Positions 1 to 64,000 of a DNA stretch of 64,000 nucleotides are shown here, in pieces. The position numbers and the translations under genes are program-made. This DNA comes from an uncultured bacterium (GTDB lineage Bacteria > Oederibacteriota > PGYV01 > Palsa-1178), in NCBI GenBank assembly GCA_937889595.1, contig CALAOR010000016.1, positions 1 through 64,000 of the forward strand, in the 5' to 3' direction. The notes beneath the pieces are model-generated. The model saw nothing but the letters and a program-made list of their open reading frames with translations, ran no database searches and was not told where the DNA came from. How positions within the stretch are numbered: position 1 is the first letter of the stretch; each line of letters begins with the position of its first letter.

Positions 1-56
1 TCGCAGTAGCTCAGGTACATGACACGGTTCGCAGTAGCTTAAGGTACATGGCATGT
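1..56. repeat. two-copy direct repeat at window edge
   Basis: Two adjacent imperfect copies of a ~29-nt unit start at 2 and 30, sharing CGCAGTAGCT and GGTACATG. The array may continue outside the window. A related word, GCAGTAGCTTACGGGAC, occurs near 53165. Function unknown. Confidence 0.55.
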
Positions 57-74
57 TTTTCCGACGGTATCATA

Positions 75-593
75 TCAATAATGCAATATTGAATATACTT
101 TATACGGCTTCAGCTTTTCCGCGCCTTTTAAGAAATCAAGTTCTATCATGAAAGCGAGCTCCACTATCCTGCCGCCGCATTTCTTCACCAGTTTTGCCAC
201 TGCCCCTACGGTACCGCCTGTGGCAAGTACGTCATCTATGATCAGGACTTTTTCCCCTTTATTTAAGGCGTCCTTGTGTATTTCAAGCGTGTCTGTCCCG
301 TATTCAAGGGAATATTCCTGTTTGTAAACCGGCCTTGGAAGTTTGCCCGGTTTACGTACCGGCACAAGTGATGCCCCCAGCTTATAAGCCAGCGGCGCGC
401 CGAGCAGAAAACCGCGGGCTTCCACGCTGATAACCGTGCTTATCCCTTTTCCTTTATATCTTTTTGCAAGAAAATCTATGAGTTTTTTGAATAATTTTTT
501 ATCCTTAAAAACCGGGGTTAAATCCTTGAAAACCACTCCTTTTTTAGGAAAATCCGGCACATCCATGACCATTTTTCTAAGCTGTTTTTCCAT
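75..593 (-). CDS. apt: adenine phosphoribosyltransferase
   Basis: Salvages adenine with PRPP to AMP in the cytoplasm. The 172-residue length is normal for the family. The PRPP-binding loop VLIIDDVLATGGT lies at about residues 116-128, and the N-terminal region (VPDFPKKGVVFKDLTP) is the usual Apt hood segment. The ATG follows a GGAGG box. It is the last gene of an apparent acyP-sigma-apt run on the minus strand, 22 nt after the sigma factor stop, so it is probably co-transcribed with it. Nothing unusual is seen in the active site. Confidence 0.96.
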   Translation of the reverse strand: MEKQLRKMVMDVPDFPKKGVVFKDLTPVFKDKKLFKKLIDFLAKRYKGKGISTVISVEARGFLLGAPLAYKLGASLVPVRKPGKLPRPVYKQEYSLEYGTDTLEIHKDALNKGEKVLIIDDVLATGGTVGAVAKLVKKCGGRIVELAFMIELDFLKGAEKLKPYKVYSILHY

Positions 594-615
594 ATCAAGC
601 CTCCGTTATAAAAGT

Positions 616-1665
616 TCAATCCTTGCTCTTCATGAAATACCTTAATTTTTTTATCGCGATAGCCTCTATCTGCCTTATGCGCTCCCGCGTTAATTTCAAT
701 TTTAGGCCTATTTCCTCCAGCGTCATTAAGTTCCTGTTGTTTATCCCGAACCTGCTCATAATAACTTCCTGTTCTTTAGTCTTTAACCTGGAAATAAGCT
801 CCATCATCTTCTCATTCTTGTCCTTTTCAAAAAAATCATCATCCGGTTTTACTATGGTAGTGTCCTCTATGGTGTCTTTTAAGCTCCGTGTATTGTCCGA
901 GTCCTCATTCTCGTATTCCAGGTCAAGTGATTTTGGAGTTTTAATTATGTTTAAGATCTCATATAATTTCAGGGGTTCAATACCGAGCTTTTTCGCTACA
1001 TCCTCTTTCTCGGGAAAACGGCCCGTGTCTTTTATCTCTTTTTCAATGAGCTTTAAGTACTTGTGGTATATATCAAGTATATGCACGGGTATCCTGATGG
1101 TGTTTTTCTGGTTGGCGATCGCGCGATTCACCGACTGCTTTATCCACCACGTGGCGTATGTGGAGAACCTGAAACCCAGGGCAAGCTTGAACTTTTCCAC
1201 AGCCTTCATGAGCCCTATGTTTCCTTCTTCTATCAAGTCTATTATTGGGACCCCCAGGTATTCATAACGCTTGGCTATTTTAACCACAAGTTTCAGGTTC
1301 GCTTTTATTATTTTCTCCCTCGCCGGGATGTTGCCTTTCTGGGCCTTTCTTATGTAATCTTTTTCCTCTGCTTCGGTCAGTATCTTTTCGCCCCTTATCT
1401 CGTCAAAATAAAGCATAAGGGAGTCTTTTGAGGTGTATACCCGTTCTCCTTCGACTATTTCTTCCTTTGTCTTGTCGGATGCGCCGGCTTCATCCGCGTC
1501 AACACCGGCAATCGCGTCTATGGCGGTAGTATCATCGGCCTCAATTTCCCCGGCCTTTTTAGTCAGGATGGCGCCGGTTTTGGAAATACCTTTTTTGGAT
1601 GCCGCCGCTTTAATCAAAGGCGGCGCTTTTTTATTTCTTTTCTTTGTTTTGGCCCTTTTTTTCAT
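616..1665 (-). CDS. RNA polymerase sigma factor, sigma-70 family (RpoD/RpoS type)
   Basis: Directs RNA polymerase to promoters. Residues 1-80 are a low-complexity Lys/Ala then acidic tail in place of region 1.1. Region 1.2 follows (about 81-110), then region 2 (about 115-185, with NLKLVVKIAKRY, the -10 recognition helix and TYATWWIKQSVNRAI), region 3 (about 190-270) and region 4 (about 285-345, with TLEEIGLKLKLTRERIRQIE as the -35 recognition helix). At 349 residues it is short for a primary sigma, so it could be the housekeeping factor of a reduced type or a group 2 paralogue. The many TTGACA/TATAAT-like promoters nearby fit this class. SD GAGGTG precedes the ATG. Confidence 0.93.
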   Translation of the reverse strand: MKKRAKTKKRNKKAPPLIKAAASKKGISKTGAILTKKAGEIEADDTTAIDAIAGVDADEAGASDKTKEEIVEGERVYTSKDSLMLYFDEIRGEKILTEAEEKDYIRKAQKGNIPAREKIIKANLKLVVKIAKRYEYLGVPIIDLIEEGNIGLMKAVEKFKLALGFRFSTYATWWIKQSVNRAIANQKNTIRIPVHILDIYHKYLKLIEKEIKDTGRFPEKEDVAKKLGIEPLKLYEILNIIKTPKSLDLEYENEDSDNTRSLKDTIEDTTIVKPDDDFFEKDKNEKMMELISRLKTKEQEVIMSRFGINNRNLMTLEEIGLKLKLTRERIRQIEAIAIKKLRYFMKSKD

Positions 1666-1674
1666 GTTAGCACC

Positions 1675-1965
1675 TCAATATCCGGGATACTGCAGTATTT
1701 GAAAACCAACATATTTTTTATTTTCAGGGATCTCGTATTTTTCAATTTTCTCCACGGCATGGGACCCGCCGTTCCCTGATATTTTTCTTATAAATCCGTC
1801 AATTGAAACCTGGGTGCCGAACACTTCCAATTCAACACTGCCATCGGGCATGTTCATCACAAAACCATCCAGCCCAAAGTAAGTTCCCGCTTCACTGCAG
1901 AGGTACCTGTATCCCACACCCTGAACCGTGCCTTGCACCTTTATATGATAACCGGTCTTATTCAT
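1675..1965 (-). CDS. acyP: acylphosphatase
   Basis: Hydrolyses acyl phosphates such as carbamoyl phosphate and 1,3-bisphosphoglycerate. The ~96-residue size and two signature motifs are present: VQGTVQGVGYR near the N-terminus, carrying the catalytic Arg, and GFVMNMPDGSVE, carrying the catalytic Asn. I chose the ATG at 1965; an in-frame TTG at 1980 would add five residues. The gene ends 9 nt before the sigma factor ATG, so the two probably share a transcript. It ends in PGY rather than the common GFxIR-type tail. Confidence 0.92.
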   Translation of the reverse strand: MNKTGYHIKVQGTVQGVGYRYLCSEAGTYFGLDGFVMNMPDGSVELEVFGTQVSIDGFIRKISGNGGSHAVEKIEKYEIPENKKYVGFQILQYPGY

Positions 1966-2011
1966 GCGTTTGTCCGGCAAAAAACCGCTGATATTATCAT
2001 TTCAATTCCAG

Positions 2012-2731
2012 CTACTGCAGGTAAGTTAAGCCGAATATGAAATAATCACTGATAAACGTCCCTATATCTCCTGCACGGGATAACCTGTCTATGCCCCTGA
2101 TGGAAAAATCAACGCTTAAATTCGGGTTGAAACTTATTTTTACGCCGGCATTGAAAGTGCTTTCGTCATACTCAAGCATGACAAGCACCGTATCAGCCAC
2201 CACTTTTGATATATCGGCGGCAAATCCCCAGTTTGAAAGGTCGAGTCTCCCTGCGGCAAGCTGTTTTTTGACCCCCAGCGTGATGTCCATACCGCCTATT
2301 TTTTTGGAGGCAGCCGCGTATAATTTGAAATCATTATGCGCCACATTCTCAAAAATATTGACCGGAAACTTTTCCAGCCCCGCCGCCACGCTCACAAAGT
2401 ATTGTTCTTCATTCAAAAGTTTTGCTTTCACATTAAACGCCGTAGTTTTCATTATTTCCACAAAAGCGGATGATATTCCGAAATCTATGCATACTCCGGC
2501 TTCAAGGATGTCCATGATCCCGTAATTAAATTTGGCGATGAATTTATGGAGGCCGAGGCTGTACCTTCCGCCTTCAAGGATATATGCCGACTGGTTATTG
2601 ATAAAGCCGCCGCAGCCGTTTACGGAAGGCGCTATGAGAAAATGGTCGACGTCGACTTCCGTGGAGAAAATGCCGGAAAAGGAAAACGGGATGAACAAGG
2701 CTAAAATAAACAGCGTCTTTTTAAGGTTCAC
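2012..2731 (-). CDS. predicted outer-membrane beta-strand protein, function unknown
   Basis: A 239-residue secreted protein with an N-terminal signal peptide (KKTLFILALFIPFSFSGIFS). The remainder is alternating polar/hydrophobic strands ending in an aromatic-rich segment (DYFIFGLTYLQ), as in small outer-membrane barrels. It resembles in layout, though not clearly in sequence, the 225-residue protein at 23105-23782; the two may be distant members of one family. It starts at GTG behind an AAAGGAGG box. I do not recognise a named family. It lies downstream of the tRNA-Pro pair and upstream of acyP on the same strand. Confidence 0.7.
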   Translation of the reverse strand: MNLKKTLFILALFIPFSFSGIFSTEVDVDHFLIAPSVNGCGGFINNQSAYILEGGRYSLGLHKFIAKFNYGIMDILEAGVCIDFGISSAFVEIMKTTAFNVKAKLLNEEQYFVSVAAGLEKFPVNIFENVAHNDFKLYAAASKKIGGMDITLGVKKQLAAGRLDLSNWGFAADISKVVADTVLVMLEYDESTFNAGVKISFNPNLSVDFSIRGIDRLSRAGDIGTFISDYFIFGLTYLQ

Positions 2732-2907
2732 GGCGTCCTCCTTTGTTAATTTTGAGCGATGAAATCTTTTTCAAAATCAAAAAACTACGTTGAGCAGATT
2801 GAACAGTTGAGCAGATTGAACGCAGGTGTCCGTTATTAGTCTGCAATAGTTTGCGTAATGCGCCAATAGTGGCCGCCTGTTCAAATGTTTATCTGTTCAC
2901 CTGCTCA

Positions 2908-2936
2908 CCATTTTTTGCCTCAGGCAAAAAATGGTC
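2908..2936 (-). terminator. 3' hairpin overlapping the CCA end of tRNA-Pro(GGG)
   Basis: On the minus strand a 13-bp stem with a 3-nt loop begins with the tRNA's own discriminator and CCA (ACCATTTTTTGCC) and closes with its complement. No T-run follows the stem, so it may be a processing or protection hairpin instead of a classical terminator. Confidence 0.55.
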
Positions 2937-3008
2937 GGGGTGACTGGTCTCGAACCAGCGACCTCTCGCACCCCAAGCGAGTGCGCTAGCCAACTGCGCT
3001 ACACCCCG
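2932..3008 (-). tRNA. tRNA-Pro (anticodon GGG)
   Basis: A complete cloverleaf: acceptor CGGGGTG/CACCCCG, D stem GCGC/GCGC, anticodon stem CTCGC/GCGAG with loop TTGGGGT (anticodon GGG), and T stem GCTGG/CCAGT with a TTCGAGA loop. Discriminator A and an encoded CCA follow. It has its own promoter in the duplicated unit. It reads CCC and CCT codons. Confidence 0.96.
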
Positions 3009-3027
3009 ACATATACAAGGTATTCGT

Positions 3028-3055
3028 ATAATATTCAGCAAAGGGTTGATGTAAA
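3028..3055 (-). promoter_or_regulatory. promoter of tRNA-Pro(GGG)
   Basis: TTTACA (3050-3055) and TATTAT (3028-3033) are spaced by 16 nt, and transcription would begin about 12 nt before the tRNA. The same arrangement is conserved in the second copy. Confidence 0.65.
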
Positions 3056-3245
3056 TAAGCACAGGGTCTATGCTCCTCAACCGTCAACCTGCTCAACTGT
3101 TCAACCTGCTCAGCCTTAAAACCTTGCCTTGAGCAGATTGAACAGTTGAGCAGATTGAACGCAGGTGTCCATTATTAGTCTGCAATAGTTTGCGTGTTTC
3201 ACCAATAGTGGCCGCCTGTTCAAATGTATGTCTGTTCACCTGCTC

Positions 3246-3276
3246 ACCATTTTATCCGCTTTGCGGATAAAATGGT
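3246..3276 (-). terminator. 3' hairpin overlapping the CCA end of tRNA-Pro(CGG)
   Basis: A 14-bp stem with a 3-nt AAA loop starts with ACCA of the tRNA 3' end (ACCATTTTATCCGC) and ends with its complement. The stem sequence differs from copy 1 yet pairing is kept, which suggests selection on structure. Confidence 0.55.
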
Positions 3277-3348
3277 CGGGGCGACTGGATTCGAACCAGC
3301 GGCCTCTTGGTCCCGAACCAAGCGCGCTACCAACTGCGCTACGCCCCG
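3273..3348 (-). tRNA. tRNA-Pro (anticodon CGG)
   Basis: Cloverleaf with acceptor CGGGGCG/CGCCCCG, D stem GCGC/GCGC, anticodon stem CTTGG/CCAAG with loop TTCGGGA (anticodon CGG), T stem GCTGG/CCAGT, discriminator A and an encoded CCA. It is the divergent partner of the GGG gene in the tandem duplication and reads CCG. Confidence 0.96.
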
Positions 3349-3364
3349 ATTACAAGGAATTCGT

Positions 3365-3392
3365 ATAATATTTCGCAAAGGGTTGATGTAAA
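3365..3392 (-). promoter_or_regulatory. promoter of tRNA-Pro(CGG)
   Basis: TTTACA (3387-3392) and TATTAT (3365-3370), 16-nt spacer, identical in design to the promoter of the first tRNA-Pro copy. Beyond it, 3423-3587 holds only CTACTATC-type low-complexity words and no visible gene. Confidence 0.65.
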
Positions 3393-3587
3393 CAAGCACA
3401 GTATCTATGCTCCTCAACCGTCTACTATCTACTATCATCATTATTTCTTAAACCGGTACTTTCACTAATTCAAATAACGGGCTACGCCCAACGGCTCTGT
3501 TTTAACGGCCTTGCTTTAAGCCCTGTCTTTCCAGAACCCAAATTTTACCACTATTATAACGCGGTTTCAATCAAAAGTTTTTGCCTT

Positions 3588-3944
3588 TTAGTTCTCCAGC
3601 AGGTGCAGCGCCTCTACAATCTCTTTCCTTATATCTTTAAGCTTGTCGGAAGTAAATTTTTCTTCCATGCCAAAAAGTTGCATCTGTTCGCCGTCAATTT
3701 CAGCTATCAGTTCCTTCAGTTTCTTTTGCGCCCCGCTTATCTTAAACTCATCATCATAGAGAAGTTTTTTAATCATGAATATAATGTCAATATCCGTCTT
3801 TGTGTATTTTCTCTGGCCGACCCTGTTTTTAATGGGCTGAAGCTCTTCAAAGTTCTGCTCCCAGAACCTGATAACGGACTCCCTGACCCCGGTTAACTGC
3901 GCGACTTCTCGGATCGGGTAATACTTTTTCTCTTTTACATCCAT
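3588..3944 (-). CDS. MerR-family transcriptional regulator
   Basis: A 118-residue DNA-binding protein. The N-terminal winged helix-turn-helix is typical of MerR (YYPIREVAQLTGVRESVIRFW, then a GQRKYTKTDIDIIFMIKKLL segment). The C-terminal ~40 residues look like a short dimerisation helix. There is no obvious effector domain and no cysteine set for metal binding, so it belongs with the short MerR proteins found beside housekeeping genes. It lies 41 nt after gpsA on the same strand and is probably the last gene of the der-plsY-gpsA run. Target genes cannot be read from the sequence. Confidence 0.9.
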   Translation of the reverse strand: MDVKEKKYYPIREVAQLTGVRESVIRFWEQNFEELQPIKNRVGQRKYTKTDIDIIFMIKKLLYDDEFKISGAQKKLKELIAEIDGEQMQLFGMEEKFTSDKLKDIRKEIVEALHLLEN

Positions 3945-3985
3945 ATAAACCCCGCTTAAGAACCCGCCCTTAGAATACAGGGGCT

Positions 3986-4996
3986 TCAGGCCGTTTTATT
4001 TAGGAATTCTTTTTCTGATTTTGCGGGCCTCTTCATCAGGTCCCGCACCGAATCATAAGGAGATTTCCCTTCATATAGAGCATGGTAGACTTCATTGCAT
4101 ATGGGCATGTCCACTTTGTATTTTTTTGATAATTTATAAACCGACAAAGTGGTTTTGACCCCTTCGGCAACCATGACCATACCCGCCAGTATGTCCTCGA
4201 TTTTTTTTCCACGCCCGAGCTGCTCCCCCACAAACCTGTTCCTTGAGTGCCTGCTGTCGCATGTGACGATAAGGTCTCCTATGCCGGAGAGCCCGAAAAA
4301 CGTATCCTCTTCGCCGCCCATGGCCACCCCAAGCCGCCGCATTTCAGCCAGGCCCCTTGTTATAAGCGCAGCCTTGGTATTATCGCCGGTTTTAAGGCCG
4401 TCGAGCGTGCCTGCGGCTATGGCTATGACATTTTTTATGGAACCGCCGAGCTCGACGCCCATCACATCGGTCCGGCTGTATGTCCTGAAATAATTAGTGA
4501 AGAACATTGACTGTATTGTCTCGGCCAGTTTTGTGTCCTTTGACGCCACAACGACTGTCGTTGGCACTTTACGGCCGACTTCCTCGGCGTGCGATGGCCC
4601 GGACAAGACCGCTATTTTCACTTTCCCGAGCTCGTCATTTATGACCTGTGTCGGGGTCATGAGCGTAGTCTGCTCTATTCCCTTAATAACACTGATAAAT
4701 ATCCTGTTTTTAAAATCAAGTTTCTTTATGTTTTTAAGCAGCGACCTCAATAAGTGCGACGGTATGGCGAGCACGATAAAATCGGACGATTCGAGGGCTT
4801 CTTTTAAGTCTGAAGTTATCCTGATGGTCCTGGGTATTTTTACGCCCTTTAAGAACTTTATGTTTTCTCTTTTTACGTTCAGTACCTTCGCGTAATCGTC
4901 AAAAAACTCCCATAGAACGACTTCATTGTTCCTCTCGCTGAGCAGTACTGCTAAAGCTGTTCCCCATCCACCCGCGCCAAGCACCGATACTTTCAT
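3986..4996 (-). CDS. gpsA: glycerol-3-phosphate dehydrogenase [NAD(P)+]
   Basis: Reduces dihydroxyacetone phosphate to sn-glycerol 3-phosphate for phospholipid synthesis. The 336-residue protein opens with the dinucleotide-binding GAGGWGTALA loop. It carries the catalytic region GSIKNVIAIAAGTLDGL (Lys) and the substrate-site segment NTKAALITRGLAEM. The start overlaps the plsY stop by 4 nt, so its product feeds directly into the acyltransferase encoded upstream in the same operon. No anomalies are seen. Confidence 0.97.
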   Translation of the reverse strand: MKVSVLGAGGWGTALAVLLSERNNEVVLWEFFDDYAKVLNVKRENIKFLKGVKIPRTIRITSDLKEALESSDFIVLAIPSHLLRSLLKNIKKLDFKNRIFISVIKGIEQTTLMTPTQVINDELGKVKIAVLSGPSHAEEVGRKVPTTVVVASKDTKLAETIQSMFFTNYFRTYSRTDVMGVELGGSIKNVIAIAAGTLDGLKTGDNTKAALITRGLAEMRRLGVAMGGEEDTFFGLSGIGDLIVTCDSRHSRNRFVGEQLGRGKKIEDILAGMVMVAEGVKTTLSVYKLSKKYKVDMPICNEVYHALYEGKSPYDSVRDLMKRPAKSEKEFLNKTA

Positions 4997-5631
4997 TTTT
5001 TTTCTTCTTTCCCGGGAGCCGGCTTAAACTCAAGCCTGCTCTCGGTTCCTTCAATAAGCCTTTTGATGTTGGCCTTATGCTTGTAGATTATAAAGACAGC
5101 CAATACCGCCGCAAGCAAAAGCACAAGATTATAAAAACCGCCTTCTCCGTAAATAAATATAAATATGGGAAGCAGGAACGAGCAAAGTATGGATCCCAGT
5201 GATATATACCTGAAAAAATAAAAAGTGACTGAAAATACCACAAGATCGGTCATAACCGATGCCGGCGCCAGCGCCAGGAAAACCCCGAGCGACGTCGCAA
5301 TGCCCTTGCCCCCCTTGAAATTAAGGAACATGGTGAACGTGTGCCCCAGCACGGCGGAAGCCGCGGCTATCATGACTACGCCGGGATACTTTGCGCCGAA
5401 CAGCATATTTACCACGATGACCGGGATATAACCTTTAAGGGCGTCAAGAAAAAGCACCCATAAAAAGCCCTTCATACCAAGCACGCGCTGGACATTTGTG
5501 GCCCCTATGTTTCCGCTTCCGACGGTCCTGACATCTATACCCTTTGTGTATTTAACGATAAGATAACCGGAAGGTATTGAACCTATTATATAAGGCACTA
5601 TAAGCGCTGTTAATATTGCTATAACGACCAT
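4993..5631 (-). CDS. plsY: glycerol-3-phosphate acyltransferase PlsY
   Basis: Integral membrane enzyme that transfers an acyl group from acyl phosphate to glycerol 3-phosphate, the first step of phospholipid synthesis. At 212 residues it has about five membrane segments and the three conserved loops: SIPSGYLIVKYTKGIDVRTVGSGNIGATN, in part, near the N-terminus; FNFKGGKGIATS-type (here FLNFKGGKGIAT); and the C-terminal HKANIKRLIEGTESR. It follows der by 25 nt and overlaps gpsA. Confidence 0.96.
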   Translation of the reverse strand: MVVIAILTALIVPYIIGSIPSGYLIVKYTKGIDVRTVGSGNIGATNVQRVLGMKGFLWVLFLDALKGYIPVIVVNMLFGAKYPGVVMIAAASAVLGHTFTMFLNFKGGKGIATSLGVFLALAPASVMTDLVVFSVTFYFFRYISLGSILCSFLLPIFIFIYGEGGFYNLVLLLAAVLAVFIIYKHKANIKRLIEGTESRLEFKPAPGKEEKK

Positions 5632-5655
5632 GTGTTAATCCTCCTCAAGGATCTT

Positions 5656-6993
5656 TTATTTGTCCTCTTGCTTGGTTTTGGTTTTTATCTTCAGCCTTAT
5701 CGGGGCGCCTTCAAATCCAAAGGTCGCCCTCAGGCTGTTTTCCAGGTACCTTGTATATGAAACATCAAGCTTTTCTTTTTTATTCACAAAAACCGCGAAT
5801 GTAGGCGGCGCTGTCTCGACCTGAGATAAGTAATAGACTTTAACGTCCCCTTTTTTTGAGAAAGGGGCTTTTTCATGGATCGCCTGCTGGAACATCTTAT
5901 TTAAAAGACCTGTTTTTACCCTGAAATTATACTGATTTTCAACATAAAATACAACCTCAATTAATTTTTCGAGGCCTTTTTTCTCTTTTGCGGAAATGAA
6001 AACCAGCGGCGCGTACGCGGCAAACTTCATTTCCTCGCGTATGTATTCCGTAAATTCCGCCCTTGAACTTTCCCTTTTTTCATAAGGGATCAGGTCCCAC
6101 TTATTGGCGGCGATAAGCACGGCCTTGTAATTTGCCGCGGCATAGCCCAGTATCTTTTTGTCCATCTCTGTCACGCCCGCGGTGCAGTCAAGGACGAGGA
6201 TCACCATGTCCCCGCGTTTTATATTCATAAAAGCCCTGCCTATGGAATAGGCCTCCACTTTTTTCTTTATGTTCTTTCTCTTCTTGACTCCCGCAGTATC
6301 TATAAGCAGCAGTTTCCTGCCGTCAATTTCCACGAGAGTGTCTATGGAATCCCTGGTGGTTCCGGGTATGTCCGTGACTATGGAGCGTTCTTCTTTTACA
6401 AGCGCGTTAAAAAGAGACGACTTGCCGACATTTTCCCTGCCTAAGATCGCAACCTTGGTTATTTTTTCCTCTTCGGCCGTGTCTTTCGGCCCCGGTATCT
6501 GCGCCGTTATATAATCAAGCAGATCGTCCAGGCCGTAAGAGTGCGCGGCCGACACGGGAAAAACGTGGTCGACTCCGAGGTTATAGAACTCGTAAACAAG
6601 CGGCACTTTTTCATGGGTGTCCACCTTATTGGCAACCACCACGAAGTTGGTGGAATTACTCCTGATAAAATCAAAAACTTCCCTGTCCTCGGGGACTATT
6701 CCCATGGTCGCGTCAACAACAAAAAGCACCAGGTCAACATCCTTTATGACTTCTTTTACTATTTTAATCACTTCATTTTTGATCAGGTCCGCGTCATTAA
6801 AAAGAAGCCCTCCCGTGTCAATGACCGTGAATGACTTTCCCATCCATTCGGCTTCGCCGTATATTTTATCCCGCGTAACGCCCGGAAAATCGTCAACTAT
6901 GGCCTTCTGCCTGTTTATCAGCTTGTTGAATATGGACGATTTGCCAACATTCTCCCTGCCCGCTATTAAAACCGTAAAATTTGTTTTCATCAT
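5656..6993 (-). CDS. der: ribosome biogenesis GTPase Der
   Basis: Double GTPase for 50S subunit assembly. The first G domain (about 1-165) has GRENVGKSS, DTGGL and NKVD; the second (about 178-350) has GRENVGKSS, DTAGV and NKWD. A C-terminal KH-like domain follows. The 445-residue length is typical. The protein could start at either of two adjacent ATGs (6993 or 6990); the second has better spacing from AAAGG. It heads the der-plsY-gpsA-merR operon behind a promoter and a small leader hairpin. Confidence 0.97.
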   Translation of the reverse strand: MMKTNFTVLIAGRENVGKSSIFNKLINRQKAIVDDFPGVTRDKIYGEAEWMGKSFTVIDTGGLLFNDADLIKNEVIKIVKEVIKDVDLVLFVVDATMGIVPEDREVFDFIRSNSTNFVVVANKVDTHEKVPLVYEFYNLGVDHVFPVSAAHSYGLDDLLDYITAQIPGPKDTAEEEKITKVAILGRENVGKSSLFNALVKEERSIVTDIPGTTRDSIDTLVEIDGRKLLLIDTAGVKKRKNIKKKVEAYSIGRAFMNIKRGDMVILVLDCTAGVTEMDKKILGYAAANYKAVLIAANKWDLIPYEKRESSRAEFTEYIREEMKFAAYAPLVFISAKEKKGLEKLIEVVFYVENQYNFRVKTGLLNKMFQQAIHEKAPFSKKGDVKVYYLSQVETAPPTFAVFVNKKEKLDVSYTRYLENSLRATFGFEGAPIRLKIKTKTKQEDK

Positions 6994-7023
6994 GACCTTT
7001 CATAAATACATAAATTAAAAAAT

Positions 7024-7038
7024 ACGCCGGAAAGGCGT
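7024..7038 (-). terminator. leader hairpin of der
   Basis: On the minus strand ACGCC-TTTCC-GGCGT is followed by ATTTTTTAATTT, a minimal intrinsic-terminator shape lying between the der promoter and its ribosome binding site. The stem is only 5 bp, so it may be a weak attenuator or chance. Confidence 0.35.
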
Positions 7039-7048
7039 TTAGACAAGT

Positions 7049-7076
7049 ATTATATTGCATAAAGGATATAAAGCAA
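7049..7076 (-). promoter_or_regulatory. der operon promoter
   Basis: TTGCTT (7071-7076) and TATAAT (7049-7054), 16-nt spacer, about 50 nt of leader before the der start. Confidence 0.6.
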
Positions 7077-7165
7077 CTAAAAAAACGGGGTTATAGAACG
7101 GGGTCGCTATGGTTAATACCCTGCGGTTGGATCCTGTGAAATTCCGGCAGCAGCCTGCTTTGCGG

Positions 7166-7516
7166 TTAATTAAGCGTGCTTAAATACCCTGCGAGCGTTT
7201 CAGCGTCGTTGTGGCTTAAGGATATGAAACTTATCCCGGCGATATAGTTTCCGCCCTCGACCTTGCACCACTCAACTTCACCGAAAGTGTTGATTTTTTT
7301 GCGCTCGCCAAAACTAACGTCGAGCCGCATAACATCGCCCTCATGGACTATATTAGATACCGCAAGGCACACGCCTCTTTTGGATATATCCACAGTTATT
7401 GTTTTTGTATAATGAAAAGAAAGCAAGTCAAGTTCCTCGCCAAAAAGTTTGTATTCCGCCGATAATTCACTTTTTAGCCTCTTGTCAATACGTCTTTCTG
7501 AATACATATCATTCAT
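7166..7516 (-). CDS. PilZ-domain protein
   Basis: A single-domain 116-residue protein. The c-di-GMP-binding signatures of PilZ are visible: an RRIDKR arginine motif near residue 7 and DISKRG near residue 45, equivalent to the (D/N)xSxxG motif. It would act as a cyclic di-GMP receptor, partner unknown. It is monocistronic with a near-consensus promoter and GGGGAGG box. No diguanylate cyclase is encoded within the window, but a Tad-type secretion pair and a prepilin are, and either process can be under c-di-GMP control in other bacteria. Confidence 0.85.
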   Translation of the reverse strand: MNDMYSERRIDKRLKSELSAEYKLFGEELDLLSFHYTKTITVDISKRGVCLAVSNIVHEGDVMRLDVSFGERKKINTFGEVEWCKVEGGNYIAGISFISLSHNDAETLAGYLSTLN

Positions 7517-7554
7517 GCCTTTCTACCTCCCCGGAAGTAGTTGTAACTTAAGTA

Positions 7555-7583
7555 ATTTTAAACGTTATACCGGCAATTGTCAA
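7555..7583 (-). promoter_or_regulatory. promoter of the PilZ gene
   Basis: TTGACA (7578-7583), 17-nt spacer, TAAAAT (7555-7560), then about 40 nt of leader with a GGGGAGG ribosome site. Confidence 0.75.
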
Positions 7584-7664
7584 GTTTTTTTTTAATTTTT
7601 TTTGAAGTGGTTAAACGATAAAATACATTTTTACGTTAAACCGGAATTTGCTTTATTATATTAT

Positions 7665-9440
7665 TCAATCTAAATATACCCTAAAAAGGCCTTTTACTGA
7701 ATTACACAGATATATTTCCTCCGCACTTTTTAAGTCTTCCAGGCTGATTATCTTTTCACGATATATTCCGGGGGCCTTTGCAAGGAGGTATTGCCTGTAA
7801 ACCCCGCCAAGAAGCCCGCATGAAACCGGAGGCGTGTAAAAAACGCCTTTTATTCTGATGAAAATATTCGTGACACACCCTTCGGTTATTTCACATTTTT
7901 CGTTTGTGAAAATATGATCCGCGAGCCCATTTTCCATTGCTTTTATGTATTCGTTATTGTAGAGGGCTCTCAGGCTCGTTTTATGCCGGAGAAAAATGTT
8001 TTCCGAGTCCGTCCTTATTGCAGAAACAGCAATGCCGGGTCTGACTGTTTGTTCATTTTTTAATTCCTTAAACTCGGTTTTTATATTTCCATCCGCCGAA
8101 AGAAGAAGCCGGATTTTGCACCTGTTATTTATGCCATGCTTGTTTTTTAAGAGGATCTCTCTTGCCCGGGACTTTGAAAATGGGATGCCAAAGTATGAGG
8201 CCGAAGCGTTTAAGCGGCTCAAATGCCCGTTCAAAAGGGAATATCCGCCTGCTTCATATAATATAGTTTCGATGAGATGAAAGCCCTGCGAGTCTGAGGT
8301 CAGAAAACGCGCTTTACCAAGGCATTCCCTGTACTCCGGGATAAGGCGGGAATCATTCACGATGCCGCTTCCGACGCCGAAAGAAGATTTGCCGGAAACC
8401 GTGTTTATAACCGCTGTCCTTATGGGTATATTGAACACCGCTTTTTTGCCGGGGGATATATATCCCAAAGCTCCCGTGTAAATTCCCCTGCTCTCTTTTT
8501 CGCACTCCGCTATGACCTGCATGGCGCGTATTTTGGGGGCCCCCGTCACTGATCCGGAAGGAAAGATCGCCCGGAGCATTTCAGCAATGCCGGGATTATT
8601 TTTAAGCGCGCCTGAAACAGAGGAGGTCATCTGCCATAAAGTCGGGTACTCTTCAACTTCAAAAAGGCCGCCGACTTTTATGCTTTTTGTTTTGCAGAGT
8701 TTGCCAAGGTCGTTCCTTATCAGGTCCACGATCATGATGTTCTCCGCCATGGTCTTCGGGTCTTTTTTAAAATGCTTAAGCCCGTTTTTTGAAGCGGGTT
8801 TCAGCAAAGTGCCTTTCATGGGTTTCATTTTTATGCGGCCGCCGGTTCTTTCAAAAAAAAGCTCGGGGGAAAAAGAAATAACAGCTTCACTGCCAAAACG
8901 CATAAAGGCGGAATAGGCCGAAGGCTGTTGTTCTGCAAGCTTTATAAAAAAGTCCCGCAAACTGCCCCGCAGGGTAAAATCGAGTTTGAAGCAATAATTT
9001 GCCTGGTATATTTCTCCGTTCCTTATGAGGTTTTTTATTTTGTTAAAACCCCTGGCATACTGGTCCAAATCTGTGGAAGGCCCTGGCTTTGAAACGGAAT
9101 AAGAAGAATCTCCGGAAAGCTTCAGGTTATTGAATATGCAGCGGTTTTTAAAGAACATGAGCTTGAAAAGCGGCGAAGAAAGTGCGCTGGAATTTACGGG
9201 CAGTTTTTCTTCAAGAAAGCATCCGAGTTCGTAAGAGAAAAATCCCGCGGCATAAAGCCCTGAATCTATCAGTTTATTGACGCGCTTAAGGTCTTTATCA
9301 ATATGTGAGGGTCCGGAACTTTCCACGGAACATACAGGATCAATAAAAAGAAGGCTCTGCCTGTTTTTACCGCAGGCGGTATGAAGTAAAATACCGTTCT
9401 TCTGCCCGGAGAAAAGGGCTTCCAAATTTTTGTTTATCAT
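7665..9440 (-). CDS. pabBC: aminodeoxychorismate synthase component I fused to aminodeoxychorismate lyase
   Basis: Converts chorismate plus ammonia to 4-aminobenzoate. Residues about 1-375 are PabB (chorismate-binding fold), with MKPMKGTLLK carrying the lysine that marks aminodeoxychorismate synthase and FPSGSVTGAPKIRAM near the active site. Residues about 385-591 are PabC, a class IV PLP enzyme, with the PLP lysine in LRHKTSLR and the ITEGCVTNIF motif. PabB-PabC fusions are known. The glutaminase PabA is not in the window. The start overlaps the prenyltransferase stop by 4 nt, so this is the last gene of a three-gene operon. Folate synthesis is the default role; a link to the prenyltransferase is inference. 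Confidence 0.93.
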   Translation of the reverse strand: MINKNLEALFSGQKNGILLHTACGKNRQSLLFIDPVCSVESSGPSHIDKDLKRVNKLIDSGLYAAGFFSYELGCFLEEKLPVNSSALSSPLFKLMFFKNRCIFNNLKLSGDSSYSVSKPGPSTDLDQYARGFNKIKNLIRNGEIYQANYCFKLDFTLRGSLRDFFIKLAEQQPSAYSAFMRFGSEAVISFSPELFFERTGGRIKMKPMKGTLLKPASKNGLKHFKKDPKTMAENIMIVDLIRNDLGKLCKTKSIKVGGLFEVEEYPTLWQMTSSVSGALKNNPGIAEMLRAIFPSGSVTGAPKIRAMQVIAECEKESRGIYTGALGYISPGKKAVFNIPIRTAVINTVSGKSSFGVGSGIVNDSRLIPEYRECLGKARFLTSDSQGFHLIETILYEAGGYSLLNGHLSRLNASASYFGIPFSKSRAREILLKNKHGINNRCKIRLLLSADGNIKTEFKELKNEQTVRPGIAVSAIRTDSENIFLRHKTSLRALYNNEYIKAMENGLADHIFTNEKCEITEGCVTNIFIRIKGVFYTPPVSCGLLGGVYRQYLLAKAPGIYREKIISLEDLKSAEEIYLCNSVKGLFRVYLD

Positions 9441-10759
9441 GAAAAAATACTTATCAAAAGTCCCGCTGAAAGCAGAATGGAAAAACGGATATACAGACGT
9501 ATGGAATATAACGGATACGGATGTTTGACGGCGCTTACCCTTATTTCCGAGCTGTCTTTACCGCCGTTATTCATCTCGGTCAGACATTTTAGCGCGAACG
9601 GAATGCTGAAAAACGCGATGGCAGACGGATAAAATTTTGGCCATAGCGCTATAAATACCGCCAGTATTACATAGGGCGCGAGCAGAAAAACGCGGTAGAT
9701 TTTCCTTGCGTTTTCAAATCCGGTTATTATCGGCAGGGTTACAAAGCCGTTTTTGCCGTCGTCTTCCATGTCCCGGATATTATTTGCCAGGGTAACCGAG
9801 CCGACAAGCAGGCCCAAACACATGGAAATTACCAGCGGAGCGGCGTGCACGGCGCCTGTCTGGACATAGTAGGCGCCTGATACCATGACCGGACCCATTA
9901 AAACCGCCGTGGTCAGTTCGCCCATGCCGCGGTATTTTAAGGCAGCAGGGCCGCCTGTGTATGACGCGCCTCCCAGCAGACCTGCCGCTCCGAATATAAT
10001 TACGGGCCAGCCCGCGGCGTATGTAAGGTATATTCCCATTGCCCCGGTTATGCCAAAGCAGATAAAAGATGCTGTCAATATAGAGGAAGGTTTAACCAGT
10101 TCCCGTGTCAGCGCGCCTGTGTGGCTTGACAGCGCGCCCGGTGTATCAAAACCTTTTTTAAAATCGTTATAATCGCTGTAAAAATTCACCCCCATATGCG
10201 CTGCAAGACCCCCGAAGAGCGCTGCCAGGAATATCACGGTGTCAAACCTGCCGTGGATCAGGGCCATAATAGATCCTGTTATAACCGGTATCAGCGACAG
10301 GGGCGCCGATACAATACGCGCGGCTTCCAGCCAGAATCTGATGCCGCGGTTGCGGCTGCCGGCTGAAACCTCCGGTTCATTTATCCACCCGTTTTTTGTT
10401 TCTTCAAAAATATTGTTTTCCATGCCCTGCGCGCCGCTTAATTGTATCCTATAGGGCCGCACAAGTATAATATCCTTCCCGAGTTTAAGCTTAATATCAT
10501 GCGGAGCCGCTGAATCTTTAACAAACCTGGCTATGCCCTGTCCGCGCACCGGGCTCCCCGGACCGCGCCCTATAAATCCAACCCTCGGATTTTTGCTTAA
10601 CTCAAGCCTTACCGCAGGGTCGTCAACCCTGCAATAAATGTCGAGACCCAGCGGGATAACAGGAACCGTTGACTGCCAAAGCCTTTCTGAAAACGCCGCA
10701 AGCGTAAGTTCTTTTTCCAGGGACAGCCTTTCTGTTATTTCATTTTGTATGTCCGTCAT
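9437..10759 (-). CDS. UbiA/MenA-family prenyltransferase with N-terminal flavin-barrel-like domain
   Basis: Membrane enzyme that attaches a polyprenyl chain to an aromatic or similar acceptor. Residues about 140-440 hold eight or so membrane segments and both Asp-rich Mg-diphosphate motifs: NFYSDYNDFKKGFD and NNIRDMEDDGKNG, the pattern of the MenA branch. Residues 1-115 are soluble and resemble a pyridoxamine-phosphate-oxidase-like split barrel (STVPVIPLGLDIYCRV, NPRVGFIGRGPGSPVRGQG); I infer this from pattern only. The substrate is unknown. The fusion, and its placement between a radical SAM gene (adjacent, 0 nt) and pabBC (4-nt overlap), are unusual. It could be a menaquinone enzyme or belong to an unknown pathway. 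Confidence 0.82.
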   Translation of the reverse strand: MTDIQNEITERLSLEKELTLAAFSERLWQSTVPVIPLGLDIYCRVDDPAVRLELSKNPRVGFIGRGPGSPVRGQGIARFVKDSAAPHDIKLKLGKDIILVRPYRIQLSGAQGMENNIFEETKNGWINEPEVSAGSRNRGIRFWLEAARIVSAPLSLIPVITGSIMALIHGRFDTVIFLAALFGGLAAHMGVNFYSDYNDFKKGFDTPGALSSHTGALTRELVKPSSILTASFICFGITGAMGIYLTYAAGWPVIIFGAAGLLGGASYTGGPAALKYRGMGELTTAVLMGPVMVSGAYYVQTGAVHAAPLVISMCLGLLVGSVTLANNIRDMEDDGKNGFVTLPIITGFENARKIYRVFLLAPYVILAVFIALWPKFYPSAIAFFSIPFALKCLTEMNNGGKDSSEIRVSAVKHPYPLYSIRLYIRFSILLSAGLLISIFS

Positions 10760-11662
10760 TTACCGCGCCGCCTTAAAAAGGTTTAAAGCGCTGAAAATCG
10801 CGGCAGGATCAAGCGCCTGTATTCCGGACAATTCCGGGATGATCCCATAACCGCATTTTTCGCAAACACCCGGGATTTCCCTGCCCCAGCAGCATTCAAA
10901 CACCCTGTCTTGTTCCATCATCTGGATTATATGGACCGGCCTTTTATAACGTCCTGTCATCAGCGCCTTTAACCCATACATAGAGTTTATCACCTTATAA
11001 CCCAGTTTTTTCATGCGTATTATGTTTAGAAGCGCTTCCCGTCTTTCCTTAATATCAAGGGCCAGTTCTTCCACTCCCGGGTAGGGAGTATGGAAATTAA
11101 CGGAAATGCCGCGGATATTTTTCTCGGAACTGATTAATTTTATAAGGTCTTCCGCGCCATGCCAATTTTTTTTGTTCAGCGTCAGATTGACGGAAATATC
11201 CGGATGCGGCGATTTTCTGATATTTTCCATAACAGCGGCAAACACCCCTTTGCCGCGTATTTCATCGTGATATTTTTCCGGGCCGTCCAGGCTGACCCAT
11301 ACCGCGTCAGATGCTATTTCTATGGGGAAAGTCCCGTTTGTAACAACCGCGACCCTGAAAAAGCCCATATCCCGCGCCGCTTTGATCACATCATTAACGT
11401 TTAACCCCTTATCTGACCAGGTCATGATCTCCCCGCCCTGCAAATAAAGTATTCTTGCCCCCCTGTCATGGAACATTTTAAAGATCTCCATGAGCCGCCC
11501 GAAAGAATACGGCCCCCTGCCCTTATTTGCGACCACACAATGGGCGCACTTAAGGTTGCACACATCGGTCAGCGGCACCCCCGCAACTATAGGCGCGCGC
11601 CTGTGCAGCAGCAAAACGGAAAAGCCGTACTTAAGATAATATAATAATTCCCTGATCTTCAT
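10760..11662 (-). CDS. radical SAM protein with C-terminal cysteine cluster
   Basis: A 300-residue radical SAM enzyme. The canonical CX3CX2C motif is CNLKCAHC near residue 36, followed by a GGE-type motif (LYLQGGEIMTW) for SAM binding and a SLDG segment. The C-terminus has a second cysteine group (CCWGREIPGVCEKCGYG), suggesting an auxiliary Fe-S cluster as in SPASM/Twitch proteins. It heads the operon with the prenyltransferase and pabBC and has its own promoter. The substrate is not recognisable. No peptide precursor gene is seen beside it, so a small-molecule or lipid substrate is more likely than RiPP maturation. Confidence 0.85.
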   Translation of the reverse strand: MKIRELLYYLKYGFSVLLLHRRAPIVAGVPLTDVCNLKCAHCVVANKGRGPYSFGRLMEIFKMFHDRGARILYLQGGEIMTWSDKGLNVNDVIKAARDMGFFRVAVVTNGTFPIEIASDAVWVSLDGPEKYHDEIRGKGVFAAVMENIRKSPHPDISVNLTLNKKNWHGAEDLIKLISSEKNIRGISVNFHTPYPGVEELALDIKERREALLNIIRMKKLGYKVINSMYGLKALMTGRYKRPVHIIQMMEQDRVFECCWGREIPGVCEKCGYGIIPELSGIQALDPAAIFSALNLFKAAR

Positions 11663-11702
11663 TTTTTCGGTCCGCCTTTAGAATATAAAATTATAAGATA
11701 CA

Positions 11703-11731
11703 ATAATATAACTTTTTAGGGATTTAGGCAA
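11703..11731 (-). promoter_or_regulatory. promoter of radical SAM-prenyltransferase-pabBC operon
   Basis: TTGCCT (11726-11731), 17-nt spacer, TATTAT (11703-11708); a second TATAAT-like box lies just downstream. The AAAGGCGG ribosome site precedes the ATG. Confidence 0.6.
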
Positions 11732-11794
11732 GATAAAGCTGGTGTGTATGTTTTAAAACAATACCGATGTGTCATATAGGTAAAAACAAAAAAA

Positions 11795-11956
11795 CCTGTA
11801 GAGCGGCTGCTTGCTGCCGCTCACCGTCGGCTTTTAAAACAACTGTTTGCATGACCCGCGTTTTGTAAGGCCAGCATTTTAGTTGGTGGTAAGCCCCCCA
11901 TTCAAAACAAAAACCTGTAGAGCCTGCGTCAGAGAGGCAGCAAGCAGCCTCTCTAC
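11795..11956. repeat. paired palindromic intergenic element, copy A
   Basis: Two hairpins about 108 nt apart: arms GAGCGGC/GCCGCTC (11801-11822) and AGAGAGGC/GCCTCTCT (11931-11954), both with a TGCTTGCT or AGCAAGCA-type centre. The same pair recurs, reversed and closer together, at 57441-57522. This is the main content of the 330-nt gap 11663-11990; no gene is seen in it. Confidence 0.7.
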
Positions 11957-11990
11957 GGGGATACTGCCGGAAAACCTTGTAAAACCATGC

Positions 11991-13952
11991 CTATATCCTG
12001 TCCACTCTTTTTAACTCCCCTTCTATCCTGCCGTCCATGCCTGTTCCTGATTCAAAATACCTGAAAATATCATGCATGAGTATTGTATCTCCTTCGATGC
12101 CTGTTATTTCGGTAATATGGGTTATCTTCCTGCTTCCGTCCTTTAACCTCGCCTGCTGCACTATGATATTTACCGCGCTTTTTATCTGTTCCCTTATGGC
12201 GCGCACCGGAAGTTCGACCCCCGACATGAGCACCATAACCTCTATCCTCGACACCGCGTCGCGCGGCGTGTTTGAATGCACCGTTGTCATGGACCCGTCA
12301 TGGCCCGTGTTCATGGCCTGCAGCATGTCAAGGGTTTCCCCGCCGCGGCATTCGCCCACGACTATCCTGTCCGGCCTCATGCGCAGGCAGTTTTTTACCA
12401 GGTCCCTGATTGTAACGGCTCCCCTGCCCTCTATGTTGGGCGGCCTTGCTTCAAGCCTTATCACATGTTCCTGGGACAGCCGCAGTTCCGCGGAGTCTTC
12501 CACTGTTATAATACGCTCATCTTCAGGTATGAAGCAGGATAATATATTCAGGAGCGTTGTTTTACCCGAGCCTGTGCCTCCGGATATAAGGATATTTTTC
12601 CTTTTCAAGACCGCATCTCTGAGGTATTCAACCGCGTCCGCCGTAACACTGCCGTATTTTACAAGGTCCTCCGGGGTCAGTTTTCTGTCAGAGAACTTCC
12701 TGATTGTCAGTACAGGCCCGTCGATGGCCAACGGAGGAATAATTGCATTGACCCTGGACCCGTCCGGCAGCCTGGCATCCACGTAAGGCATTGATTCGTC
12801 TATCCTGCGGCCCAGGGGAAGCACTATGCGTTCTATGGCGCGCATAACATTTTCATCATCCGTAAACCTTTTCTCCGATTTGTAAAGTTTCCCCGCTTTT
12901 TCAATGTATATTTCATCATGCCTGTTTACCATTATCTCGCTTATGCCCGGGTCTTTCAAAAGGTCCTCTATGGCGCCCAAACCCGTTACCTCATCAAATA
13001 TCTCGGTTACAACAGCTTCCCTGGTTTCCCTGTCGATCATGGCCGGGTCCAAATCGTCAAGGATCTTCCTGATTTTATTTTTTATTTCCCCGAATATCTT
13101 TGATTTCTTGTCCGGATGGGTAAGAGCGTCTTTCTCAAGATTCTTTACGTTTATTTCCTCAAACAACATCCTGTTGACTGTTTTTTTCAGCCCCGCATCC
13201 GTTCCATTTTTTATACCTGGCCTTATAACAGGCGGCAATATGGCGCGCTCATCTTCCCGGGAAACGGCCGCCATGTCCAGTATTTCCATATGAGGTTTTG
13301 AACCGCCTTCAAGCAGGCCGCCCGCTGCATTTTTGACGGTGTTATAAAACGCGCTTTTCCTGTTCTTTGAACAGTATATTTCGCCTTTATGGGAGGCTTC
13401 CTCAACCGCGGCCAGACGCGGCAGGACGCCGAGTACGCGTATATTATTAAACCCCTGCTGTATGTCTCCTGCCGACAAAAGGCTGTTGTCGGCTTTATTT
13501 ACGAGTATGTTAATGACCGAAGCCGGATAGCGCATTTCAATTAGTTTTTGGGCGGTATGGTTTACGTGTTTCATGTCATAGGGGTTTAAAGCCGCCGGTA
13601 TCAGTAATGTATCCGTTATGTCAAACAGGCGCTGGTCGGGGAAGCCTTCCGTGTCTATCAGGAGCACATCAAGCGACTCATGAAAATATTTTATTGCCCT
13701 CTCCCAGCTTATGTCCCAAAAAAGATAAAACTGCTCCCTGTCCGGGCGGTATTTTGAAATATCCGCAGCGTTGTTCAGCGTGTGGTCCGCAGTTATATTC
13801 ATCATTACCCGCGTGTCAAATACGCCTTCGCCCATTTCAAGAACTCCTGTTTTCAGGCCGTATTCCCCGGCCATGACAGACGCCATGTTCAGGGCAAGAG
13901 TTGTTTTGCCCGAGCCGTTCTTTTTATTTATGAACGTAATTATTTTTTTCAT
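11991..13952 (-). CDS. CpaE-like ParA ATPase fused to CpaF/TadA secretion ATPase
   Basis: A Tad-type pilus or secretion motor in which two normally separate proteins are one chain. Residues 1-215 are a MinD/ParA-like ATPase with deviant Walker A KNGSGKTT (signature Lys about 11), as in CpaE, but without CpaE's receiver-like domain. A linker of about 50 residues leads to CpaF (about 265-640): Walker A GGTGSGKTTLLN, an Asp box-like segment, Walker B DRIVVGECRGGE and a His box TGHDGSMTTVHSNT. The start overlaps the secretin stop by 4 nt. No tadB/tadC, flp pilin or prepilin peptidase lies nearby. Confidence 0.9.
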   Translation of the reverse strand: MKKIITFINKKNGSGKTTLALNMASVMAGEYGLKTGVLEMGEGVFDTRVMMNITADHTLNNAADISKYRPDREQFYLFWDISWERAIKYFHESLDVLLIDTEGFPDQRLFDITDTLLIPAALNPYDMKHVNHTAQKLIEMRYPASVINILVNKADNSLLSAGDIQQGFNNIRVLGVLPRLAAVEEASHKGEIYCSKNRKSAFYNTVKNAAGGLLEGGSKPHMEILDMAAVSREDERAILPPVIRPGIKNGTDAGLKKTVNRMLFEEINVKNLEKDALTHPDKKSKIFGEIKNKIRKILDDLDPAMIDRETREAVVTEIFDEVTGLGAIEDLLKDPGISEIMVNRHDEIYIEKAGKLYKSEKRFTDDENVMRAIERIVLPLGRRIDESMPYVDARLPDGSRVNAIIPPLAIDGPVLTIRKFSDRKLTPEDLVKYGSVTADAVEYLRDAVLKRKNILISGGTGSGKTTLLNILSCFIPEDERIITVEDSAELRLSQEHVIRLEARPPNIEGRGAVTIRDLVKNCLRMRPDRIVVGECRGGETLDMLQAMNTGHDGSMTTVHSNTPRDAVSRIEVMVLMSGVELPVRAIREQIKSAVNIIVQQARLKDGSRKITHITEITGIEGDTILMHDIFRYFESGTGMDGRIEGELKRVDRI

Positions 13953-14950
13953 TCAGTGATGTCCTGTCCGGATATTTTAGGCGTGACAAATATGACAAGC
14001 TCTGTTTTCCTGTCCGAAGTGGTAACGGATTTAAACAGTTCCCCGAGCAAAGGTATGCCTGAGAGCACTGGCACGCCGCTTATTGTCTTCATTTCCTGGT
14101 TCTCGATCAATCCGGCTATGACGACGGTATTATCGGGCTCCACATTTATGCTTGTTTCCGCCCATCTTGTTTTGACAGCGGGAACCGTGCTTGTGCCCAC
14201 GCTGACAGCGTTTGCGTAATCCAGATTGCTCACTTCAGCCCGTATCTGGGCTTCTATTCTGTTCTGTTTTGTCAGTTTTGGGTCTATCTCCAGGCTGACG
14301 CCGTATTTTTTCCACGAAACGCTTGCCTGGCCCGTTGTAGAAACTGTGACGATCGGCACTTCACCGCCGGACAAGAAACTCGCTTTTTTCCCGTTTGAAG
14401 CCAGCAGTTTCGGTTTTGCAAGCACTTTGGCATAATTGTTGCTAACCAGGAAATCCACCAGCAGGTTCAGCTGCCCCCTTGCAAAATCCGCCCCTAGGAC
14501 CCTGAAAGACGGCGGATTTTTTTCAATGGCATTTAATGCCGATACAGGGAGGGCTCCCGCGGGAACCGGGCCGGCGAGCAAAGTGGGCCAGTCTATTCCG
14601 TAATCAGCGCCGTTGACATTGTTTATCTCAAGTATTTGAACATCTATTTCTATCATGGATTCGGATGCGTTTGTTTTTTTTACGTTTACAATCAGGCTTT
14701 CAACCCCGGCCGCCGTGGTGATATTTATAACGGAAGTTCCAGGCTTTTTCGCTTCAAGGATTATTTCTTCGTCGGACAGGATCGTTGCGGTCGCCACTGT
14801 TTTATTGACAATTTCTATTTCCTTTGCTTTTTCTATCTTTATAACCTTCGACGTGCCTTCTTTAACCGAAATTTCGCGGGATTGGCCGAACACATGCTGA
14901 AAAATAAAAATGAAAATACAAACGAATAAAAAAACGCTGGTTTTTTTCAC
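13949..14950 (-). CDS. cpaC: CpaC/RcpA-type pilus secretin
   Basis: An outer-membrane secretin of the Tad family. A signal peptide (TSVFLFVCIFIFIFQHVFG) is followed by the N-terminal pilus-assembly domain (about 22-90, REISVKEGTSKVIKI), and then the secretin core (about 95-330) with the VPVLSGIPLLGELF motif and C-terminal RKTELVIFVTPKI. At 333 residues it is short compared with CpaC of about 400-450. It starts at GTG (14950) behind GAGGGG and is driven by a near-consensus promoter that overlaps the divergent 5-formyl-THF cyclo-ligase promoter. It is translationally coupled to the CpaE-CpaF fusion. Confidence 0.92.
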   Translation of the reverse strand: MKKTSVFLFVCIFIFIFQHVFGQSREISVKEGTSKVIKIEKAKEIEIVNKTVATATILSDEEIILEAKKPGTSVINITTAAGVESLIVNVKKTNASESMIEIDVQILEINNVNGADYGIDWPTLLAGPVPAGALPVSALNAIEKNPPSFRVLGADFARGQLNLLVDFLVSNNYAKVLAKPKLLASNGKKASFLSGGEVPIVTVSTTGQASVSWKKYGVSLEIDPKLTKQNRIEAQIRAEVSNLDYANAVSVGTSTVPAVKTRWAETSINVEPDNTVVIAGLIENQEMKTISGVPVLSGIPLLGELFKSVTTSDRKTELVIFVTPKISGQDITE

Positions 14951-14995
14951 GCTCTAGCCCCTCTATATTTTATTATACTGCCTCTATGGCTTGAG

Positions 14996-15024
14996 ATTAT
15001 ATATTAAGCCGTCTTAAGCGTCAA
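14996..15024 (-). promoter_or_regulatory. cpaC promoter
   Basis: TTGACG (15019-15024), 17-nt spacer, TATAAT (14996-15001), with ~40 nt of leader. It lies back to back with the plus-strand promoter at 15036-15064. Confidence 0.75.
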
Positions 15025-15035
15025 TCAAATAATTC

Positions 15036-15064
15036 TTGCCAAGGGTTAACATCTGCGTTATATT
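15036..15064 (+). promoter_or_regulatory. promoter of 5-formyl-THF cyclo-ligase gene, probably leaderless
   Basis: TTGCCA (15036-15041), 17-nt spacer, TATATT (15059-15064). The expected start of transcription, 7-8 nt after the -10 box, falls on the ATG at 15072. No Shine-Dalgarno sequence could fit in the transcript. Confidence 0.65.
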
Positions 15065-15071
15065 TATGCAT

Positions 15072-15647
15072 ATGGAAAAACACATATTAAGAAAACAGAC
15101 ACGGGCAGCCAGGGATGCAATGCCTGAAGAGTTGATCCTGCGCAAGAGTGCAAAGATAGTATCGGTATTCAAGGACCATTTTTTTCCCATGTTAAAAACC
15201 CCAAAGTGCGCCATGATATACCTGTCAACACAGAGCGAAGTGAAAACATCGGGGCTCATCCGTTACCTGTCGGAGAAGGGGGTTGAAATTTATGTGCCGT
15301 GCGTGGATGACGGCATGATAATCCCGGTTAAATACACAAAAGGATGCGCCCTGTCAAGGGGGGCTTATAAAATAAAGGAACCTGTTAAAAAAATAAAACC
15401 CCGCACCCCCAGATGCATAAGTCTGGTTATAATCCCTGGCATAGCTTTTGACGCCAAAGGCAACCGGGTGGGCTTTGGAAAGGGATTTTTTGACCATTTC
15501 CTGAAGAAACTTCCTTCTTCAGCCATAAAAACAGCGCTCGCATTTGAAAAACAAATTGTAAGGACCGTCCCTTCGGACCGGCATGACGTAAAAATGGACT
15601 ACATAATCACAGAAGACCGGATAATCAATTGCGGAGGCTCAAAATGA
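15072..15647 (+). CDS. 5-formyltetrahydrofolate cyclo-ligase
   Basis: ATP-dependent conversion of 5-formyl-THF to 5,10-methenyl-THF. The protein has about 191 residues. The N-terminal MEKHILRKQTRAARDAM segment and the C-terminal GFGKGFFDHFL motif (equivalent to GxGxGYYD) are typical. I start it at the ATG at 15072 because the upstream frame overlaps the promoter; an ATG at 15066 is 6 nt earlier. The stop overlaps the NUDIX start (ATGA). With glyA and pabBC, it makes the window rich in folate and one-carbon functions. Confidence 0.92.
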   Translation: MEKHILRKQTRAARDAMPEELILRKSAKIVSVFKDHFFPMLKTPKCAMIYLSTQSEVKTSGLIRYLSEKGVEIYVPCVDDGMIIPVKYTKGCALSRGAYKIKEPVKKIKPRTPRCISLVIIPGIAFDAKGNRVGFGKGFFDHFLKKLPSSAIKTALAFEKQIVRTVPSDRHDVKMDYIITEDRIINCGGSK

Positions 15648-16198
15648 GGGTCGTCAGTTCAAAAACAGTTTATAAAGGCAGGATATTCCGCCTGGACAAA
15701 GACATCATAGAAATGAACGGGAATAGGATAACAAGGGAAATAATCCACCATCCGGGATCTTCGCTGATGATCCCGGTTCTTGACATAAAAAAGAAACTGA
15801 TTATCATGATAGAACAGTACCGCTATGCCGCCGGCGGCGGCATAATCGAATTTCCCGCCGGTACAAGAGATAAGGGCGAGTCCTATAAAACCTGCGCGTC
15901 AAGGGAACTTACGGAAGAAATCGGTTATAATGCAAAAAAAATCAGGGAAATCACCCGCTTTTACCTTGCCCCCGGGACCATGACGGAAGTCATGGGCATG
16001 TTTCTGTGCACAAAACTTGAAAAAAGAACCCAGACCCTTATGCCAGATGAGAAAATAAGGCCCTATATTACGCCCCTGGATAAAGCGGTCAGCATGGTAT
16101 TTTCAGGCAGGATCAAGGACGCAAAAACCATTGCCGGAGTTATGGTGCTGAAAAACATTTATTCGGAAAAAAAGCTGTATAAAAAGTTTTTCCTTTAG
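15644..16198 (+). CDS. NUDIX hydrolase, ADP-ribose pyrophosphatase type
   Basis: Hydrolyses nucleoside diphosphate-linked compounds, probably ADP-ribose to AMP and ribose 5-phosphate. The NUDIX box is present as G-x5-E-x7-RELTEEIG (GTRDKGESYKTCASREL then TEEIG), at about residues 71-93. The preceding IIEFPAG is typical of ADP-ribose pyrophosphatases. The ATG at 15644 has GGAGG 6 nt upstream and overlaps the preceding stop. Exact substrate preference cannot be read from sequence. It converges on birA with 57 nt between the stops. Confidence 0.9.
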   Translation: MRVVSSKTVYKGRIFRLDKDIIEMNGNRITREIIHHPGSSLMIPVLDIKKKLIIMIEQYRYAAGGGIIEFPAGTRDKGESYKTCASRELTEEIGYNAKKIREITRFYLAPGTMTEVMGMFLCTKLEKRTQTLMPDEKIRPYITPLDKAVSMVFSGRIKDAKTIAGVMVLKNIYSEKKLYKKFFL

Positions 16199-16255
16199 TA
16201 CAGAACCACTGACCACCGGCGTACCCCGGTGAAACGCAGAGGGTGCGACGCGTCC

Positions 16256-16996
16256 CTACATCAGAAAAAACACCTCGCCTTTTATCTTATGTATCCTTCC
16301 CTGTCTGTCCGCAATACTGACGCTGCCGTCTTTATGTACCGTTTTTACCTCGCCGGAAATACGCTTTTTATTCCTTATCACGCTGACTTCCCTGCCTGTT
16401 ATGTCCGCCTGGTTTCTTACCCATTTATTGATAAGTTCCTTTTTTAGCCCTTTGATATTGTACAGGTATGAATCAAGCTTTTTCACCAGCCTTATAAAAA
16501 ATTCCTCTTCATTTATTTTTCTTTTGACCGCTTTTTTTACCGAGATGACGGGCTGATTTAGGCCCTGAGGCGGTTCATTATTCACATTTACACCGATACC
16601 CGTGACAATCCTCGCGTTAAACGCGTCATTTTCAATTAGTATCCCGCATATCTTTGATGATTGTAAAAGTATGTCATTGGGCCACTTTATCACGGGTTTT
16701 AATCCGTATTTGGCAAGAGTTTCAACGACGGCAACGGATGAAAGGACCACGAACATATATGGATTTATTATTTTTTTATTGATGACAAACGAGAACCATA
16801 ATCCGCCTTTGCCCGACACCCATCCGGCGCCCCGCCTGCCGCGGCCGGCCGTCTGTATCGCGGCTGCGGCAATTGTTCCGGAAGCGAAATCATTCTCCGT
16901 GAGGTATTTGTTCGTGGAATCAAGGGAGTTAAAATATATTATTTTATTCAATACCCTGTTTTTCCCAATGGCTGAAGCTACGGTATCAATCTTCAT
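16256..16996 (-). CDS. birA: biotin--[acetyl-CoA-carboxylase] ligase
   Basis: Activates biotin with ATP and transfers it to the biotin carboxyl carrier protein. The 246-residue protein has the catalytic GRGRRGAGW loop, KWPNDI and the KICGILIE strand, then a small C-terminal SH3-like domain. There is no N-terminal helix-turn-helix, so this is a group I (non-repressor) enzyme. The start overlaps the nadC stop by 4 nt. Its client acetyl-CoA carboxylase subunit accA is also in this window, but the carrier protein is not. Confidence 0.95.
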   Translation of the reverse strand: MKIDTVASAIGKNRVLNKIIYFNSLDSTNKYLTENDFASGTIAAAAIQTAGRGRRGAGWVSGKGGLWFSFVINKKIINPYMFVVLSSVAVVETLAKYGLKPVIKWPNDILLQSSKICGILIENDAFNARIVTGIGVNVNNEPPQGLNQPVISVKKAVKRKINEEEFFIRLVKKLDSYLYNIKGLKKELINKWVRNQADITGREVSVIRNKKRISGEVKTVHKDGSVSIADRQGRIHKIKGEVFFLM

Positions 16997-17847
16997 TTGT
17001 GCAGGGTTAAACTGATGTCCAAAGCCTGGGCAGAATGCGTTATCGCGCCTAAAGATATATAGTCTGGTTTTCTTTTCGCTATTTCCCTGATACTATTCAT
17101 GTTGACACCGCCTGAAATCTCCACCTTTGCATCGCAGTGAGTCTCTTTGAGCCTGGCAAAAGCCTTGTCCATCATTTCATAATCCATGTTATCGAGCATT
17201 ATTATATCGGGCCTGGCTTTAATGGCTTTTTCAAGAAATTCAAGGTTGTGCACTTCCACTTCAATTTTCATGCCCTTGGGGATGAAACGCCTGCACTCCA
17301 TAACGGCTTTTTCAATGTCTATAAAATCAATATGGTTGTCCTTGATCAAAACCATGTCATACAAACCCATCCTGTGATTGGAGGCGCCTCCGGTTTTAAC
17401 CGCGTATTTTTCCAGGACCCTGAGCATAGGCGTTGTTTTCCTCGTATCAAGGATCGTGACCCCGTACGGCCTGACAATGGACTGGAACATGTTCGCGGAT
17501 GTCGCTACTCCCGACAGCCTCTGTAAGAGGTTAAGCGCCAGTCTCTCCCCCATCAAAATAGCCCTTGCGTGCCCTGTGATTATGGCAATAATGTCGCCGT
17601 TTTTTACCTTGTCCCCGTCCCGTTTTTTAAATGATATTTTCACGTTTTTATCTATCTTCGCAAACACTTTCTTAACCAGGGGCAGTCCGCATATAATACC
17701 TGCGCCTTTCGCCTTAAAAACGCCTTTTAACACCGCGGTTTGGGGTATTATAATATCGGTGGTTACGTCACCGTCGCCAATGTCCTCTTTAAGCGACATG
17801 TCAATAAGCCGGTCTATGTACTTTTCATTCTTTTTTAAAAGGTCCAT
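16993..17847 (-). CDS. nadC: nicotinate-nucleotide diphosphorylase (carboxylating)
   Basis: Quinolinate phosphoribosyltransferase of de novo NAD synthesis. At 284 residues it has the type II PRTase barrel with LDTRKTTPMLR, the GGASNHRMGLYDMVLIKDNH segment and a C-terminal SGGVN and SLGAITHS motif. It lies between valS (10 nt upstream) and birA (4-nt overlap). nadA and nadB are not in the window. Confidence 0.96.
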   Translation of the reverse strand: MDLLKKNEKYIDRLIDMSLKEDIGDGDVTTDIIIPQTAVLKGVFKAKGAGIICGLPLVKKVFAKIDKNVKISFKKRDGDKVKNGDIIAIITGHARAILMGERLALNLLQRLSGVATSANMFQSIVRPYGVTILDTRKTTPMLRVLEKYAVKTGGASNHRMGLYDMVLIKDNHIDFIDIEKAVMECRRFIPKGMKIEVEVHNLEFLEKAIKARPDIIMLDNMDYEMMDKAFARLKETHCDAKVEISGGVNMNSIREIAKRKPDYISLGAITHSAQALDISLTLHK

Positions 17848-17857
17848 GTTTACCCCG

Positions 17858-20512
17858 CTATTTTTTCAGGTCGTTTATAAAATCAATAAGGGCTTTCTTA
17901 TCCGCCTCATAATTATCAAGCTTGGATTTTTCCTCATCAATTGTTTTCTTCATGGCATTATTCACAAAATTCGGGTTGGAAAGCTTGTTTTTCACGCCTG
18001 CAATGCCCTTGTCTATGTCGGCGGCCCTCTTTTCCTTATTGGCTATCACTTTGTCCTTGTCCTTTACGGCCGACGTATTGATCCCCGCTTTTCCGATCTC
18101 ACGGTTGCCGGAAGCGGTGACGGACCTTATGATGAGGTTTTCTCCGGGGGCGCTTGTGAATCCGCTTACTTTTGCGAGGGTTTTTATGACATCACCATAC
18201 TTCACTGTTAAATCCGCCCTTTTATCATCCATCAACACGAAAGCTTCAACCTTATCAGCCGGGGATATTTCAAGGTCGCCGCGCAGCTGCCTGATCCTGT
18301 ATATCAGGCTCATCATATCATCCATTTCGGACAATTCATCCGCGCCAAAATCAAATATCTCACGGAACTCCGGCCAGGGTTCAAGCATTATTGACTCTTT
18401 TTTGCCGTTCATGGGCAGGTTCTGGTACACTTCTTCGGTCACAAAAGGTATAACGGGATGAAGCATGACCAAGCTGTCCTTGAGCACTTTCAGCAGTACA
18501 TTTTTTACAATATTTTTATATTCCGAATCTTCCTTTTGGAGTTCAATTTTTGACATTTCTATGTACCAGTCGCAGAAATCGTGCCAGAAAAAATCATATA
18601 AAATCGATGCGGTTTCGGCGAATTTATACTTATCCAGGCCTTCGCTTAACTTTTTTGACAGCGAATTCGCCCGGGCAAGTATCCATTTTTCAGGCAGTTT
18701 CAGCTTATCCGCGTGCTTTGTCAGATCATGCTCTTTGATCCCGCTTAAGTTTGATATCGTATATTTTGACGCGTTAAATATCTTATTCATGAACCCGGCA
18801 TAGCCTTTTGTGCGCTCTTCAGCGAAGGCTATATACCTTGATTGTGTCTCAAGCGATACCATGGTAAAACGCAGGGCGTCCGCGGAGTAGGTTTTCATTA
18901 TGTCAAGCGGGTCTATCACATTGCCTTTAGACTTGCTCATCTTTTTGCCTTCTGAATCGCCGACCAGGGAATTTATCGCCACTTCATAAAAGGGCGGCTT
19001 GCCCATGAACTTTAATCCCATCATTATCATCCGGGCCACCCAGAAAAACAGTATGTCCCAACTTGTAACAAGCACTGAAGTCGGGTAAAAAACCGAGAGG
19101 TCCTTTGTTTTTTCAGGCCAGCCCAGAGTTGAAAAAGGCCACAAACCCGAAGAAAACCATGTATCCAGGACGTCATTATCCTGCCTGATATTTTTGCCGG
19201 AACACTTTTCGCATTTTTCCGGCGTTACCTTGGAAACTGTTATATGGCCGCAGTCATCGCAGTGCCAGGCTGGGATCCTGTGTCCCCACCAAAGCTGCCG
19301 CGATATGCACCAGTCTTTTATGTTATTCATCCAGTCAAAATATACCTTTTTCCAGTTGTCAGGCGTAAATTTTATGGTGCCGTCTTCAACTGCCCTGATT
19401 GCGGGCTCTGCCAGCGGCTTGATCCTCACAAACCACTGGGCCGACACGTATGGTTCCACGATAGTATCGCACCTGTAACAGTGCCCCACCGCGTGCTTAT
19501 GATCCTCGATTTTTACAAGGTAGCCCTGGTCTTTAAGCGTCTCAACAAGCTTCTTTCTCGCCTCAAACCTGTCCATGCCGCTGTACTTCCCGTTCTCTCC
19601 GGCATTTTCATTCATCTTTCCATTTTCATGCATGACATTTATTAAAGGAAGCTTGTGCCTGACCCCTATCTCAAAGTCATTCGGGTCATGGGCCGGAGTT
19701 ATCTTAACCGCGCCTGTCCCAAATTCCTTATCAACATATGAATCCTTTATTATGGGTATCTGCCTTCCGGTTTCCGGAAGGGTCAGCATGGTGCCTTCTT
19801 TTACATTTTTATAGCGTTCATCGTCCGGATTAACCGCGACAGCAGTATCACCGAGCATGGTCTCGGGCCTGGTTGTGGCAACTTCTATGGAGCCTGTTCC
19901 GTCGGCGTAAGGGTACTTTATGTGGTAAAAGTGGCCCGCTATATCCTTATGCGTGACCTCAATATCTGAAATGGCCGTTAAACATCTCGGGCACCAGTTT
20001 ACTATGTAGTCTCCCCTGTATATAAGGCCTTCGTTATAAAGCCTGACAAAAACTTCCTTTACCGCCTCTGACAACCCCGCGTCCAATGTAAAACGCTCCC
20101 TGCTCCAGTCGCAGGATGAACCCAGCTTTCGAAGCTGCATCATGATGGTCGTGCCGTATTTTTCCTTCCACTCCCAGACGCGTTTTACAAATTCCTCGCG
20201 CCCCAAATCAGCCTTTTTTTTGCCTTCTTTTTTCAGTTCCCTTTCCACGACATTCTGTGTGGCTATTCCCGCATGGTCACAACCCGGCAGCCAGAGGACA
20301 TTGAATCCTTTTGCCCTTTTATACCGGGCCAATACGTCCTGAAGCGTGTTGTTTAAGGCATGTCCGATGTGAAGGGAGCCTGTTACATTGGGCGGGGGTA
20401 TGACAATGGAAAATGGGGGTTTGGCGGAAGTGTTATCCGCCTTAAAATATCCTTTTTCCATCCAGAATTCATACCATTTATCCTCTATTTCCAAGGGTAC
20501 GTATTTGTCCAA
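17858..20512 (-). CDS. valS: valyl-tRNA synthetase
   Basis: Class Ia synthetase charging tRNA-Val. [16 protein letters not shown] (HIGH box) lies near the N-terminus. The editing domain, [12 protein letters not shown] (KMSKS loop), the anticodon-binding domain, and a C-terminal coiled coil (about the last 70 residues) follow. I choose the TTG at 20512 (protein beginning [16 protein letters not shown]) because GGAGG sits 7 nt upstream. The longer ATG frame at 20554 would place the TTGACA/TAAATT promoter inside the coding sequence. Co-directional with nadC and birA. Confidence 0.95.
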
Positions 20513-20544
20513 AGCAATTCCTCCATAGATATTAAAATCCATCC

Positions 20545-20573
20545 AATTTATCATTTTTAATGGGATTTGTCAA
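20545..20573 (-). promoter_or_regulatory. valS promoter
   Basis: TTGACA (20568-20573), 17-nt spacer, TAAATT (20545-20550); predicted start near 20538, 26 nt before the TTG codon. Confidence 0.7.
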
Positions 20574-20576
20574 AAA

Positions 20577-20605
20577 GTACTTTGGCGCCATGTACTTTGG
20601 CGCCA
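20577..20605. promoter_or_regulatory. operator-like direct repeat upstream of valS
   Basis: GTACTTTGGCGCCA occurs twice (20577-20590, 20592-20605), 15 nt apart and directly upstream of the valS -35 box. Each contains the GGCGCC palindrome. No T-box leader was found. Confidence 0.45.
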
Positions 20606-20658
20606 AAACCGAATTACCAAGGAGTGCCTGCTTACTTAAAAAGGCTTTTTCGGCAGTT

Positions 20659-21294
20659 TCATTTTAACTTTGTTAGGTCCGTGTCCGGGGTTAATATTGA
20701 TTTGATGATTATGTGGCCTGCGAGGCTGTCTTTTTCCGCTCCGTTTACGGCGAACTTGACACCCTTAACCCATGGGAAGTTATAAAACACGGTGTCCAGT
20801 ATGGAATATACGGCTTCGTATTCGCCTGTCGTGCCTCCCCTGCAGTTTGCCGCGAATTCAGGCGACATGTCAAGGTAAAGTATGCTGTTCGCGTCAAGAT
20901 ACGCGTCTTTTAAGGCCGTGCCTTCGGGCAGCAGGTTTAAAACTGTTTTGTCTTTCGGGCCTTGTGTCAGGAGCATTATGAGCTGTTTTATCCTGTTTAT
21001 CTGGAGCGCGGAACTGTATATTTCCGCCGGCGATGTTTTAAATCCTTCAGCCTGCGGGTTTCCAAAAAATAACAGGGCTTTTATCTTTACGTCTTTGGGG
21101 GAATACAGCTGATAGGAAGAAAGCAGGCTACCTGTTGTTTTCTTACCAATATCAAAGATACCTGTGAATGTAACCAGCGCGTATATCAGCGCCGCCGCCA
21201 GTATAACGATCAGGCCCGGCAGCAATAATGCCGCGGGTTTCTTCTTTTCATCCGGGGTTTTTGCGGGCTGCTTTAAGGGTGTTTTTTCGGTCAT
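20659..21294 (-). CDS. GerMN-domain membrane protein
   Basis: A cytoplasmic Lys/Pro-rich N-terminus (about 1-28) is followed by one membrane segment (LLLPGLIVILAAALIYALV) and an extracytoplasmic GerMN domain (about 75-205). The latter is recognisable from the LLPEGTALKDAYLDANSILYLDMS strand pattern and QPVNGAE-like end (here KFAVNGAEKD). GerMN domains occur in spore germination protein GerM and in non-sporulators beside cell-wall amidases. The ATG at 21294 overlaps the amidase stop (ATGA) and follows AAAGGA. The amidase-GerMN coupling suggests a shared cell-wall role, which is inference. Confidence 0.85.
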   Translation of the reverse strand: MTEKTPLKQPAKTPDEKKKPAALLLPGLIVILAAALIYALVTFTGIFDIGKKTTGSLLSSYQLYSPKDVKIKALLFFGNPQAEGFKTSPAEIYSSALQINRIKQLIMLLTQGPKDKTVLNLLPEGTALKDAYLDANSILYLDMSPEFAANCRGGTTGEYEAVYSILDTVFYNFPWVKGVKFAVNGAEKDSLAGHIIIKSILTPDTDLTKLK

Positions 21295-22055
21295 TTTTTT
21301 TCCTTTAGGAAGTAACATACCGCTTCTTTGATGTGGTATGCCATGGCATTAAGGGCCTTGTCGTCCTTCAGATAGGATGCGTCATTTGCGTTGTTTAAGT
21401 TGCCGAGCTCTATGTCCACTGCCGGCATGTCCGCGCCTTCCAGGGAAACCAAGACGGCGCTTTGTTCTTTTCTGTACTTTCCTGCGACTGTGCTGTTTAC
21501 CCCGTTGTTCCCCGCCGCGCCTGTTTCCGGTATGAGCGAAGCCTGCAAATACTGGGATATAAACGCCGCGAGGCGCATGCTTTCATCTATATGGTAAAGC
21601 TGGACCTTTGTCCAGTCAAGCACTTCCGAGTTATTCTTTTGGGGGCCTAAATTTTCCCCGGCGCTGTAATAGACCTTATATCCTTCGGCCGCCGGATTCG
21701 CCGAATAGTCGCAGTGGACCGAAATAAACGCCGACGCTTTTTTGCTGTTGGCGAATCCGGCCCGGTCCGCGGCCGTTACAAAACTGTCATTATCCCTGGT
21801 GAGATATACCGTTATCCCCGCTTTTGCTTTTTCCAGTTTTTGTTTTATGAGTTTGGCGGTTTTAAGGTTGATCTCTTTTTCCATGATACCGCGGATATTT
21901 ACCCCCCAATCGCCACCGCCATGGGCAGGGTCTATGACCACGGTATACTTTAAATTTTGGACCATATCAACTGCCGGAGGCATAGTGCTGTGATCGCCAT
22001 ACAGGCAGGCCGTAAAAGCCGCCAGAAAAAACGCAAACAGTGTGGTTTTACGCAT
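21291..22055 (-). CDS. N-acetylmuramoyl-L-alanine amidase (Amidase_3)
   Basis: Periplasmic zinc amidase that cleaves the peptide from peptidoglycan. A signal peptide (RKTTLFAFFLAAFTACLYG) is followed by the catalytic domain: VVIDPAHGGGDWG (first Zn ligand), the EINLKTAKLIK Glu, SAFISVHCDYS (second His) and a late Glu in VDIELGNLNN. The protein has about 254 residues and no visible SPOR or AMIN domain. I start it at the ATG at 22055, which follows AGGAAG and overlaps the accA stop by 8 nt. Confidence 0.92.
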   Translation of the reverse strand: MRKTTLFAFFLAAFTACLYGDHSTMPPAVDMVQNLKYTVVIDPAHGGGDWGVNIRGIMEKEINLKTAKLIKQKLEKAKAGITVYLTRDNDSFVTAADRAGFANSKKASAFISVHCDYSANPAAEGYKVYYSAGENLGPQKNNSEVLDWTKVQLYHIDESMRLAAFISQYLQASLIPETGAAGNNGVNSTVAGKYRKEQSAVLVSLEGADMPAVDIELGNLNNANDASYLKDDKALNAMAYHIKEAVCYFLKEKK

Positions 22056-23058
22056 TATCCGCTTCTTCCTTTGCTGTCTGTGCCTGCTGTTCCACCCTCT
22101 CATAAATACCCATATTCCTGAACTTTTTATATCTTTCTTCCAGGAGCCTGTTAAGCGGTATTTTTACCAGCACTTTCAAATACTTAACAATCGCAGTTTT
22201 CAGGTTATTTGCCGTGTACTCATAGTCCTTATGCGCGCCTTCAAGCGGCTCATCGATTATCTCGTCAATTACTTTAAGCTCAAACAGGTCCTTGGCCGTA
22301 GGTTTCAATATCCTCGCGGCTTCAGCCGCTTTTGTAGCGTCTTTCCAGAGTATGGTCGCGCAGCCTTCAAAAGATATCACGCTGTATGTCGCGTATTTAA
22401 GCATGAGCACCCTGTCCCCGACCCCGACGCCCAGTGCGCCGCCGCTGCCGCCTTCCCCGATAACGCTCACTATTATGGGCACTTTTAAGCGCGACATTTC
22501 CATCAGGTTTCTCGCTATCGCTTCGGCCACGCCGCGTTCCTCGCCCTCTATGCCGGGATACGCGCCGCTGGTATCTATAAATGTCAAAACCGGCATGTTA
22601 AATTTCTCAGCATACTTCATGAGCCTTAAAGCTTTCCTGTAGCCCTCGGGCTGCGACATGCCGAAGTTCCTCATCAGGTTTTCTTTTGTGTCCTTGCCTT
22701 TTTGAAGGCCTATTATCATGACCGAAATGCCGTCTATTTTCCCGATGCCGCCTACCATGGCTTTATCATCCGCAAAAGACCTGTCGCCGTGAAGTTCCTG
22801 AAAATCATCTATCATTAAAGCCACATAATCAAGGGTCTTGGGCCTTTTGACATGCCTCATTATCTGGACAATCTGCCAGGAATTGAGGTTTTTGTATATT
22901 TCATCCCTCATTTTTCCGGCCCTTTCTTCCAGGGGTTTTACCTCCGCGTCAACATTTAGGTTCTTTTCCCTGGCATAAACCTTTAATTCCTCTATCTTTT
23001 TTTTGAGTTCAGCAAGCGGTTTCTCGAACTCAAGTATCTGTATGTGCTCGTCAGCCAT
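22048..23058 (-). CDS. accA: acetyl-CoA carboxylase carboxyltransferase subunit alpha
   Basis: Carboxyltransferase half of acetyl-CoA carboxylase, making malonyl-CoA for fatty acids. The 336-residue length is normal. The N-terminal helix (EFEKPLAELKKKIEELK) and the crotonase-type core ELHGDRSFADDKAMVGGIG, TFIDTSGAYPGIEGEERG and GEGGSGGALGVG are all present. It heads an accA-amidase-GerMN operon; accD is not in the window. Confidence 0.97.
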   Translation of the reverse strand: MADEHIQILEFEKPLAELKKKIEELKVYAREKNLNVDAEVKPLEERAGKMRDEIYKNLNSWQIVQIMRHVKRPKTLDYVALMIDDFQELHGDRSFADDKAMVGGIGKIDGISVMIIGLQKGKDTKENLMRNFGMSQPEGYRKALRLMKYAEKFNMPVLTFIDTSGAYPGIEGEERGVAEAIARNLMEMSRLKVPIIVSVIGEGGSGGALGVGVGDRVLMLKYATYSVISFEGCATILWKDATKAAEAARILKPTAKDLFELKVIDEIIDEPLEGAHKDYEYTANNLKTAIVKYLKVLVKIPLNRLLEERYKKFRNMGIYERVEQQAQTAKEEADNA

Positions 23059-23104
23059 TTTTTAATTCTCCTTTTGCTTAATCATCGGTTGATGGGAACT
23101 TCTT

Positions 23105-23782
23105 TTAAAAATAACTTATGTATATTATTCTCAGGACCCTTGAAACATCCCTGTTCAGGTTGAATTTTACCCCGACGTCGATCTGTATCGGGTCAAAGAA
23201 ATATCCTATCACGAAATTAATGTACCTCGCGTCCGGATACGCGCCGAATATCCCGTCAAACTCGGAGCCTATGATAAATTCCTTTGTAATTGCAAATTCA
23301 ATGCCTGTTCCCATATCCACGTTCTGGCCAAAATGACTGAAATTATCCGTATATACGGTACCCGTCAGCTGGGCAAAGACAGAACCGATTGCTATTTCTT
23401 TTGTTACGGCAATAAAAGCTCCTTTTGCCGGCACAGCGAAGTATCCCGGAGCTTCGTACCCGAGGGATATTGCCGGTATTGCCCCATCATCGTCGGTAAA
23501 CCTGACCTTAAACAGGAACCAGGGTAAGTTAAATGACAAATTTCCGCTTCCTATAATGTTATCTACTTTCTCGGCTCCGCCTATCATAAGCCGGTCAAAT
23601 AAACCCACGTATAACCTGTTTAAAATGCCGCCGCCGGGATAAAACTTAAAGTCGCCCCTTATCTCGCCTTTGATAAGGGTGTTGGCTGTCGGCACATCAA
23701 GTATCTCTATATTTCTTGCCTGTACCGCCAGTGCCAAAACAGGCGCAGCCATTAAAAACATACATAAAATATACTTTCTCAA
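23105..23782 (-). CDS. predicted outer-membrane beta-strand protein, function unknown
   Basis: A 225-residue protein with a signal peptide ending near AVQA and a body of amphipathic strands ending in an aromatic residue (RIIYISYF), consistent with a small outer-membrane barrel. It contains LDVPTANTLIKGEIRGDFKFY, in part, at the mature N-terminus, a pattern seen in barrel proteins of candidate phyla. Start is TTG behind GGAGGG. It lies 46 nt upstream of accA. The function is not recognisable; it may be related to the 2012-2731 protein. Confidence 0.68.
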   Translation of the reverse strand: MRKYILCMFLMAAPVLALAVQARNIEILDVPTANTLIKGEIRGDFKFYPGGGILNRLYVGLFDRLMIGGAEKVDNIIGSGNLSFNLPWFLFKVRFTDDDGAIPAISLGYEAPGYFAVPAKGAFIAVTKEIAIGSVFAQLTGTVYTDNFSHFGQNVDMGTGIEFAITKEFIIGSEFDGIFGAYPDARYINFVIGYFFDPIQIDVGVKFNLNRDVSRVLRIIYISYF

Positions 23783-23799
23783 AATATCCCTCCAATATA

Positions 23800-23822
23800 T
23801 TAAGCATACAAGTAATGCTTAA
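23800..23822. promoter_or_regulatory. inverted repeat in leader of barrel protein gene
   Basis: TTAAGCAT, 7-nt spacer, ATGCTTAA: a perfect 8-bp inverted repeat just downstream of a TTTACA-N17-TATATT promoter (about 23826-23854) for the gene at 23105-23782. It is placed like a repressor operator. Confidence 0.5.
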
Positions 23823-23858
23823 TAATATATAATATTTTATGGATTTTGTAAAACATTT

Positions 23859-25682
23859 TTATGGCACAAAACCGGATTTTTTTGCAAGTTCAAGCGCCGG
23901 CTGATAATCCGCCTTTATTTGCAGGGCTTTTTTAAGATATATAAGTTTTTTTTCAGTATCGCCTTCATGATAATATGCATCCGCAAGGTTATAATTAATT
24001 TCCAGCAGGCCGGGGTTCCATTTTTCCGCCTGCGTAAGGAGCCTTATTGCCTCCTTGTAATTATTCTCCTTTTTTTCAATGATCGCGAGATTATTGTAAG
24101 CCGGGGCATATGCCCTGTTCAAATCTATGAGTTTTCTGTAACATAATGAGGCGTTTTGCAGATCGCCGCTGTTGTAATACGCGTTGCCGAGGTTGTAAAT
24201 ACATCCCGCAAAATTTGGGAAGAGTTCAAGAGCTCTCTTAAAATCCTTGATGGCCCCGTTAAAATCGCCCTCCCTGCTCTTCATAATGCCTGTATAAAAA
24301 GAAAGCTGGTAATCAATTTGAGCCTTTGCGGCAAAACCCGGATAATTAACTTTCAGTTCCTTTGCCGCGGCATAACCCATGTATGCGGTTAGATAGCCTC
24401 TCTCCAGGTAATCGGGTATAAAATAAATATCCGCGGCCGCGACGCCTAGGACAGCGGCAGCTGCCGCTGTTTTGAGGAATATTCCCGGTTTTTGGATGCT
24501 TAAACCCGCTTCTCCCGAGAGTTTAAACGAGAAAACCGCGTACATCGCGGCGATCAGAGGTATCTCAAAAGGAAAATTTGCGGTTGAAAATATCAATATG
24601 CCCGCCATGGAAAACAGGATATATCCGTCTTCCGGGGCCCTTGATCTATTCCTGAAATAAACATAAAACGGGTAGCATATCAGGGCCGCGAAAGCCATGC
24701 ATCCGGCAATGCCTGTTTCAGAAAGCATCTGAAGAAAATCATTGTGCGCGTACGCTTCATCATGCACGGACACATAATCCGGATAATTCCCGTCCTTTAA
24801 CGCCTGTGCCTGGAATTCAGGCGTTAAAACCCTGAAATTTCCGGCCCCGACCCCAAAAACAGGATTGGCAGATGTCATTTTAACCGATGAATCCCACAAG
24901 AAATGACGCAATACCGCCGAATCATTTTTAACGCCGGTAATCCGCCACAGGGCGGCCGCCACGACTATAAAAACCGCGGCAAATACCGCAACCCTTCTTT
25001 TCCCTTTCAGGCATATTGCGGCCCACACAATTGCCAGTATGGAAAGCGTGAACGCCCCGGATAAGCTTTGTGTAAACAGCAGCAATAATATGTTGATCAC
25101 GGCAAGCGCAAGCAGACTTTTCCCCTTATTAAGCTTATACGCGTAAAATATAACCGGGATGATTGCGGTAAGGTATGCGGCGAAAATATCGGGATTTCCA
25201 AAGACACTGTATATCCTCTTGCCGAATTCATCGTTCCCGAAAAAATAATAATTTCCGCCGCTAAAGAACAAAAAAGCCTGTATTGCGCCAATTATAACAA
25301 CTGCCAGGTTGGATAATACAGCCGCTGCCGTGATCTTTTCCATGGAAGGCATGACGCAAACCGCCGGGATAAACAGGAGCGAAAGCCATGTTATGATTTT
25401 CTCAGAGTATAGTGTCCTGTTAACAGCCGGATTCCCGGCGCCGGACAACATTAATAATGCCATAAACACCAGGCATATATATATATAAGGGTTTATCCCC
25501 GCTTTTTTTCCGCCAAGTATCCCTGGCAGGGATATAACCGCCGCCAATAATGCGGCCAAACATATGAACGTTTCCTTGACAACATAAGTCCCGTAGAAAA
25601 TGTGGCTGTTATTAAGGAAAGGAAGGAAAACAAATACAGAAATGATCAGATACGATGAGATTTTTTGCGCGTATTTTGACAT
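23859..25682 (-). CDS. O-antigen ligase-like membrane protein with C-terminal TPR repeats
   Basis: A 607-residue protein. Residues about 1-430 form around a dozen membrane segments with the WzyC-type periplasmic loop (VSVHDEAYAHNDFLQMLSETG, partly shown, with the conserved His pair). Residues about 445-600 are TPR repeats (GAIKDFKRALELFPNFAG, NLGNAYYNSGDLQNA, and so on). It probably polymerises or ligates an envelope glycan in the periplasm. A perfect 18-bp palindrome covers its start codon. It follows nrdR by 14 nt and is a paralogue of the 753-residue protein on the other side of nrdR. Confidence 0.87.
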   Translation of the reverse strand: MSKYAQKISSYLIISVFVFLPFLNNSHIFYGTYVVKETFICLAALLAAVISLPGILGGKKAGINPYIYICLVFMALLMLSGAGNPAVNRTLYSEKIITWLSLLFIPAVCVMPSMEKITAAAVLSNLAVVIIGAIQAFLFFSGGNYYFFGNDEFGKRIYSVFGNPDIFAAYLTAIIPVIFYAYKLNKGKSLLALAVINILLLLFTQSLSGAFTLSILAIVWAAICLKGKRRVAVFAAVFIVVAAALWRITGVKNDSAVLRHFLWDSSVKMTSANPVFGVGAGNFRVLTPEFQAQALKDGNYPDYVSVHDEAYAHNDFLQMLSETGIAGCMAFAALICYPFYVYFRNRSRAPEDGYILFSMAGILIFSTANFPFEIPLIAAMYAVFSFKLSGEAGLSIQKPGIFLKTAAAAAVLGVAAADIYFIPDYLERGYLTAYMGYAAAKELKVNYPGFAAKAQIDYQLSFYTGIMKSREGDFNGAIKDFKRALELFPNFAGCIYNLGNAYYNSGDLQNASLCYRKLIDLNRAYAPAYNNLAIIEKKENNYKEAIRLLTQAEKWNPGLLEINYNLADAYYHEGDTEKKLIYLKKALQIKADYQPALELAKKSGFVP

Positions 25683-25691
25683 ATGTCAAAA
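25674..25691. promoter_or_regulatory. palindrome spanning a start codon
   Basis: TTTTGACATATGTCAAAA is a perfect 18-bp palindrome centred on the ATG (25680-25682) of the O-antigen ligase-like gene. It could hide the start codon in a hairpin or bind a dimeric regulator. Confidence 0.45.
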
Positions 25692-25696
25692 CCCGG

Positions 25697-26155
25697 CTAA
25701 CTTTTATCGGTTAGGAATTTCTGAAGTTCCTTTGTAAAGGCGTTGATGTCCTTAAACTGCCTGTATACGGACGCGAACCTGACGTATGCCACTTCATCGA
25801 GCTTCGCCAGTTTTTCCATAAGCATTTCGCCGATTATATTCGATGACACTTCTTTTTCCATCCTTGAATATAGCTGTTTTTCGATGTCATCGATCACTTC
25901 ATAAAGTTTTTCCACGGAAATCGGCCTTTTCTCGCAGGCCTTTGTCAATCCCGCCAATATTTTATTTTTATCAAAAGCTTCCCTCCTGCCGTCTTTCTTT
26001 ATAACCATGGGCAGCGAGTGTTCCACCTGTTCGTATGTAGTGAAGCGCTTTGCGCATTTCAGGCATTCACGCCTTCTCCTTATCGCTTCGCCGTCGCGGC
26101 TCTCGCGGGAATCGACGACCTTGTCTTTTTTATGACCGCAATAAGGGCACTTCAT
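25697..26155 (-). CDS. nrdR: transcriptional repressor NrdR
   Basis: ATP/dATP-sensing repressor of ribonucleotide reductase genes. The 152-residue protein has an N-terminal zinc ribbon ([20 protein letters not shown], then CLKCAKRF) and an ATP-cone (about 49-140, [18 protein letters not shown]). The start overlaps the upstream O-antigen ligase-like gene by 4 nt. No nrd gene or NrdR box is evident nearby, so its regulon lies elsewhere. Confidence 0.97.
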
Positions 26156-28413
26156 TTGTTCATCCCCTTTTTTATCGCGTCAAGCGGGATGCTTGCCCTC
26201 GTGTCGGACGGGTTTAACTTTAAAACCTGCTCATAACACGCCGCCGCGTCCTCATATCTCTTCATCATCCCGTAAAGCCTGGCAAGATTCAGCCATCCCT
26301 CGACATAATCAGGCTTGGCTTTTACAACCCTTTCGAACATACCTGCGGCCTTGTCTATATGCCCGGTGTTGACATATATTATCCCGAGGTTGCTGTATGT
26401 TGATAGTTCGGTCGTGGAATCCCTGTACCAGTCTTTGCCGTCCACAGCCTGCTCATAGAAAGAAACCGCTTCATTGACGGCTTGTTTGCCTTTTAACATA
26501 TAGAGGTAGCCTATGTAGCTGAACGGTACGGCAAAAGTCGGGTACATTTTTGTATAATTAATGCAGATTTCATAGGCCTTGTCCCATTGCTGCATGTTTA
26601 TATACACGGTCGCGAGGTCAAGCCCGAAATAAGCGTTGTTCGGGTCCCTTTTTATGGCCTCATTATAGTAATTAACGGCGTCCTGGTATTTGGCAGGATC
26701 CAGAGTTTCGCCGTAATGCTTATAGACCCTGGCAAGGTTATTATAATTATATCCGTTCATCTGGTTCATGGCTATTGTGCGCATATGTATCTCCGCGGCT
26801 TTTTTTATAAGTTCAAGCTTTTTGGCCGGGTCGTTCTCTTTTCTCATAAGCTTCTCATAAGCTATCCCGTACTTGACCCAGTATATTTCGCTGTTTGGAT
26901 TTAATACAACCGCGCCGTTATAATAAGGGACCCCTATCTCGTCCTTATCTGCGGATGACGCTATGTTGCCCACCTTATAATACATATCCGCCATCCATTC
27001 CCTTGTTGAAGCTGTTGTCATTAAAAAAAGCAGGGCTATGACGCCCGAATAAAGCAGCTTGCGGCTGCCTAAAACGGACCCTTCCCTTAATTCCATAGAG
27101 TAATATTTCCTTGAAGATGAATCAAGCGTTATGATCAAACCGAGTGCTATCCAGAAAAACGACCCATAGGCCGCCACTGTGTAATTGAACAATCCCTGTA
27201 TGATATAGGCGATTATCCCGAGAAAAATACCGAAAACAAGATAGCGCCGGACAACGTCTTTTTCGCCGAATATGAGATTGATCGATTTCTTAAAAAACGC
27301 CGCAAATAAGAGCAGGTATATGGACATTCCGAATATCCCCTGCGTAGCCAGCACCTGCAGGAATATGTTGTGGGTCTTTTCCGGGGTCCCGTTCCATTCG
27401 AGCTGCCAGTATATGGGAAACCTATAATACGGGAACATGACCTGGAAAGTATCAAGGCCCGTCCCCAATACAGGATAATCACGGAACATCATGAGAGCGC
27501 TTTTCCAGATGTATACCCGCGGTGTGAGTGTTATCCCGTGCAGGGAAAGCAGACCCTTGCTTCTTTGCCAGAGCATTGAAAAAGCTTCCTGGACTTTGGG
27601 CACAAAGCACATCAGCACCATGAAGACCGCGAACATCAAAAACCATATTTTATTCCCTGAAAAAAGCCGATTCTCGGACTTTCTCGAATCATAAAACGCA
27701 TACGCTACTATTATGACAATTGTCACAAAAAAACTGACCATGCCGGCCCTTGACTTTGTAAGGAACAGTACGGTTATGGCGCAGAGCAGGACGGCTAAAA
27801 TCGCTATCTTTCTTTTGATGTCTTTTGTGATAAAGAACATGATGAATATAACGGGGATAGTCTCGACAAGGTAAGCGGCAAGAAAATTAGGGTTGCCCAG
27901 GGTTGAGAAAAACCTTTCCTTGCTGTATGTCTCCGGGTTCCACATTACAAAATCCCATCCGAAATTTTGGGCGAGCCCGTAGGCGCTTATTATGAATGTC
28001 GCGACAAGCGCTGCGGTCATGAGCTTGTAAACTGAGCCGGTTTTTTTCACATGGTTTACGGCGATGAAGAAAAGCAGGATATAAAAACACATCGTGATGA
28101 GCCCCTCAAAATCCTCGTAAACCCCGAAAATAGACAGACAGTAATTTTTTGTGACTACGGCCGTTACAACACAGGCCAAAAGATAACCGATAACTGGAAA
28201 ATCAAAGGCTGTCTTGACAAGCAGTATTTTTCTTTCGCGTATACAGTTTAACAGCCAGGCCCCGGTTATTATGATGATAAACATCTTCATTACAAAAAGC
28301 TTGTTTATTTCAAAAACATCGTTTGTCCTGGTGTAGAAAATAACCGGTACTATGATAATTACCGCAATGATGCATAATTCAATTAATTTATCCGCGTATT
28401 TCCTGAATGTCAT
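26152..28413 (-). CDS. O-antigen ligase-like membrane protein with long TPR tail
   Basis: A 753-residue paralogue of the protein at 23859-25682. The N-terminal ~450 residues hold about twelve membrane segments and the WzyC loop with a conserved His ([17 protein letters not shown]). The C-terminal ~280 residues are TPR-like repeats ([37 protein letters not shown]). It is probably a glycan polymerase or ligase at the inner membrane, with TPRs facing the periplasm. SD GGGGGA precedes the ATG. Confidence 0.87.
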
Positions 28414-28462
28414 CGTTCCCCCGCTCTTTTAGCCCTGCCATAAGATGCTGTTCCGCCTGGTA

Positions 28463-29062
28463 TCATATTATGAATTTGTCCGTGGACTCTTTCAGTTTTC
28501 CGACTATTACTTTAAGTTCATCAACCGCATCCCTCACATCTTTTTTCAGGCCTTTATCCTTATTTATGTCTTCGCCCAATTTGTCCGATATTTTTATAAG
28601 TTTTTCCGTTATGTCCTTGTCTTCCTTCACTATCGACCTTATGCCCATTATCATGTCATTTAAAGAATCCGCGAGTTCATGAAGCTCGTCGCCTTTCCTG
28701 AACTTGATCTTTATGTCCAGGTTCCCTTTTGCCAGCTCATTCGCGACGCGTTCAACCCTGAATATGGGCCCTGCCACCCTGTGCGACAGTATAATACCGG
28801 CAAACGTGAATATGACCGCAAGCAGTATTACCGGTATGACCAGAAGCTGGCTTGTCTGCACGAAGATATCCGCAAGTTTCTTTGACGCTTCAGGCACAAA
28901 AAAGAACTCATCTATCACCTTATTCCAGATGACATAGAATACGGTGAAATAAACCGAAGCCATTGATATCAGCATGGTTGAAATAATTATGAAAAGATAC
29001 CTGAACTGATATTTTTTATTTATGATAAATATTTTTCTTTTATAATTATGCGGTGCATCCAT
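28463..29062 (-). CDS. HAMP-domain membrane protein
   Basis: A 199-residue protein with two membrane segments (about 22-45 and 73-93), a HAMP domain (about 93-147, HRVAGPIFRVERVANELAKG) and a C-terminal helix rich in Lys, Asp and Glu (about 150-195) that is probably a coiled coil. There is no kinase, cyclase or methyl-accepting signalling domain, so it is a stand-alone HAMP protein. It sits between the O-antigen ligase-like gene and the prepilin gene on the same strand; any role in pilus signalling is a guess. Confidence 0.8.
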   Translation of the reverse strand: MDAPHNYKRKIFIINKKYQFRYLFIIISTMLISMASVYFTVFYVIWNKVIDEFFFVPEASKKLADIFVQTSQLLVIPVILLAVIFTFAGIILSHRVAGPIFRVERVANELAKGNLDIKIKFRKGDELHELADSLNDMIMGIRSIVKEDKDITEKLIKISDKLGEDINKDKGLKKDVRDAVDELKVIVGKLKESTDKFII

Positions 29063-29096
29063 GAAAACCTCCTTTTTAATAACGCCTGCGTGCCAT

Positions 29097-29540
29097 TTAG
29101 TATATGGTATAGGAGTTGCCTTTTATGTCATTTGCAATCGAATTGATATAAACCATTCCATCTACATTACAATAGAACCATCCAGTACCCATACTACCGG
29201 GGACCTGGCCGGAAACAGCCACTGCTGTTATGCTGTTCCCGTAAGGCGAGTTGACCCCCTGGGGATAATGCGCCTTGACATATGGCATATCCCCGGTTAT
29301 GATCTCGCCCATCTTCGCCTGTTTCGTTGGGTCTATGGTTACGGGATAACCCATGTTACTTCCGTAATAAATGGATACCGCGGAACGAAGTGACGCCAGA
29401 TTCCCGAGCGACGCCCCTAAATTAGCCTTTTCAAGCAGATTGCCGTACTGCGGTATTGCCACTGCCGCGAGCAGGCCTATAATGGCAACGACGATCATGA
29501 GCTCAATCAACGTAAACCCTTCCCGGGATCTTAAATTCAA
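29097..29540 (-). CDS. type IV prepilin / GspG-like pseudopilin
   Basis: A 147-residue prepilin with a short cationic leader (NLRSREG) and a class III signal cut before FTLIELMIVVAIIGLLAAVAIP, in part, containing the conserved Glu at +5. A C-terminal globular domain with two late cysteine-free strands follows. It starts at TTG behind GGAGGAGG. No assembly ATPase, inner-membrane platform or peptidase of a type II/IV system is in the window, so it depends on genes elsewhere. It is co-directional with glyA upstream (22 nt). Confidence 0.9.
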   Translation of the reverse strand: MNLRSREGFTLIELMIVVAIIGLLAAVAIPQYGNLLEKANLGASLGNLASLRSAVSIYYGSNMGYPVTIDPTKQAKMGEIITGDMPYVKAHYPQGVNSPYGNSITAVAVSGQVPGSMGTGWFYCNVDGMVYINSIANDIKGNSYTIY

Positions 29541-29562
29541 TTATATCCCCTCCTCCCGTGAT

Positions 29563-30810
29563 CTATCTGTTATAAACCGGAAATTTTCCACATAATTTCA
29601 GAACCTTAGCGCGCACACTTTTAATGACTTTCTCATCGGTGCTGTTTTTCATGACTTCATCCATCCATCCGGCTATCATAACAATCTCTTTTTCTTTCAT
29701 GCCTCGCGCCGTGATCGCCGGCGTACCCACCCTTATGCCGCTTGTTATGAACGGGTTCTGCGTGTCAAAAGGCACGCCGTTCTTATTCAGGGTTATGCCC
29801 GCTTTGTCCAGCGCCAAAGCCGCGTCTTTTCCCGTTATGTTGTCAGGCCTTAAATCAACAAGTATCAGGTGGCAGTCGGTTCCGCCGGTTAATACCTTAT
29901 AACCTTTTTTAATAAGCTCCGCCCCGAGTAGCTGCGCGTTTTTGATGACCTGTTCCTGATATAACTTAAATGCAGGCTTTAAAGCCTCGCCGAAACATAT
30001 TGCCTTGGCCGCGATCACATGCATAAGCGGCCCTCCCTGCATGCCGGGGAACACGGCCGAATTGACGGCCTTGGCGTATTTTTCCCTGCAAAGGATAAGG
30101 CCGCCTCTCGGGCCCTTCAGGGTCTTATGGGTTGTGGTAGTGACAAAGTCACAGTATGGCACGGGATCGGGAAAAAGTTTGACCGCGACCAGACCCGCAT
30201 AATGGGCAATATCCGCGAGTAAAAACGCCCCCACTGAATCCGCTATTTCGCGGAATTTTTTAAAGTCAATCTGCCTCGGGTACGCGCTCGCTCCCGCGAC
30301 TATTATTTTGGGTTTTACCTCTTTTGCTTTTGCCGCTATCTCATCGTAGTCAAGGAGGTACGTGTCCTTATTAACCCCGTATGAATGCGATTTATACAGC
30401 TTACCCGAAGAAGACGCGGGGGCGCCGTGCGTGAGATGGCCTCCGGCCGCGAGGTTCATGCCGAGAATGGAATCCCCCGGGGCAAGCACCGCGAGATAAA
30501 CCGACTGGTTTGTCTGGGACCCGGAATTGGGCTGCACGTTCGCGTGTTCCGCGCCGAAAAGCTGCTTTGCCCTGTCTATGGCAAGCTGTTCTATCTTATC
30601 GCACCACTCCACGCCCTGATAAAATCTTTTGCCCGGATACCCTTCCGCGTACTTATTGGTAAAAACGGAACCCTGCGCCTGCAGTATGGCCTCATCAGCG
30701 TAGTTCTCCGAAGCTATCATAAGGAGGTTTTCCCGGTTTCTTTTTACTTCCTGTTTTATGATGTATGCGACATCCTTGTCGACCTTCTCTATGTATTTTG
30801 TAAAATCCAC
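29563..30810 (-). CDS. glyA: serine hydroxymethyltransferase
   Basis: PLP enzyme interconverting serine plus THF and glycine plus 5,10-methylene-THF. The 415 residues include [20 protein letters not shown], in the substrate-binding N-terminus, and [14 protein letters not shown] with the PLP lysine. GTG start behind GGAGG. The 180-nt region upstream shows only AT-rich sequence and a small GCCGC/GCGGC hairpin near 30930; no glycine riboswitch was recognised. Confidence 0.97.
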
Positions 30811-30992
30811 GGCAAAACCTCCGGTTATATGAAATTTCTATGTTTTTCCATATCATAAACTGCCTTTTAATTAAAAATTCAAGATTGTCGTCTATTGCCG
30901 CGGGCCCTTGCAATATTATAATAAATGCCGCGAAGCGGCTCCTTAATTTTAAATTTTACATTTTTAATTTTGAATTATTCTTCCCGCCTTAT

Positions 30993-31439
30993 CTAAAACA
31001 GCTTGTTCTCGATGGCTTTGATCTTATTGAGCCTTTTATCGTGCCTTCCGGCTTCATATACCGTATTCATCCATGTTCTTACTATTTCCGTACCAAGCGT
31101 TTTCCCTATCAGCCTGCCCGGCATCACCAGTACGTTTGAATTGTTGTGTTTGATCGACATTTCCGCGGAATAAGTATTGTCAACAAGCGCCGCATAGATG
31201 CCCTTGATCTTATTTGCCGCGATTGACATCCCGATCCCGGTACCGCAGATCAGTATGCCGCGGTCAAACTTGCCTGATAATATAGCCTCGCATACTTTTT
31301 CCGTATAATCGGGATAATCTACCGGTTCTTCGTTATAAGGTCCAAAATCCTTATAGTCCGCTTTTTGTATGCTTAAGAATTTCTTGACTTCTTCCTTTAA
31401 TTCCCATCCTGCATGGTCGCTTCCAAGCGCTATTTTCAC
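30993..31439 (-). CDS. rpiB: ribose-5-phosphate isomerase B
   Basis: Interconverts ribose 5-phosphate and ribulose 5-phosphate. The 148-residue protein has the GSDHAGWELK opening, the active-site Cys in ILICGTGIGMSIAANK and the C-terminal RHDKRLNKI segment. GTG start behind AGGAG. It lies 46 nt after the preceding membrane protein gene. No anomaly. Confidence 0.96.
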   Translation of the reverse strand: MKIALGSDHAGWELKEEVKKFLSIQKADYKDFGPYNEEPVDYPDYTEKVCEAILSGKFDRGILICGTGIGMSIAANKIKGIYAALVDNTYSAEMSIKHNNSNVLVMPGRLIGKTLGTEIVRTWMNTVYEAGRHDKRLNKIKAIENKLF

Positions 31440-31485
31440 TTTATCTCCTGTTCATGGCGGCCAACCCTATTCCGCCTTAACCGGG

Positions 31486-32184
31486 TTATTTGGATACTGC
31501 CGCGTTTCCCGTGTCATTAACCGCGTCCGGTTGTATGACGCTTGCCGGGCTTGATACGGCATTTGGAGTTACGGAAGCCGCGTCAGCCGCGGGTTTTGCG
31601 TCACTCAAAAGAAACGTATGCGTTGAATTATAGTCCGCTGCCGCGGATCTGGCAAAGACCATGTCCCACGCCCACGATACCGTGAACATGGTAAGCCCGG
31701 TTAAAAATACGGCGGTTGACACGCTGTTGCTCTGGTCCGGCTGGACCGGAGCCAATACTTCATTGATGCTGACCGCCATGATTATAATGGATACTATCTC
31801 GGCGCTCATCAGCGACATACCCACGTTCTGATTCTTCGCATAAAAATGCCCGGAGCCGTGTATGATAAGCCCCGGAAATATGGAGTGCAAAAAAGCTGTA
31901 TCCTCTGAAACCGGGGCGACGAGGGTATCCACGTCAGTTTCTTCATTATTAATATATGTTTCTTCAAGCCAGCTTGAGGCCGTGGTAGTGTGTTTTACAA
32001 AACGCACTTCCCTCCACGGTATATTAACAGTCTTTTTATTTTCCAGTACGACCGTCAGGTAATAACTGTCAAAACCTATGACATCAGCAGTAAACTTCTG
32101 GTCGTCTTTTAATGTTATACTATCCGCAAAAACACACGGGGATAAAACAATAAGAAACGCAAGTACCGCAGTGATTTTTCCCAT
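31486..32184 (-). CDS. secreted/membrane protein of unknown function
   Basis: A 232-residue protein with a signal peptide (ITAVLAFLIVLSPCVFA), a small beta-rich segment (about 21-70, SITLKDDQKFTADVIGFDSY, of the kind that binds nothing recognisable), then a PGLIIHGSGHFYAKNQNVG-type stretch. Two membrane helices follow (about 120-145 and 155-175), and the C-terminus is an Ala/Val/Ser/Asp-rich tail. The middle part resembles small envelope proteins with a PGxGqFY motif. I do not recognise a function. It has its own promoter. Confidence 0.65.
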   Translation of the reverse strand: MGKITAVLAFLIVLSPCVFADSITLKDDQKFTADVIGFDSYYLTVVLENKKTVNIPWREVRFVKHTTTASSWLEETYINNEETDVDTLVAPVSEDTAFLHSIFPGLIIHGSGHFYAKNQNVGMSLMSAEIVSIIIMAVSINEVLAPVQPDQSNSVSTAVFLTGLTMFTVSWAWDMVFARSAAADYNSTHTFLLSDAKPAADAASVTPNAVSSPASVIQPDAVNDTGNAAVSK

Positions 32185-32257
32185 TATTTCTCCTAAAATT
32201 CAGATAGTCAGTATCAAAACAACGGCAACAATCGCCTGTTTGCTTAATGATTTAATG

Positions 32258-32286
32258 ATTATATAGGAATAACCGCAAAAGGTCAA
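32258..32286 (-). promoter_or_regulatory. promoter of the 31486-32184 gene
   Basis: TTGACC (32281-32286), 17-nt spacer, TATAAT (32258-32263); leader of about 65 nt with AGGAG before the ATG. Confidence 0.7.
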
Positions 32287-32348
32287 GCAGGTGTTTTTTG
32301 ACACAATCACAAGATACTGCGGGAAAACCCTGTTTATTCATAAAATCC

Positions 32349-32621
32349 TTACTTCATCTGCGGCACTATTGTAAGTATCATGGCGCTTTTTTGCTCGCCT
32401 TCAAGCTCCAAGTGCGTAAAACCCGGCCTGACCAGGATGTCAACACCTTCGGGTCCTATGTAATCCCTGGCTATTGCTATGGCCTTCATGGCCTGGTTTA
32501 CGGCTGTCGGGCCCATCACAACCACTTCCACGTCCTTTTTTTCCCTTATATTGTTGACTATTGACCCCGCAACCGACTTGGGATTGCTTGTTGCCGCCAC
32601 TTTTAACCTGATCAATTCCAT
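32349..32621 (-). CDS. spoVS: stage V sporulation protein S-like (SpoVS)
   Basis: A 90-residue Alba-like fold protein, known from Bacillus sporulation but also present in many non-sporulators, where it probably binds nucleic acid. The whole chain matches the family: LKVAATSNPKSVAGSI, VVVMGPTAVNQAMKAIAIAR, and LVRPGFTHLELEGE. Its start overlaps the rsmI stop by 10 nt and follows GGAGGGG, so it is translated together with a ribosomal RNA methyltransferase. Confidence 0.93.
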   Translation of the reverse strand: MELIRLKVAATSNPKSVAGSIVNNIREKKDVEVVVMGPTAVNQAMKAIAIARDYIGPEGVDILVRPGFTHLELEGEQKSAMILTIVPQMK

Positions 32622-33460
32622 TTCACCCCTCCTTCCTTAAGTTTCAATGATATTTTATATACTTCATTTCTTCCCGCATTAAGTTCCTGCGCTGCTGTTT
32701 TAACGGCCTCACTTAAAGCCATGCCTTCCCCGGCAAGTTCTTTAAGCCTTTGTTCTATGACCGCCTCTTTCGGCTTTTCATCTTCCAAAGCCGGGCCTAT
32801 GACTATAATGAATTCCCCTTTTTCCATATCATCTGTTATGAGCGCGGAAATATCAGAAGGCGTCCCCCTTAAAACTGTTTCATATATTTTTGTCAGTTCC
32901 TTGACCACGGCAGCCGGCCTTTGCGGCATTACTTCAGCGATCATGGCAAGCGTGTCTTTGGCCCTGTTAGGGGACTCAAAAATGATAACGGGGTATTTTA
33001 TCGCACTGATTTCTACCAGGGCGTCTCTTTTGCTTTTACCGGATTTATCAAGGAAACCGTAAAAAAGAAATCTGGCCGGGTCAAAGCCGGAAAGGATAAC
33101 AGCTGACAACAGCGATGACGGCCCGGGTATTGCTTCAACCCTGATCCCGGCTTTGATCGCGGCTTTTACCACGGTATAACCCGGGTCGGACACAAGCGGC
33201 GTCCCCGCGTCCGATACAAGCGAGACATTGGCGCCGCCTGTCAAATACCCGATTATTTCGGCTTCGCGTTCTTTTTCGTTGAATTTATGGTATGAGACCA
33301 GCTTTGAAGTTATATCGTAATGATGGAAAAGTTTCTGGGTCACCCTGGTGTCCTCTGCTATCACATACGGGGTTGCCTTGAGCGTTTCTATGGCACGCAG
33401 CGTTATGTCCCTTAAATTCCCTATGGGAGTGGATACTACGTAAAGCGTGCCTGTCGTCAT
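32612..33460 (-). CDS. rsmI: 16S rRNA (cytidine(1402)-2'-O)-methyltransferase
   Basis: Methylates the ribose of C1402 in the 16S decoding centre. The 282 residues form the tetrapyrrole-methylase fold: LYVVSTPIGNLRDITLRA at the N-terminus, AEDTR, VSLVSDAGTPLVSDPG and AIPGPSSLLSAVILSG. A C-terminal helical extension is present. It lies 25 nt after the small membrane protein gene. Confidence 0.96.
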   Translation of the reverse strand: MTTGTLYVVSTPIGNLRDITLRAIETLKATPYVIAEDTRVTQKLFHHYDITSKLVSYHKFNEKEREAEIIGYLTGGANVSLVSDAGTPLVSDPGYTVVKAAIKAGIRVEAIPGPSSLLSAVILSGFDPARFLFYGFLDKSGKSKRDALVEISAIKYPVIIFESPNRAKDTLAMIAEVMPQRPAAVVKELTKIYETVLRGTPSDISALITDDMEKGEFIIVIGPALEDEKPKEAVIEQRLKELAGEGMALSEAVKTAAQELNAGRNEVYKISLKLKEGGVKWN

Positions 33461-33485
33461 ATGCGTCGTGCTCCCTTTTTAGGTC

Positions 33486-33935
33486 CTACTGCGCGAAATA
33501 CTGTTTGAATTCCTTTATGCCTTCGGTTATCCTGTGGTTTTCAGCTGTCAATGCCTGTATTTCAGCCCTTAAATTCTCCGTCTCTTTTACCTTGTAATTC
33601 CACACCACACTAAGCTTGTGCTTTTCATCCTTGTAATTTTTCCCGTAGATGCCGAGAATAAACCCGGAGGCGAATAAAACCGCTGTTTCCAGGATCAATT
33701 GCCGCGTATTTTCAAGTATCTCATAATAATCCATGACCCAAACAACGGCGCACGATATGAATAAAAGGATTATTATGTCTTTTGCGTTCATGTGCACGGA
33801 AAAAAGCACTATGGCTATTGCTATGAGCTGAAAAGGCGCGTGCAGAAAAAGTTTCTCCCGTATTAACGCGGTCAAGCATAACGCGCCTATGATAATAACG
33901 AGGGAAACGATCATGGTAATATTTTTATTGGACAT
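33486..33935 (-). CDS. small membrane protein with C-terminal coiled coil
   Basis: About 149 residues, with four hydrophobic helices in the first ~100 and a predicted coiled coil at the C-terminus (ETENLRAEIQALTAENHRI). The ATG at 33935 is preceded by GGAGGAG and overlaps the GAF gene by 11 nt. No family is recognised. Its topology, membrane helices then a cytoplasmic coiled coil, parallels the upstream GAF protein, so the two may form one sensory complex (inference). Confidence 0.65.
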   Translation of the reverse strand: MSNKNITMIVSLVIIIGALCLTALIREKLFLHAPFQLIAIAIVLFSVHMNAKDIIILLFISCAVVWVMDYYEILENTRQLILETAVLFASGFILGIYGKNYKDEKHKLSVVWNYKVKETENLRAEIQALTAENHRITEGIKEFKQYFAQ

Positions 33936-34839
33936 ATTTCTCCTCCGCAAGCACTTTTCCCACCATGCCGCCTATGATATCAAGGAACCTTAGATCCTCC
34001 TGGTTAAAACAGCCGGGCTCGTTTGAATTAACCCTCAGTATCCCCACGACATCATCTTTCACAAAAACAGGCACGGAAATCAGGGAACGCAGGTCATCCC
34101 CGCCCTCGGTTTTAAACCGTATTTCCTTTGCCATGTCGGTTATTATTATTGATTTTTTATTATGCAGTATGAACTCGTCGAAATTTTTCAGATAAAGGCT
34201 TTCCACATCGCGCTCCCCCACCAAAAAATCGTCTTTCTTGTCGGCCAGGACCTTCATGACCTTGTCCTGTTTCGTAAGGAAAAGTGCTATTGACTTGTCC
34301 TTATGGAATATTTCCACAACATTCTTCAGGAGATGGCGCATCTTTCCGGAAAAATCAGGAAAGGCTTTTAACGCCCCGTAGATTTCCTTGAGCTTTTCAT
34401 ACTTTACAAGCTTGTGCTTATTCGCCTCGACTCCGCTTAACATGTTCTTTTTTTCTATGATCATTGCCGCAAAATCGCCTTCAAGCGTCTTCATGGAATC
34501 ATACCCGTTGGAAAGCATATGGGAACTTGTATCCCCAACCTTTTTTATTATGAAATAACAGGCGTACATGATGGCTGCGCCGGATAAAACCGCGTTCATT
34601 GAAAGTTCCCCCGACATTGCCTTAAAAAAAGCAAGCACGTAAAGCACCGTGCCAAAGATAAGGAATATGGTCCCGGCAATCGGCGTGATAAGGAGGTAAC
34701 CGCCTATGATGACAAAGGTATAGGAAAAAAGAACGGGCTGCCACCAGGTGCTGCTGGGTAATATAAAAAGTGCCGCGGCAGCCCCGGCAGCGACTATAAA
34801 TACAAGTATTTTAGCTGTCAACTCCAGTACATTTTTCAT
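33925..34839 (-). CDS. membrane-anchored GAF-domain protein
   Basis: A 304-residue protein with about four membrane helices in the first ~105 residues, a helical linker (about 105-150) and a GAF domain (about 160-300, LLKNVVEIFHKDKSIALFLT and LRSLISVPVFVKDDVVGILR then FNQEDLRFLDIIGGMVGKVL). There is no output domain, so it senses something and must signal through a partner, perhaps the overlapping coiled-coil protein. It lies 52 nt after the TPR lipoprotein gene. Confidence 0.82.
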   Translation of the reverse strand: MKNVLELTAKILVFIVAAGAAAALFILPSSTWWQPVLFSYTFVIIGGYLLITPIAGTIFLIFGTVLYVLAFFKAMSGELSMNAVLSGAAIMYACYFIIKKVGDTSSHMLSNGYDSMKTLEGDFAAMIIEKKNMLSGVEANKHKLVKYEKLKEIYGALKAFPDFSGKMRHLLKNVVEIFHKDKSIALFLTKQDKVMKVLADKKDDFLVGERDVESLYLKNFDEFILHNKKSIIITDMAKEIRFKTEGGDDLRSLISVPVFVKDDVVGILRVNSNEPGCFNQEDLRFLDIIGGMVGKVLAEEKYVQ

Positions 34840-34891
34840 TATCAGCCGCTCCCAGTGATTCCTGTTATTGTGTGCAAAATGACTGTAAAAA

Positions 34892-35734
34892 CTATTCCCC
34901 CATCTGGTCGAGGATGTTCAGGTTCTCCTTGGCTGTTTTATCCAGGGGATTTAGTTCTATTGACCTGGCCCACTGCGCGCGGGCTTTCTTATACTGCTTG
35001 TCCTGATAATAAGCGCTGCCGAGGTTATTGTAGATCTGCGGCTTTGTCGTGTCCAGCTTTACCGCCTGTTCCAGTATCCCTATGGCTTCATTGTTCCTTT
35101 TAAGTTTTATATATATGGAGCCCAGGTTATTATACGCCATGGCGTCCGTGGGTTTAAGTTTTACAAGGGTTTCAAAAGCCCTGACCGAAGCGTCAAAATT
35201 GCCTTTTTCATAATAAGCAAATCCCAGTTTCTTATAAACAAGGTCATCGTTCGGGTTCTTTACGATCACAAATTCCAGTTCCGGTATGCCGGAAGAATTA
35301 TCTTTCTTTACCAGGTAAGCCAACCCGAGCCTTTTGTGGGCCTCTATATTGTCATTATTGAAGGAAATAACCTTCCTCCAGAAATCCATTGCTTCATCCA
35401 TTCTTCCCTTGTCGTTTTCTTCGATCCCGATGGCCATATAAGAAGCCTCGAGCTTGCCCCTTAACTCATCATAAGCCGGCCTGAGCTTCAGCGCGACTTC
35501 CCATTCCGCTATAGCTTCGGAAAGAAGTCCCTTATCCGCATAAACATCGCCGAGGGCTTTATGAACCACCGCGTCTGAAGGATTGACAGCTATGGATGAC
35601 TGAAGTTCCTCTATGGCGTCATCGAGTTTTCCCGACTCGTAATACTGCATGCCAAGCTCATAATGGGTAAGCGTAGAAGCGCAGCCCGTGATAAAGATAA
35701 TAATAATTGCCATAAAGATATGAGTGATTTTCAT
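34892..35734 (-). CDS. TPR-repeat lipoprotein
   Basis: A 280-residue lipoprotein: a signal ending in the lipobox ITGC (Cys about 18) followed by about seven TPR units from residue 25 to the end (DAIEELQSSIAVNPSDAVVH, AIAEWEVALKLRPAYDEL, and so on). It would be a periplasm-facing scaffold anchored in a membrane. It has its own TTGACA promoter and probably heads a transcript with the GAF and coiled-coil genes. The protein partner is unknown. Confidence 0.88.
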   Translation of the reverse strand: MKITHIFMAIIIIFITGCASTLTHYELGMQYYESGKLDDAIEELQSSIAVNPSDAVVHKALGDVYADKGLLSEAIAEWEVALKLRPAYDELRGKLEASYMAIGIEENDKGRMDEAMDFWRKVISFNNDNIEAHKRLGLAYLVKKDNSSGIPELEFVIVKNPNDDLVYKKLGFAYYEKGNFDASVRAFETLVKLKPTDAMAYNNLGSIYIKLKRNNEAIGILEQAVKLDTTKPQIYNNLGSAYYQDKQYKKARAQWARSIELNPLDKTAKENLNILDQMGE

Positions 35735-35771
35735 AAATACCTCCTGTAAATTGTATTAACAAGCAATACAT

Positions 35772-35799
35772 ATATTATCATAAACTGCGGTTTTGTCAA
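35772..35799 (-). promoter_or_regulatory. promoter of the TPR lipoprotein gene
   Basis: TTGACA (35794-35799), 16-nt spacer, TAATAT (35772-35777). Confidence 0.7.
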
Positions 35800-35806
35800 C
35801 AAGGTG

Positions 35807-36078
35807 AGAGTGCCGTTATTGTATATTATTGTGTGTGAATTATAAAACATGCTTGTTCTTTTATAAAAACGCCTTCCCCTTCCCCCTTGAAGGGGGAAGG
35901 TCCGGATGGGGATGGAGTAGCTGCAAAAACCACTGCAAATAAAACAAACTATAGGTTACACGCTGGTCTATGGTGATATTCCCTTGCGCCGCTGCTTCAC
36001 CCTCTCCCTGACCCTCTCCCTTCGAGGGAGATGGGAAAATATCAATTTACACACAACGACGGACAGTATCAGAGTGCC
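35807..36078. mobile_element. MITE-like non-coding element
   Basis: About 256 nt flanked by an 8-bp direct repeat AGAGTGCC (35807-35814, 36071-36078). The ends just inside form an imperfect inverted repeat of about 27 nt (20 matches, containing TTGTGTGT/ACACACAA). Inside are two G/C-rich hairpins: CTTCCCCCTTGAAGGGGGAA near 35876 and CTCCCTTCGAGGGAG near 36015. No open frame was found. This accounts for most of the 430-nt gap. Confidence 0.5.
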
Positions 36079-36099
36079 TTGACAAGCGCATAAATTTCC

Positions 36100-36128
36100 T
36101 TGCCAAAGGCACTTTGTTATGATATATT
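36100..36128 (+). promoter_or_regulatory. rpmB promoter
   Basis: TTGCCA (36100-36105), 17-nt spacer, TATATT (36123-36128); AAGGAGG follows at 36151 and the ATG at 36166. It starts about 20 nt outside the MITE-like element. Confidence 0.6.
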
Positions 36129-36165
36129 TGTTGCCATATTTATTATTTTAAAGGAGGCTTTAACC

Positions 36166-36357
36166 ATGGCAAGAAAATGCGCAATTTGCGATAAACAGGC
36201 TGTATCAGCCAACAATGTTTCGCACGCGAAAAACAGGACAAAAACACGCAATAAACCGAACCTTCAGCCTATGAAGATCATGTTGAACGGCGAGAAGAAA
36301 CGGGTTTTGGTCTGCACAAGATGCATGCGTTCGGGCAAGGCTGTAAAAGTCGCTTAA
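36166..36357 (+). CDS. rpmB: 50S ribosomal protein L28
   Basis: A 63-residue ribosomal protein of the large subunit, with ARKCAICDK and VCTRCMRSG forming the two CxxC pairs of the zinc-binding version, and the conserved NNVSHAKNRTK core. Start chosen at 36166 behind AAGGAGG; the upstream in-frame extension reads through the promoter. Monocistronic, followed by the double palindrome at 36381-36438. Confidence 0.96.
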   Translation: MARKCAICDKQAVSANNVSHAKNRTKTRNKPNLQPMKIMLNGEKKRVLVCTRCMRSGKAVKVA

Positions 36358-36380
36358 GATTAAACAACAACCGCAATCCT

Positions 36381-36438
36381 GTAGTGGCCGAATATTATTC
36401 GGCCACCCGCAGGTGGCGGCATAATATGCCGCCACTAC
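36381..36438. repeat. double palindromic element
   Basis: Two 23-nt perfect palindromes, GTGGCCGAATA-centred (36384-36406) and GTGGCGGCATA-centred (36413-36435), sit in tandem. The outer GTAGTGGC and GCCACTAC also pair, so the unit can fold as one nested hairpin. It lies between the convergent rpmB and rel genes and may act as a bidirectional terminator. The right palindrome recurs at 39335-39369. Confidence 0.65.
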
Positions 36439-36454
36439 CTTCCTTATCAATGGT

Positions 36455-38596
36455 TTAATCCACCCGTTCCACGGTCAATACATCCTTGATCTTCCTTACG
36501 GATGATATAAGTTCCGACAAATGCTTCTGCCCTTTTACGTTTATGAACAGGTCGGCCTGCAGATGGTTCTCGTACAATATCCCCGAATTAAACGAGGAGA
36601 TCAGAGCATTATTCTTGGCTATTGTGGTCAATATGTCGTTCACCAGGTGTTCCCTGTTCCTGGCGGTTACTTTCAGCCTGCACATATAAAAATTATCGGC
36701 CTTTTCATTCCAGCTGACATTGACAATGGGAGCTGTTATGTTGCTTATCGCGAGCATTCCGCAGTTTTTCCTGTGTACGGATATCCCCTTTTTTGTATAT
36801 ATTCCCGTTATCTCGTCGCCGGGCACGGGGTTGCAGCATTTCGCGAATTTATATGAAATATCCCCCAATTCGTCCTGGACTATGATCTCGCCCCTGGTCA
36901 CGTGCTTTGCCCTCTCATAACCCGGGACAAATTCCTTCCTTTCCTTTAAGAACCTTGCTATGTGATTCGCCACTTTCGCGTCGGAGAATTCGCCGTAACC
37001 TATCCCCGCGAATATATCGTCCTTTTCTTTTACGCTGTACTGTTCTATTAGCCCGCCCCAGGCATCCTCGGGTATGTCCTCGGGCTTGTGCCCTTGTTTT
37101 GCCAGCCTTTCGTATAAAAGATTGGTCCCTTTGTCGATATTTTCCCTTATGTTCTGGTTCGTGCGGAGCCAGTGCCTCACCCTGTTTTTAGCCTTGGCGG
37201 TCCTGGCTATTTTCAGCCAGTCAACTGTCGGATGCTGCGCCGCGCCTTTTAATACATCTATCCTGTCCCCGTTCTGGAGTTCATACTTCAGCGTGACCCA
37301 TTTTCCGTTCACTTTGGCGCCTATGCACTTGTCACCCAGGTCCGAGTGGACGCTATACGCAAAATCAAGCACTGTCGCGCCCTTTACCAGTTCTTTTACC
37401 TCGCCTTTTGGCGTAAAGACGAAAACTTCCTCGTCAAAAAGGTCTACTTTCAGTTCCTTTATGAATTCTTCGCTTTCCCTCATGCTGCCGTGCCATTCCA
37501 GGAGCTGGCGGACCCAGGCAAAGGCTGAATCTGTTTTTTTGTCGAACGCGCGCTCTTCCTTATAGTTCCAGTGGGCCGCGATGCCGTCTTCCGCTATATC
37601 GTCCATTTCCGCGGTCCTTATCTGTATTTCAACCGGCCTTCCCGCCTCATCCAGGACCGTGGTGTGCAGTGACTGGTACATATTTGATTTCGGCATGGCT
37701 ATGTAATCCTTAAACCTGCCCGGAAGCGGCTTCCAGTAATTATGTATTATACCAAGGATAGTATAGCAGTTATTGACCGTATCCGTTATTACGCGCAGGG
37801 CTATCAGGTCATAAATATTTTCAAACCTCTTGTTCTCCCTCACCATTTTCTGGTATATGGAGTAAAAATGCTTGGACCTGCCGATTATTTCCACCGGTAT
37901 GTTGAGTTTTTTAAGCTCATTCCCGAGGATTTCCTTTAAAGCTTCGATCCTTTTTTCGCGTTCCTCTTTTTTTTCCGCTATTTTCCCCGCGATTTCCCTG
38001 TATGACTGCTGGTTTAAAACGGCAAAGGACAGGTCCTCAAGCTCTGATTTTACTTTTTCCATACCCAGCCTGTGCGCCAAAGGCGCGTAAACATTCAGGG
38101 TTTCATTGGATATGACTTTCTGTTTTTCTTCGTCCAAAAATCTGATCGTCCTCATGTTATGAAGCCTGTCGGCAAGCTTGATTATGATCACCCTGATGTC
38201 CTTTGCCATCGCAAAGAACATTTTCTTAAGCGATTCGCTGAATATCTGCCCCCTTGTCTTGAAAACTTTGGCCGTTACATGGCTCACGCCCTCCACAAGA
38301 AAAGCGGTGTTTTCCCCGGCTATTTTTTTTATGTCATCGACCGTATACGGCGTGTCTTCTATAACGTCATGCAGGAACCCGGCCGCGATCGTTACGGCAT
38401 CCATCTTCATTTCCTTGAGTATTTTTGCGACCTCAAGGCTGTGCGTTATATAAGGCTCGCCCGACATCCTTTTCTGGTTTTCATGGGCCTTGCAGGCAAG
38501 GTCATACGCGGTCAGGATAAGGCTTGCGCCTTTTTCGTCAAAACCCGAGGCTATATCCTTTGCCTGGCTTTCGTATCCGGCCTTATTTGTTTCCAA
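36455..38596 (-). CDS. rel: bifunctional (p)ppGpp synthetase/hydrolase, RelA/SpoT family
   Basis: Controls the stringent response by making and degrading (p)ppGpp. The 713 residues show the HD hydrolase (about 30-190, with HDVIEDT), the synthetase domain (about 235-350, GRFKDYIAMPKSNMYQSLHT), TGS (about 390-450) and a C-terminal ACT domain (about 640-713). Both catalytic domains look intact. It starts at TTG, overlaps the DUF374 acyltransferase stop by 14 nt and has GAGG upstream. Confidence 0.95.
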   Translation of the reverse strand: METNKAGYESQAKDIASGFDEKGASLILTAYDLACKAHENQKRMSGEPYITHSLEVAKILKEMKMDAVTIAAGFLHDVIEDTPYTVDDIKKIAGENTAFLVEGVSHVTAKVFKTRGQIFSESLKKMFFAMAKDIRVIIIKLADRLHNMRTIRFLDEEKQKVISNETLNVYAPLAHRLGMEKVKSELEDLSFAVLNQQSYREIAGKIAEKKEEREKRIEALKEILGNELKKLNIPVEIIGRSKHFYSIYQKMVRENKRFENIYDLIALRVITDTVNNCYTILGIIHNYWKPLPGRFKDYIAMPKSNMYQSLHTTVLDEAGRPVEIQIRTAEMDDIAEDGIAAHWNYKEERAFDKKTDSAFAWVRQLLEWHGSMRESEEFIKELKVDLFDEEVFVFTPKGEVKELVKGATVLDFAYSVHSDLGDKCIGAKVNGKWVTLKYELQNGDRIDVLKGAAQHPTVDWLKIARTAKAKNRVRHWLRTNQNIRENIDKGTNLLYERLAKQGHKPEDIPEDAWGGLIEQYSVKEKDDIFAGIGYGEFSDAKVANHIARFLKERKEFVPGYERAKHVTRGEIIVQDELGDISYKFAKCCNPVPGDEITGIYTKKGISVHRKNCGMLAISNITAPIVNVSWNEKADNFYMCRLKVTARNREHLVNDILTTIAKNNALISSFNSGILYENHLQADLFINVKGQKHLSELISSVRKIKDVLTVERVD

Positions 38597-39260
38597 AATA
38601 TGCCTCGCATTCGCTGTTAAGCGCAGTCAATTGTTCCGACAAAAGCGCCCTGTATTGTTCTATGTCGGGGTCCGACGCGCCGGAAGGCACCACTAAGGGG
38701 CTGCCAAACTTAAATAAGTTATTTGAAAAAGGCATCATAATTATGGTCCTGTCCCATGATTTCAGGCGTATTTTTTTATCACAATAAAAGCCAAATGGTA
38801 TGATGGGCAGGCCCGTAAGTTTTGATAGGTAAAGCGCGCCGTTCCCAACGCTTTTTTCTGGCCCGCGTGGGCCGTCCGTATTCATGGCTATGTCACAGCC
38901 TTCTTCCGCCATTTTTTGGATCTCCATAAGCCCGGCTGCTGCGCCGCGGAATGTGGAACCCCTGGCAGTTTTAAACCCGAATTTTCCCGCTATCCTCGCC
39001 GCTATCTCGCCGTCCCGGCTTACAGACACGAGCGTCGCTATCCCAAGGTTCCTGTAATAACAAACCGGCGCGATCAACCCCCTGTGCCAGAAAGCATATA
39101 TGTATGTGCCTTTTTTATTTTTATAAGGCGTTGTATTTTCCCCGCCTATGACCTTGAAGGAATATGTAAGCGCGAATAGCTTGAGGATCAAGGTAAAAAA
39201 AGGCAAAGCTATGTTCATAATCGCCCAGTCTTCAGCTTGTTTCATGAACTTTGATTTCAT
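38583..39260 (-). CDS. DUF374 / lysophospholipid acyltransferase family protein
   Basis: A 225-residue acyltransferase-like protein, probably attached to the inner face of the membrane. The family motif FWHRGLIAPVCYY carries the catalytic-type His; DGEIAARIAGKFGFKTARGS and MNTDGPRGPEKSVGNGALYLS match DUF374 proteins, which resemble the lipid A acyltransferase LpxL. It may acylate lipid A or another glycolipid. SD AAAGGA precedes the ATG. It is translationally coupled to rel. Confidence 0.87.
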   Translation of the reverse strand: MKSKFMKQAEDWAIMNIALPFFTLILKLFALTYSFKVIGGENTTPYKNKKGTYIYAFWHRGLIAPVCYYRNLGIATLVSVSRDGEIAARIAGKFGFKTARGSTFRGAAAGLMEIQKMAEEGCDIAMNTDGPRGPEKSVGNGALYLSKLTGLPIIPFGFYCDKKIRLKSWDRTIIMMPFSNNLFKFGSPLVVPSGASDPDIEQYRALLSEQLTALNSECEAYFGNK

Positions 39261-39334
39261 TTTTATATCCTTTGCATGACGTAAAGTATGCCTTTTCTAT
39301 TATCAACCATCTGCTTTTCCGCAATTTTGGCAAT

Positions 39335-39369
39335 ACCCGCAGGTGGCGGCATAATATGCCGCCACTACC
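39335..39369. repeat. second copy of the GTGGCGGCATA palindrome
   Basis: A 35-nt stretch identical to 36405-36439 (CCGCAGGTGGCGGC...CCGCCACTAC). Only the right half of the double element is present. The words that follow at 39383-39410 (CTACTATCTACTTTCTACTC) recur near 53078. Confidence 0.65.
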
Positions 39370-39426
39370 GTATTTTTTTGATCTTCTACTATCTACTTTC
39401 TACTCTCTCGCGATCTTGACTTAATG

Positions 39427-39460
39427 AAAAAAGGCGCAGGTGGTTAAACCTGCGCCTTTT
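39427..39460 (-). terminator. rho-independent terminator of the LysM lipoprotein gene
   Basis: Stem GGCGCAGGT/ACCTGCGCC (39433-39441, 39448-39456), 6-nt loop, six Ts on the minus strand and TTTT on the plus strand, so it could work in both directions. Confidence 0.85.
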
Positions 39461-39483
39461 ATATGCTCCCGCATAAGCGGGTA

Positions 39484-40206
39484 TCAGCCTAAAATGTTGT
39501 CTGATTTATCTTCCTTATCTTCTTCTTCATCCTTTTTCTTCTTTTGTGACATCAGGAACCATATGATAACGGCTATGACTCCGAGAAGGATCAAAAGGAG
39601 CATAATGATATTAGACCCGCCTTTTTTGCCGTTCTTTTTGCCCGGTTCGGATATTGGCGTCGGCTGTTCTTCCGTGCCCATTTGAGTGCCTTCTCCTGAA
39701 GTATTCTGGGCGGTTTTTAATCCGGAAGATCCCTTTTTGGTGCCCATGCCCGCGACTGAACCTTCTTCTCCGGTGTCTTCTTTGGCTTCTTTGCCCTTAG
39801 CCGCCAGCTTGCTTCCGGACGGCGGCCAGTTAAGTTCCTGTGCGCGCTGTTTTGCCGCTTCAATCTCAACCGCGCTTACGTTCCTTGGTATGATAAGTTT
39901 CTGGCCTTCCTGTATCGTCCTGTAATTGTCAAGAATATCCTTATTGGCGTCAAAAATCAGGGGCCACTGGTATTTATTCCCGTAAATCGCGGCTTTTTCA
40001 GCTATTGTCGCGAGCGTATCCCCAGCTTCCACAATATATGTGGTGGGAAGTTCTTCTTTGCTTTTTTGTGAAGCTTCATCCATTACCTGGCCTTCTTCAT
40101 CAGCCGCGCTGTTAACCTTTGTACCGCCGCCGCCGCCGCATCCGGAAAATACCATGATCCCGGCCGTAAAAACCACTGTAAAAAAAACAACCAAAAATTT
40201 CTTCAT
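39484..40206 (-). CDS. LysM-domain lipoprotein with C-terminal membrane anchor
   Basis: A 240-residue protein: signal and lipobox (VFSGC, Cys about 24), an acidic stretch, one LysM domain (about 55-108, TYIVEAGDTLATIAEKA to GQKLIIP) that would bind peptidoglycan, and a low-complexity linker (about 115-195). A C-terminal membrane helix (IIMLLLILLGVIAVIIWFLM) and an acidic tail follow. Having both a lipid anchor and a C-terminal helix is unusual, and the protein could bridge the two membranes across the cell wall. Perfect-hexamer promoter and own terminator: monocistronic. Confidence 0.85.
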   Translation of the reverse strand: MKKFLVVFFTVVFTAGIMVFSGCGGGGGTKVNSAADEEGQVMDEASQKSKEELPTTYIVEAGDTLATIAEKAAIYGNKYQWPLIFDANKDILDNYRTIQEGQKLIIPRNVSAVEIEAAKQRAQELNWPPSGSKLAAKGKEAKEDTGEEGSVAGMGTKKGSSGLKTAQNTSGEGTQMGTEEQPTPISEPGKKNGKKGGSNIIMLLLILLGVIAVIIWFLMSQKKKKDEEEDKEDKSDNILG

Positions 40207-40244
40207 TTCTTAGTCCTCCTGTTTGAAAAATAATGTAATGTTTT

Positions 40245-40272
40245 ATTATAACATTTATGTTTTTCTTGTCAA
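40245..40272 (-). promoter_or_regulatory. promoter of the LysM lipoprotein gene
   Basis: TTGACA (40267-40272), 16-nt spacer, TATAAT (40245-40250): both hexamers perfect. Confidence 0.85.
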
Positions 40273-40345
40273 GTTTTTATGCAATATTGCGGTCTAAAAG
40301 GGCGGCTGTCTTTCTTTTAATGCACAAGAATTTCCAGGTATCAAT

Positions 40346-41341
40346 TTAAAATTTTATATAAAGCCCTATTTTTTGGCTGCTGCCAAACTCGCTGAAAGGC
40401 ACAAATACATAATCAAGCGAATATTTTACCGTGCCGGCCTTCAGCCCGAATCCCGCGCCAAAACTTACCCCGCTGTTCAGCCTTTCTTCAGGGCTGAAAT
40501 TCCCACCTGCCCTGACTGCCAGGCTTATATCCCCGAACATATGGAGGTACTCAAGTCCGCCGCTTATATTCATGACATCGGTCAGGCTGTGGTCAAAATC
40601 CGCGCTTATCCTCAGCCGGTTTGTGGATTTGAAAAGGTTTAGTATCTGAGTGTATGCTCCCAGGGCAAATGTCATGGGAGTGACCCCTCCGCCAAAACTC
40701 GTGCCCAGGTTCCTGGCGGCAAACCCTATGCCTATCTTGTTCCAGATCGTCTCGCCGCGGTTTGACATGAAATCAGCTTCCTCAAGCACTATGGTGTATA
40801 TGGCCCCCAGATCCGCTGATAAGGCCATGTTCGAATAATCCGGGCCTATGCTTTCGCCTGAGAACCGGAGTACTGCTCCGGCATTTAAGTTTTTGGTAAA
40901 ATCACTGTAAAACAATTTGTTTAAGTTCACGCCGTAACCTACCGCGCCTGAAAAATCAAAAGCCGATACCTGAAGTCCCTGTGCCCCGAATTTATCCGCT
41001 TCAGTTGTCTGTACGATCGAACCGCCGTTTAAAAATTTAATCGAGGCGGCAACAGTTCCCGCGTCACCCATTCCGGAAGCATAGTACACGGAATCATAAT
41101 AAATCCCGGAAAGGTACAGGTCATGGATGAAAAGTAATTCATTTACGCTGATCTGGGCCAGGCCCGCCGGATTGATGTCAAACCCTTCGAGATCGTCGGA
41201 TATGGCCGTGTACGCTCCCCCCATGGCCTGTGATATGGCGCCTGAAGGAACTTTAAGAAGATCTATGGCGCCTGCGCCGGCTCCAGCAAAAAGTGAAGAC
41301 GCTGTAAATATGGCAACCAATAAAATAATTTTAAGCTTCAT
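40346..41341 (-). CDS. PorV/PorQ-family outer-membrane beta-barrel protein
   Basis: A 331-residue protein with signal peptide (IILLVAIFTASSLFAG) and the family opening LKVPSGAISQAMGGAYTAIS then FDINPAGLAQ, followed by amphipathic strands to a terminal Phe (IGLYIKF). In Bacteroidetes, PorV and PorQ belong to the type IX secretion system; PorV carries cargo proteins bearing a C-terminal sorting domain. The gene lies 17 nt after a giant protein with such a C-terminal domain and is surely co-transcribed. Whether the rest of a type IX system exists cannot be judged here. Confidence 0.87.
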   Translation of the reverse strand: MKLKIILLVAIFTASSLFAGAGAGAIDLLKVPSGAISQAMGGAYTAISDDLEGFDINPAGLAQISVNELLFIHDLYLSGIYYDSVYYASGMGDAGTVAASIKFLNGGSIVQTTEADKFGAQGLQVSAFDFSGAVGYGVNLNKLFYSDFTKNLNAGAVLRFSGESIGPDYSNMALSADLGAIYTIVLEEADFMSNRGETIWNKIGIGFAARNLGTSFGGGVTPMTFALGAYTQILNLFKSTNRLRISADFDHSLTDVMNISGGLEYLHMFGDISLAVRAGGNFSPEERLNSGVSFGAGFGLKAGTVKYSLDYVFVPFSEFGSSQKIGLYIKF

Positions 41342-41358
41342 GTTTATCCTGCCCTCTT

Positions 41359-44300
41359 TTATTTGACTATATAGAGTTTTCCCGTGAATTTTCTGCCTGA
41401 TGCAGTTACATCATAGAAATATATACCTGCCTCGGCTTTTTCCCCGCTTTTGTTGGCGCCGTCCCACTCAAACCTGCCGCTTAAGTTCCCGAACTCAACC
41501 ACCTTGTAGCCCTGTATGTTATAAATAATCACCTTTGTATCCGGCGGCAGGAAATCAAATTTGACCGTATGGTTGTCGGCTTTGGACATGCTGAACGGAT
41601 TCGGATATACGGCTATCCTGTCAGGCGTCGGGGTCGCGGTAGGTGTAATGGTCGGGCTTACAGTAGCTGTCCTTGTGACCGTGAATGTCGGGCTGATGGT
41701 ATGCGTCTGGGTTATCGTAAACGTCATTGTTATCGTCGGCGTCTGAGTGAATGTATATGTTTTGGTGTATGTCGGCGTTATTGTGGGCGTGCCCGTTTGC
41801 GTGAAAGACGGGGTTACTGTGGGAGTGTCTGTATCAGTCGGTGTGTCTGTCTGGGTCTGCGTAGGCGTCACAGTTTGCGTTACAGTTCCCGTGAACGTCG
41901 GGGTCGCGGTGTAAGTATAAGTGCTTGACCATGTGATGGTTATGGTCGGCGTATCAGTATAAGTCAGGGTCTGCGTCACTGTAGGCGTGACTGTATGCGT
42001 GAATAACGGGGTTACCGTCGAAGTCGTTGTTATAGTGGGAGTGTCCGTAAATGTCGGGCTGACAGTATGCGTCTGGGTTATGGTAAATGTAGGCGTAACC
42101 GTGAACGTGGGGGTATTAGACTGCGTAGTGGTGGATGTATATGTCGGAGTATATGTAGGCGTCACGGACGCGGTAAATGAGGGAGTCACGGTGAAAGTCG
42201 GGGTAAATGACGGCGTAAACGTCGGTGTATCAGTAGTCGTACTGGTCGGGGTCACTGTGGCTGTAACTGTCTTTGTGACAGTCTGCGTGACAGTCTGCGT
42301 GACGGTCTGCGTGACGGTCTGCGTGACAGTCTGCGTCACTGTCTGCGTAACTGTCCCTGTGACTGTCTGCGTCACGGTCTGCGTGACTGTAGGTGTTACC
42401 GTCTGTGTCACTGTCTGCGTCACGGTCTGGGTTACTGTAGGTGTTACCGTCTGTGTCACTGTCTGCGTCATTGTCTGCGTCACTGTCTTGGTTGCAGTCG
42501 GCGTAGCTGTCTGCGTTACAGTGCGCGTCACTGTTTTTGTGACAGTAGGCGTCGAGGTGGCTGTCGCGGGTTCGCCGACAAGCGTATTATTGCTTGTGCC
42601 GGTTTTTGTGGCGTCAAGCGTGTCTTTTGCCGTGATTGACTGCAGCCCGTCAGTACCGTAAGTTATGACCGTGAACTGGTGCGTCCCGTTATCCCCGGAA
42701 ATAAATGTATAATTAGCCGGAAGGGCCGCAAGAGGGTCGGTTGAGGTAAAATGAACAGTACCCGTGTAATTCGTAACAGTCTGGTTATAAGCGTCCTTTG
42801 CCCTTACTATTATGGTGTAATAATTTATGTAAGTCCCCCATGTCTTTAATGCCGTACTCGGCGCTGTGATGGCAAATGATATAACTGGCTGCGACATTAT
42901 GATGGCCGATGAAGTAACCCCGTTCGGATTTGTCATTGCAGCCGTCACTATGTGCCCGATGCCCGATACTATGGAGAGCGTAAGGTCGGCAAATATCTGC
43001 CCTGTTGCGTCGGTAAATCCGCTCTGCGGGATTATGGAACCGAAATTTGAATCAAAAGTAACCGGGATATTGGCAAGCGCCTGGGCTACACCGTTCTGGT
43101 CGGTCACGTAAGCCGTTACCCTTACGGCAGAACCAACCGGTGCATTCACTGTGCCGGATGACGCGGGCGGCGATATCCGTAAAAAATAACCTATTGTTAC
43201 GACCAGGGTTTCCGTTGCAGCGGTTAAGACAGGTGTCCCGCTCTGTTCGGATATCGCGAACGTATAAGTACCGGGTGTATGCGATTTTACTTTAATAAGA
43301 GCGTAACCGCTTGAGTCCACGTTGAACAGCTGCTGGGTGTTCAGGGCGCTCCATGTAATTCCGTCAAGCGAATACTGGACATTCGCATTGGCGGCTATTT
43401 TCAGCCCTGTATGGCCCCCGGCCGGCGGCGGGGCGTTAAAATTGGCCGCATCCTGAAGATTAATGACGAGATTTCCTATGATATCGGCTCCAAGCGACAT
43501 TGGATTCGGGTTTGGCACTATCCGTGTCGCCGCGGTTGCAATGTAAATAATGACCGTGGTGCCGAGCACTCCCGCTGAATTAACAACGCAGTAATTCATG
43601 TGGTCTGCACTGTTGCCCGTGGTATAACTTACAACCACCTGGCCTGCCGCGTTTGTGCTTCCGCTTGCGGGCGCCACGCTCGGCGCGCCTCCGCCGTTGG
43701 AAAGAGCCGCAAATGTTATCAAAACGCCGGAAATCGGATTTCCGTATTGGTCGGTAAGCAGTGCAGTCACAGGCACGACTGTACCTGGAAGAACCGCTGA
43801 CGATGTGGCTGAAGCAGTCAGTAATGCGGCAATATTTGAGATTGTAGTGGCATAACCCTTGCCGTCCGTCATAACAGCGGCGGTATCGTGCGCGGTAATC
43901 GTCACATTCTGCCCGTTTTTTGTATCCATATAATAAAGGGTTGCTTTTCCGCTCGCAAGCGTGACATTGACCGAGGTAAACCAGTTATTTGTGTCCGTTG
44001 AGAACCTCATTGTAGGAGAAAATGCCGTTGATACTGTCACTACCGCGTTGGAATTGGCGCTGTTGCCGGATGAGTCCTTTGCCTGTACAACAATACTTAC
44101 CGTATTGCCGGCCTGGGCAGTCTGTGAAACAGGGACAATTGAAAGAGCAGTTGCCGGCGTATCATTTACCGTGATAGCTGCGGTTCCGGTTGTAAGAAGT
44201 AGTACCGAAGCTGATGCCACTGAATTCACCGCGACAGAGTCCCTGACAAGAATGTTGTTAACCTGTGTTCCGGGCAGGAAAACAGTAACTGCCCATGTAT

Positions 44301-47300
44301 TGCCGTTATCCGTGCTGAACCGCATTGTGCCCGACGTGGACGTCATTGTTATGCTCCGCGCGTCTGATATGTTGTTCCCGTTTGAGTCCTGTATGCTCAC
44401 CTGCAAAGAACCCGGCACATTTGTCTGAAGGCTGAGATTGTTCGGGATTATGACCACCTTGTTCGCTATTATTGATGTGAAATTAACAGTTGTTATCCTG
44501 CTCATATGGCTCAATGTCGCGGTCACAAGCGCGGACCCGGCCTGGGTTGACTTGATCGTCGCCGACGCGTTACCGTTGAGGTCGGTCGTGGCCTTGGAAT
44601 TGCCGGCGAGCAGGTTCAAAGGAGTTATGACATCGCCCGGCCTGTTGGACTGGAAATCTATCAGCGCCCCGTATACACCCTGGCCGTCCGGCCTTGTTAC
44701 ATGCGCCGTTATCGTGGCTGTGGTCGCCCCGTCTGCGGGTATTGCCGTTGCGGGAGCCACGCTCAAAGTCATATCCTTTAATATAAATATGTAAGTACTC
44801 TGCTCAAGCGAGTCCCAGGATTCCGCCGTACCGGTTGCGGCAGCCAAAAAGTAACCGGACCATGCCAGATTGTTTACAGGCAATGTGTTGTAATTTATGA
44901 ATATTGGCATTGTAGTCGTGCCGCTTGGGTTGGTAAACTTCAGATTGTCATACACTGCATTAAAGGTGCCCCGCACATTTGACGGCGCCCCGTTTAACCC
45001 GAGGTTGCCTGTGTCTTCGGACAGGAAGAATTCACCCGTCATGGAGCCCGCAAGTACGCTCACGTCGAACTTCCTATGGTACCACTGTCCCCTGGCGTAA
45101 GCGGAAATGTCGGTTGACGGGTGTATCCTTATATTATTCTGGTCCTTGATATACGGCACAAAATCCCTTAAGTTTCCGGGCGCGGGTATCGTGCCCACCG
45201 CGGGGTTTGCGCCCACCGCGGGTTCATTATTGCTCTCAACCGAACAATAAAAAGAAGCGCTGTAATCCGGGACAAACACATCAAATTCAAGGTTGTTGTT
45301 TGCCGGTATCGGCCATGCAGACTTTGAAACGCTGAGATACGTATATTCATATGTATTGGCCGCGGTCAGATATGAGGTCAAAAGCATGGGCTGGCTGTAT
45401 TGTGAAGCGCTTGCGGACACGAGTATGATGTTGCTCGTTCCGCTGACAGCTCCGGAGGTGCCCGTTATAGTCCATGTCCCGGTCGAATTAAGCGTCGCGG
45501 CAAATATCCTGACGCCAAAATCCGTAGCCTGAAAAGTGTAGTCCAAAGGAAGGCTTGCGCCGACGGGAGTGGACGTAAAGTGTACCGTGCCCATGTAGTT
45601 CTCTATAATATTCCCAAACTGGTCTACGGCTGTCACGGCATAGTTAAAGCTTATTCCCGAGTTTGCCGTAGCCGGCGCAACTATCTGGAACGTAAACGGG
45701 GCGCCGGCAGTTACATTGATGCCGTTGCTTGTGCCGTTGATCGAAGGCGTAATGTCGTCATGAGCCGACACGGTTTGTATACCCGTTGTCTTCATAACTA
45801 CGGCCACTATTGTCACCCCGGAATATCCTGTAACAAAAGTGGTATCCGGAGGCAGCGTTGCGGATGAATCTGTCGAAGTAAATCCCACCGTGCCTGTATA
45901 TCCCATCACTATATTATTGAAAGCATCTTTGGCTGTGACCGTAATCCAGATCGTGGAGCCTGCCGCGCATGAAGCCGGGGCCTGTATGGAAAAACTCACA
46001 GCGCTTCCCGTTGTCAGGAACACTGTCGCGATGCCCGGAACCAATACCCCGTCATCGGCGGTTATGGTTTTTGTGCCGGTGTTGAATATATTTACAAGGA
46101 AAAGAGATGTTCCGGTTCCTGTCCCGTCAAAATACAGACTGGAAGGCGAGATTGAATATGATACGGCATTGGAACTCATGTTAACCGTTCCCGTGTAGCC
46201 GGGGAAAATAAAATCACCGTATGAAAGCGGGGCCATGGCCTGCACAGTCACATAGAAAGGCACGCCCGCTATTTCAGGCGGTGTGGCGATAATCCTGAAG
46301 TGGTCGGCGTACATTGTGGCCGTCACAGTCGGCGTAACTGTCGGAGTGTTTGTCGGGGTTATTGTTTGTGTCACAGTGGGCGTATTTGTAGGCGTAAATG
46401 TCGGTGTGGCTGTGACCGTTATCGTCGGCGTCACCGTCAGCGTTGCTGTCCTTGTATAAGTCGGGGTTATGGTCTGTGTCACGGTCGAAGTGTATGTCGG
46501 GGTCGCGGTCGGGGTCACGGTCTGTGTGACCGTATAAGTCGGAGTGTAAGTCGGCGTGTACGTGGGCGTATATGTGGGAGTATATGTCGGGGTGAATGAC
46601 GGCGTCACGGTATCCGTGGGCGTTACAGTTGGCGTGATCGTGAATGTCGGGGTTCCTGTGGGCGTGGCCGTAAAAGTCGGGGTGTCCGTGGGTGTCACGG
46701 TGAAAGTCGGCGTGTATGTCGGGGTTGCAGTAAAAGTTTCCGTATATGTAGGCGTGTAAGTCGGTGTGTCTGTTGGCGTGTAAGTCGGAGTGTATGTAGG
46801 GGTGTAAGTGGGCGTGTCTGTCTGGGTTACCGTATATGTCGGAGTATATGTTGGTGTAAAAGTCGGGGTAAATGTCGGCGTAAATGTCGGGGTCGCCGTG
46901 GACGTCTCCGTTATTGTCATGGTAACCGTGGGTGTGACGGTAGGCGTGTATGAAGGCGTAAATGTCGGGGTATTTGTCGGGGTAAAGGTCGGAGAAGCAG
47001 TCGGCGTCACAGTAAACGTCGGGGTCACCGTGTATGTGGGCGTTATAGTAGGCGTATTGGTAAATGTCGGCGTTATGGTAAATGTCGGCGTTATCGTGTA
47101 GGTAAAAGCCGGGTTATGTAAAAAATCAATATTTAAGGCGTCAATATACGGGGAAACAAGGGTATCATACGTGGTAAGTACGGCGCGCCAGTATATCAGC
47201 GTGCCGGAAATATTTATGCCTATACCCGGCGTTACATTATTCCACACAGTGCCGTTCGTGGAAAGCGCGTACTGGATCTGCTGGCCGTTTAAAGTATTCG

Positions 47301-49473
47301 TCGCGGTCAGCGTCACATAACCCGAATATCCCGCGAACCAGTTGTCTATGGCAATTGACTGCGCGGTCTGCGGTGTATTAAACGCGGCTCCGAACCTGTT
47401 AATCTTCGCAAAATCGCCGCACATCATCCAGTAGTCGCCGTTATACACTATGCTGTTTATGGAAAACTGCCCGTAATTTACCATATTGGGGTTTACAATC
47501 GGGTTTTCATCCGTAAAGACCTCTAACGAGCCCGCTATAGAAGAACTGTTTAACTTTCCCTGCCCTCCGCCAATGAACCATTTTGTCTGTGAAGCATTAT
47601 AATCCATGCCGTATATTGACTGCGCCCCGAAATTAACCAGTTTTGCCGTTTTATTGGAAAAATTTCCGGGACTATAATCGGCCATCCTGCCGCCGTCGCA
47701 GCCTATCCTGACGTTGTAGTTGCCATACGATTTTATGACATTTACCGGGTATGTCCCGTTAAAGCATCCGGGGCCCCTCATCTGGTTTGTAAGCGATGAA
47801 AATGACGTGATCCCGTCATACATTTCGAGCGAACCCGATGTCCCGCCTATGAACCACTGGATGTAGTCTGCCGCCCATTCCGCGGCGCGCACAGTGTCTG
47901 TATTTGAAAAACCGTCGTTTATCCCAAGCACGGGATTGCGCGAGGTAAAATTAACGCCGTCCGCTGATGTCGCAAGTTCCACGTTTGTCCCGCCGCCGCC
48001 TATGAGCCACTGGCTGTTCGCCCACTTGATGACATTTACGCTGTTTGTCCCCCAGCCTATCGTGGAGAGCGCCGAGTTGAGCGACGAAAATGTCGTGCCG
48101 TCGTATTTTGCCAGGTTGCCTGACGCTCCGCCCACGAGCCAGTAAAGGCCTACCGGGTTCCATCCCACAGACAGGACATTTGTCGAACCCCAGCCCAGCG
48201 AGGATTTTAAGTCCGTATATGTTGAACCGTCGTATTTATTTATTGAACCCTGCTCTCCGACTATAAGCCAGTAAGTGCCGTTAAAAGCCGCGCTTTTGAT
48301 GTTGTACTCGCCAATATCCTTGACGCTGTTGCCAAGATTTGCATAAACCCCGGGATCTACGGTTCCGGTCCTCTGCATCAGGCGTCCGTTAGCGCCGCCG
48401 AGCATTGCTGTCCCGCCCGCGTTCGAGCCAATGGCCCATATGGGGTCAATTGCAAAATATGAAGGATTTGACTCGGAATAAAAAGTTACAGCGTCGCTTG
48501 ACGTGGTAAGCTGGGTATTTGATCCGTTATTCCCGCCGATTAACCAGTAGGCCCCGTTCCACTTTATGCTCCATATCGTGGAAAAAGAAACTGACGCGCT
48601 CTTATTTGTAAACGCGGCGCCGTTATAAGCGGCGAGTTTGCCCGCGCCGCCGCCGATTAACCAGTAGGTCCCGTTCCAGTCAAGGCAGTAAATATCATAA
48701 GCAACACCGCCCCACGCCGTCTTTATGTCGTTGGTTAAGTCGGTCCAGGTGCTCGCCCCGTCATATTTGCATATCTTACCGTTTTTACCGGCAATCAGCC
48801 AGTAGGACCCGTTCCACGCTATGGCGCGCACTTCATCGGATGATGTAAAACTTGTGGCGGCTGTCATGGCTGACTTTAAATCCGTAAAAAATGCACCGTC
48901 GTATTTATTCAGGGAAGCGCTTGTTCCGCCTATCAGCCAGTAGGGGGATGCCGAGCTTTTCCATCCGATCGCATGCACGTCCCCGGAAAATCCGATCAGG
49001 CCTGATGTCAGATCAGACCAGGATGAGGATCCGTCCCACTTGTTCAGCTTTGGCCCGCTTCCGCCTATTAACCAGTATGAGCCGTTTGATTTGACGGTAT
49101 TAATATCCGAATTGCCCCAGTTTACCAGGCTTAAGGATCTGTTTGTAAAAAATGAGCCGTCGTAAGAATTAAGCTTTCCGCCCTCACCGCCCATGAGCCA
49201 GGTTGAAGCGGCATCATAATCTATGGCTATTATACCGCCGCCCCAGTTTATGACGCCGGTAGTTTCGGCAAATTTGTTCTGCCGGGAAAGTATGACCCGT
49301 CCCGACCCTGAATTCCAGGTGGTGTCCCAATTGGCGGTTGTATTTGCGATATCTTCGTAAGAGTTTGAACCGAATGTTTCGGTAAAAGTCGATGAAAACA
49401 AAGGAAAAGACATGAATAAAAGCAAAATCGCCGCAACTGTGATGACTGATATAATCTTCCTTATTATAGCCAT
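41359..49473 (-). CDS. giant repeat-rich surface protein with C-terminal sorting-type domain
   Basis: About 2,704 residues. A signal peptide ([20 protein letters not shown]) precedes residues ~60-720, with about 14 units containing YWLIGG and KYDG (propeller-like), and a beta-rich domain to ~790. A Thr-Pro linker (~790-1052, TPTYTPT) leads to several Ig-like/Big domains (~1053-2300). A second linker of VTQT and TPT units (~2304-2610) follows, and the C-terminal ~90 residues are a Por-secretion-tail/FlgD-like domain (VYPNPFS, then IYNIQGYKV and GIYFYDV). It is probably exported and held on the cell surface. I start at 49473, where AGAGG lies 8 nt upstream; a longer frame to 49539 lacks such a site. 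Confidence 0.88.
41640..42560. repeat. VTQT/TPT-encoding low-complexity DNA
   Basis: Within the giant gene, short codon repeats encode Val-Thr-Gln-Thr and Thr-Pro-Thr units. The DNA repeats with 12-nt and 18-nt periods (for example GTCTGCGTGACG words around 42280-42480), a substrate for slippage and a likely assembly risk. Confidence 0.8.
46316..47102. repeat. TPTYTPT-encoding low-complexity DNA
   Basis: The other linker in the giant gene, about 260 residues dominated by TPTYTPT, TPTFT and TPTVT units. Codon choice varies between units, which suggests selection on the protein repeat instead of recent DNA expansion. Confidence 0.8.
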
Positions 49474-49511
49474 ATATACCTCTGATTTTCTATACAAACA
49501 GGTCAGTAATA

Positions 49512-49539
49512 ATATTACCATAAAACCGTCATATATCAA
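49512..49539 (-). promoter_or_regulatory. promoter of giant surface protein-PorV operon
   Basis: TTGATA (49534-49539), 16-nt spacer, TAATAT (49512-49517). Confidence 0.6.
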
Positions 49540-49553
49540 GGACTAAAACCAAA

Positions 49554-49569
49554 AATTGTATATACAATT
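49554..49569. promoter_or_regulatory. perfect palindrome upstream of the giant gene
   Basis: AATTGTATATACAATT, 16 bp, 14 nt upstream of the -35 box and in the shared region between the giant gene and the divergent MFS gene. Candidate regulator site. Confidence 0.45.
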
Positions 49570-49674
49570 GTTACATTTGTTTTCCCATGCCAAGGACCCG
49601 TTTAAATCGGCCGGACATACGCTTTCACGCGCCATAAAAATCTTATTATTTATCGGGTATTCTATAATCCGCAA

Positions 49675-49704
49675 TTGACAACACCCCTCCAAAAGAATTA
49701 TAAT
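49675..49704 (+). promoter_or_regulatory. consensus promoter of the MFS gene, probably leaderless
   Basis: TTGACA (49675-49680), 18-nt spacer, TATAAT (49699-49704). The ATG starts at 49711, 7 nt after the -10 box, where transcription itself should begin. Confidence 0.75.
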
Positions 49705-49710
49705 GCCTCC

Positions 49711-50874
49711 ATGGAAAAAGATAAAAACTTAAAAAGGTTTATGCTCACAATAGCCCTTTTCATGGCGGCAACCGTGTTGTCCGACGCATTCGTGAATATT
49801 TACCTGTGGCGGTTAAAAGCCGACTACATACCCATCACAATTTATATGCTTTCCTGCTATATTACCATTCCGATCATATTCTACCTGTGCGGCTATATAG
49901 GCATGCATATAGACCGGGTTACCATATATATTATAGGAATATTCTGCTATATTACCTTCTACGGCATGGTGCTGATTTTCAGGGAAAACATAACGCAGCA
50001 TGTGATCCTGTGGGGATTTGTCAAAGGGCTTGCCATGGGTTTTTTCTTTTTTGGCTACCACATACTTACTTTTGATTTTACATCCGTCTCCAACAGGGAC
50101 GCGTTTTACACCAATACATCCATCATATCGGGGACAAGTTCCCTGCTTGGCCCCCTAACAGCCGGATTCATAATAACCTATTTCAAAAATTTTTCCGGAT
50201 ATTACATCATATTCGGCTGTTCCGTCGTGTTTTTTATCGTGGCCGTCGCATTGTCATTTTCCATGAAATCCACGCCCATAAAAAGGCCGTACAAGATCGA
50301 GGACCTGGTATTTACCAAAAATAAAAAGTGGCAGGACACCCTGATAGCTTATCTGTTTTTATCGGGCAAGGATACCATCGCCACTTTTTTAATAGGCATC
50401 CTGGTTTTTAAGTCGACGCTCAGTGAGTCTTCCGTCGGCAAATACGCTTCGCTCATCGCGGTAGCGGCCATCTGCACGGCCCTGCTGTTTGGCAGGTTTT
50501 CAAAACCGCAGACCAGAAAGAGCTTTGTCCTGACCGGGGCCATACTTGCTTTCGCCGCCGCTTTCCTTCTCATGTATAAGATAAACATTTACACGCTCGT
50601 GATATACAGCATCATAAGCGCGGTAGCCGATTATCTTGTCAGGACCCCTATCTCCGCGCACGCCCTGGACGTAATAAGCCTGGATACCAACGCTAACGAA
50701 AGAAAAATGGAATATATAGTGGCACGCGACGTGCCCACCGCCGTCGGCAGGATCGTAATGCTGGTGGTATTTGTGCTTTTCCTCCAGTACATGCCGGTGA
50801 ACGGGATAAAGGCGATTATACTTCTTATATCAATGTTTCCATTCGGGGTTTATTGGGCGATGTATAAACGGTAG
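49711..50874 (+). CDS. major facilitator superfamily transporter
   Basis: About 387 residues with around twelve membrane helices and a basic loop between helices 6 and 7 (SMKSTPIKRPYKIEDL, in part). The MFS fold is inferred from helix number and the loop; no substrate-specific motif is evident. I take the ATG at 49711 because it follows a consensus promoter by one turn and the upstream in-frame codons overlap that promoter. Divergent from the giant surface protein; no obvious operon partner. Confidence 0.8.
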   Translation: MEKDKNLKRFMLTIALFMAATVLSDAFVNIYLWRLKADYIPITIYMLSCYITIPIIFYLCGYIGMHIDRVTIYIIGIFCYITFYGMVLIFRENITQHVILWGFVKGLAMGFFFFGYHILTFDFTSVSNRDAFYTNTSIISGTSSLLGPLTAGFIITYFKNFSGYYIIFGCSVVFFIVAVALSFSMKSTPIKRPYKIEDLVFTKNKKWQDTLIAYLFLSGKDTIATFLIGILVFKSTLSESSVGKYASLIAVAAICTALLFGRFSKPQTRKSFVLTGAILAFAAAFLLMYKINIYTLVIYSIISAVADYLVRTPISAHALDVISLDTNANERKMEYIVARDVPTAVGRIVMLVVFVLFLQYMPVNGIKAIILLISMFPFGVYWAMYKR

Positions 50875-50997
50875 GATTTAATTGGTAAATACAAATTGGT
50901 AAATACAAATTACTAATTACTAATTAAGGCAAAAGCAGATAACGTTTTTAGCTCTATTAGTTTGGTTTAATTAGTCATTAGTAATTTGTAATTCATA
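50875..50997. repeat. AT-rich inverted repeat region
   Basis: Copies of AATTGGTAAATACAAATT and ATTACTAATTACTAATTA at the left face ATTAGTCATTAGTAATTTGT at the right as an imperfect inverted repeat. It lies between two convergent genes and may act as a terminator. No gene. Confidence 0.45.
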
Positions 50998-52751
50998 TTA
51001 ATATTTGCTGTTTTCCGTGTTTCCATTATCATCTTTGGCTGCGTCATCTTTTGATTTTACATCAACGGGATTTTGGGGCGCGACTGCTGTTGCGGCTGCA
51101 ATTTCATGGGCGGGTTCATCCGCGGCCCTGCCTTCATTGGATCTTTCAGGATTTATTTTATTTTCACGCCCCTTATTATATCTTCCCTTGACGTCATCCG
51201 CTGTTATAACAGGCGCAGCTGTTGCGGGAGTCTGTACCGCTGCCGCAGGCACTCCGGTTGCTTCAGCCGCTGCATTTGCACCGCCTGTTTTACCCCTGCA
51301 TCACTGTCCCGGTTATTTTTATCCTGCCGGTTTTCATTTACAAATTTCTTGTCCCGCAAGTTCTCTTTTCCCTCGATCGCCACGGTCGGAACAACGGCCG
51401 GGATGGCTGTTGGGACAACCGTCGGGACCGTAGCCTGTTCAACAGTTGGCGCAATTGTCAGGATTATCGCAGGTTGCGGTTGCGTCTTCAGGGTATTCAC
51501 GTCATTATCCGTTCCACGTCCGCTTGATTGTCTGTCAGACCCGTTCACTTGAGGATTAAACCCGCTGTTTATTGTGTTATCTTGACGTTTAAAACCTTTA
51601 TTCATTGCGTCTTGAGGTTTAACACCGTTGTTCATTGCGTTATCCTGAGACTTAGCATTGTTGTTTATTGCGTTATCCTGGGGCTTAACACTGTTGTTCA
51701 TTGCGTTATCCTGGGGCTTAACACCGTTGTTCATTGCGTTATCCTGGGTCTTAACACCGTTGTTCATTGCGTTATCCTGGGGCTTAACACCGTTGTGCAT
51801 TGCGTTATCCCGCCCGTTATTTTTTTCAAGTCCGGGCCTTCCTGGAGAATTGTACCCGCGTGCATCCTGCGGGATTGGAGTTGGTTCAGCTATTTCATTT
51901 CCATTCCTTTGTTCGTTATTTCCCCTATTCCGGTTTTTTTCCGCATTTTCCCGTTTGTACGCGTTTCCACTTTGATCATCTTCTTTCCCATAACCCTGGT
52001 TTTGGCTGTTCCCATACCCGTTATTCCGGTTGTTTTGATTCCATTTGTTATTGCTGTTGCCGCCGCTATTTTCATACGGGTTGCCGCCGAATACCCTTGT
52101 GTAATTTTCAGGATATACGTCTTTTTTGTTAAAATCCTGCTTTACTTCCTTTTTAAATTTATATTCCCTTTCCAGGTAATCAAAGTCCTGGTTTATCCCC
52201 TTATTTGCCGGATTTTTTGGCTTTAATTTGTAGTTTATCTTTCCGTTATTAAAAGCAAATTCCTCGTTAAGCGCTCCCTCTTCATTAAACTTCTTCCAGT
52301 CCCCGGATTTTACGCCTTTGGAATAATCGCCCAATTCCATGGGTTTTCCATTTGCGTAATAAAACCTGCTGAAACCGTCGCGTTCATTGTTTTTATACAT
52401 GATCTCCGCCGCGGGCCGGCCGGGCCCGTAAAACACCGTAACCAGGCCGTCTATTACCCTGCCGCGTTTTATAACGGTCCCATTAGGCTGGAATATCCAG
52501 TTGGCAATCTCGGTATTATTATTGTCATAGAAAACATACCTGTTATCGTAAACCTTCAGTATAAGGAAATTAACCGGCGTTGCGCCGGCCTGGTAGGAAT
52601 AAGCCATGGCATTTCCGGGGGAATAGCTGTAAAAGTAACTCTCCGGGGGCGCCTGATTGGTATAGACATCAGGACGGTCCACATAATAAACGCATGAAGA
52701 TAAAAGAAAAACCATAAGTACTGCCGCAGCGAGAATAAAATTTTTTTTCAT
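50998..52751 (-). pseudogene. lipoprotein with MORN-type and 11-residue repeats, frameshifted near the C-terminus
   Basis: A lipoprotein signal (FILAAAVLMVFLLSSC) opens the chain. MORN-like strands follow (about 85-180, RVIDGLVTVFYGPGRPAAEI and KPMELGDYSKGVKSGDWKKF), as in YwqK-type proteins, and then an Asn/Gly-rich region and about eight NAMNNGVKPQD units. The main frame runs into an unrelated end at 51204, but the -1 frame continues sensibly from an A4 run at 51288-51291 (GGANAAAEATGVPAAAV) to a stop at 50998. One missing base, real or from sequencing, explains it. The ATG at 52751 follows AGGAGG. Confidence 0.7.
51537..51815. repeat. 33-nt tandem repeat in the lipoprotein gene
   Basis: About eight units of 33 nt encode NAMNNGVKPQD with small changes. 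Central units differ by only one or two bases, indicating recent expansion. Confidence 0.85.
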
Positions 52752-52822
52752 TGCCCTGCCTCCTGTAAAATAGTATTTGAACATTAGACGGAACATGTTT
52801 CAACTTGGTTTACATAATAGCA

Positions 52823-53032
52823 TAAATGGCGCTGGCTGAAAACCCTCATTAATATGACGCGTTTCCTTTCGTGTCCGGTACGAACTTTAATTTTTCTATG
52901 GCCTTTGCGCGATTCCCCTATATAATATAAGCGCAAAATCCATAGAAAAATTAAAGTTCGTACCGGACACGATTTATCATAAAGGCTTTTCGGTCAGTCT
53001 CTAAATAGTGCTGGCGGAAAAATCCTTATGAC
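52823..53032. mobile_element. long-hairpin element with flanking imperfect direct repeats
   Basis: Perfect 32-bp inverted arms (52870-52901 and 52940-52971, outer end CGTGTCCGGTACGAACTTT), an inner 7-bp stem TTTGCGC/GCGCAAA and a 20-nt AT-rich loop containing TATAAT. Similar 31-35-nt sequences (TAAATGGCGCTGGC, TAAATAGTGCTGGC) flank it in direct orientation. No open frame. It looks like a non-autonomous mobile hairpin or REP-like element; the transposase is unknown. Confidence 0.55.
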
Positions 53033-53150
53033 AGGTCTTGTCCGGGAGTACTATAATAAGAGCAACCCGCACCCTTCTACTCTCTACTTTCTACTCTCTC
53101 GCGCCTTTGATCTTATGACAAATACCTAAAACAGAGCATGTTAAGTTATA

Positions 53151-53295
53151 CCGCTTGTCCCGACGCAGTAGCTTACGGGACTTGAGCGGGTATTTGTGGC
53201 TGTAAGCTTTTCGTCGCTTTAGCGCCCGTTGATTTTGTGCTTTTCAAAATCTTACGGGCGCTTATGCGAAGCCAAGCTCCTCAAAGCTAACAGCC
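53151..53295. repeat. compound palindromes beside the group II intron
   Basis: First hairpin: 53151-53190, CCGCT/AGCGG outside GTCCCG/CGGGAC. Second: arms GGCTGT-A-AGCTTT (53198-53210) and AAAGCT-A-ACAGCC (53283-53295) enclose a strong inner hairpin GCGCCCGT/ACGGGCGC (about 53221-53261). The second ends within two bases of the predicted intron 3' end. Confidence 0.6.
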
Positions 53296-53296
53296 A

Positions 53297-53979
53297 ATCG
53301 AGTAGGAGGCGGGCGTTAGCCCGCCGTCCTCTCACACCACCCTGCATGCGGTTCCGCACAGGGCGGTTCCTTTCGCTTGCGAATCTGCTCTACAGTTCTT
53401 GCCTACGTATTGACTTGCTCGACACAATACTGGCCTCACTGCGTTCTTTAGGTTACTATCCGCTTTACCCCGTTTGGTTTGGTGCACTCAACTACCGCAT
53501 CCTGTTGACTCCGTCAACTTCGTACGTTTAAGCGACGGCGTTTCAGCCGCTCTTGCTGCTCCTCCACCATTTGTACGACATAAAGACTGACCTTAGCGAT
53601 TGGTTCGGTCCTTCGCCCATGTCTTTGAGCTACTATGACCTCGGCTGACTCCTTGCGGTTCGTATTCCGTATCACTACGGTTTTACCTTCTCAGGAAACC
53701 AGCAAGGCCTCCCCAGATATCACGCTTCACTTTCATGCTTATACCTGCCACATTTACTTCCGTATCTTCTGTGCAAGAACTGGACTTTGAGTGTGTTGGC
53801 CCTCTTATCCGATACGTCTGCCTCACATGTGGTTTCTGGTCGTCAGGCCAGCAGTTTGCCTATGGCTTCCTTCAGATTCCGCCTCACGGCGGACACCCTT
53901 GCCACGTCGGCTAACGATTCCCCTTGCCGGGCTCGTAGGGAACTTTCATCCCTTAGCGATAGCGCCATGCTGGGCGTAC
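53297..53979 (-). mobile_element. ORF-less group II intron
   Basis: About 683 nt on the minus strand. It starts GTACGCCCAGC, next to the T-run of the rplS terminator. Domain I-type sequence (GGCAAGGGTGTCC, GAGGCGGAATCTGAAGG) lies near 53855-53910. Domain V is at about 53336-53367: ACCGCCCTG/CAGGGTGGT with a G-U wobble in the CGC triad, a 2-nt bulge and a GAAC loop. Domain VI is at 53297-53333: GAG-AGGA and GGCGGGC stems around a TAAC loop with a bulged A at 53303, the branch point. No reverse-transcriptase frame is present; a full intron would carry about 1.5 kb more in domain IV. Splicing would need a protein from elsewhere. Confidence 0.82.
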
Positions 53980-53980
53980 C

Positions 53981-54006
53981 AAAAAAAACCCGGGATTTCT
54001 CCCGGG
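53981..54006 (-). terminator. terminator of the rpsP-khpA-trmD-rplS operon
   Basis: CCCGGG stem (54001-54006 and 53989-53994 read on the minus strand), 6-nt loop, eight Ts (53981-53988). It ends one base before the intron 5' end. Confidence 0.9.
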
Positions 54007-54041
54007 CTTTGTTATCACAGTTATTATCCTTCCGGATAATA

Positions 54042-54560
54042 TTACTTTTTCTTGCCTGCTTTTTTGTCCGCCGCTTTCTGGGCCGCGTGTTCGGCTTTTC
54101 TTTCGTCTTTGGATTTTGCCTTTTCCGCCTCTATCTCGGTTGCTTCCTTGTTTATCTCCACGGAATCCACGGACAAAGTGTCTGAAGCGAACTTTTTCGC
54201 TTCTTTCTTGGCTTTTCTTCCCGAAGTATCGCGCAGCGAATAAAGTTTTGACTTCGTGGAATCACCCTGTTTTACAACGGTGATCGACTCTATCATGGGC
54301 GAGTGCATGGGGAATGTCCTCTCCACTCCGATCCCGCCGGCCGAGATCTTCCTTACGGTTATCATCGAATCAAGGTTTATGCCTTTTTTCGCGATCAGAA
54401 TACCTTCAAAAGCCTGTATCCTCTCCTTGCCGCCTTCCAGGATCCTGGTGTTAACCTTGATCGTCGAACCTACCGCGAGCTTGTTTGCGTCCCTGCCTTT
54501 TTTCTTGTATGTTTTTTCTACAATTTCCCGGATGTTTGCCATTTTAAGAGCTCCTTTCAT
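54042..54560 (-). CDS. rplS: 50S ribosomal protein L19
   Basis: Large-subunit protein at the 30S interface. Residues 1-115 match L19 (MANIREIVEKTY, GSTIKVNTRILEGGKERIQAFEGI, in part, and GVERTFPMHSPMIESI). The remaining ~57 residues are a Lys/Ala/Glu-rich tail, making the protein 172 residues against the usual ~115. Last gene of the rpsP operon; its start overlaps trmD by 17 nt. The extended tail fits other Lys-rich tails in this genome, such as S16. Confidence 0.95.
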   Translation of the reverse strand: MKGALKMANIREIVEKTYKKKGRDANKLAVGSTIKVNTRILEGGKERIQAFEGILIAKKGINLDSMITVRKISAGGIGVERTFPMHSPMIESITVVKQGDSTKSKLYSLRDTSGRKAKKEAKKFASDTLSVDSVEINKEATEIEAEKAKSKDERKAEHAAQKAADKKAGKKK

Positions 54561-55290
54561 CCTTTAAGTCTTCCAGATTTTTTTTATCTTCCTTTGTTAA
54601 CTTTATATTTTCAAGCAGTTCAGGCCGGTTCTTATAAGTCCTGGCCAGAGCCTGTTTCCTGCGCCACTTTTCTATTTCCTTATGGTTCCCCGACGTCAGC
54701 ACCTCGGGCACCTTGAGCCCCATGAATTCCCTGGGCCTGGTGTAGTGCGGGTAGTCAAGTATTCCGTTTACAAAAGACTCGTTTATGGCGGAATCCGCGT
54801 TCCCGAGCACTCCGGGCAGCAGCCTTATCACGCCCTCAATGATCACACAAGCCGCGAATTCCCCGCCGCTTAAGATATAGTCCCCTATGCATATTTCCTC
54901 GTCTATGAACTCCAGAACGCGCTCGTCCACGCCTTCATACCTGCCGCATATGAGAACCAAGCCGTCAAGCTTTGAGTACTCTTCAAGCTTTTTCTGCGTC
55001 AGCTTCCTGCCCGACGCGCTTAAAAGAACGATCCTGATCTTCTTTCCTTCACTTCCAAGCTTGCCTTTCACACTTTCTATCGCCTTATACACGGGTTCTA
55101 TGCTCATAACCATGCCTTCGAGCCCGCCGAACGGCACGTCATCAGTTTTTTTGTGCTTGTCGACCGCAAAATCCCTGATGTTAACCACGTTAAAGCTTAC
55201 CGCGTTCTTTTCCCTGGCTATCTTTATCATGGAAAAATCAAGCGCCGTTTCAAAAACTTCCGGAAAGATCGTAAGTATCCCTATTTCCAT
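54544..55290 (-). CDS. trmD: tRNA (guanosine(37)-N1)-methyltransferase
   Basis: SPOUT methyltransferase making m1G37 in tRNAs reading CNN codons, which prevents frameshifting. The 248 residues include the ICGRYEGVDERV and IGDYILSGGE knot motifs and the C-terminal LPGVLGNADSAINESF region. It directly follows khpA (no gap); the usual rimM between them is missing. Both tRNA-Pro species here would be substrates. Confidence 0.97.
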   Translation of the reverse strand: MEIGILTIFPEVFETALDFSMIKIAREKNAVSFNVVNIRDFAVDKHKKTDDVPFGGLEGMVMSIEPVYKAIESVKGKLGSEGKKIRIVLLSASGRKLTQKKLEEYSKLDGLVLICGRYEGVDERVLEFIDEEICIGDYILSGGEFAACVIIEGVIRLLPGVLGNADSAINESFVNGILDYPHYTRPREFMGLKVPEVLTSGNHKEIEKWRRKQALARTYKNRPELLENIKLTKEDKKNLEDLKDERSS

Positions 55291-55533
55291 TTATTCTTCT
55301 TCGACGATCTCGACCGGTATCTTTTTCTTGATGCCTTTATTTATCGAAGCCATGGAAATCAGGCTCCTTATGGCCTTGATCGTCTTTCCTTCCCTGCCAA
55401 TGATGTTTTTCGTGTCATTTTTTGATACCTGTATGACATACTTTTTCATCATGCCGTCGTCTTGTTCCCTTACCGCGACTTTGTCCTTTTCGTTCACGAT
55501 AAGCCCCGCGACATAATTCAGCAGTTCTTTCAT
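55291..55533 (-). CDS. khpA: KH-domain RNA-binding protein KhpA
   Basis: An 80-residue single KH domain with the GREGKTIKAIRSL loop (GxxG-type). Found between rpsP and rimM/trmD in many bacteria, where it binds RNA together with KhpB. It lies 3 nt after rpsP and directly abuts trmD. Confidence 0.93.
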   Translation of the reverse strand: MKELLNYVAGLIVNEKDKVAVREQDDGMMKKYVIQVSKNDTKNIIGREGKTIKAIRSLISMASINKGIKKKIPVEIVEEE

Positions 55534-55536
55534 GGT

Positions 55537-55848
55537 TTACTTGGCTGCCTTTTTGGCTTTCTTTTCTTTCTTTTCTTTTTTTACTTTCCTGGCCTTTACG
55601 GGCATTACCACGCCGTTTTTCTTGAGTATCGAGCTCATGGTCGGTGAAACCTTGGCGCCTTTTGAGACCCAGTACGCGGCCCTCTCGTTGTCGAGCTTTA
55701 CTATCGCGGGATTCTTAACCGGATTATAATGCCCAAGTTCCTCGATATACATACCGCCCTTGGCGGAACGCCTCTCGTCAGCCACGACTATCCTGTAAAA
55801 AGCCGCGTTTTCCTTGCCCATTCTTTTTAACCTGATCACTACTGCCAC
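55537..55848 (-). CDS. rpsP: 30S ribosomal protein S16
   Basis: A 103-residue protein with the S16 core (VVIRLKRMGKENAAFYRIVV, YIEELGHYNP and the A-A-YWVSKGAKVSPTM segment) and a Lys-rich tail of ~18 residues. First gene of the operon; AGGAGG precedes the ATG. No clear promoter was found in the 88 nt between it and tRNA-Thr. Confidence 0.96.
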   Translation of the reverse strand: MAVVIRLKRMGKENAAFYRIVVADERRSAKGGMYIEELGHYNPVKNPAIVKLDNERAAYWVSKGAKVSPTMSSILKKNGVVMPVKARKVKKEKKEKKAKKAAK

Positions 55849-55913
55849 GGTGAAACCTCCTGATAAAAATTAAGTTTAATAGTTCAAAAACAATCAACCT
55901 GCTCAACCTGTTC

Positions 55914-55936
55914 TATTTTTCGTGAAACGAAAAATC
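55914..55936 (-). terminator. hairpin after tRNA-Thr
   Basis: ATTTTTCG, 5-nt loop, CGAAAAAT on the minus strand, starting two bases after the CCA end. It is followed by AGAACAGGTTGAGCAGGTTGA, in part, related to the GAGCAG repeats beside the tRNA-Pro genes. Confidence 0.5.
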
Positions 55937-56012
<76 letters not shown>

Positions 56013-56077
56013 CTGGTTTCGTTATCTCGCATTATATGCTATGTTTTTTAAAGAACATTACAACAGAAAGCCACTGT

Positions 56078-56102
56078 GAGAGGGGGCAAGCCCCCTCTCT
56101 AC
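56078..56102. repeat. palindrome of the GAGAGG...CCTCTC family
   Basis: GAGAGGGGGC/GCCCCCTCTC with an AA centre, followed by TAC, between the two tRNA genes. It matches the outer bases (GAGAG and CTCTCTAC) of the hairpins at 11931 and 57441 but has a different core. Confidence 0.5.
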
Positions 56103-56132
56103 ATTTTTATATGTTTTTACTCCATAAAAAAA

Positions 56133-56208
56133 TGGTGCCGAGAGACGGATTTGAACCGCCGACGCACAGATTTTCAGTCTGTCGCTCTACCGACTGAGCT
56201 ATCTCGGC
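56133..56208 (-). tRNA. tRNA-Phe (anticodon GAA)
   Basis: Acceptor GCCGAGA/TCTCGGC, D stem GCTC/GAGC, anticodon stem ACAGA/TCTGT with loop CTGAAAA (anticodon GAA), T stem GGCGG/CCGTC, discriminator A and encoded CCA. Reads TTC and TTT. Confidence 0.96.
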
Positions 56209-56230
56209 ACCTGTATCCGGTAGATAAATA

Positions 56231-56272
56231 ATCATAAATAAAATATCCAAAAAAAACAATCCGCTGATTGTT
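56231..56272 (-). promoter_or_regulatory. promoter of tRNA-Phe/tRNA-Thr with overlapping inverted repeat
   Basis: TTGTTT (56254-56259), 17-nt spacer, TATGAT (56231-56236). AACAATC-CGCT-GATTGTT (56255-56272) is a perfect inverted repeat covering the -35 box. Confidence 0.5.
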
Positions 56273-56382
56273 CAATAAACAGAAGTATTCCTTTGCTTAT
56301 TTTTAAAAAAGCGATTTACAAGTATAATAAATATGCAAATAATTGTCAATGAAATAATACGTTTTTTGATTTGTATTTCCTG

Positions 56383-56411
56383 TTGAATTTAGCCTGTTAT
56401 TCTGCTAATAT
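56383..56411 (+). promoter_or_regulatory. promoter of the 56445 glycosyltransferase gene
   Basis: TTGAAT (56383-56388), 17-nt spacer, TAATAT (56406-56411); AAGGAG precedes the ATG at 56445. Confidence 0.65.
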
Positions 56412-56444
56412 GGTTCAAATTTACCCATATTATAAGGAGAAAAA

Positions 56445-57416
56445 ATGAACATAGACGTTATTATCCCGGTCTACAACGGTGAAAAGCACATAAATAACTG
56501 CCTTAATTCATTGAAAGAACAGGATTACAAAGCCGGAAAAATAAACATCTACATAGTTGACGACAACTCAAATGACGCCACGGTCAAAATAGCGCGGGAA
56601 GCCGGCTGTAATATCCTGGAAAACGGCGCCCGCCACATAGAACGCGGCAAGGCGATCGGCATCGCGAACAGCTCGTCCGAGCTTATTTTATTCATGGATA
56701 TTGACAATTATTTTCCGGACAAGAACTGGTTAAGTTCCGCCGTTGAGAAGCTGAAGAAACACCCGGAAACGGTCGCGGTGGAGTCCTGCTGGTTTAATTA
56801 CAGGCGCTCAGACCCAGCGGCCAACAGGTACTGCGCCCTTTTCGGCATCAATGACCCCATAGCTTTTTACCTCGGCAAAAGGGATAAGTTCATGGCCACG
56901 GAAGAAAACTGGGAAATATACGGCAAAGCGCAGGACATGGGCGATTATTTCCTGGTGGAATTCTCCCCTGATAAGGTTCCAACCCTCGGCAGCCAGGGTT
57001 TTTTAATCCGCAGGGAGTACTTAAAATACTGCGACACGGACCCGTATTTCTTCCACATTGAAGGCAACATGCAGATAATAAACAAAGGGTTTCATAAATA
57101 TATCTTCCTGAAGAACTCAGCCGGACACAATCATGTATCGTCCGTAAAAGAATTCACAAAAAAGTGCTACCGGAACATCATGCTTTTTTATAAACACGCA
57201 AACGAAAGGAAGTATAACTGGCAAAGCAATCAGCTTGGGTTTATATTGGTGATTTTGTCCATGGTGACAGTAGTAAGACCGCTGTACGACGCAATTAAAA
57301 ACTTCATCAAAAAACCGGATCCCGCGTGGTTCCTGCACCCGTATTTTTCGTTTATAGTGCCGGTGATTTACGCGATGGAGACCATACAGGTGAAGCTGGG
57401 GATAAAAAAGTATTAA
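56445..57416 (+). CDS. family 2 glycosyltransferase
   Basis: A 323-residue GT-A enzyme that transfers a sugar from a nucleotide donor to a glycan or lipid at the inner membrane face. The N-terminal VIIPVYNGEKHINNCLNSL, the VDDNSND donor site and the DIDNYFPDKNW (DxD-like) segment are visible. The C-terminus carries one or two hydrophobic helices. It is the only plus-strand gene of the glycan cluster and has its own promoter. Acceptor and sugar unknown. Confidence 0.88.
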   Translation: MNIDVIIPVYNGEKHINNCLNSLKEQDYKAGKINIYIVDDNSNDATVKIAREAGCNILENGARHIERGKAIGIANSSSELILFMDIDNYFPDKNWLSSAVEKLKKHPETVAVESCWFNYRRSDPAANRYCALFGINDPIAFYLGKRDKFMATEENWEIYGKAQDMGDYFLVEFSPDKVPTLGSQGFLIRREYLKYCDTDPYFFHIEGNMQIINKGFHKYIFLKNSAGHNHVSSVKEFTKKCYRNIMLFYKHANERKYNWQSNQLGFILVILSMVTVVRPLYDAIKNFIKKPDPAWFLHPYFSFIVPVIYAMETIQVKLGIKKY

Positions 57417-57440
57417 GAGTAAGAATTGAGAGTAAAGAGT

Positions 57441-57524
57441 AGAGAGGCTGCTTGCTGCCTCTCTGACGCAGGATTGTACCGCCGGGTTTAAACAACGATG
57501 AGCGGCAGCAAGCAGCCGCTCTAC
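57441..57524. repeat. paired palindromic intergenic element, copy B
   Basis: Hairpin AGAGAGGC/GCCTCTCT (57441-57464) followed by GACGCAGG, then hairpin GAGCGGC/GCCGCTC (57500-57521). The first 32 nt are the exact reverse complement of 11923-11954. It lies between two convergent genes and reaches the end of the radical SAM gene, so it may serve as a bidirectional terminator. Confidence 0.7.
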
Positions 57525-58966
57525 TTATCCCTCTTAAAATCCAGCAAATGCCCCATAACAGCCTGGCCTGCCTTGAACAGGAACATAAAATCGTCCCAAT
57601 CTCTTATTTCCGTTATCTGCCTCATCAAAAACTTCGGCGTCATGAACGCGCCGTATATGTCGTTGCATATCTTCATGACATCAGCGGGTTCCATGTCCGG
57701 GAACTTAAATACCGGCCTGGTCATGTCGAACTTTTCCCATTCTCCGGGTTTAAATCTCAGCCAGTCATTCTCAACTGCCTGGGTATATAACGGGGTCCCC
57801 GGATAGGCTATTACAACAGTGGCCTGCAGCATGTCGGCCAAACCTTTATCAAGCAATTTTCTCGCCATTTCATAAGTCCTCATAGCGTCGGCTTTTGTTT
57901 CCCACGGGTAACCTACCATTATCGTCAGGTGCACGCCTATGCCGGCATCCTTTGCTATTTTACAGCCTTTTTCAATTATATCTATTGTCGTCCCCTTGCA
58001 CAGCCTGTCCAGTGTAGCCTGATTTGCCGACTCCAAACCGAACTTTAGAAGCCTGAAACCCGCTTTTTTCATCATGGAAGCGGTCGTTGAGTTTATGTAA
58101 TCAAACCTGAAATTACCCATTAAAGACATTTTATAGTCGCGTTGTATCATGCCGTCACAGAACTTTTTCAGCCATTCGCCTCTGGGGAAGGTCCCGGTAT
58201 CGTCAAATATCTCCCTGATCCCGTACTTTTTGACCAGCATGTCCATCTCGCCTAATAATGACTCCGGGGTCCTGGTCCTGAATGTGGGAAATAATGTCGT
58301 CCACGAGCAGAACGTGCACTTGGCCCACGGGCAGTCGCGGCCCACCATCGTATATGTATACGGGGATTTTTTAAAGAACTTCTCCCCGTACTGTTTCCAT
58401 TTGGTCAGGTCCCTGTCTATAAAAGGCAGCGTATTTAAATCATGTTCAAGCTTGAATTTACCCGTATTCTTAATATCATTGTTTTCCCTGTACCATATGC
58501 CCGGTTCCAGGGCTTCTTTCCCTTCCATATGCCGGACGACGTTTAAAATTAGAAAATCAAAATCCCCGCCGGTAATTACAAAGTCAACCTTTGAGTTCAG
58601 CATGGTTTCTTCGGGCATGGCTGTTACATGGTCGCCCATGAGTATCAGCTTGGTTTCGGGCAGTATCTTCTTTACTTTTTCCACGATTGCCCAGTGCAGT
58701 TTGACTACCGGCGTCTTTGTTTCATACGCTATGACATCCGGTTTTTCCGATATTAAGAATTTTTCATACTGCTCCCACGTCAGGCCTTCGGCTATGGAAT
58801 CATTATAGATGGAATCATATCCCTTTTCCTTCATGAGCGTGGCCGCTGAAGCGGGCACCATGGGATATATGAATGAAGGGTTATGGAACCATTGGAACTG
58901 CCTGTTCTGCCCGAGCGTGGGCGTGCCTTCGCCCGCCAAAGGCGGGTAAGATATCATTACTTTCAT
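57521..58966 (-). CDS. B12-binding-domain radical SAM protein
   Basis: A 481-residue enzyme. Residues about 1-165 resemble the cobalamin-binding Rossmann domain common in this class (MISYPPLAG start, KLILMGDHVTAMPEE). The radical SAM core follows with a spaced-out cluster motif CPWAKCTFC (Cys about 212, 217, 220), that is CX4CX2C instead of CX3CX2C, and later FGLESANQ and VGYPWET segments. Such enzymes methylate or rearrange lipids, glycans or cofactors. Its place in a glycosyltransferase and flippase cluster suggests glycan or lipid modification (inference). The ATG at 58966 follows GGAG. Confidence 0.85.
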   Translation of the reverse strand: MKVMISYPPLAGEGTPTLGQNRQFQWFHNPSFIYPMVPASAATLMKEKGYDSIYNDSIAEGLTWEQYEKFLISEKPDVIAYETKTPVVKLHWAIVEKVKKILPETKLILMGDHVTAMPEETMLNSKVDFVITGGDFDFLILNVVRHMEGKEALEPGIWYRENNDIKNTGKFKLEHDLNTLPFIDRDLTKWKQYGEKFFKKSPYTYTMVGRDCPWAKCTFCSWTTLFPTFRTRTPESLLGEMDMLVKKYGIREIFDDTGTFPRGEWLKKFCDGMIQRDYKMSLMGNFRFDYINSTTASMMKKAGFRLLKFGLESANQATLDRLCKGTTIDIIEKGCKIAKDAGIGVHLTIMVGYPWETKADAMRTYEMARKLLDKGLADMLQATVVIAYPGTPLYTQAVENDWLRFKPGEWEKFDMTRPVFKFPDMEPADVMKICNDIYGAFMTPKFLMRQITEIRDWDDFMFLFKAGQAVMGHLLDFKRDK

Positions 58967-58994
58967 CAATTAACTCCTTTGGCCATTTTTCAAT

Positions 58995-59975
58995 TTAATT
59001 GTCTTCTTCTTTCAGCTTTCCTGAAAAAAGGCCTTTCACAAAATAAGCCCCGTAAAATACGTGCGTCACAAATATACCCAGCATGGTCATAAGCCCAAGC
59101 TTAAAGCTTTTAGTCTTTATACCATCCAGGCTTATTAATATCAAGTATAATGCCATCGGTAAAAACCAGATATTGATCAGTTTTGCGTTGAAAAAATCCG
59201 GGTAAATAAAGCTGAACAGGTAGATGTCAAAAAATGTCGGCACGAAATACCCCGGCCGCAGGGATGTTTCCGGAAACCTTTTTACAAAATATCCCCTGTG
59301 TGCCGCGTAATTTACGACCTGATTTATGTGGCCCCAAAGGAAATCACGCCTGTGATGGTATACAAACACTTCCGGGTCATATACGATCCTCAATTTTAGG
59401 TCTTTTACAATCTTCAGGCATATCACCGTATCCTCACCCGGCCAGAACTCGGTATTGAATCCGCCTATCTTTTCCAGCACATCCCTTCTTATTATCAGGT
59501 TGCATGACGGGTAGTCATCGACAAACCTGCGGGGCCCGGCCATATATCGGTAACGGTATCCCCCGCCGCCCATGAATGAAGAATATATAAGCCCTGACAC
59601 CTGCTTTAAGAACGAATCATTTGGGGGAGTTGCCGCCGGCCCGCCCACAGCGCCCGTGTTTTTATCATTCTCAAAGATCTCAACGGCTTTTTTAAGCCAT
59701 TGCTTTTCCGGGTAGACATCATCGTCTATGAAAGCTGTTATTTCGCCTTTTGAGGCTTTGATCCCTATGTCGCGCTTTTCCCCGGGAAAGATATGGCCGG
59801 TGGGGATTATCCTGAGTTTGAACTTGAATTTTCCCGTTATCTTATCCGCCTTGTCAGGCAGGACTATTACTTCAACTTTTTTAAGGTCATAGTCAAGCTT
59901 GTTAATATAAGGAAGAGACTCTCTTATATAGTCGTTAACCTCTTTAACCGGTATTATGATGCTGACTGTTTTCAT
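58995..59975 (-). CDS. family 2 glycosyltransferase
   Basis: A 326-residue enzyme with SIIIPVKEVNDYIRESLPYI, the FIDDDVYPEKQWL (DxD region) and GPAATPPND, then a C-terminal helix pair (about 265-315) that probably sits in the membrane. The EDTVICLKIV segment matches the ED motif of this family. SD AGGAG precedes the ATG. Likely role: elongation of an envelope glycan together with the neighbouring glycosyltransferases. Confidence 0.88.
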   Translation of the reverse strand: MKTVSIIIPVKEVNDYIRESLPYINKLDYDLKKVEVIVLPDKADKITGKFKFKLRIIPTGHIFPGEKRDIGIKASKGEITAFIDDDVYPEKQWLKKAVEIFENDKNTGAVGGPAATPPNDSFLKQVSGLIYSSFMGGGGYRYRYMAGPRRFVDDYPSCNLIIRRDVLEKIGGFNTEFWPGEDTVICLKIVKDLKLRIVYDPEVFVYHHRRDFLWGHINQVVNYAAHRGYFVKRFPETSLRPGYFVPTFFDIYLFSFIYPDFFNAKLINIWFLPMALYLILISLDGIKTKSFKLGLMTMLGIFVTHVFYGAYFVKGLFSGKLKEEDN

Positions 59976-60048
59976 GCGTTAAAACTCCTGTTTTCAATTC
60001 TTTAACTTCAACTTCATTCCACTCCGAATTCCGAACTCCGAATTGTAA

Positions 60049-60777
60049 TCAAACCTTATCGTAATAATGCAGTATCCTAAGCCTGTAAAATATCGCCATT
60101 GTATCCCACAGCATGTTAAAAATAAGTTTGAGCGTTATGTGCCCGTACTTGCCTTTATAATCCACGACAACCGGCGCCTCTGATATCTTAAACTTATTGT
60201 AATGCGCAAGTATCAAAAGTTCCAGGTCAAAAGCGTACCTTTTAATCAGCACCTTGTGAAATACTTTTTTCAGCACTTCTGCCCTGAAAAGTTTTATGCC
60301 TGTCTGGGTGTCGCGCAGCGGCAGGCCAAAGAGCAGTTTTACTATAAAAAAATAGCTTGCCGACAGGAACTTCCTGCTTAAGGGATAATTCAGCACTGAT
60401 TTCGGGTGCCTTTTTGAGCCTATGACCACGTCACTGGAGTCGTTTTTCATGACATCAAACAGCGCTTCAAACTGTTTCGGGTGTATGTCAAGGTCGCCGT
60501 CCAGGAACATTACCAGGTCGCCGCCGCAAAAATTAAACGCGGTGCGCAGGGCTTCGCCCTTGCCTTCATTCTTTGTCAGCTTAAAAACTTTAATATGGTC
60601 ATTGGTCGCCGTTAATGCCTTATTATAAGTCAGGTCCTTTGATCCGTCATCCATGACAATTATCTCGTACGTTATGCCGAGGTTCCTGAAATACCCGTCT
60701 GTTTCAAGGATATTTGCCGCCGCAGCCGTCTCTTCATTGTACATGGGCATCAGTATGGAAAGTTTTTCAAATTTCAA
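60049..60777 (-). CDS. family 2 glycosyltransferase, polyprenyl-phosphate sugar synthase-like
   Basis: A 242-residue GT-A protein resembling dolichyl-phosphate mannose/glucose synthases: ILMPMYNEE, VMDDGSKDLTYN, FLDGDLDIHPKQ (DxD) and the DTQTGIKLFRAEVL motif. No C-terminal membrane domain of GtrB type. It would charge a polyprenyl carrier or transfer a sugar. It starts at TTG and overlaps the flippase stop by 11 nt, consistent with one operon. Confidence 0.88.
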   Translation of the reverse strand: MKFEKLSILMPMYNEETAAAANILETDGYFRNLGITYEIIVMDDGSKDLTYNKALTATNDHIKVFKLTKNEGKGEALRTAFNFCGGDLVMFLDGDLDIHPKQFEALFDVMKNDSSDVVIGSKRHPKSVLNYPLSRKFLSASYFFIVKLLFGLPLRDTQTGIKLFRAEVLKKVFHKVLIKRYAFDLELLILAHYNKFKISEAPVVVDYKGKYGHITLKLIFNMLWDTMAIFYRLRILHYYDKV

Positions 60778-62050
60778 TTTTTTTCACCTTTTTTTCAAAA
60801 TATAGCGACACGAAACTGAAGGCAAGTATGGACATATTCACCGCAAAAAGCATCCCTATGACCTGGAAAAAAGTCCCATGGAAAAACCATAAAGCCGTCG
60901 CATAGATGATAATGCCGGCGTACATTATATAAATAAACCCGTATTTGTGTATGGCGAGGCAGTAGTTCAGCAGTATGTTAAAAAGGACCAGCGGTAGTAT
61001 AGCGACCCCGAATATCCTGATAACGCCTTCTATGGCATAATACTTTGCCCCGAACATTATCCCTATGATGACTTTCGGGAAGAAAAAGCAGAATACAATT
61101 CCCAGCATGCAGATTGCGGCCGTAAGCGCCAGGCTTTTCCCCAAAAGCGAAATTGTATCCCTGTTTAATTCGTGGCTTTCCGCCGCCTTTGGAAAAAGCG
61201 TCATGGCTATCGCGGACGGAAAATATAGGAAAGCTTTTCCCACCATGGACGTGGCCGAGTACAATCCGGCGTCATAACTGCTGAAAAAATGCTTTACCAT
61301 GAACACATCAATATAGCTCAGCAGGGCAAGACCGAACATGGATAAAAAAACAGGCATGGCAAAAGTAAAAAGATCCATTTTCCTTATTACCTCCCCGCCG
61401 CTTTCCTTGTAACTGAAGATTTGCTTAAGAAGGATAAACCCGGTTATGAAGGCAAAAGTCGTACCCGCAAACGTAGTTGCAAGAGCGCCCTTGGTGCCCC
61501 ATGACAGGACGCTGACAAATATGTAAAGTGCGATCAGCCTTACTGCGGCATCCACAATAAGCGTCCCGCCAAAACCGATGAAATTCTGCAGCCCCTGCAA
61601 TATGCCCCTGACCACCGTCGCTAAAATGGCGATAAAGGAAATACCGCCGAGGATAAAGAAAAGCCCGGCATCATCAATGTGAAAAAATTCTTTTATACCG
61701 CCCAATCCCGAGCCTGCCGCAGCAAATACGGAGAAATACACGGCTCCCAAAATGGTAAACCACAGCAATGTTTTTTTAAAAAGCTTTTCAATGCTCCCGA
61801 ATTCATTATGAGCCTTGAAAATTGCCGTCTTCTTGACCAGCGTCATCTGAAGCGCCATGGCCGGCATCCCCACTATAATAATTAACGCGAGCAGGGTTAC
61901 CAGCACCCCGTATTGTTCGGGGCCCAGCAGCCTGCTCGCGTAACTATGAAATATAAAATTTACCAGGTTCACCACCGAAGAAGCAATGAACAGGATCATT
62001 GAATCCTTTATAAGATGGTCTTTATGTTCCATTTCAACCGGCGTTGTCAA
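60767..62050 (-). CDS. polysaccharide flippase (Wzx/MATE-like)
   Basis: A 427-residue membrane protein with 12-14 helices. The N-terminal helix with DSMILFIASSVVNLVNFIFH and SRLLGPEQYGVLVTLLALI is typical of the Wzx/PST branch, and the central GTLIVDAAVRLIALYIF segment supports it. It moves undecaprenyl-linked sugars across the inner membrane. In-frame TTG (62050) and ATG (62032) starts are both possible. It lies 9 nt after the first NHL protein gene and upstream of the glycosyltransferases. Confidence 0.9.
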   Translation of the reverse strand: MTTPVEMEHKDHLIKDSMILFIASSVVNLVNFIFHSYASRLLGPEQYGVLVTLLALIIIVGMPAMALQMTLVKKTAIFKAHNEFGSIEKLFKKTLLWFTILGAVYFSVFAAAGSGLGGIKEFFHIDDAGLFFILGGISFIAILATVVRGILQGLQNFIGFGGTLIVDAAVRLIALYIFVSVLSWGTKGALATTFAGTTFAFITGFILLKQIFSYKESGGEVIRKMDLFTFAMPVFLSMFGLALLSYIDVFMVKHFFSSYDAGLYSATSMVGKAFLYFPSAIAMTLFPKAAESHELNRDTISLLGKSLALTAAICMLGIVFCFFFPKVIIGIMFGAKYYAIEGVIRIFGVAILPLVLFNILLNYCLAIHKYGFIYIMYAGIIIYATALWFFHGTFFQVIGMLFAVNMSILAFSFVSLYFEKKVKKIEI

Positions 62051-62059
62051 AAGCCGCTT

Positions 62060-63085
62060 TTACTGCTCAAAAAGAGGCTTTATCTTCAGCACTTTGTTCC
62101 TTGTAATCTCGGTGACATAAAGATTGTCCTGTGAATCTACGGCGATACCCAGCGGGTTCGCGAACAACGGCTTGTCCTTCATGTCGTTCTTGATTATTCC
62201 CAGCTGTTTTATCCTTTTACCGGTCGTGTCAAAAACCACAATTTCCTGCGTGCCCGAGGATACCGCATACAACCTGTCCTTTGAATCCATGGCAAGCATG
62301 GGCCAAAGAGGAAAATTGGTATCCCAGGCTTTTACCTTTATCTGTGAAATCGGGGTTAAATCCGAAGAAAACTCCTGTATTCTCCTGTTGCCGGCATCAG
62401 CCGCATAAACCCTGCCTTTGGAATCAAAAGCAAGCCCGAATACTTCGCCGAATTTGCCGGGTGATTTACCCGCGCCTCCTGCAGGATTGCCCATCCTGGT
62501 CCCTTCAGTATCAAATCTGTGTATCCTGCTTGTACCCGTGTCAGCCACATATAAAACTCCAAATTTGCTGACTGATACGTTTCTCGGGCTGTAGAATCCG
62601 CCCTTTACGCCGCCTATTTCAAGCAAAAATTTGCCTTTGCTGTCGAACTTCTGTATCCTTCCGTTCCAAGCGTCCGCCACATATAAATTACCGTCTTTAT
62701 CGACGGAAATTCCGGACGGCTCATTAAACTGTCCCGGCTTGCTGCCTTTTCCCGACGCGCCCGATACGAACGTACCGTCCTGCTTGAACTTATAAACAGC
62801 GGCATTGTTCAGGATAGATACATATACAAACTGGTCATCCGGGGAAACAGCCACCCCCCTCGGGGAATTAAGCTGCCCTTTCTTGTCGCCTGTATCGCCC
62901 CATTCCGAGAGCTTGTCGGCCTTTATGTATTTGACGGCCGGCCCGCCATTGAGCTTTGAGATCAGGATCACAAGCGCTATTATAACCACAGCGATTATGA
63001 GAACCGCAAAACTGTTGCCGCCCTTTTTCTTCCTTTTGTTCCTGGATTTTACTTTTGACCTCTTTGCCGCTTTTTTCTTTGCCAT
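62060..63085 (-). CDS. membrane-anchored NHL-repeat protein
   Basis: A 341-residue protein with a Lys/Arg-rich N-terminus (about 1-25), one membrane helix (FAVLIIAVVIIALVILISKL) and then about six NHL blades (about 60-340, GQFNEPSGISVDKDGNLYV, NVSVSKFGVLYVADTGTSRI and so on). The propeller would lie outside the cytoplasm. NHL propellers bind proteins, RNA or glycans; the ligand is unknown here. SD GGAGGG. Adjacent to another NHL-repeat gene. Confidence 0.88.
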   Translation of the reverse strand: MAKKKAAKRSKVKSRNKRKKKGGNSFAVLIIAVVIIALVILISKLNGGPAVKYIKADKLSEWGDTGDKKGQLNSPRGVAVSPDDQFVYVSILNNAAVYKFKQDGTFVSGASGKGSKPGQFNEPSGISVDKDGNLYVADAWNGRIQKFDSKGKFLLEIGGVKGGFYSPRNVSVSKFGVLYVADTGTSRIHRFDTEGTRMGNPAGGAGKSPGKFGEVFGLAFDSKGRVYAADAGNRRIQEFSSDLTPISQIKVKAWDTNFPLWPMLAMDSKDRLYAVSSGTQEIVVFDTTGKRIKQLGIIKNDMKDKPLFANPLGIAVDSQDNLYVTEITRNKVLKIKPLFEQ

Positions 63086-63162
63086 TACAGACCCTCCTTA
63101 AAATATACCGCACATGCGGCACTGTATTGTTTTGCATGAAGCGTTTTTTTATTGTCTTAAAG

Positions 63163-64000
63163 CTACTCCATGACTGTGACTATTTTTCCCGCTGAATTAT
63201 CCGTCACAAGGACCTGTCCGTCCTTAAAAACCGCTATACCGACCGGGCATGAAAACTTGGCGCCATTTTTGTCAACCGCTATCTTTTTCGGCGCGCCGCC
63301 GCCAAGATTATAGGAAAGCACCTGATGATTCGTCGAATCGGTAACTAGGAGCTTTTTGTTGAGTGCGTCTATGCTCAGATAAGGCTCCATAAGGCATCCG
63401 CCCGCGACCTGGTCCAGGGACCAGCCTGGAACCTTGAATTCGCGCACGTATTTTCCCGCCGTTGTAACCACCTGTATCCTGAAATTTTTCCTGTCAGCCA
63501 CGTACATATTGCCGTCCGGCCCCTGCTTTATGCTGAAAGGCTCGGCATATTCACCCTGGCCCTTGCCTCCGCCTTTTTTGCCGAATGTCATCATCAATCT
63601 TCCGGCCTTATCGAGTTTATGGATAACGCTGTTACCTGTGTCAGGGATATAAACATTTCCGTCTTTATCCACTCCCACATCACGCGGCCCCCAGAGGCCC
63701 TGTTCCTGGCCCATGGCCTGCACGAAACTTCCCGTGTTCGTAAATACTTCCACCCTGCCGTTCCATGTGTCAGCCACGTATATGTTACCGTCGGGCCCTA
63801 TGTCAATACCGCACGGCTCCTTAAAATCACCCGGCGCATTGCCTTCCTTGCCCCAGGAGAGGATGAAAACACCGGTGTTGTTAAATTTCTGTATCCTGTT
63901 ATTTTTTGAATCGGCCACGTAAACATTGCCTTCCTTGTCCACGGCAATATCCTTGGGGGAGGAAAAGAACCCCTTGTCGGACCCCGGCGCGCCGCCTGCG
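63163..64000 (-). CDS. NHL-repeat protein, 5' end beyond window
   Basis: At least 279 residues of NHL blades (DGNIYVADTWNGRVEVF, VDKDGNVYIPDTGNSVIHK and others). The frame stays open to the window end: just upstream of a possible GTG at 63942 it still encodes a blade pattern (GSDKGFFSSPKDIAVDKEG), so the true start lies outside. Closely similar in repeat style to the downstream protein; 77 nt separate the two. Confidence 0.87.
   Translation of the reverse strand, partial: AGGAPGSDKGFFSSPKDIAVDKEGNVYVADSKNNRIQKFNNTGVFILSWGKEGNAPGDFKEPCGIDIGPDGNIYVADTWNGRVEVFTNTGSFVQAMGQEQGLWGPRDVGVDKDGNVYIPDTGNSVIHKLDKAGRLMMTFGKKGGGKGQGEYAEPFSIKQGPDGNMYVADRKNFRIQVVTTAGKYVREFKVPGWSLDQVAGGCLMEPYLSIDALNKKLLVTDSTNHQVLSYNLGGGAPKKIAVDKNGAKFSCPVGIAVFKDGQVLVTDNSAGKIVTVME

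Follow-up and report, generated by a model that had tools for sequence, protein, structure and literature searches.

Class C (IIC) group II introns target intrinsic terminators (PMC4424553; PMC8919778, which places types g6, U1, and U2 behind terminators as well). The IIC RNP recognizes a DNA stem-loop and a few IBS bases and then reverse-splices behind it, and structures of IIC introns show that the maturase binds with high affinity to the D4a arm (PMC10190682). Introns that lack the open reading frame (ORF) for an intron-encoded protein (IEP) are also on record. An intron that has lost its ORF but retains DIVa can be driven by the IEP of another intron (PMC2882425), IIC introns without an IEP splice mostly by hydrolysis (PMC7161350), and 888 of the 13,041 group II introns in a survey with RNA models were ORF-less (Miura 2022, PMC8919778). 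C.te.I1 has been called the sole known bacterial exception in having no related IEP (PMC4424553). Here, we describe a compact ORF-less intron found in a window of 64,000 nucleotides, the whole stretch of DNA that was analyzed.

Anatomy, target site, and class of the intron

The features of the locus are as follows.

54042 to 54560, minus strand: rplS (50S ribosomal protein L19), the upstream gene, an ORF; a search of 14 related genomes found homologues in 12
53981 to 54010, minus strand: intrinsic terminator of rplS, an 11-bp stem and T-run, sequence GGGTTTTTTTT
53980 to 53982, minus strand: IBS1 (TTG), the last 3 nt of the 5' exon, pairing with EBS1, with covariation over 39 introns
53297 to 53979, minus strand: ORF-less group II intron assigned to class C, 683 nt, GUACG...CGAU, from Rfam matches, EBS1-IBS1 pairing, and an empty site
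53722 to 53893, minus strand: domain I core (RF02001), 132.4 bits, E value 4.6e-27, above the Rfam gathering threshold
53796 to 53798, minus strand: EBS1 (CAA), a loop, pairing with IBS1
53608 to 53686, minus strand: RF01998 match, the end of the domain I-IV core including domain III, 56.8 bits
53504 to 53518, minus strand: domain IV hairpin GUUGA-CGGAG-UCAAC, supported by covariation and probably part of D4a, the maturase-binding arm
53337 to 53366, minus strand: domain V, CCGCCCUG/CAGGGUGG, CGC triad with a G-U pair and a UG bulge, from RF00029
53300 to 53333, minus strand: domain VI, bulged A at 53303, from RF00029
53148 to 53296, minus strand: 3' exon, a palindromic repeat that lies next to a terminator and has its outer arm, TTTG^TGGCTGT, split by the intron, with copies in its own and a same-genus genome

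The initial annotation had proposed a group II intron here, with a domain V and a domain VI and with domain I-type sequence upstream. Three Rfam group II models match the minus strand in order from 53979 to 53297, each over its full model length and above the gathering threshold, and the domain I core is the RF02001 match at 53893 to 53722. The RF00029 match (53368 to 53297) reaches 44.1 bits (cut-off, 40), and the CGC triad with its G-U wobble, the 2-nt bulge, and the bulged A are as that annotation described them. Domain V reads CCGCCCUG-UGCG-GAAC-CGCA-UG-CAGGGUGG, the bulge being UG, and the intron RNA ends in AU. None of 20 dinucleotide shuffles was as stable as the whole-intron fold (z = -4.0). 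The 5' end, GUACG, departs from GUGYG; GUAYG occurs in 8 of 65 relatives. The UG bulge is found in 29 of 95 ORF-less relatives (about 30%), whereas none of 8 ORF-bearing introns has it, a sample too small to link the bulge to ORF loss. The GAAC loop of domain V was considered as a sign of decay and rejected because most relatives read share that loop region.

The insertion point lies one base past the T-run of the rplS terminator (54010 to 53981), directly behind it as originally noted; the position is intergenic, and the intron interrupts no gene. The same arrangement of rplS and terminator occurs in genomes G003 and G002. On the other side, the repeat begins at base 53296, and an intact copy of it sits behind another terminator of the same genome (G000:C78; 98% identity over 149 nt). 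This uninterrupted copy reads ...CATTTG^TGGCTGTTAGC, and the window flanks joined without the intron read ...TTTTTTTTG^TGGCTGTTAGC. When 289 combinations of ends were scored for restoration of the repeat arm and match to G000:C78, the joint 53980/53296 was the best, with 11 of 12 nt of the repeat arm (TTTGTGGCTGT versus ACAGCCACAAA) and 9 contiguous nt of G000:C78. The empty arrangement is seen in further copies (e.g., L204, ...CCTTTTTTTTTGTGGCTGTTAGC), and removing exactly 683 nt yields an intact repeat as found elsewhere in the genome. Because the best joint restores the repeat arm, we conclude that the intron ends are exact, at the predicted positions 53979 and 53297, and that the intron is younger than the repeat. 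Homologues share these ends and occupy the same kind of site. An attC target, as for IIC-attC introns, was rejected because the hairpin upstream is that of the rplS terminator; attC boxes are not apparent by eye in the 3' repeat.

Within the window intron, IBS1 and EBS1 pair at 3 of 4 positions, giving a short EBS1 interaction of 3 bp. Among 39 nonredundant relatives, EBS1 formed 2.36 of 3 pairs with the intron's own exon, compared with 1.17 ± 0.12 of 3 in an exon-shuffled control (maximum, 1.64 in 5,000 trials), and almost all relatives lie directly 3' of a terminator-like hairpin. One ORF-bearing relative, L027, has an IEP with RT and GIIM domains, in which an endonuclease domain was not found; this protein scores 464 bits to the GsI-IIC RT and 341 to the IIC maturase of E. 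rectale (7uim), versus 133 to the IIA protein LtrA and 122 to the maturase 6me0. Class membership had been left undecided. From the terminator insertion, the CGC triad, the short EBS1, and the relatives' IEP being nearest those of GsI-IIC and E. rectale, we assign the window intron to class C, with some room left for types g6, U1, and U2 since it has no IEP of its own.

The repeat that forms the 3' exon lies directly behind an intrinsic terminator in all of the approximately dozen copies read (53296 to 53148 on the minus strand, L047, L049, and L203 to L211), which come from the host genome and a same-genus relative. Its 11-bp outer arm covaries (99% of cells paired, 20 two-sided cell changes, 0 of 500 shuffles) and is followed by a conserved core, GTTAGCTTTGAGGARCTNGAGCGACGAAAAGCTTAC, and a second hairpin, ATACCCGCTCAAGTCCCG...CGGGACAAGCGGTAT; TTGAGC and GCTCAA could form a pseudoknot. 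The repeat had no Rfam match and was not found in plasmids or viral contigs. It may be a new structured RNA; alternatively, it may be a single-strand-transposed element. A separate near-perfect, MITE-like palindrome at 52869 to 52972 (42-bp arms, 95%) has dozens of copies across the host and same-genus genomes.

The missing reverse transcriptase and the relatives of the intron

The longest minus-strand frame within the intron is 53 amino acids, and there is no protein gene, in agreement with the earlier remark that no reverse transcriptase (RT) is encoded. No convincing IEP remnant was found in domain IV: the best score, 26.6 bits, was equaled by 3 of 200 dinucleotide shuffles, and we do not claim it. 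The case for an origin by ORF loss is for this reason built on the relatives. A search of the host genome for a related IEP, which the initial annotation had suggested, returned none, either with the RVT_1 profile (E ≤ 1; assembly 98.96% complete) or with an IEP query, although an assembly of 93 contigs may lack an RT intron that is present in one copy. No RT was found in 13 other genomes of the order; 11 of 45 genomes of the phylum contain one, which doubles as a positive control for the search. In the host genome, RF02001 exceeds its cut-off at the window intron only, making it a single copy, and it does so nowhere in the rest of the order, no other genome of which has the intron. Contig ends of the host genome held no further RF02001 or IIC domain V matches, which would be the sign of a collapsed multicopy element.

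Elsewhere in the same genome, contigs C23, C32, and C91 (L003, L004, and L005) carry the 3' parts of another group II intron, all truncated on the 5' side, with an AGC-type domain V and an enlarged domain VI. These three decayed fragments hint that the lineage had an active RT in the past. A plasmid search with their domain V gave short D5 matches only.

One genome per species was scanned for a domain III ... domain V pattern, with the spacing restricted to ORF-less size. The scan returned 88 stretches with an ORF-less layout, from Pseudomonadota, Bacillota, Bacteroidota, Acidobacteriota, Verrucomicrobiota, Nitrospirota, and other phyla; viral scans yielded L066 only. ORF-less relatives lie behind terminators on both chromosomes and plasmids, the latter including a putida megaplasmid (L024) and a Persicobacter plasmid (L028), and they are multicopy, at different terminators, in P. 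borbori, U. thermosphaericus, and P. pasinlerensis. No RVT_1 match at E ≤ 0.001 was present in 12 of 40 genomes with ORF-less IIC introns, in a collection without contigs below 3 kb, so that an ORF-bearing intron of 2 kb, if collapsed, would not be represented. Isolates among these RT-free genomes are Rhodanobacter glycinis, Weizmannia acidilactici, Providencia heimbachae, Paenibacillus taihuensis, Evansella sp., and Anoxybacillus flavithermus. In U. thermosphaericus, pieces of RT lie at contig ends.

A tree of the ribozymes interleaves ORF-less and ORF-bearing introns, with sister pairs within genomes (L135/L174, L095/L166, L083/L163, and L153), and a pure ORF-less clade was rejected on these grounds. 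Because the two forms mix and pair up within genomes, we conclude that the ORF has been lost many times over. One ORF-less relative (L006) still keeps about 50 codons of the IEP C terminus (62% identity, E value 5e-17). The window intron forms a long branch in this tree, whose sampling by the ORF-less pattern means that it cannot tell whether the branch is purely ORF-less.

Domain IV of the window intron does keep a small hairpin. In an alignment of 21 sequences (the window intron and 20 ORF-less and ORF-bearing relatives), each of its 5 bp shows two-sided changes, and the loop is near CGGAA. Pairing occurs in 90.5% of cells, versus 56.6% in shuffled alignments, and the covariation score is 0.835 versus 0.230 (0 of 500 shuffles as high), with slid controls all far lower. 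Read against the IIC structures (PMC10190682), the conserved hairpin is probably part of the maturase-binding D4a.

Several other copies were noted. Unannotated ORF-less IIC introns lie behind terminators in IncP (L023, korB-kfrA) and IncC (L022, upstream of traL) conjugative backbones. The IIC intron of Pseudomonas phage DVM-2008 (L026) is decayed, lacking domains II-III and retaining a remnant of the IEP C terminus; it has been noted as decayed before (PMC12350094). In the same phylum as the window, one genome that has an RT carries, at a contig start, an ORF-less IIC-like intron of a different subtype (L201, G015:C50). Another (G017) has a GUACG-starting IIC intron behind a terminator at positions 1890 to 2200 of L008; this copy is cut after domain III and was rejected as an ORF-bearing sister in the phylum. 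Downstream of it, a tRNA-like sequence (anticodon region CAT) is interrupted by a stretch resembling a group I intron (RF00028, 28.3 bits, below the cut-off).

Proposed history and alternative explanations

Our best reading, to which we assign a probability of roughly 0.8, is that the window holds an ORF-less IIC intron that was mobilized in trans and is now stranded. A class C ancestor would have lost its RT/maturase gene by deletion inside domain IV and then moved in trans. The rplS terminator hairpin and the TTG at the end of its T-run would have been recognized through IBS1-EBS1, and reverse splicing into DNA at this point would have split the repeat already in place; the cDNA may have been made by an IEP supplied in trans or by the intron's own IEP before the ORF was lost. 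Having arrived behind the rplS terminator, and with no RT left, the intron would be stranded. Such a copy, lying behind a terminator, would presumably be rarely transcribed and do little harm, with at most slow splicing by hydrolysis. The initial annotation had offered a trans-mobilized or stranded ribozyme; stranding fits the present state (no RT in the genome or order, a single copy), and trans mobilization is retained as the likely past route because the ORF-less relatives are multicopy. A related driver IEP in the same genome, as in TeI3-like trans mobilization, was not found.

We consider it unlikely that the intron is instead dead and decaying, its catalytic RNA damaged. Its long branch, its GUACG start, and the truncated L008 copy in the same phylum would fit such decay, but every domain is present with full-length covariance model matches, the triad, bulge, branch A, and EBS1 pairing are intact, and GUAYG and the UG bulge are common in relatives. 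We are more doubtful still that the intron remains mobile by means of a compatible IEP that is in the cell but absent from the assembly or that arrives occasionally by plasmid or phage: it is a single copy, no RT was found in its genome or order, and no contig end betrays collapsed copies, even if its multicopy relatives at different terminators in three species, the plasmid and phage copies, and the retained D4 hairpin all point toward mobility.

The prospect of an independent self-splicing intron kept without any IEP, like C.te.I1, seems poor. It would account for the host genome having no detectable IEP and for core scores near those of L006 (132, 57, and 44 versus 142, 61, and 45 bits). 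However, no gene is interrupted and therefore nothing selects for splicing, IEP-less IIC introns mostly hydrolyze (PMC7161350), and there is no sign of vertical inheritance since the other genomes of the order lack the intron. A chance structure or misassembly is already refuted by the RF02001 E value, the exact empty site, and the homologues with the same ends in like sites.

Beyond the preferred reading of a trans-mobilized, stranded copy, we tentatively raise a wider one that may well not hold, in which these introns form a recurrently born nonautonomous retroelement that loses its ORF repeatedly, keeps the D4 hairpin, and spreads behind terminators across phyla via plasmids and phages, often in RT-free hosts.

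Comparison with known systems

The window intron has the architecture, CGC triad, short EBS1-IBS1 pairing, and terminator target of the terminator-targeting IIC introns (B.h.I1, O. iheyensis, GsI-IIC, and E. rectale), and its nearest ORF-bearing relatives encode an IIC-type IEP. It differs from them in having no IEP ORF, in its length of 683 nt, and in that no RT was found in its genome or order. ORF-less introns are already known; less expected were how often the compact layout occurs and the presence of a class C example in an RT-free order. The window intron belongs to a widespread, little-discussed group of enzyme-less copies. SINEs in eukaryotes move without encoding their own enzyme, and it becomes testable whether small introns do likewise and whether a foreign IEP takes them up by means of the D4 hairpin.

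The TeI3 family of T. elongatus (PMC2882425) is the precedent for trans mobilization, with the ORF deleted in domain IV and the DIVa arm kept, and its many copies at good EBS/IBS sites have a counterpart in the relatives of the window intron. In contrast, TeI3 is of another class, is not terminator-directed, and has its driver IEPs in the same genome. The ORF-less introns of Miura 2022 (PMC8919778) are the same kind of object; the part of that survey available to us does not describe a shared domain IV element or RT-free hosts. C.te.I1 of Clostridium tetani is likewise ORF-less in a genome without an IEP-related gene, but it lies within a surface-layer protein gene and splices, whereas the window intron is intergenic and only a putative splicing intron. 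The window intron is a clear candidate for another such exception, in class C, and the scan suggests that there are many more.
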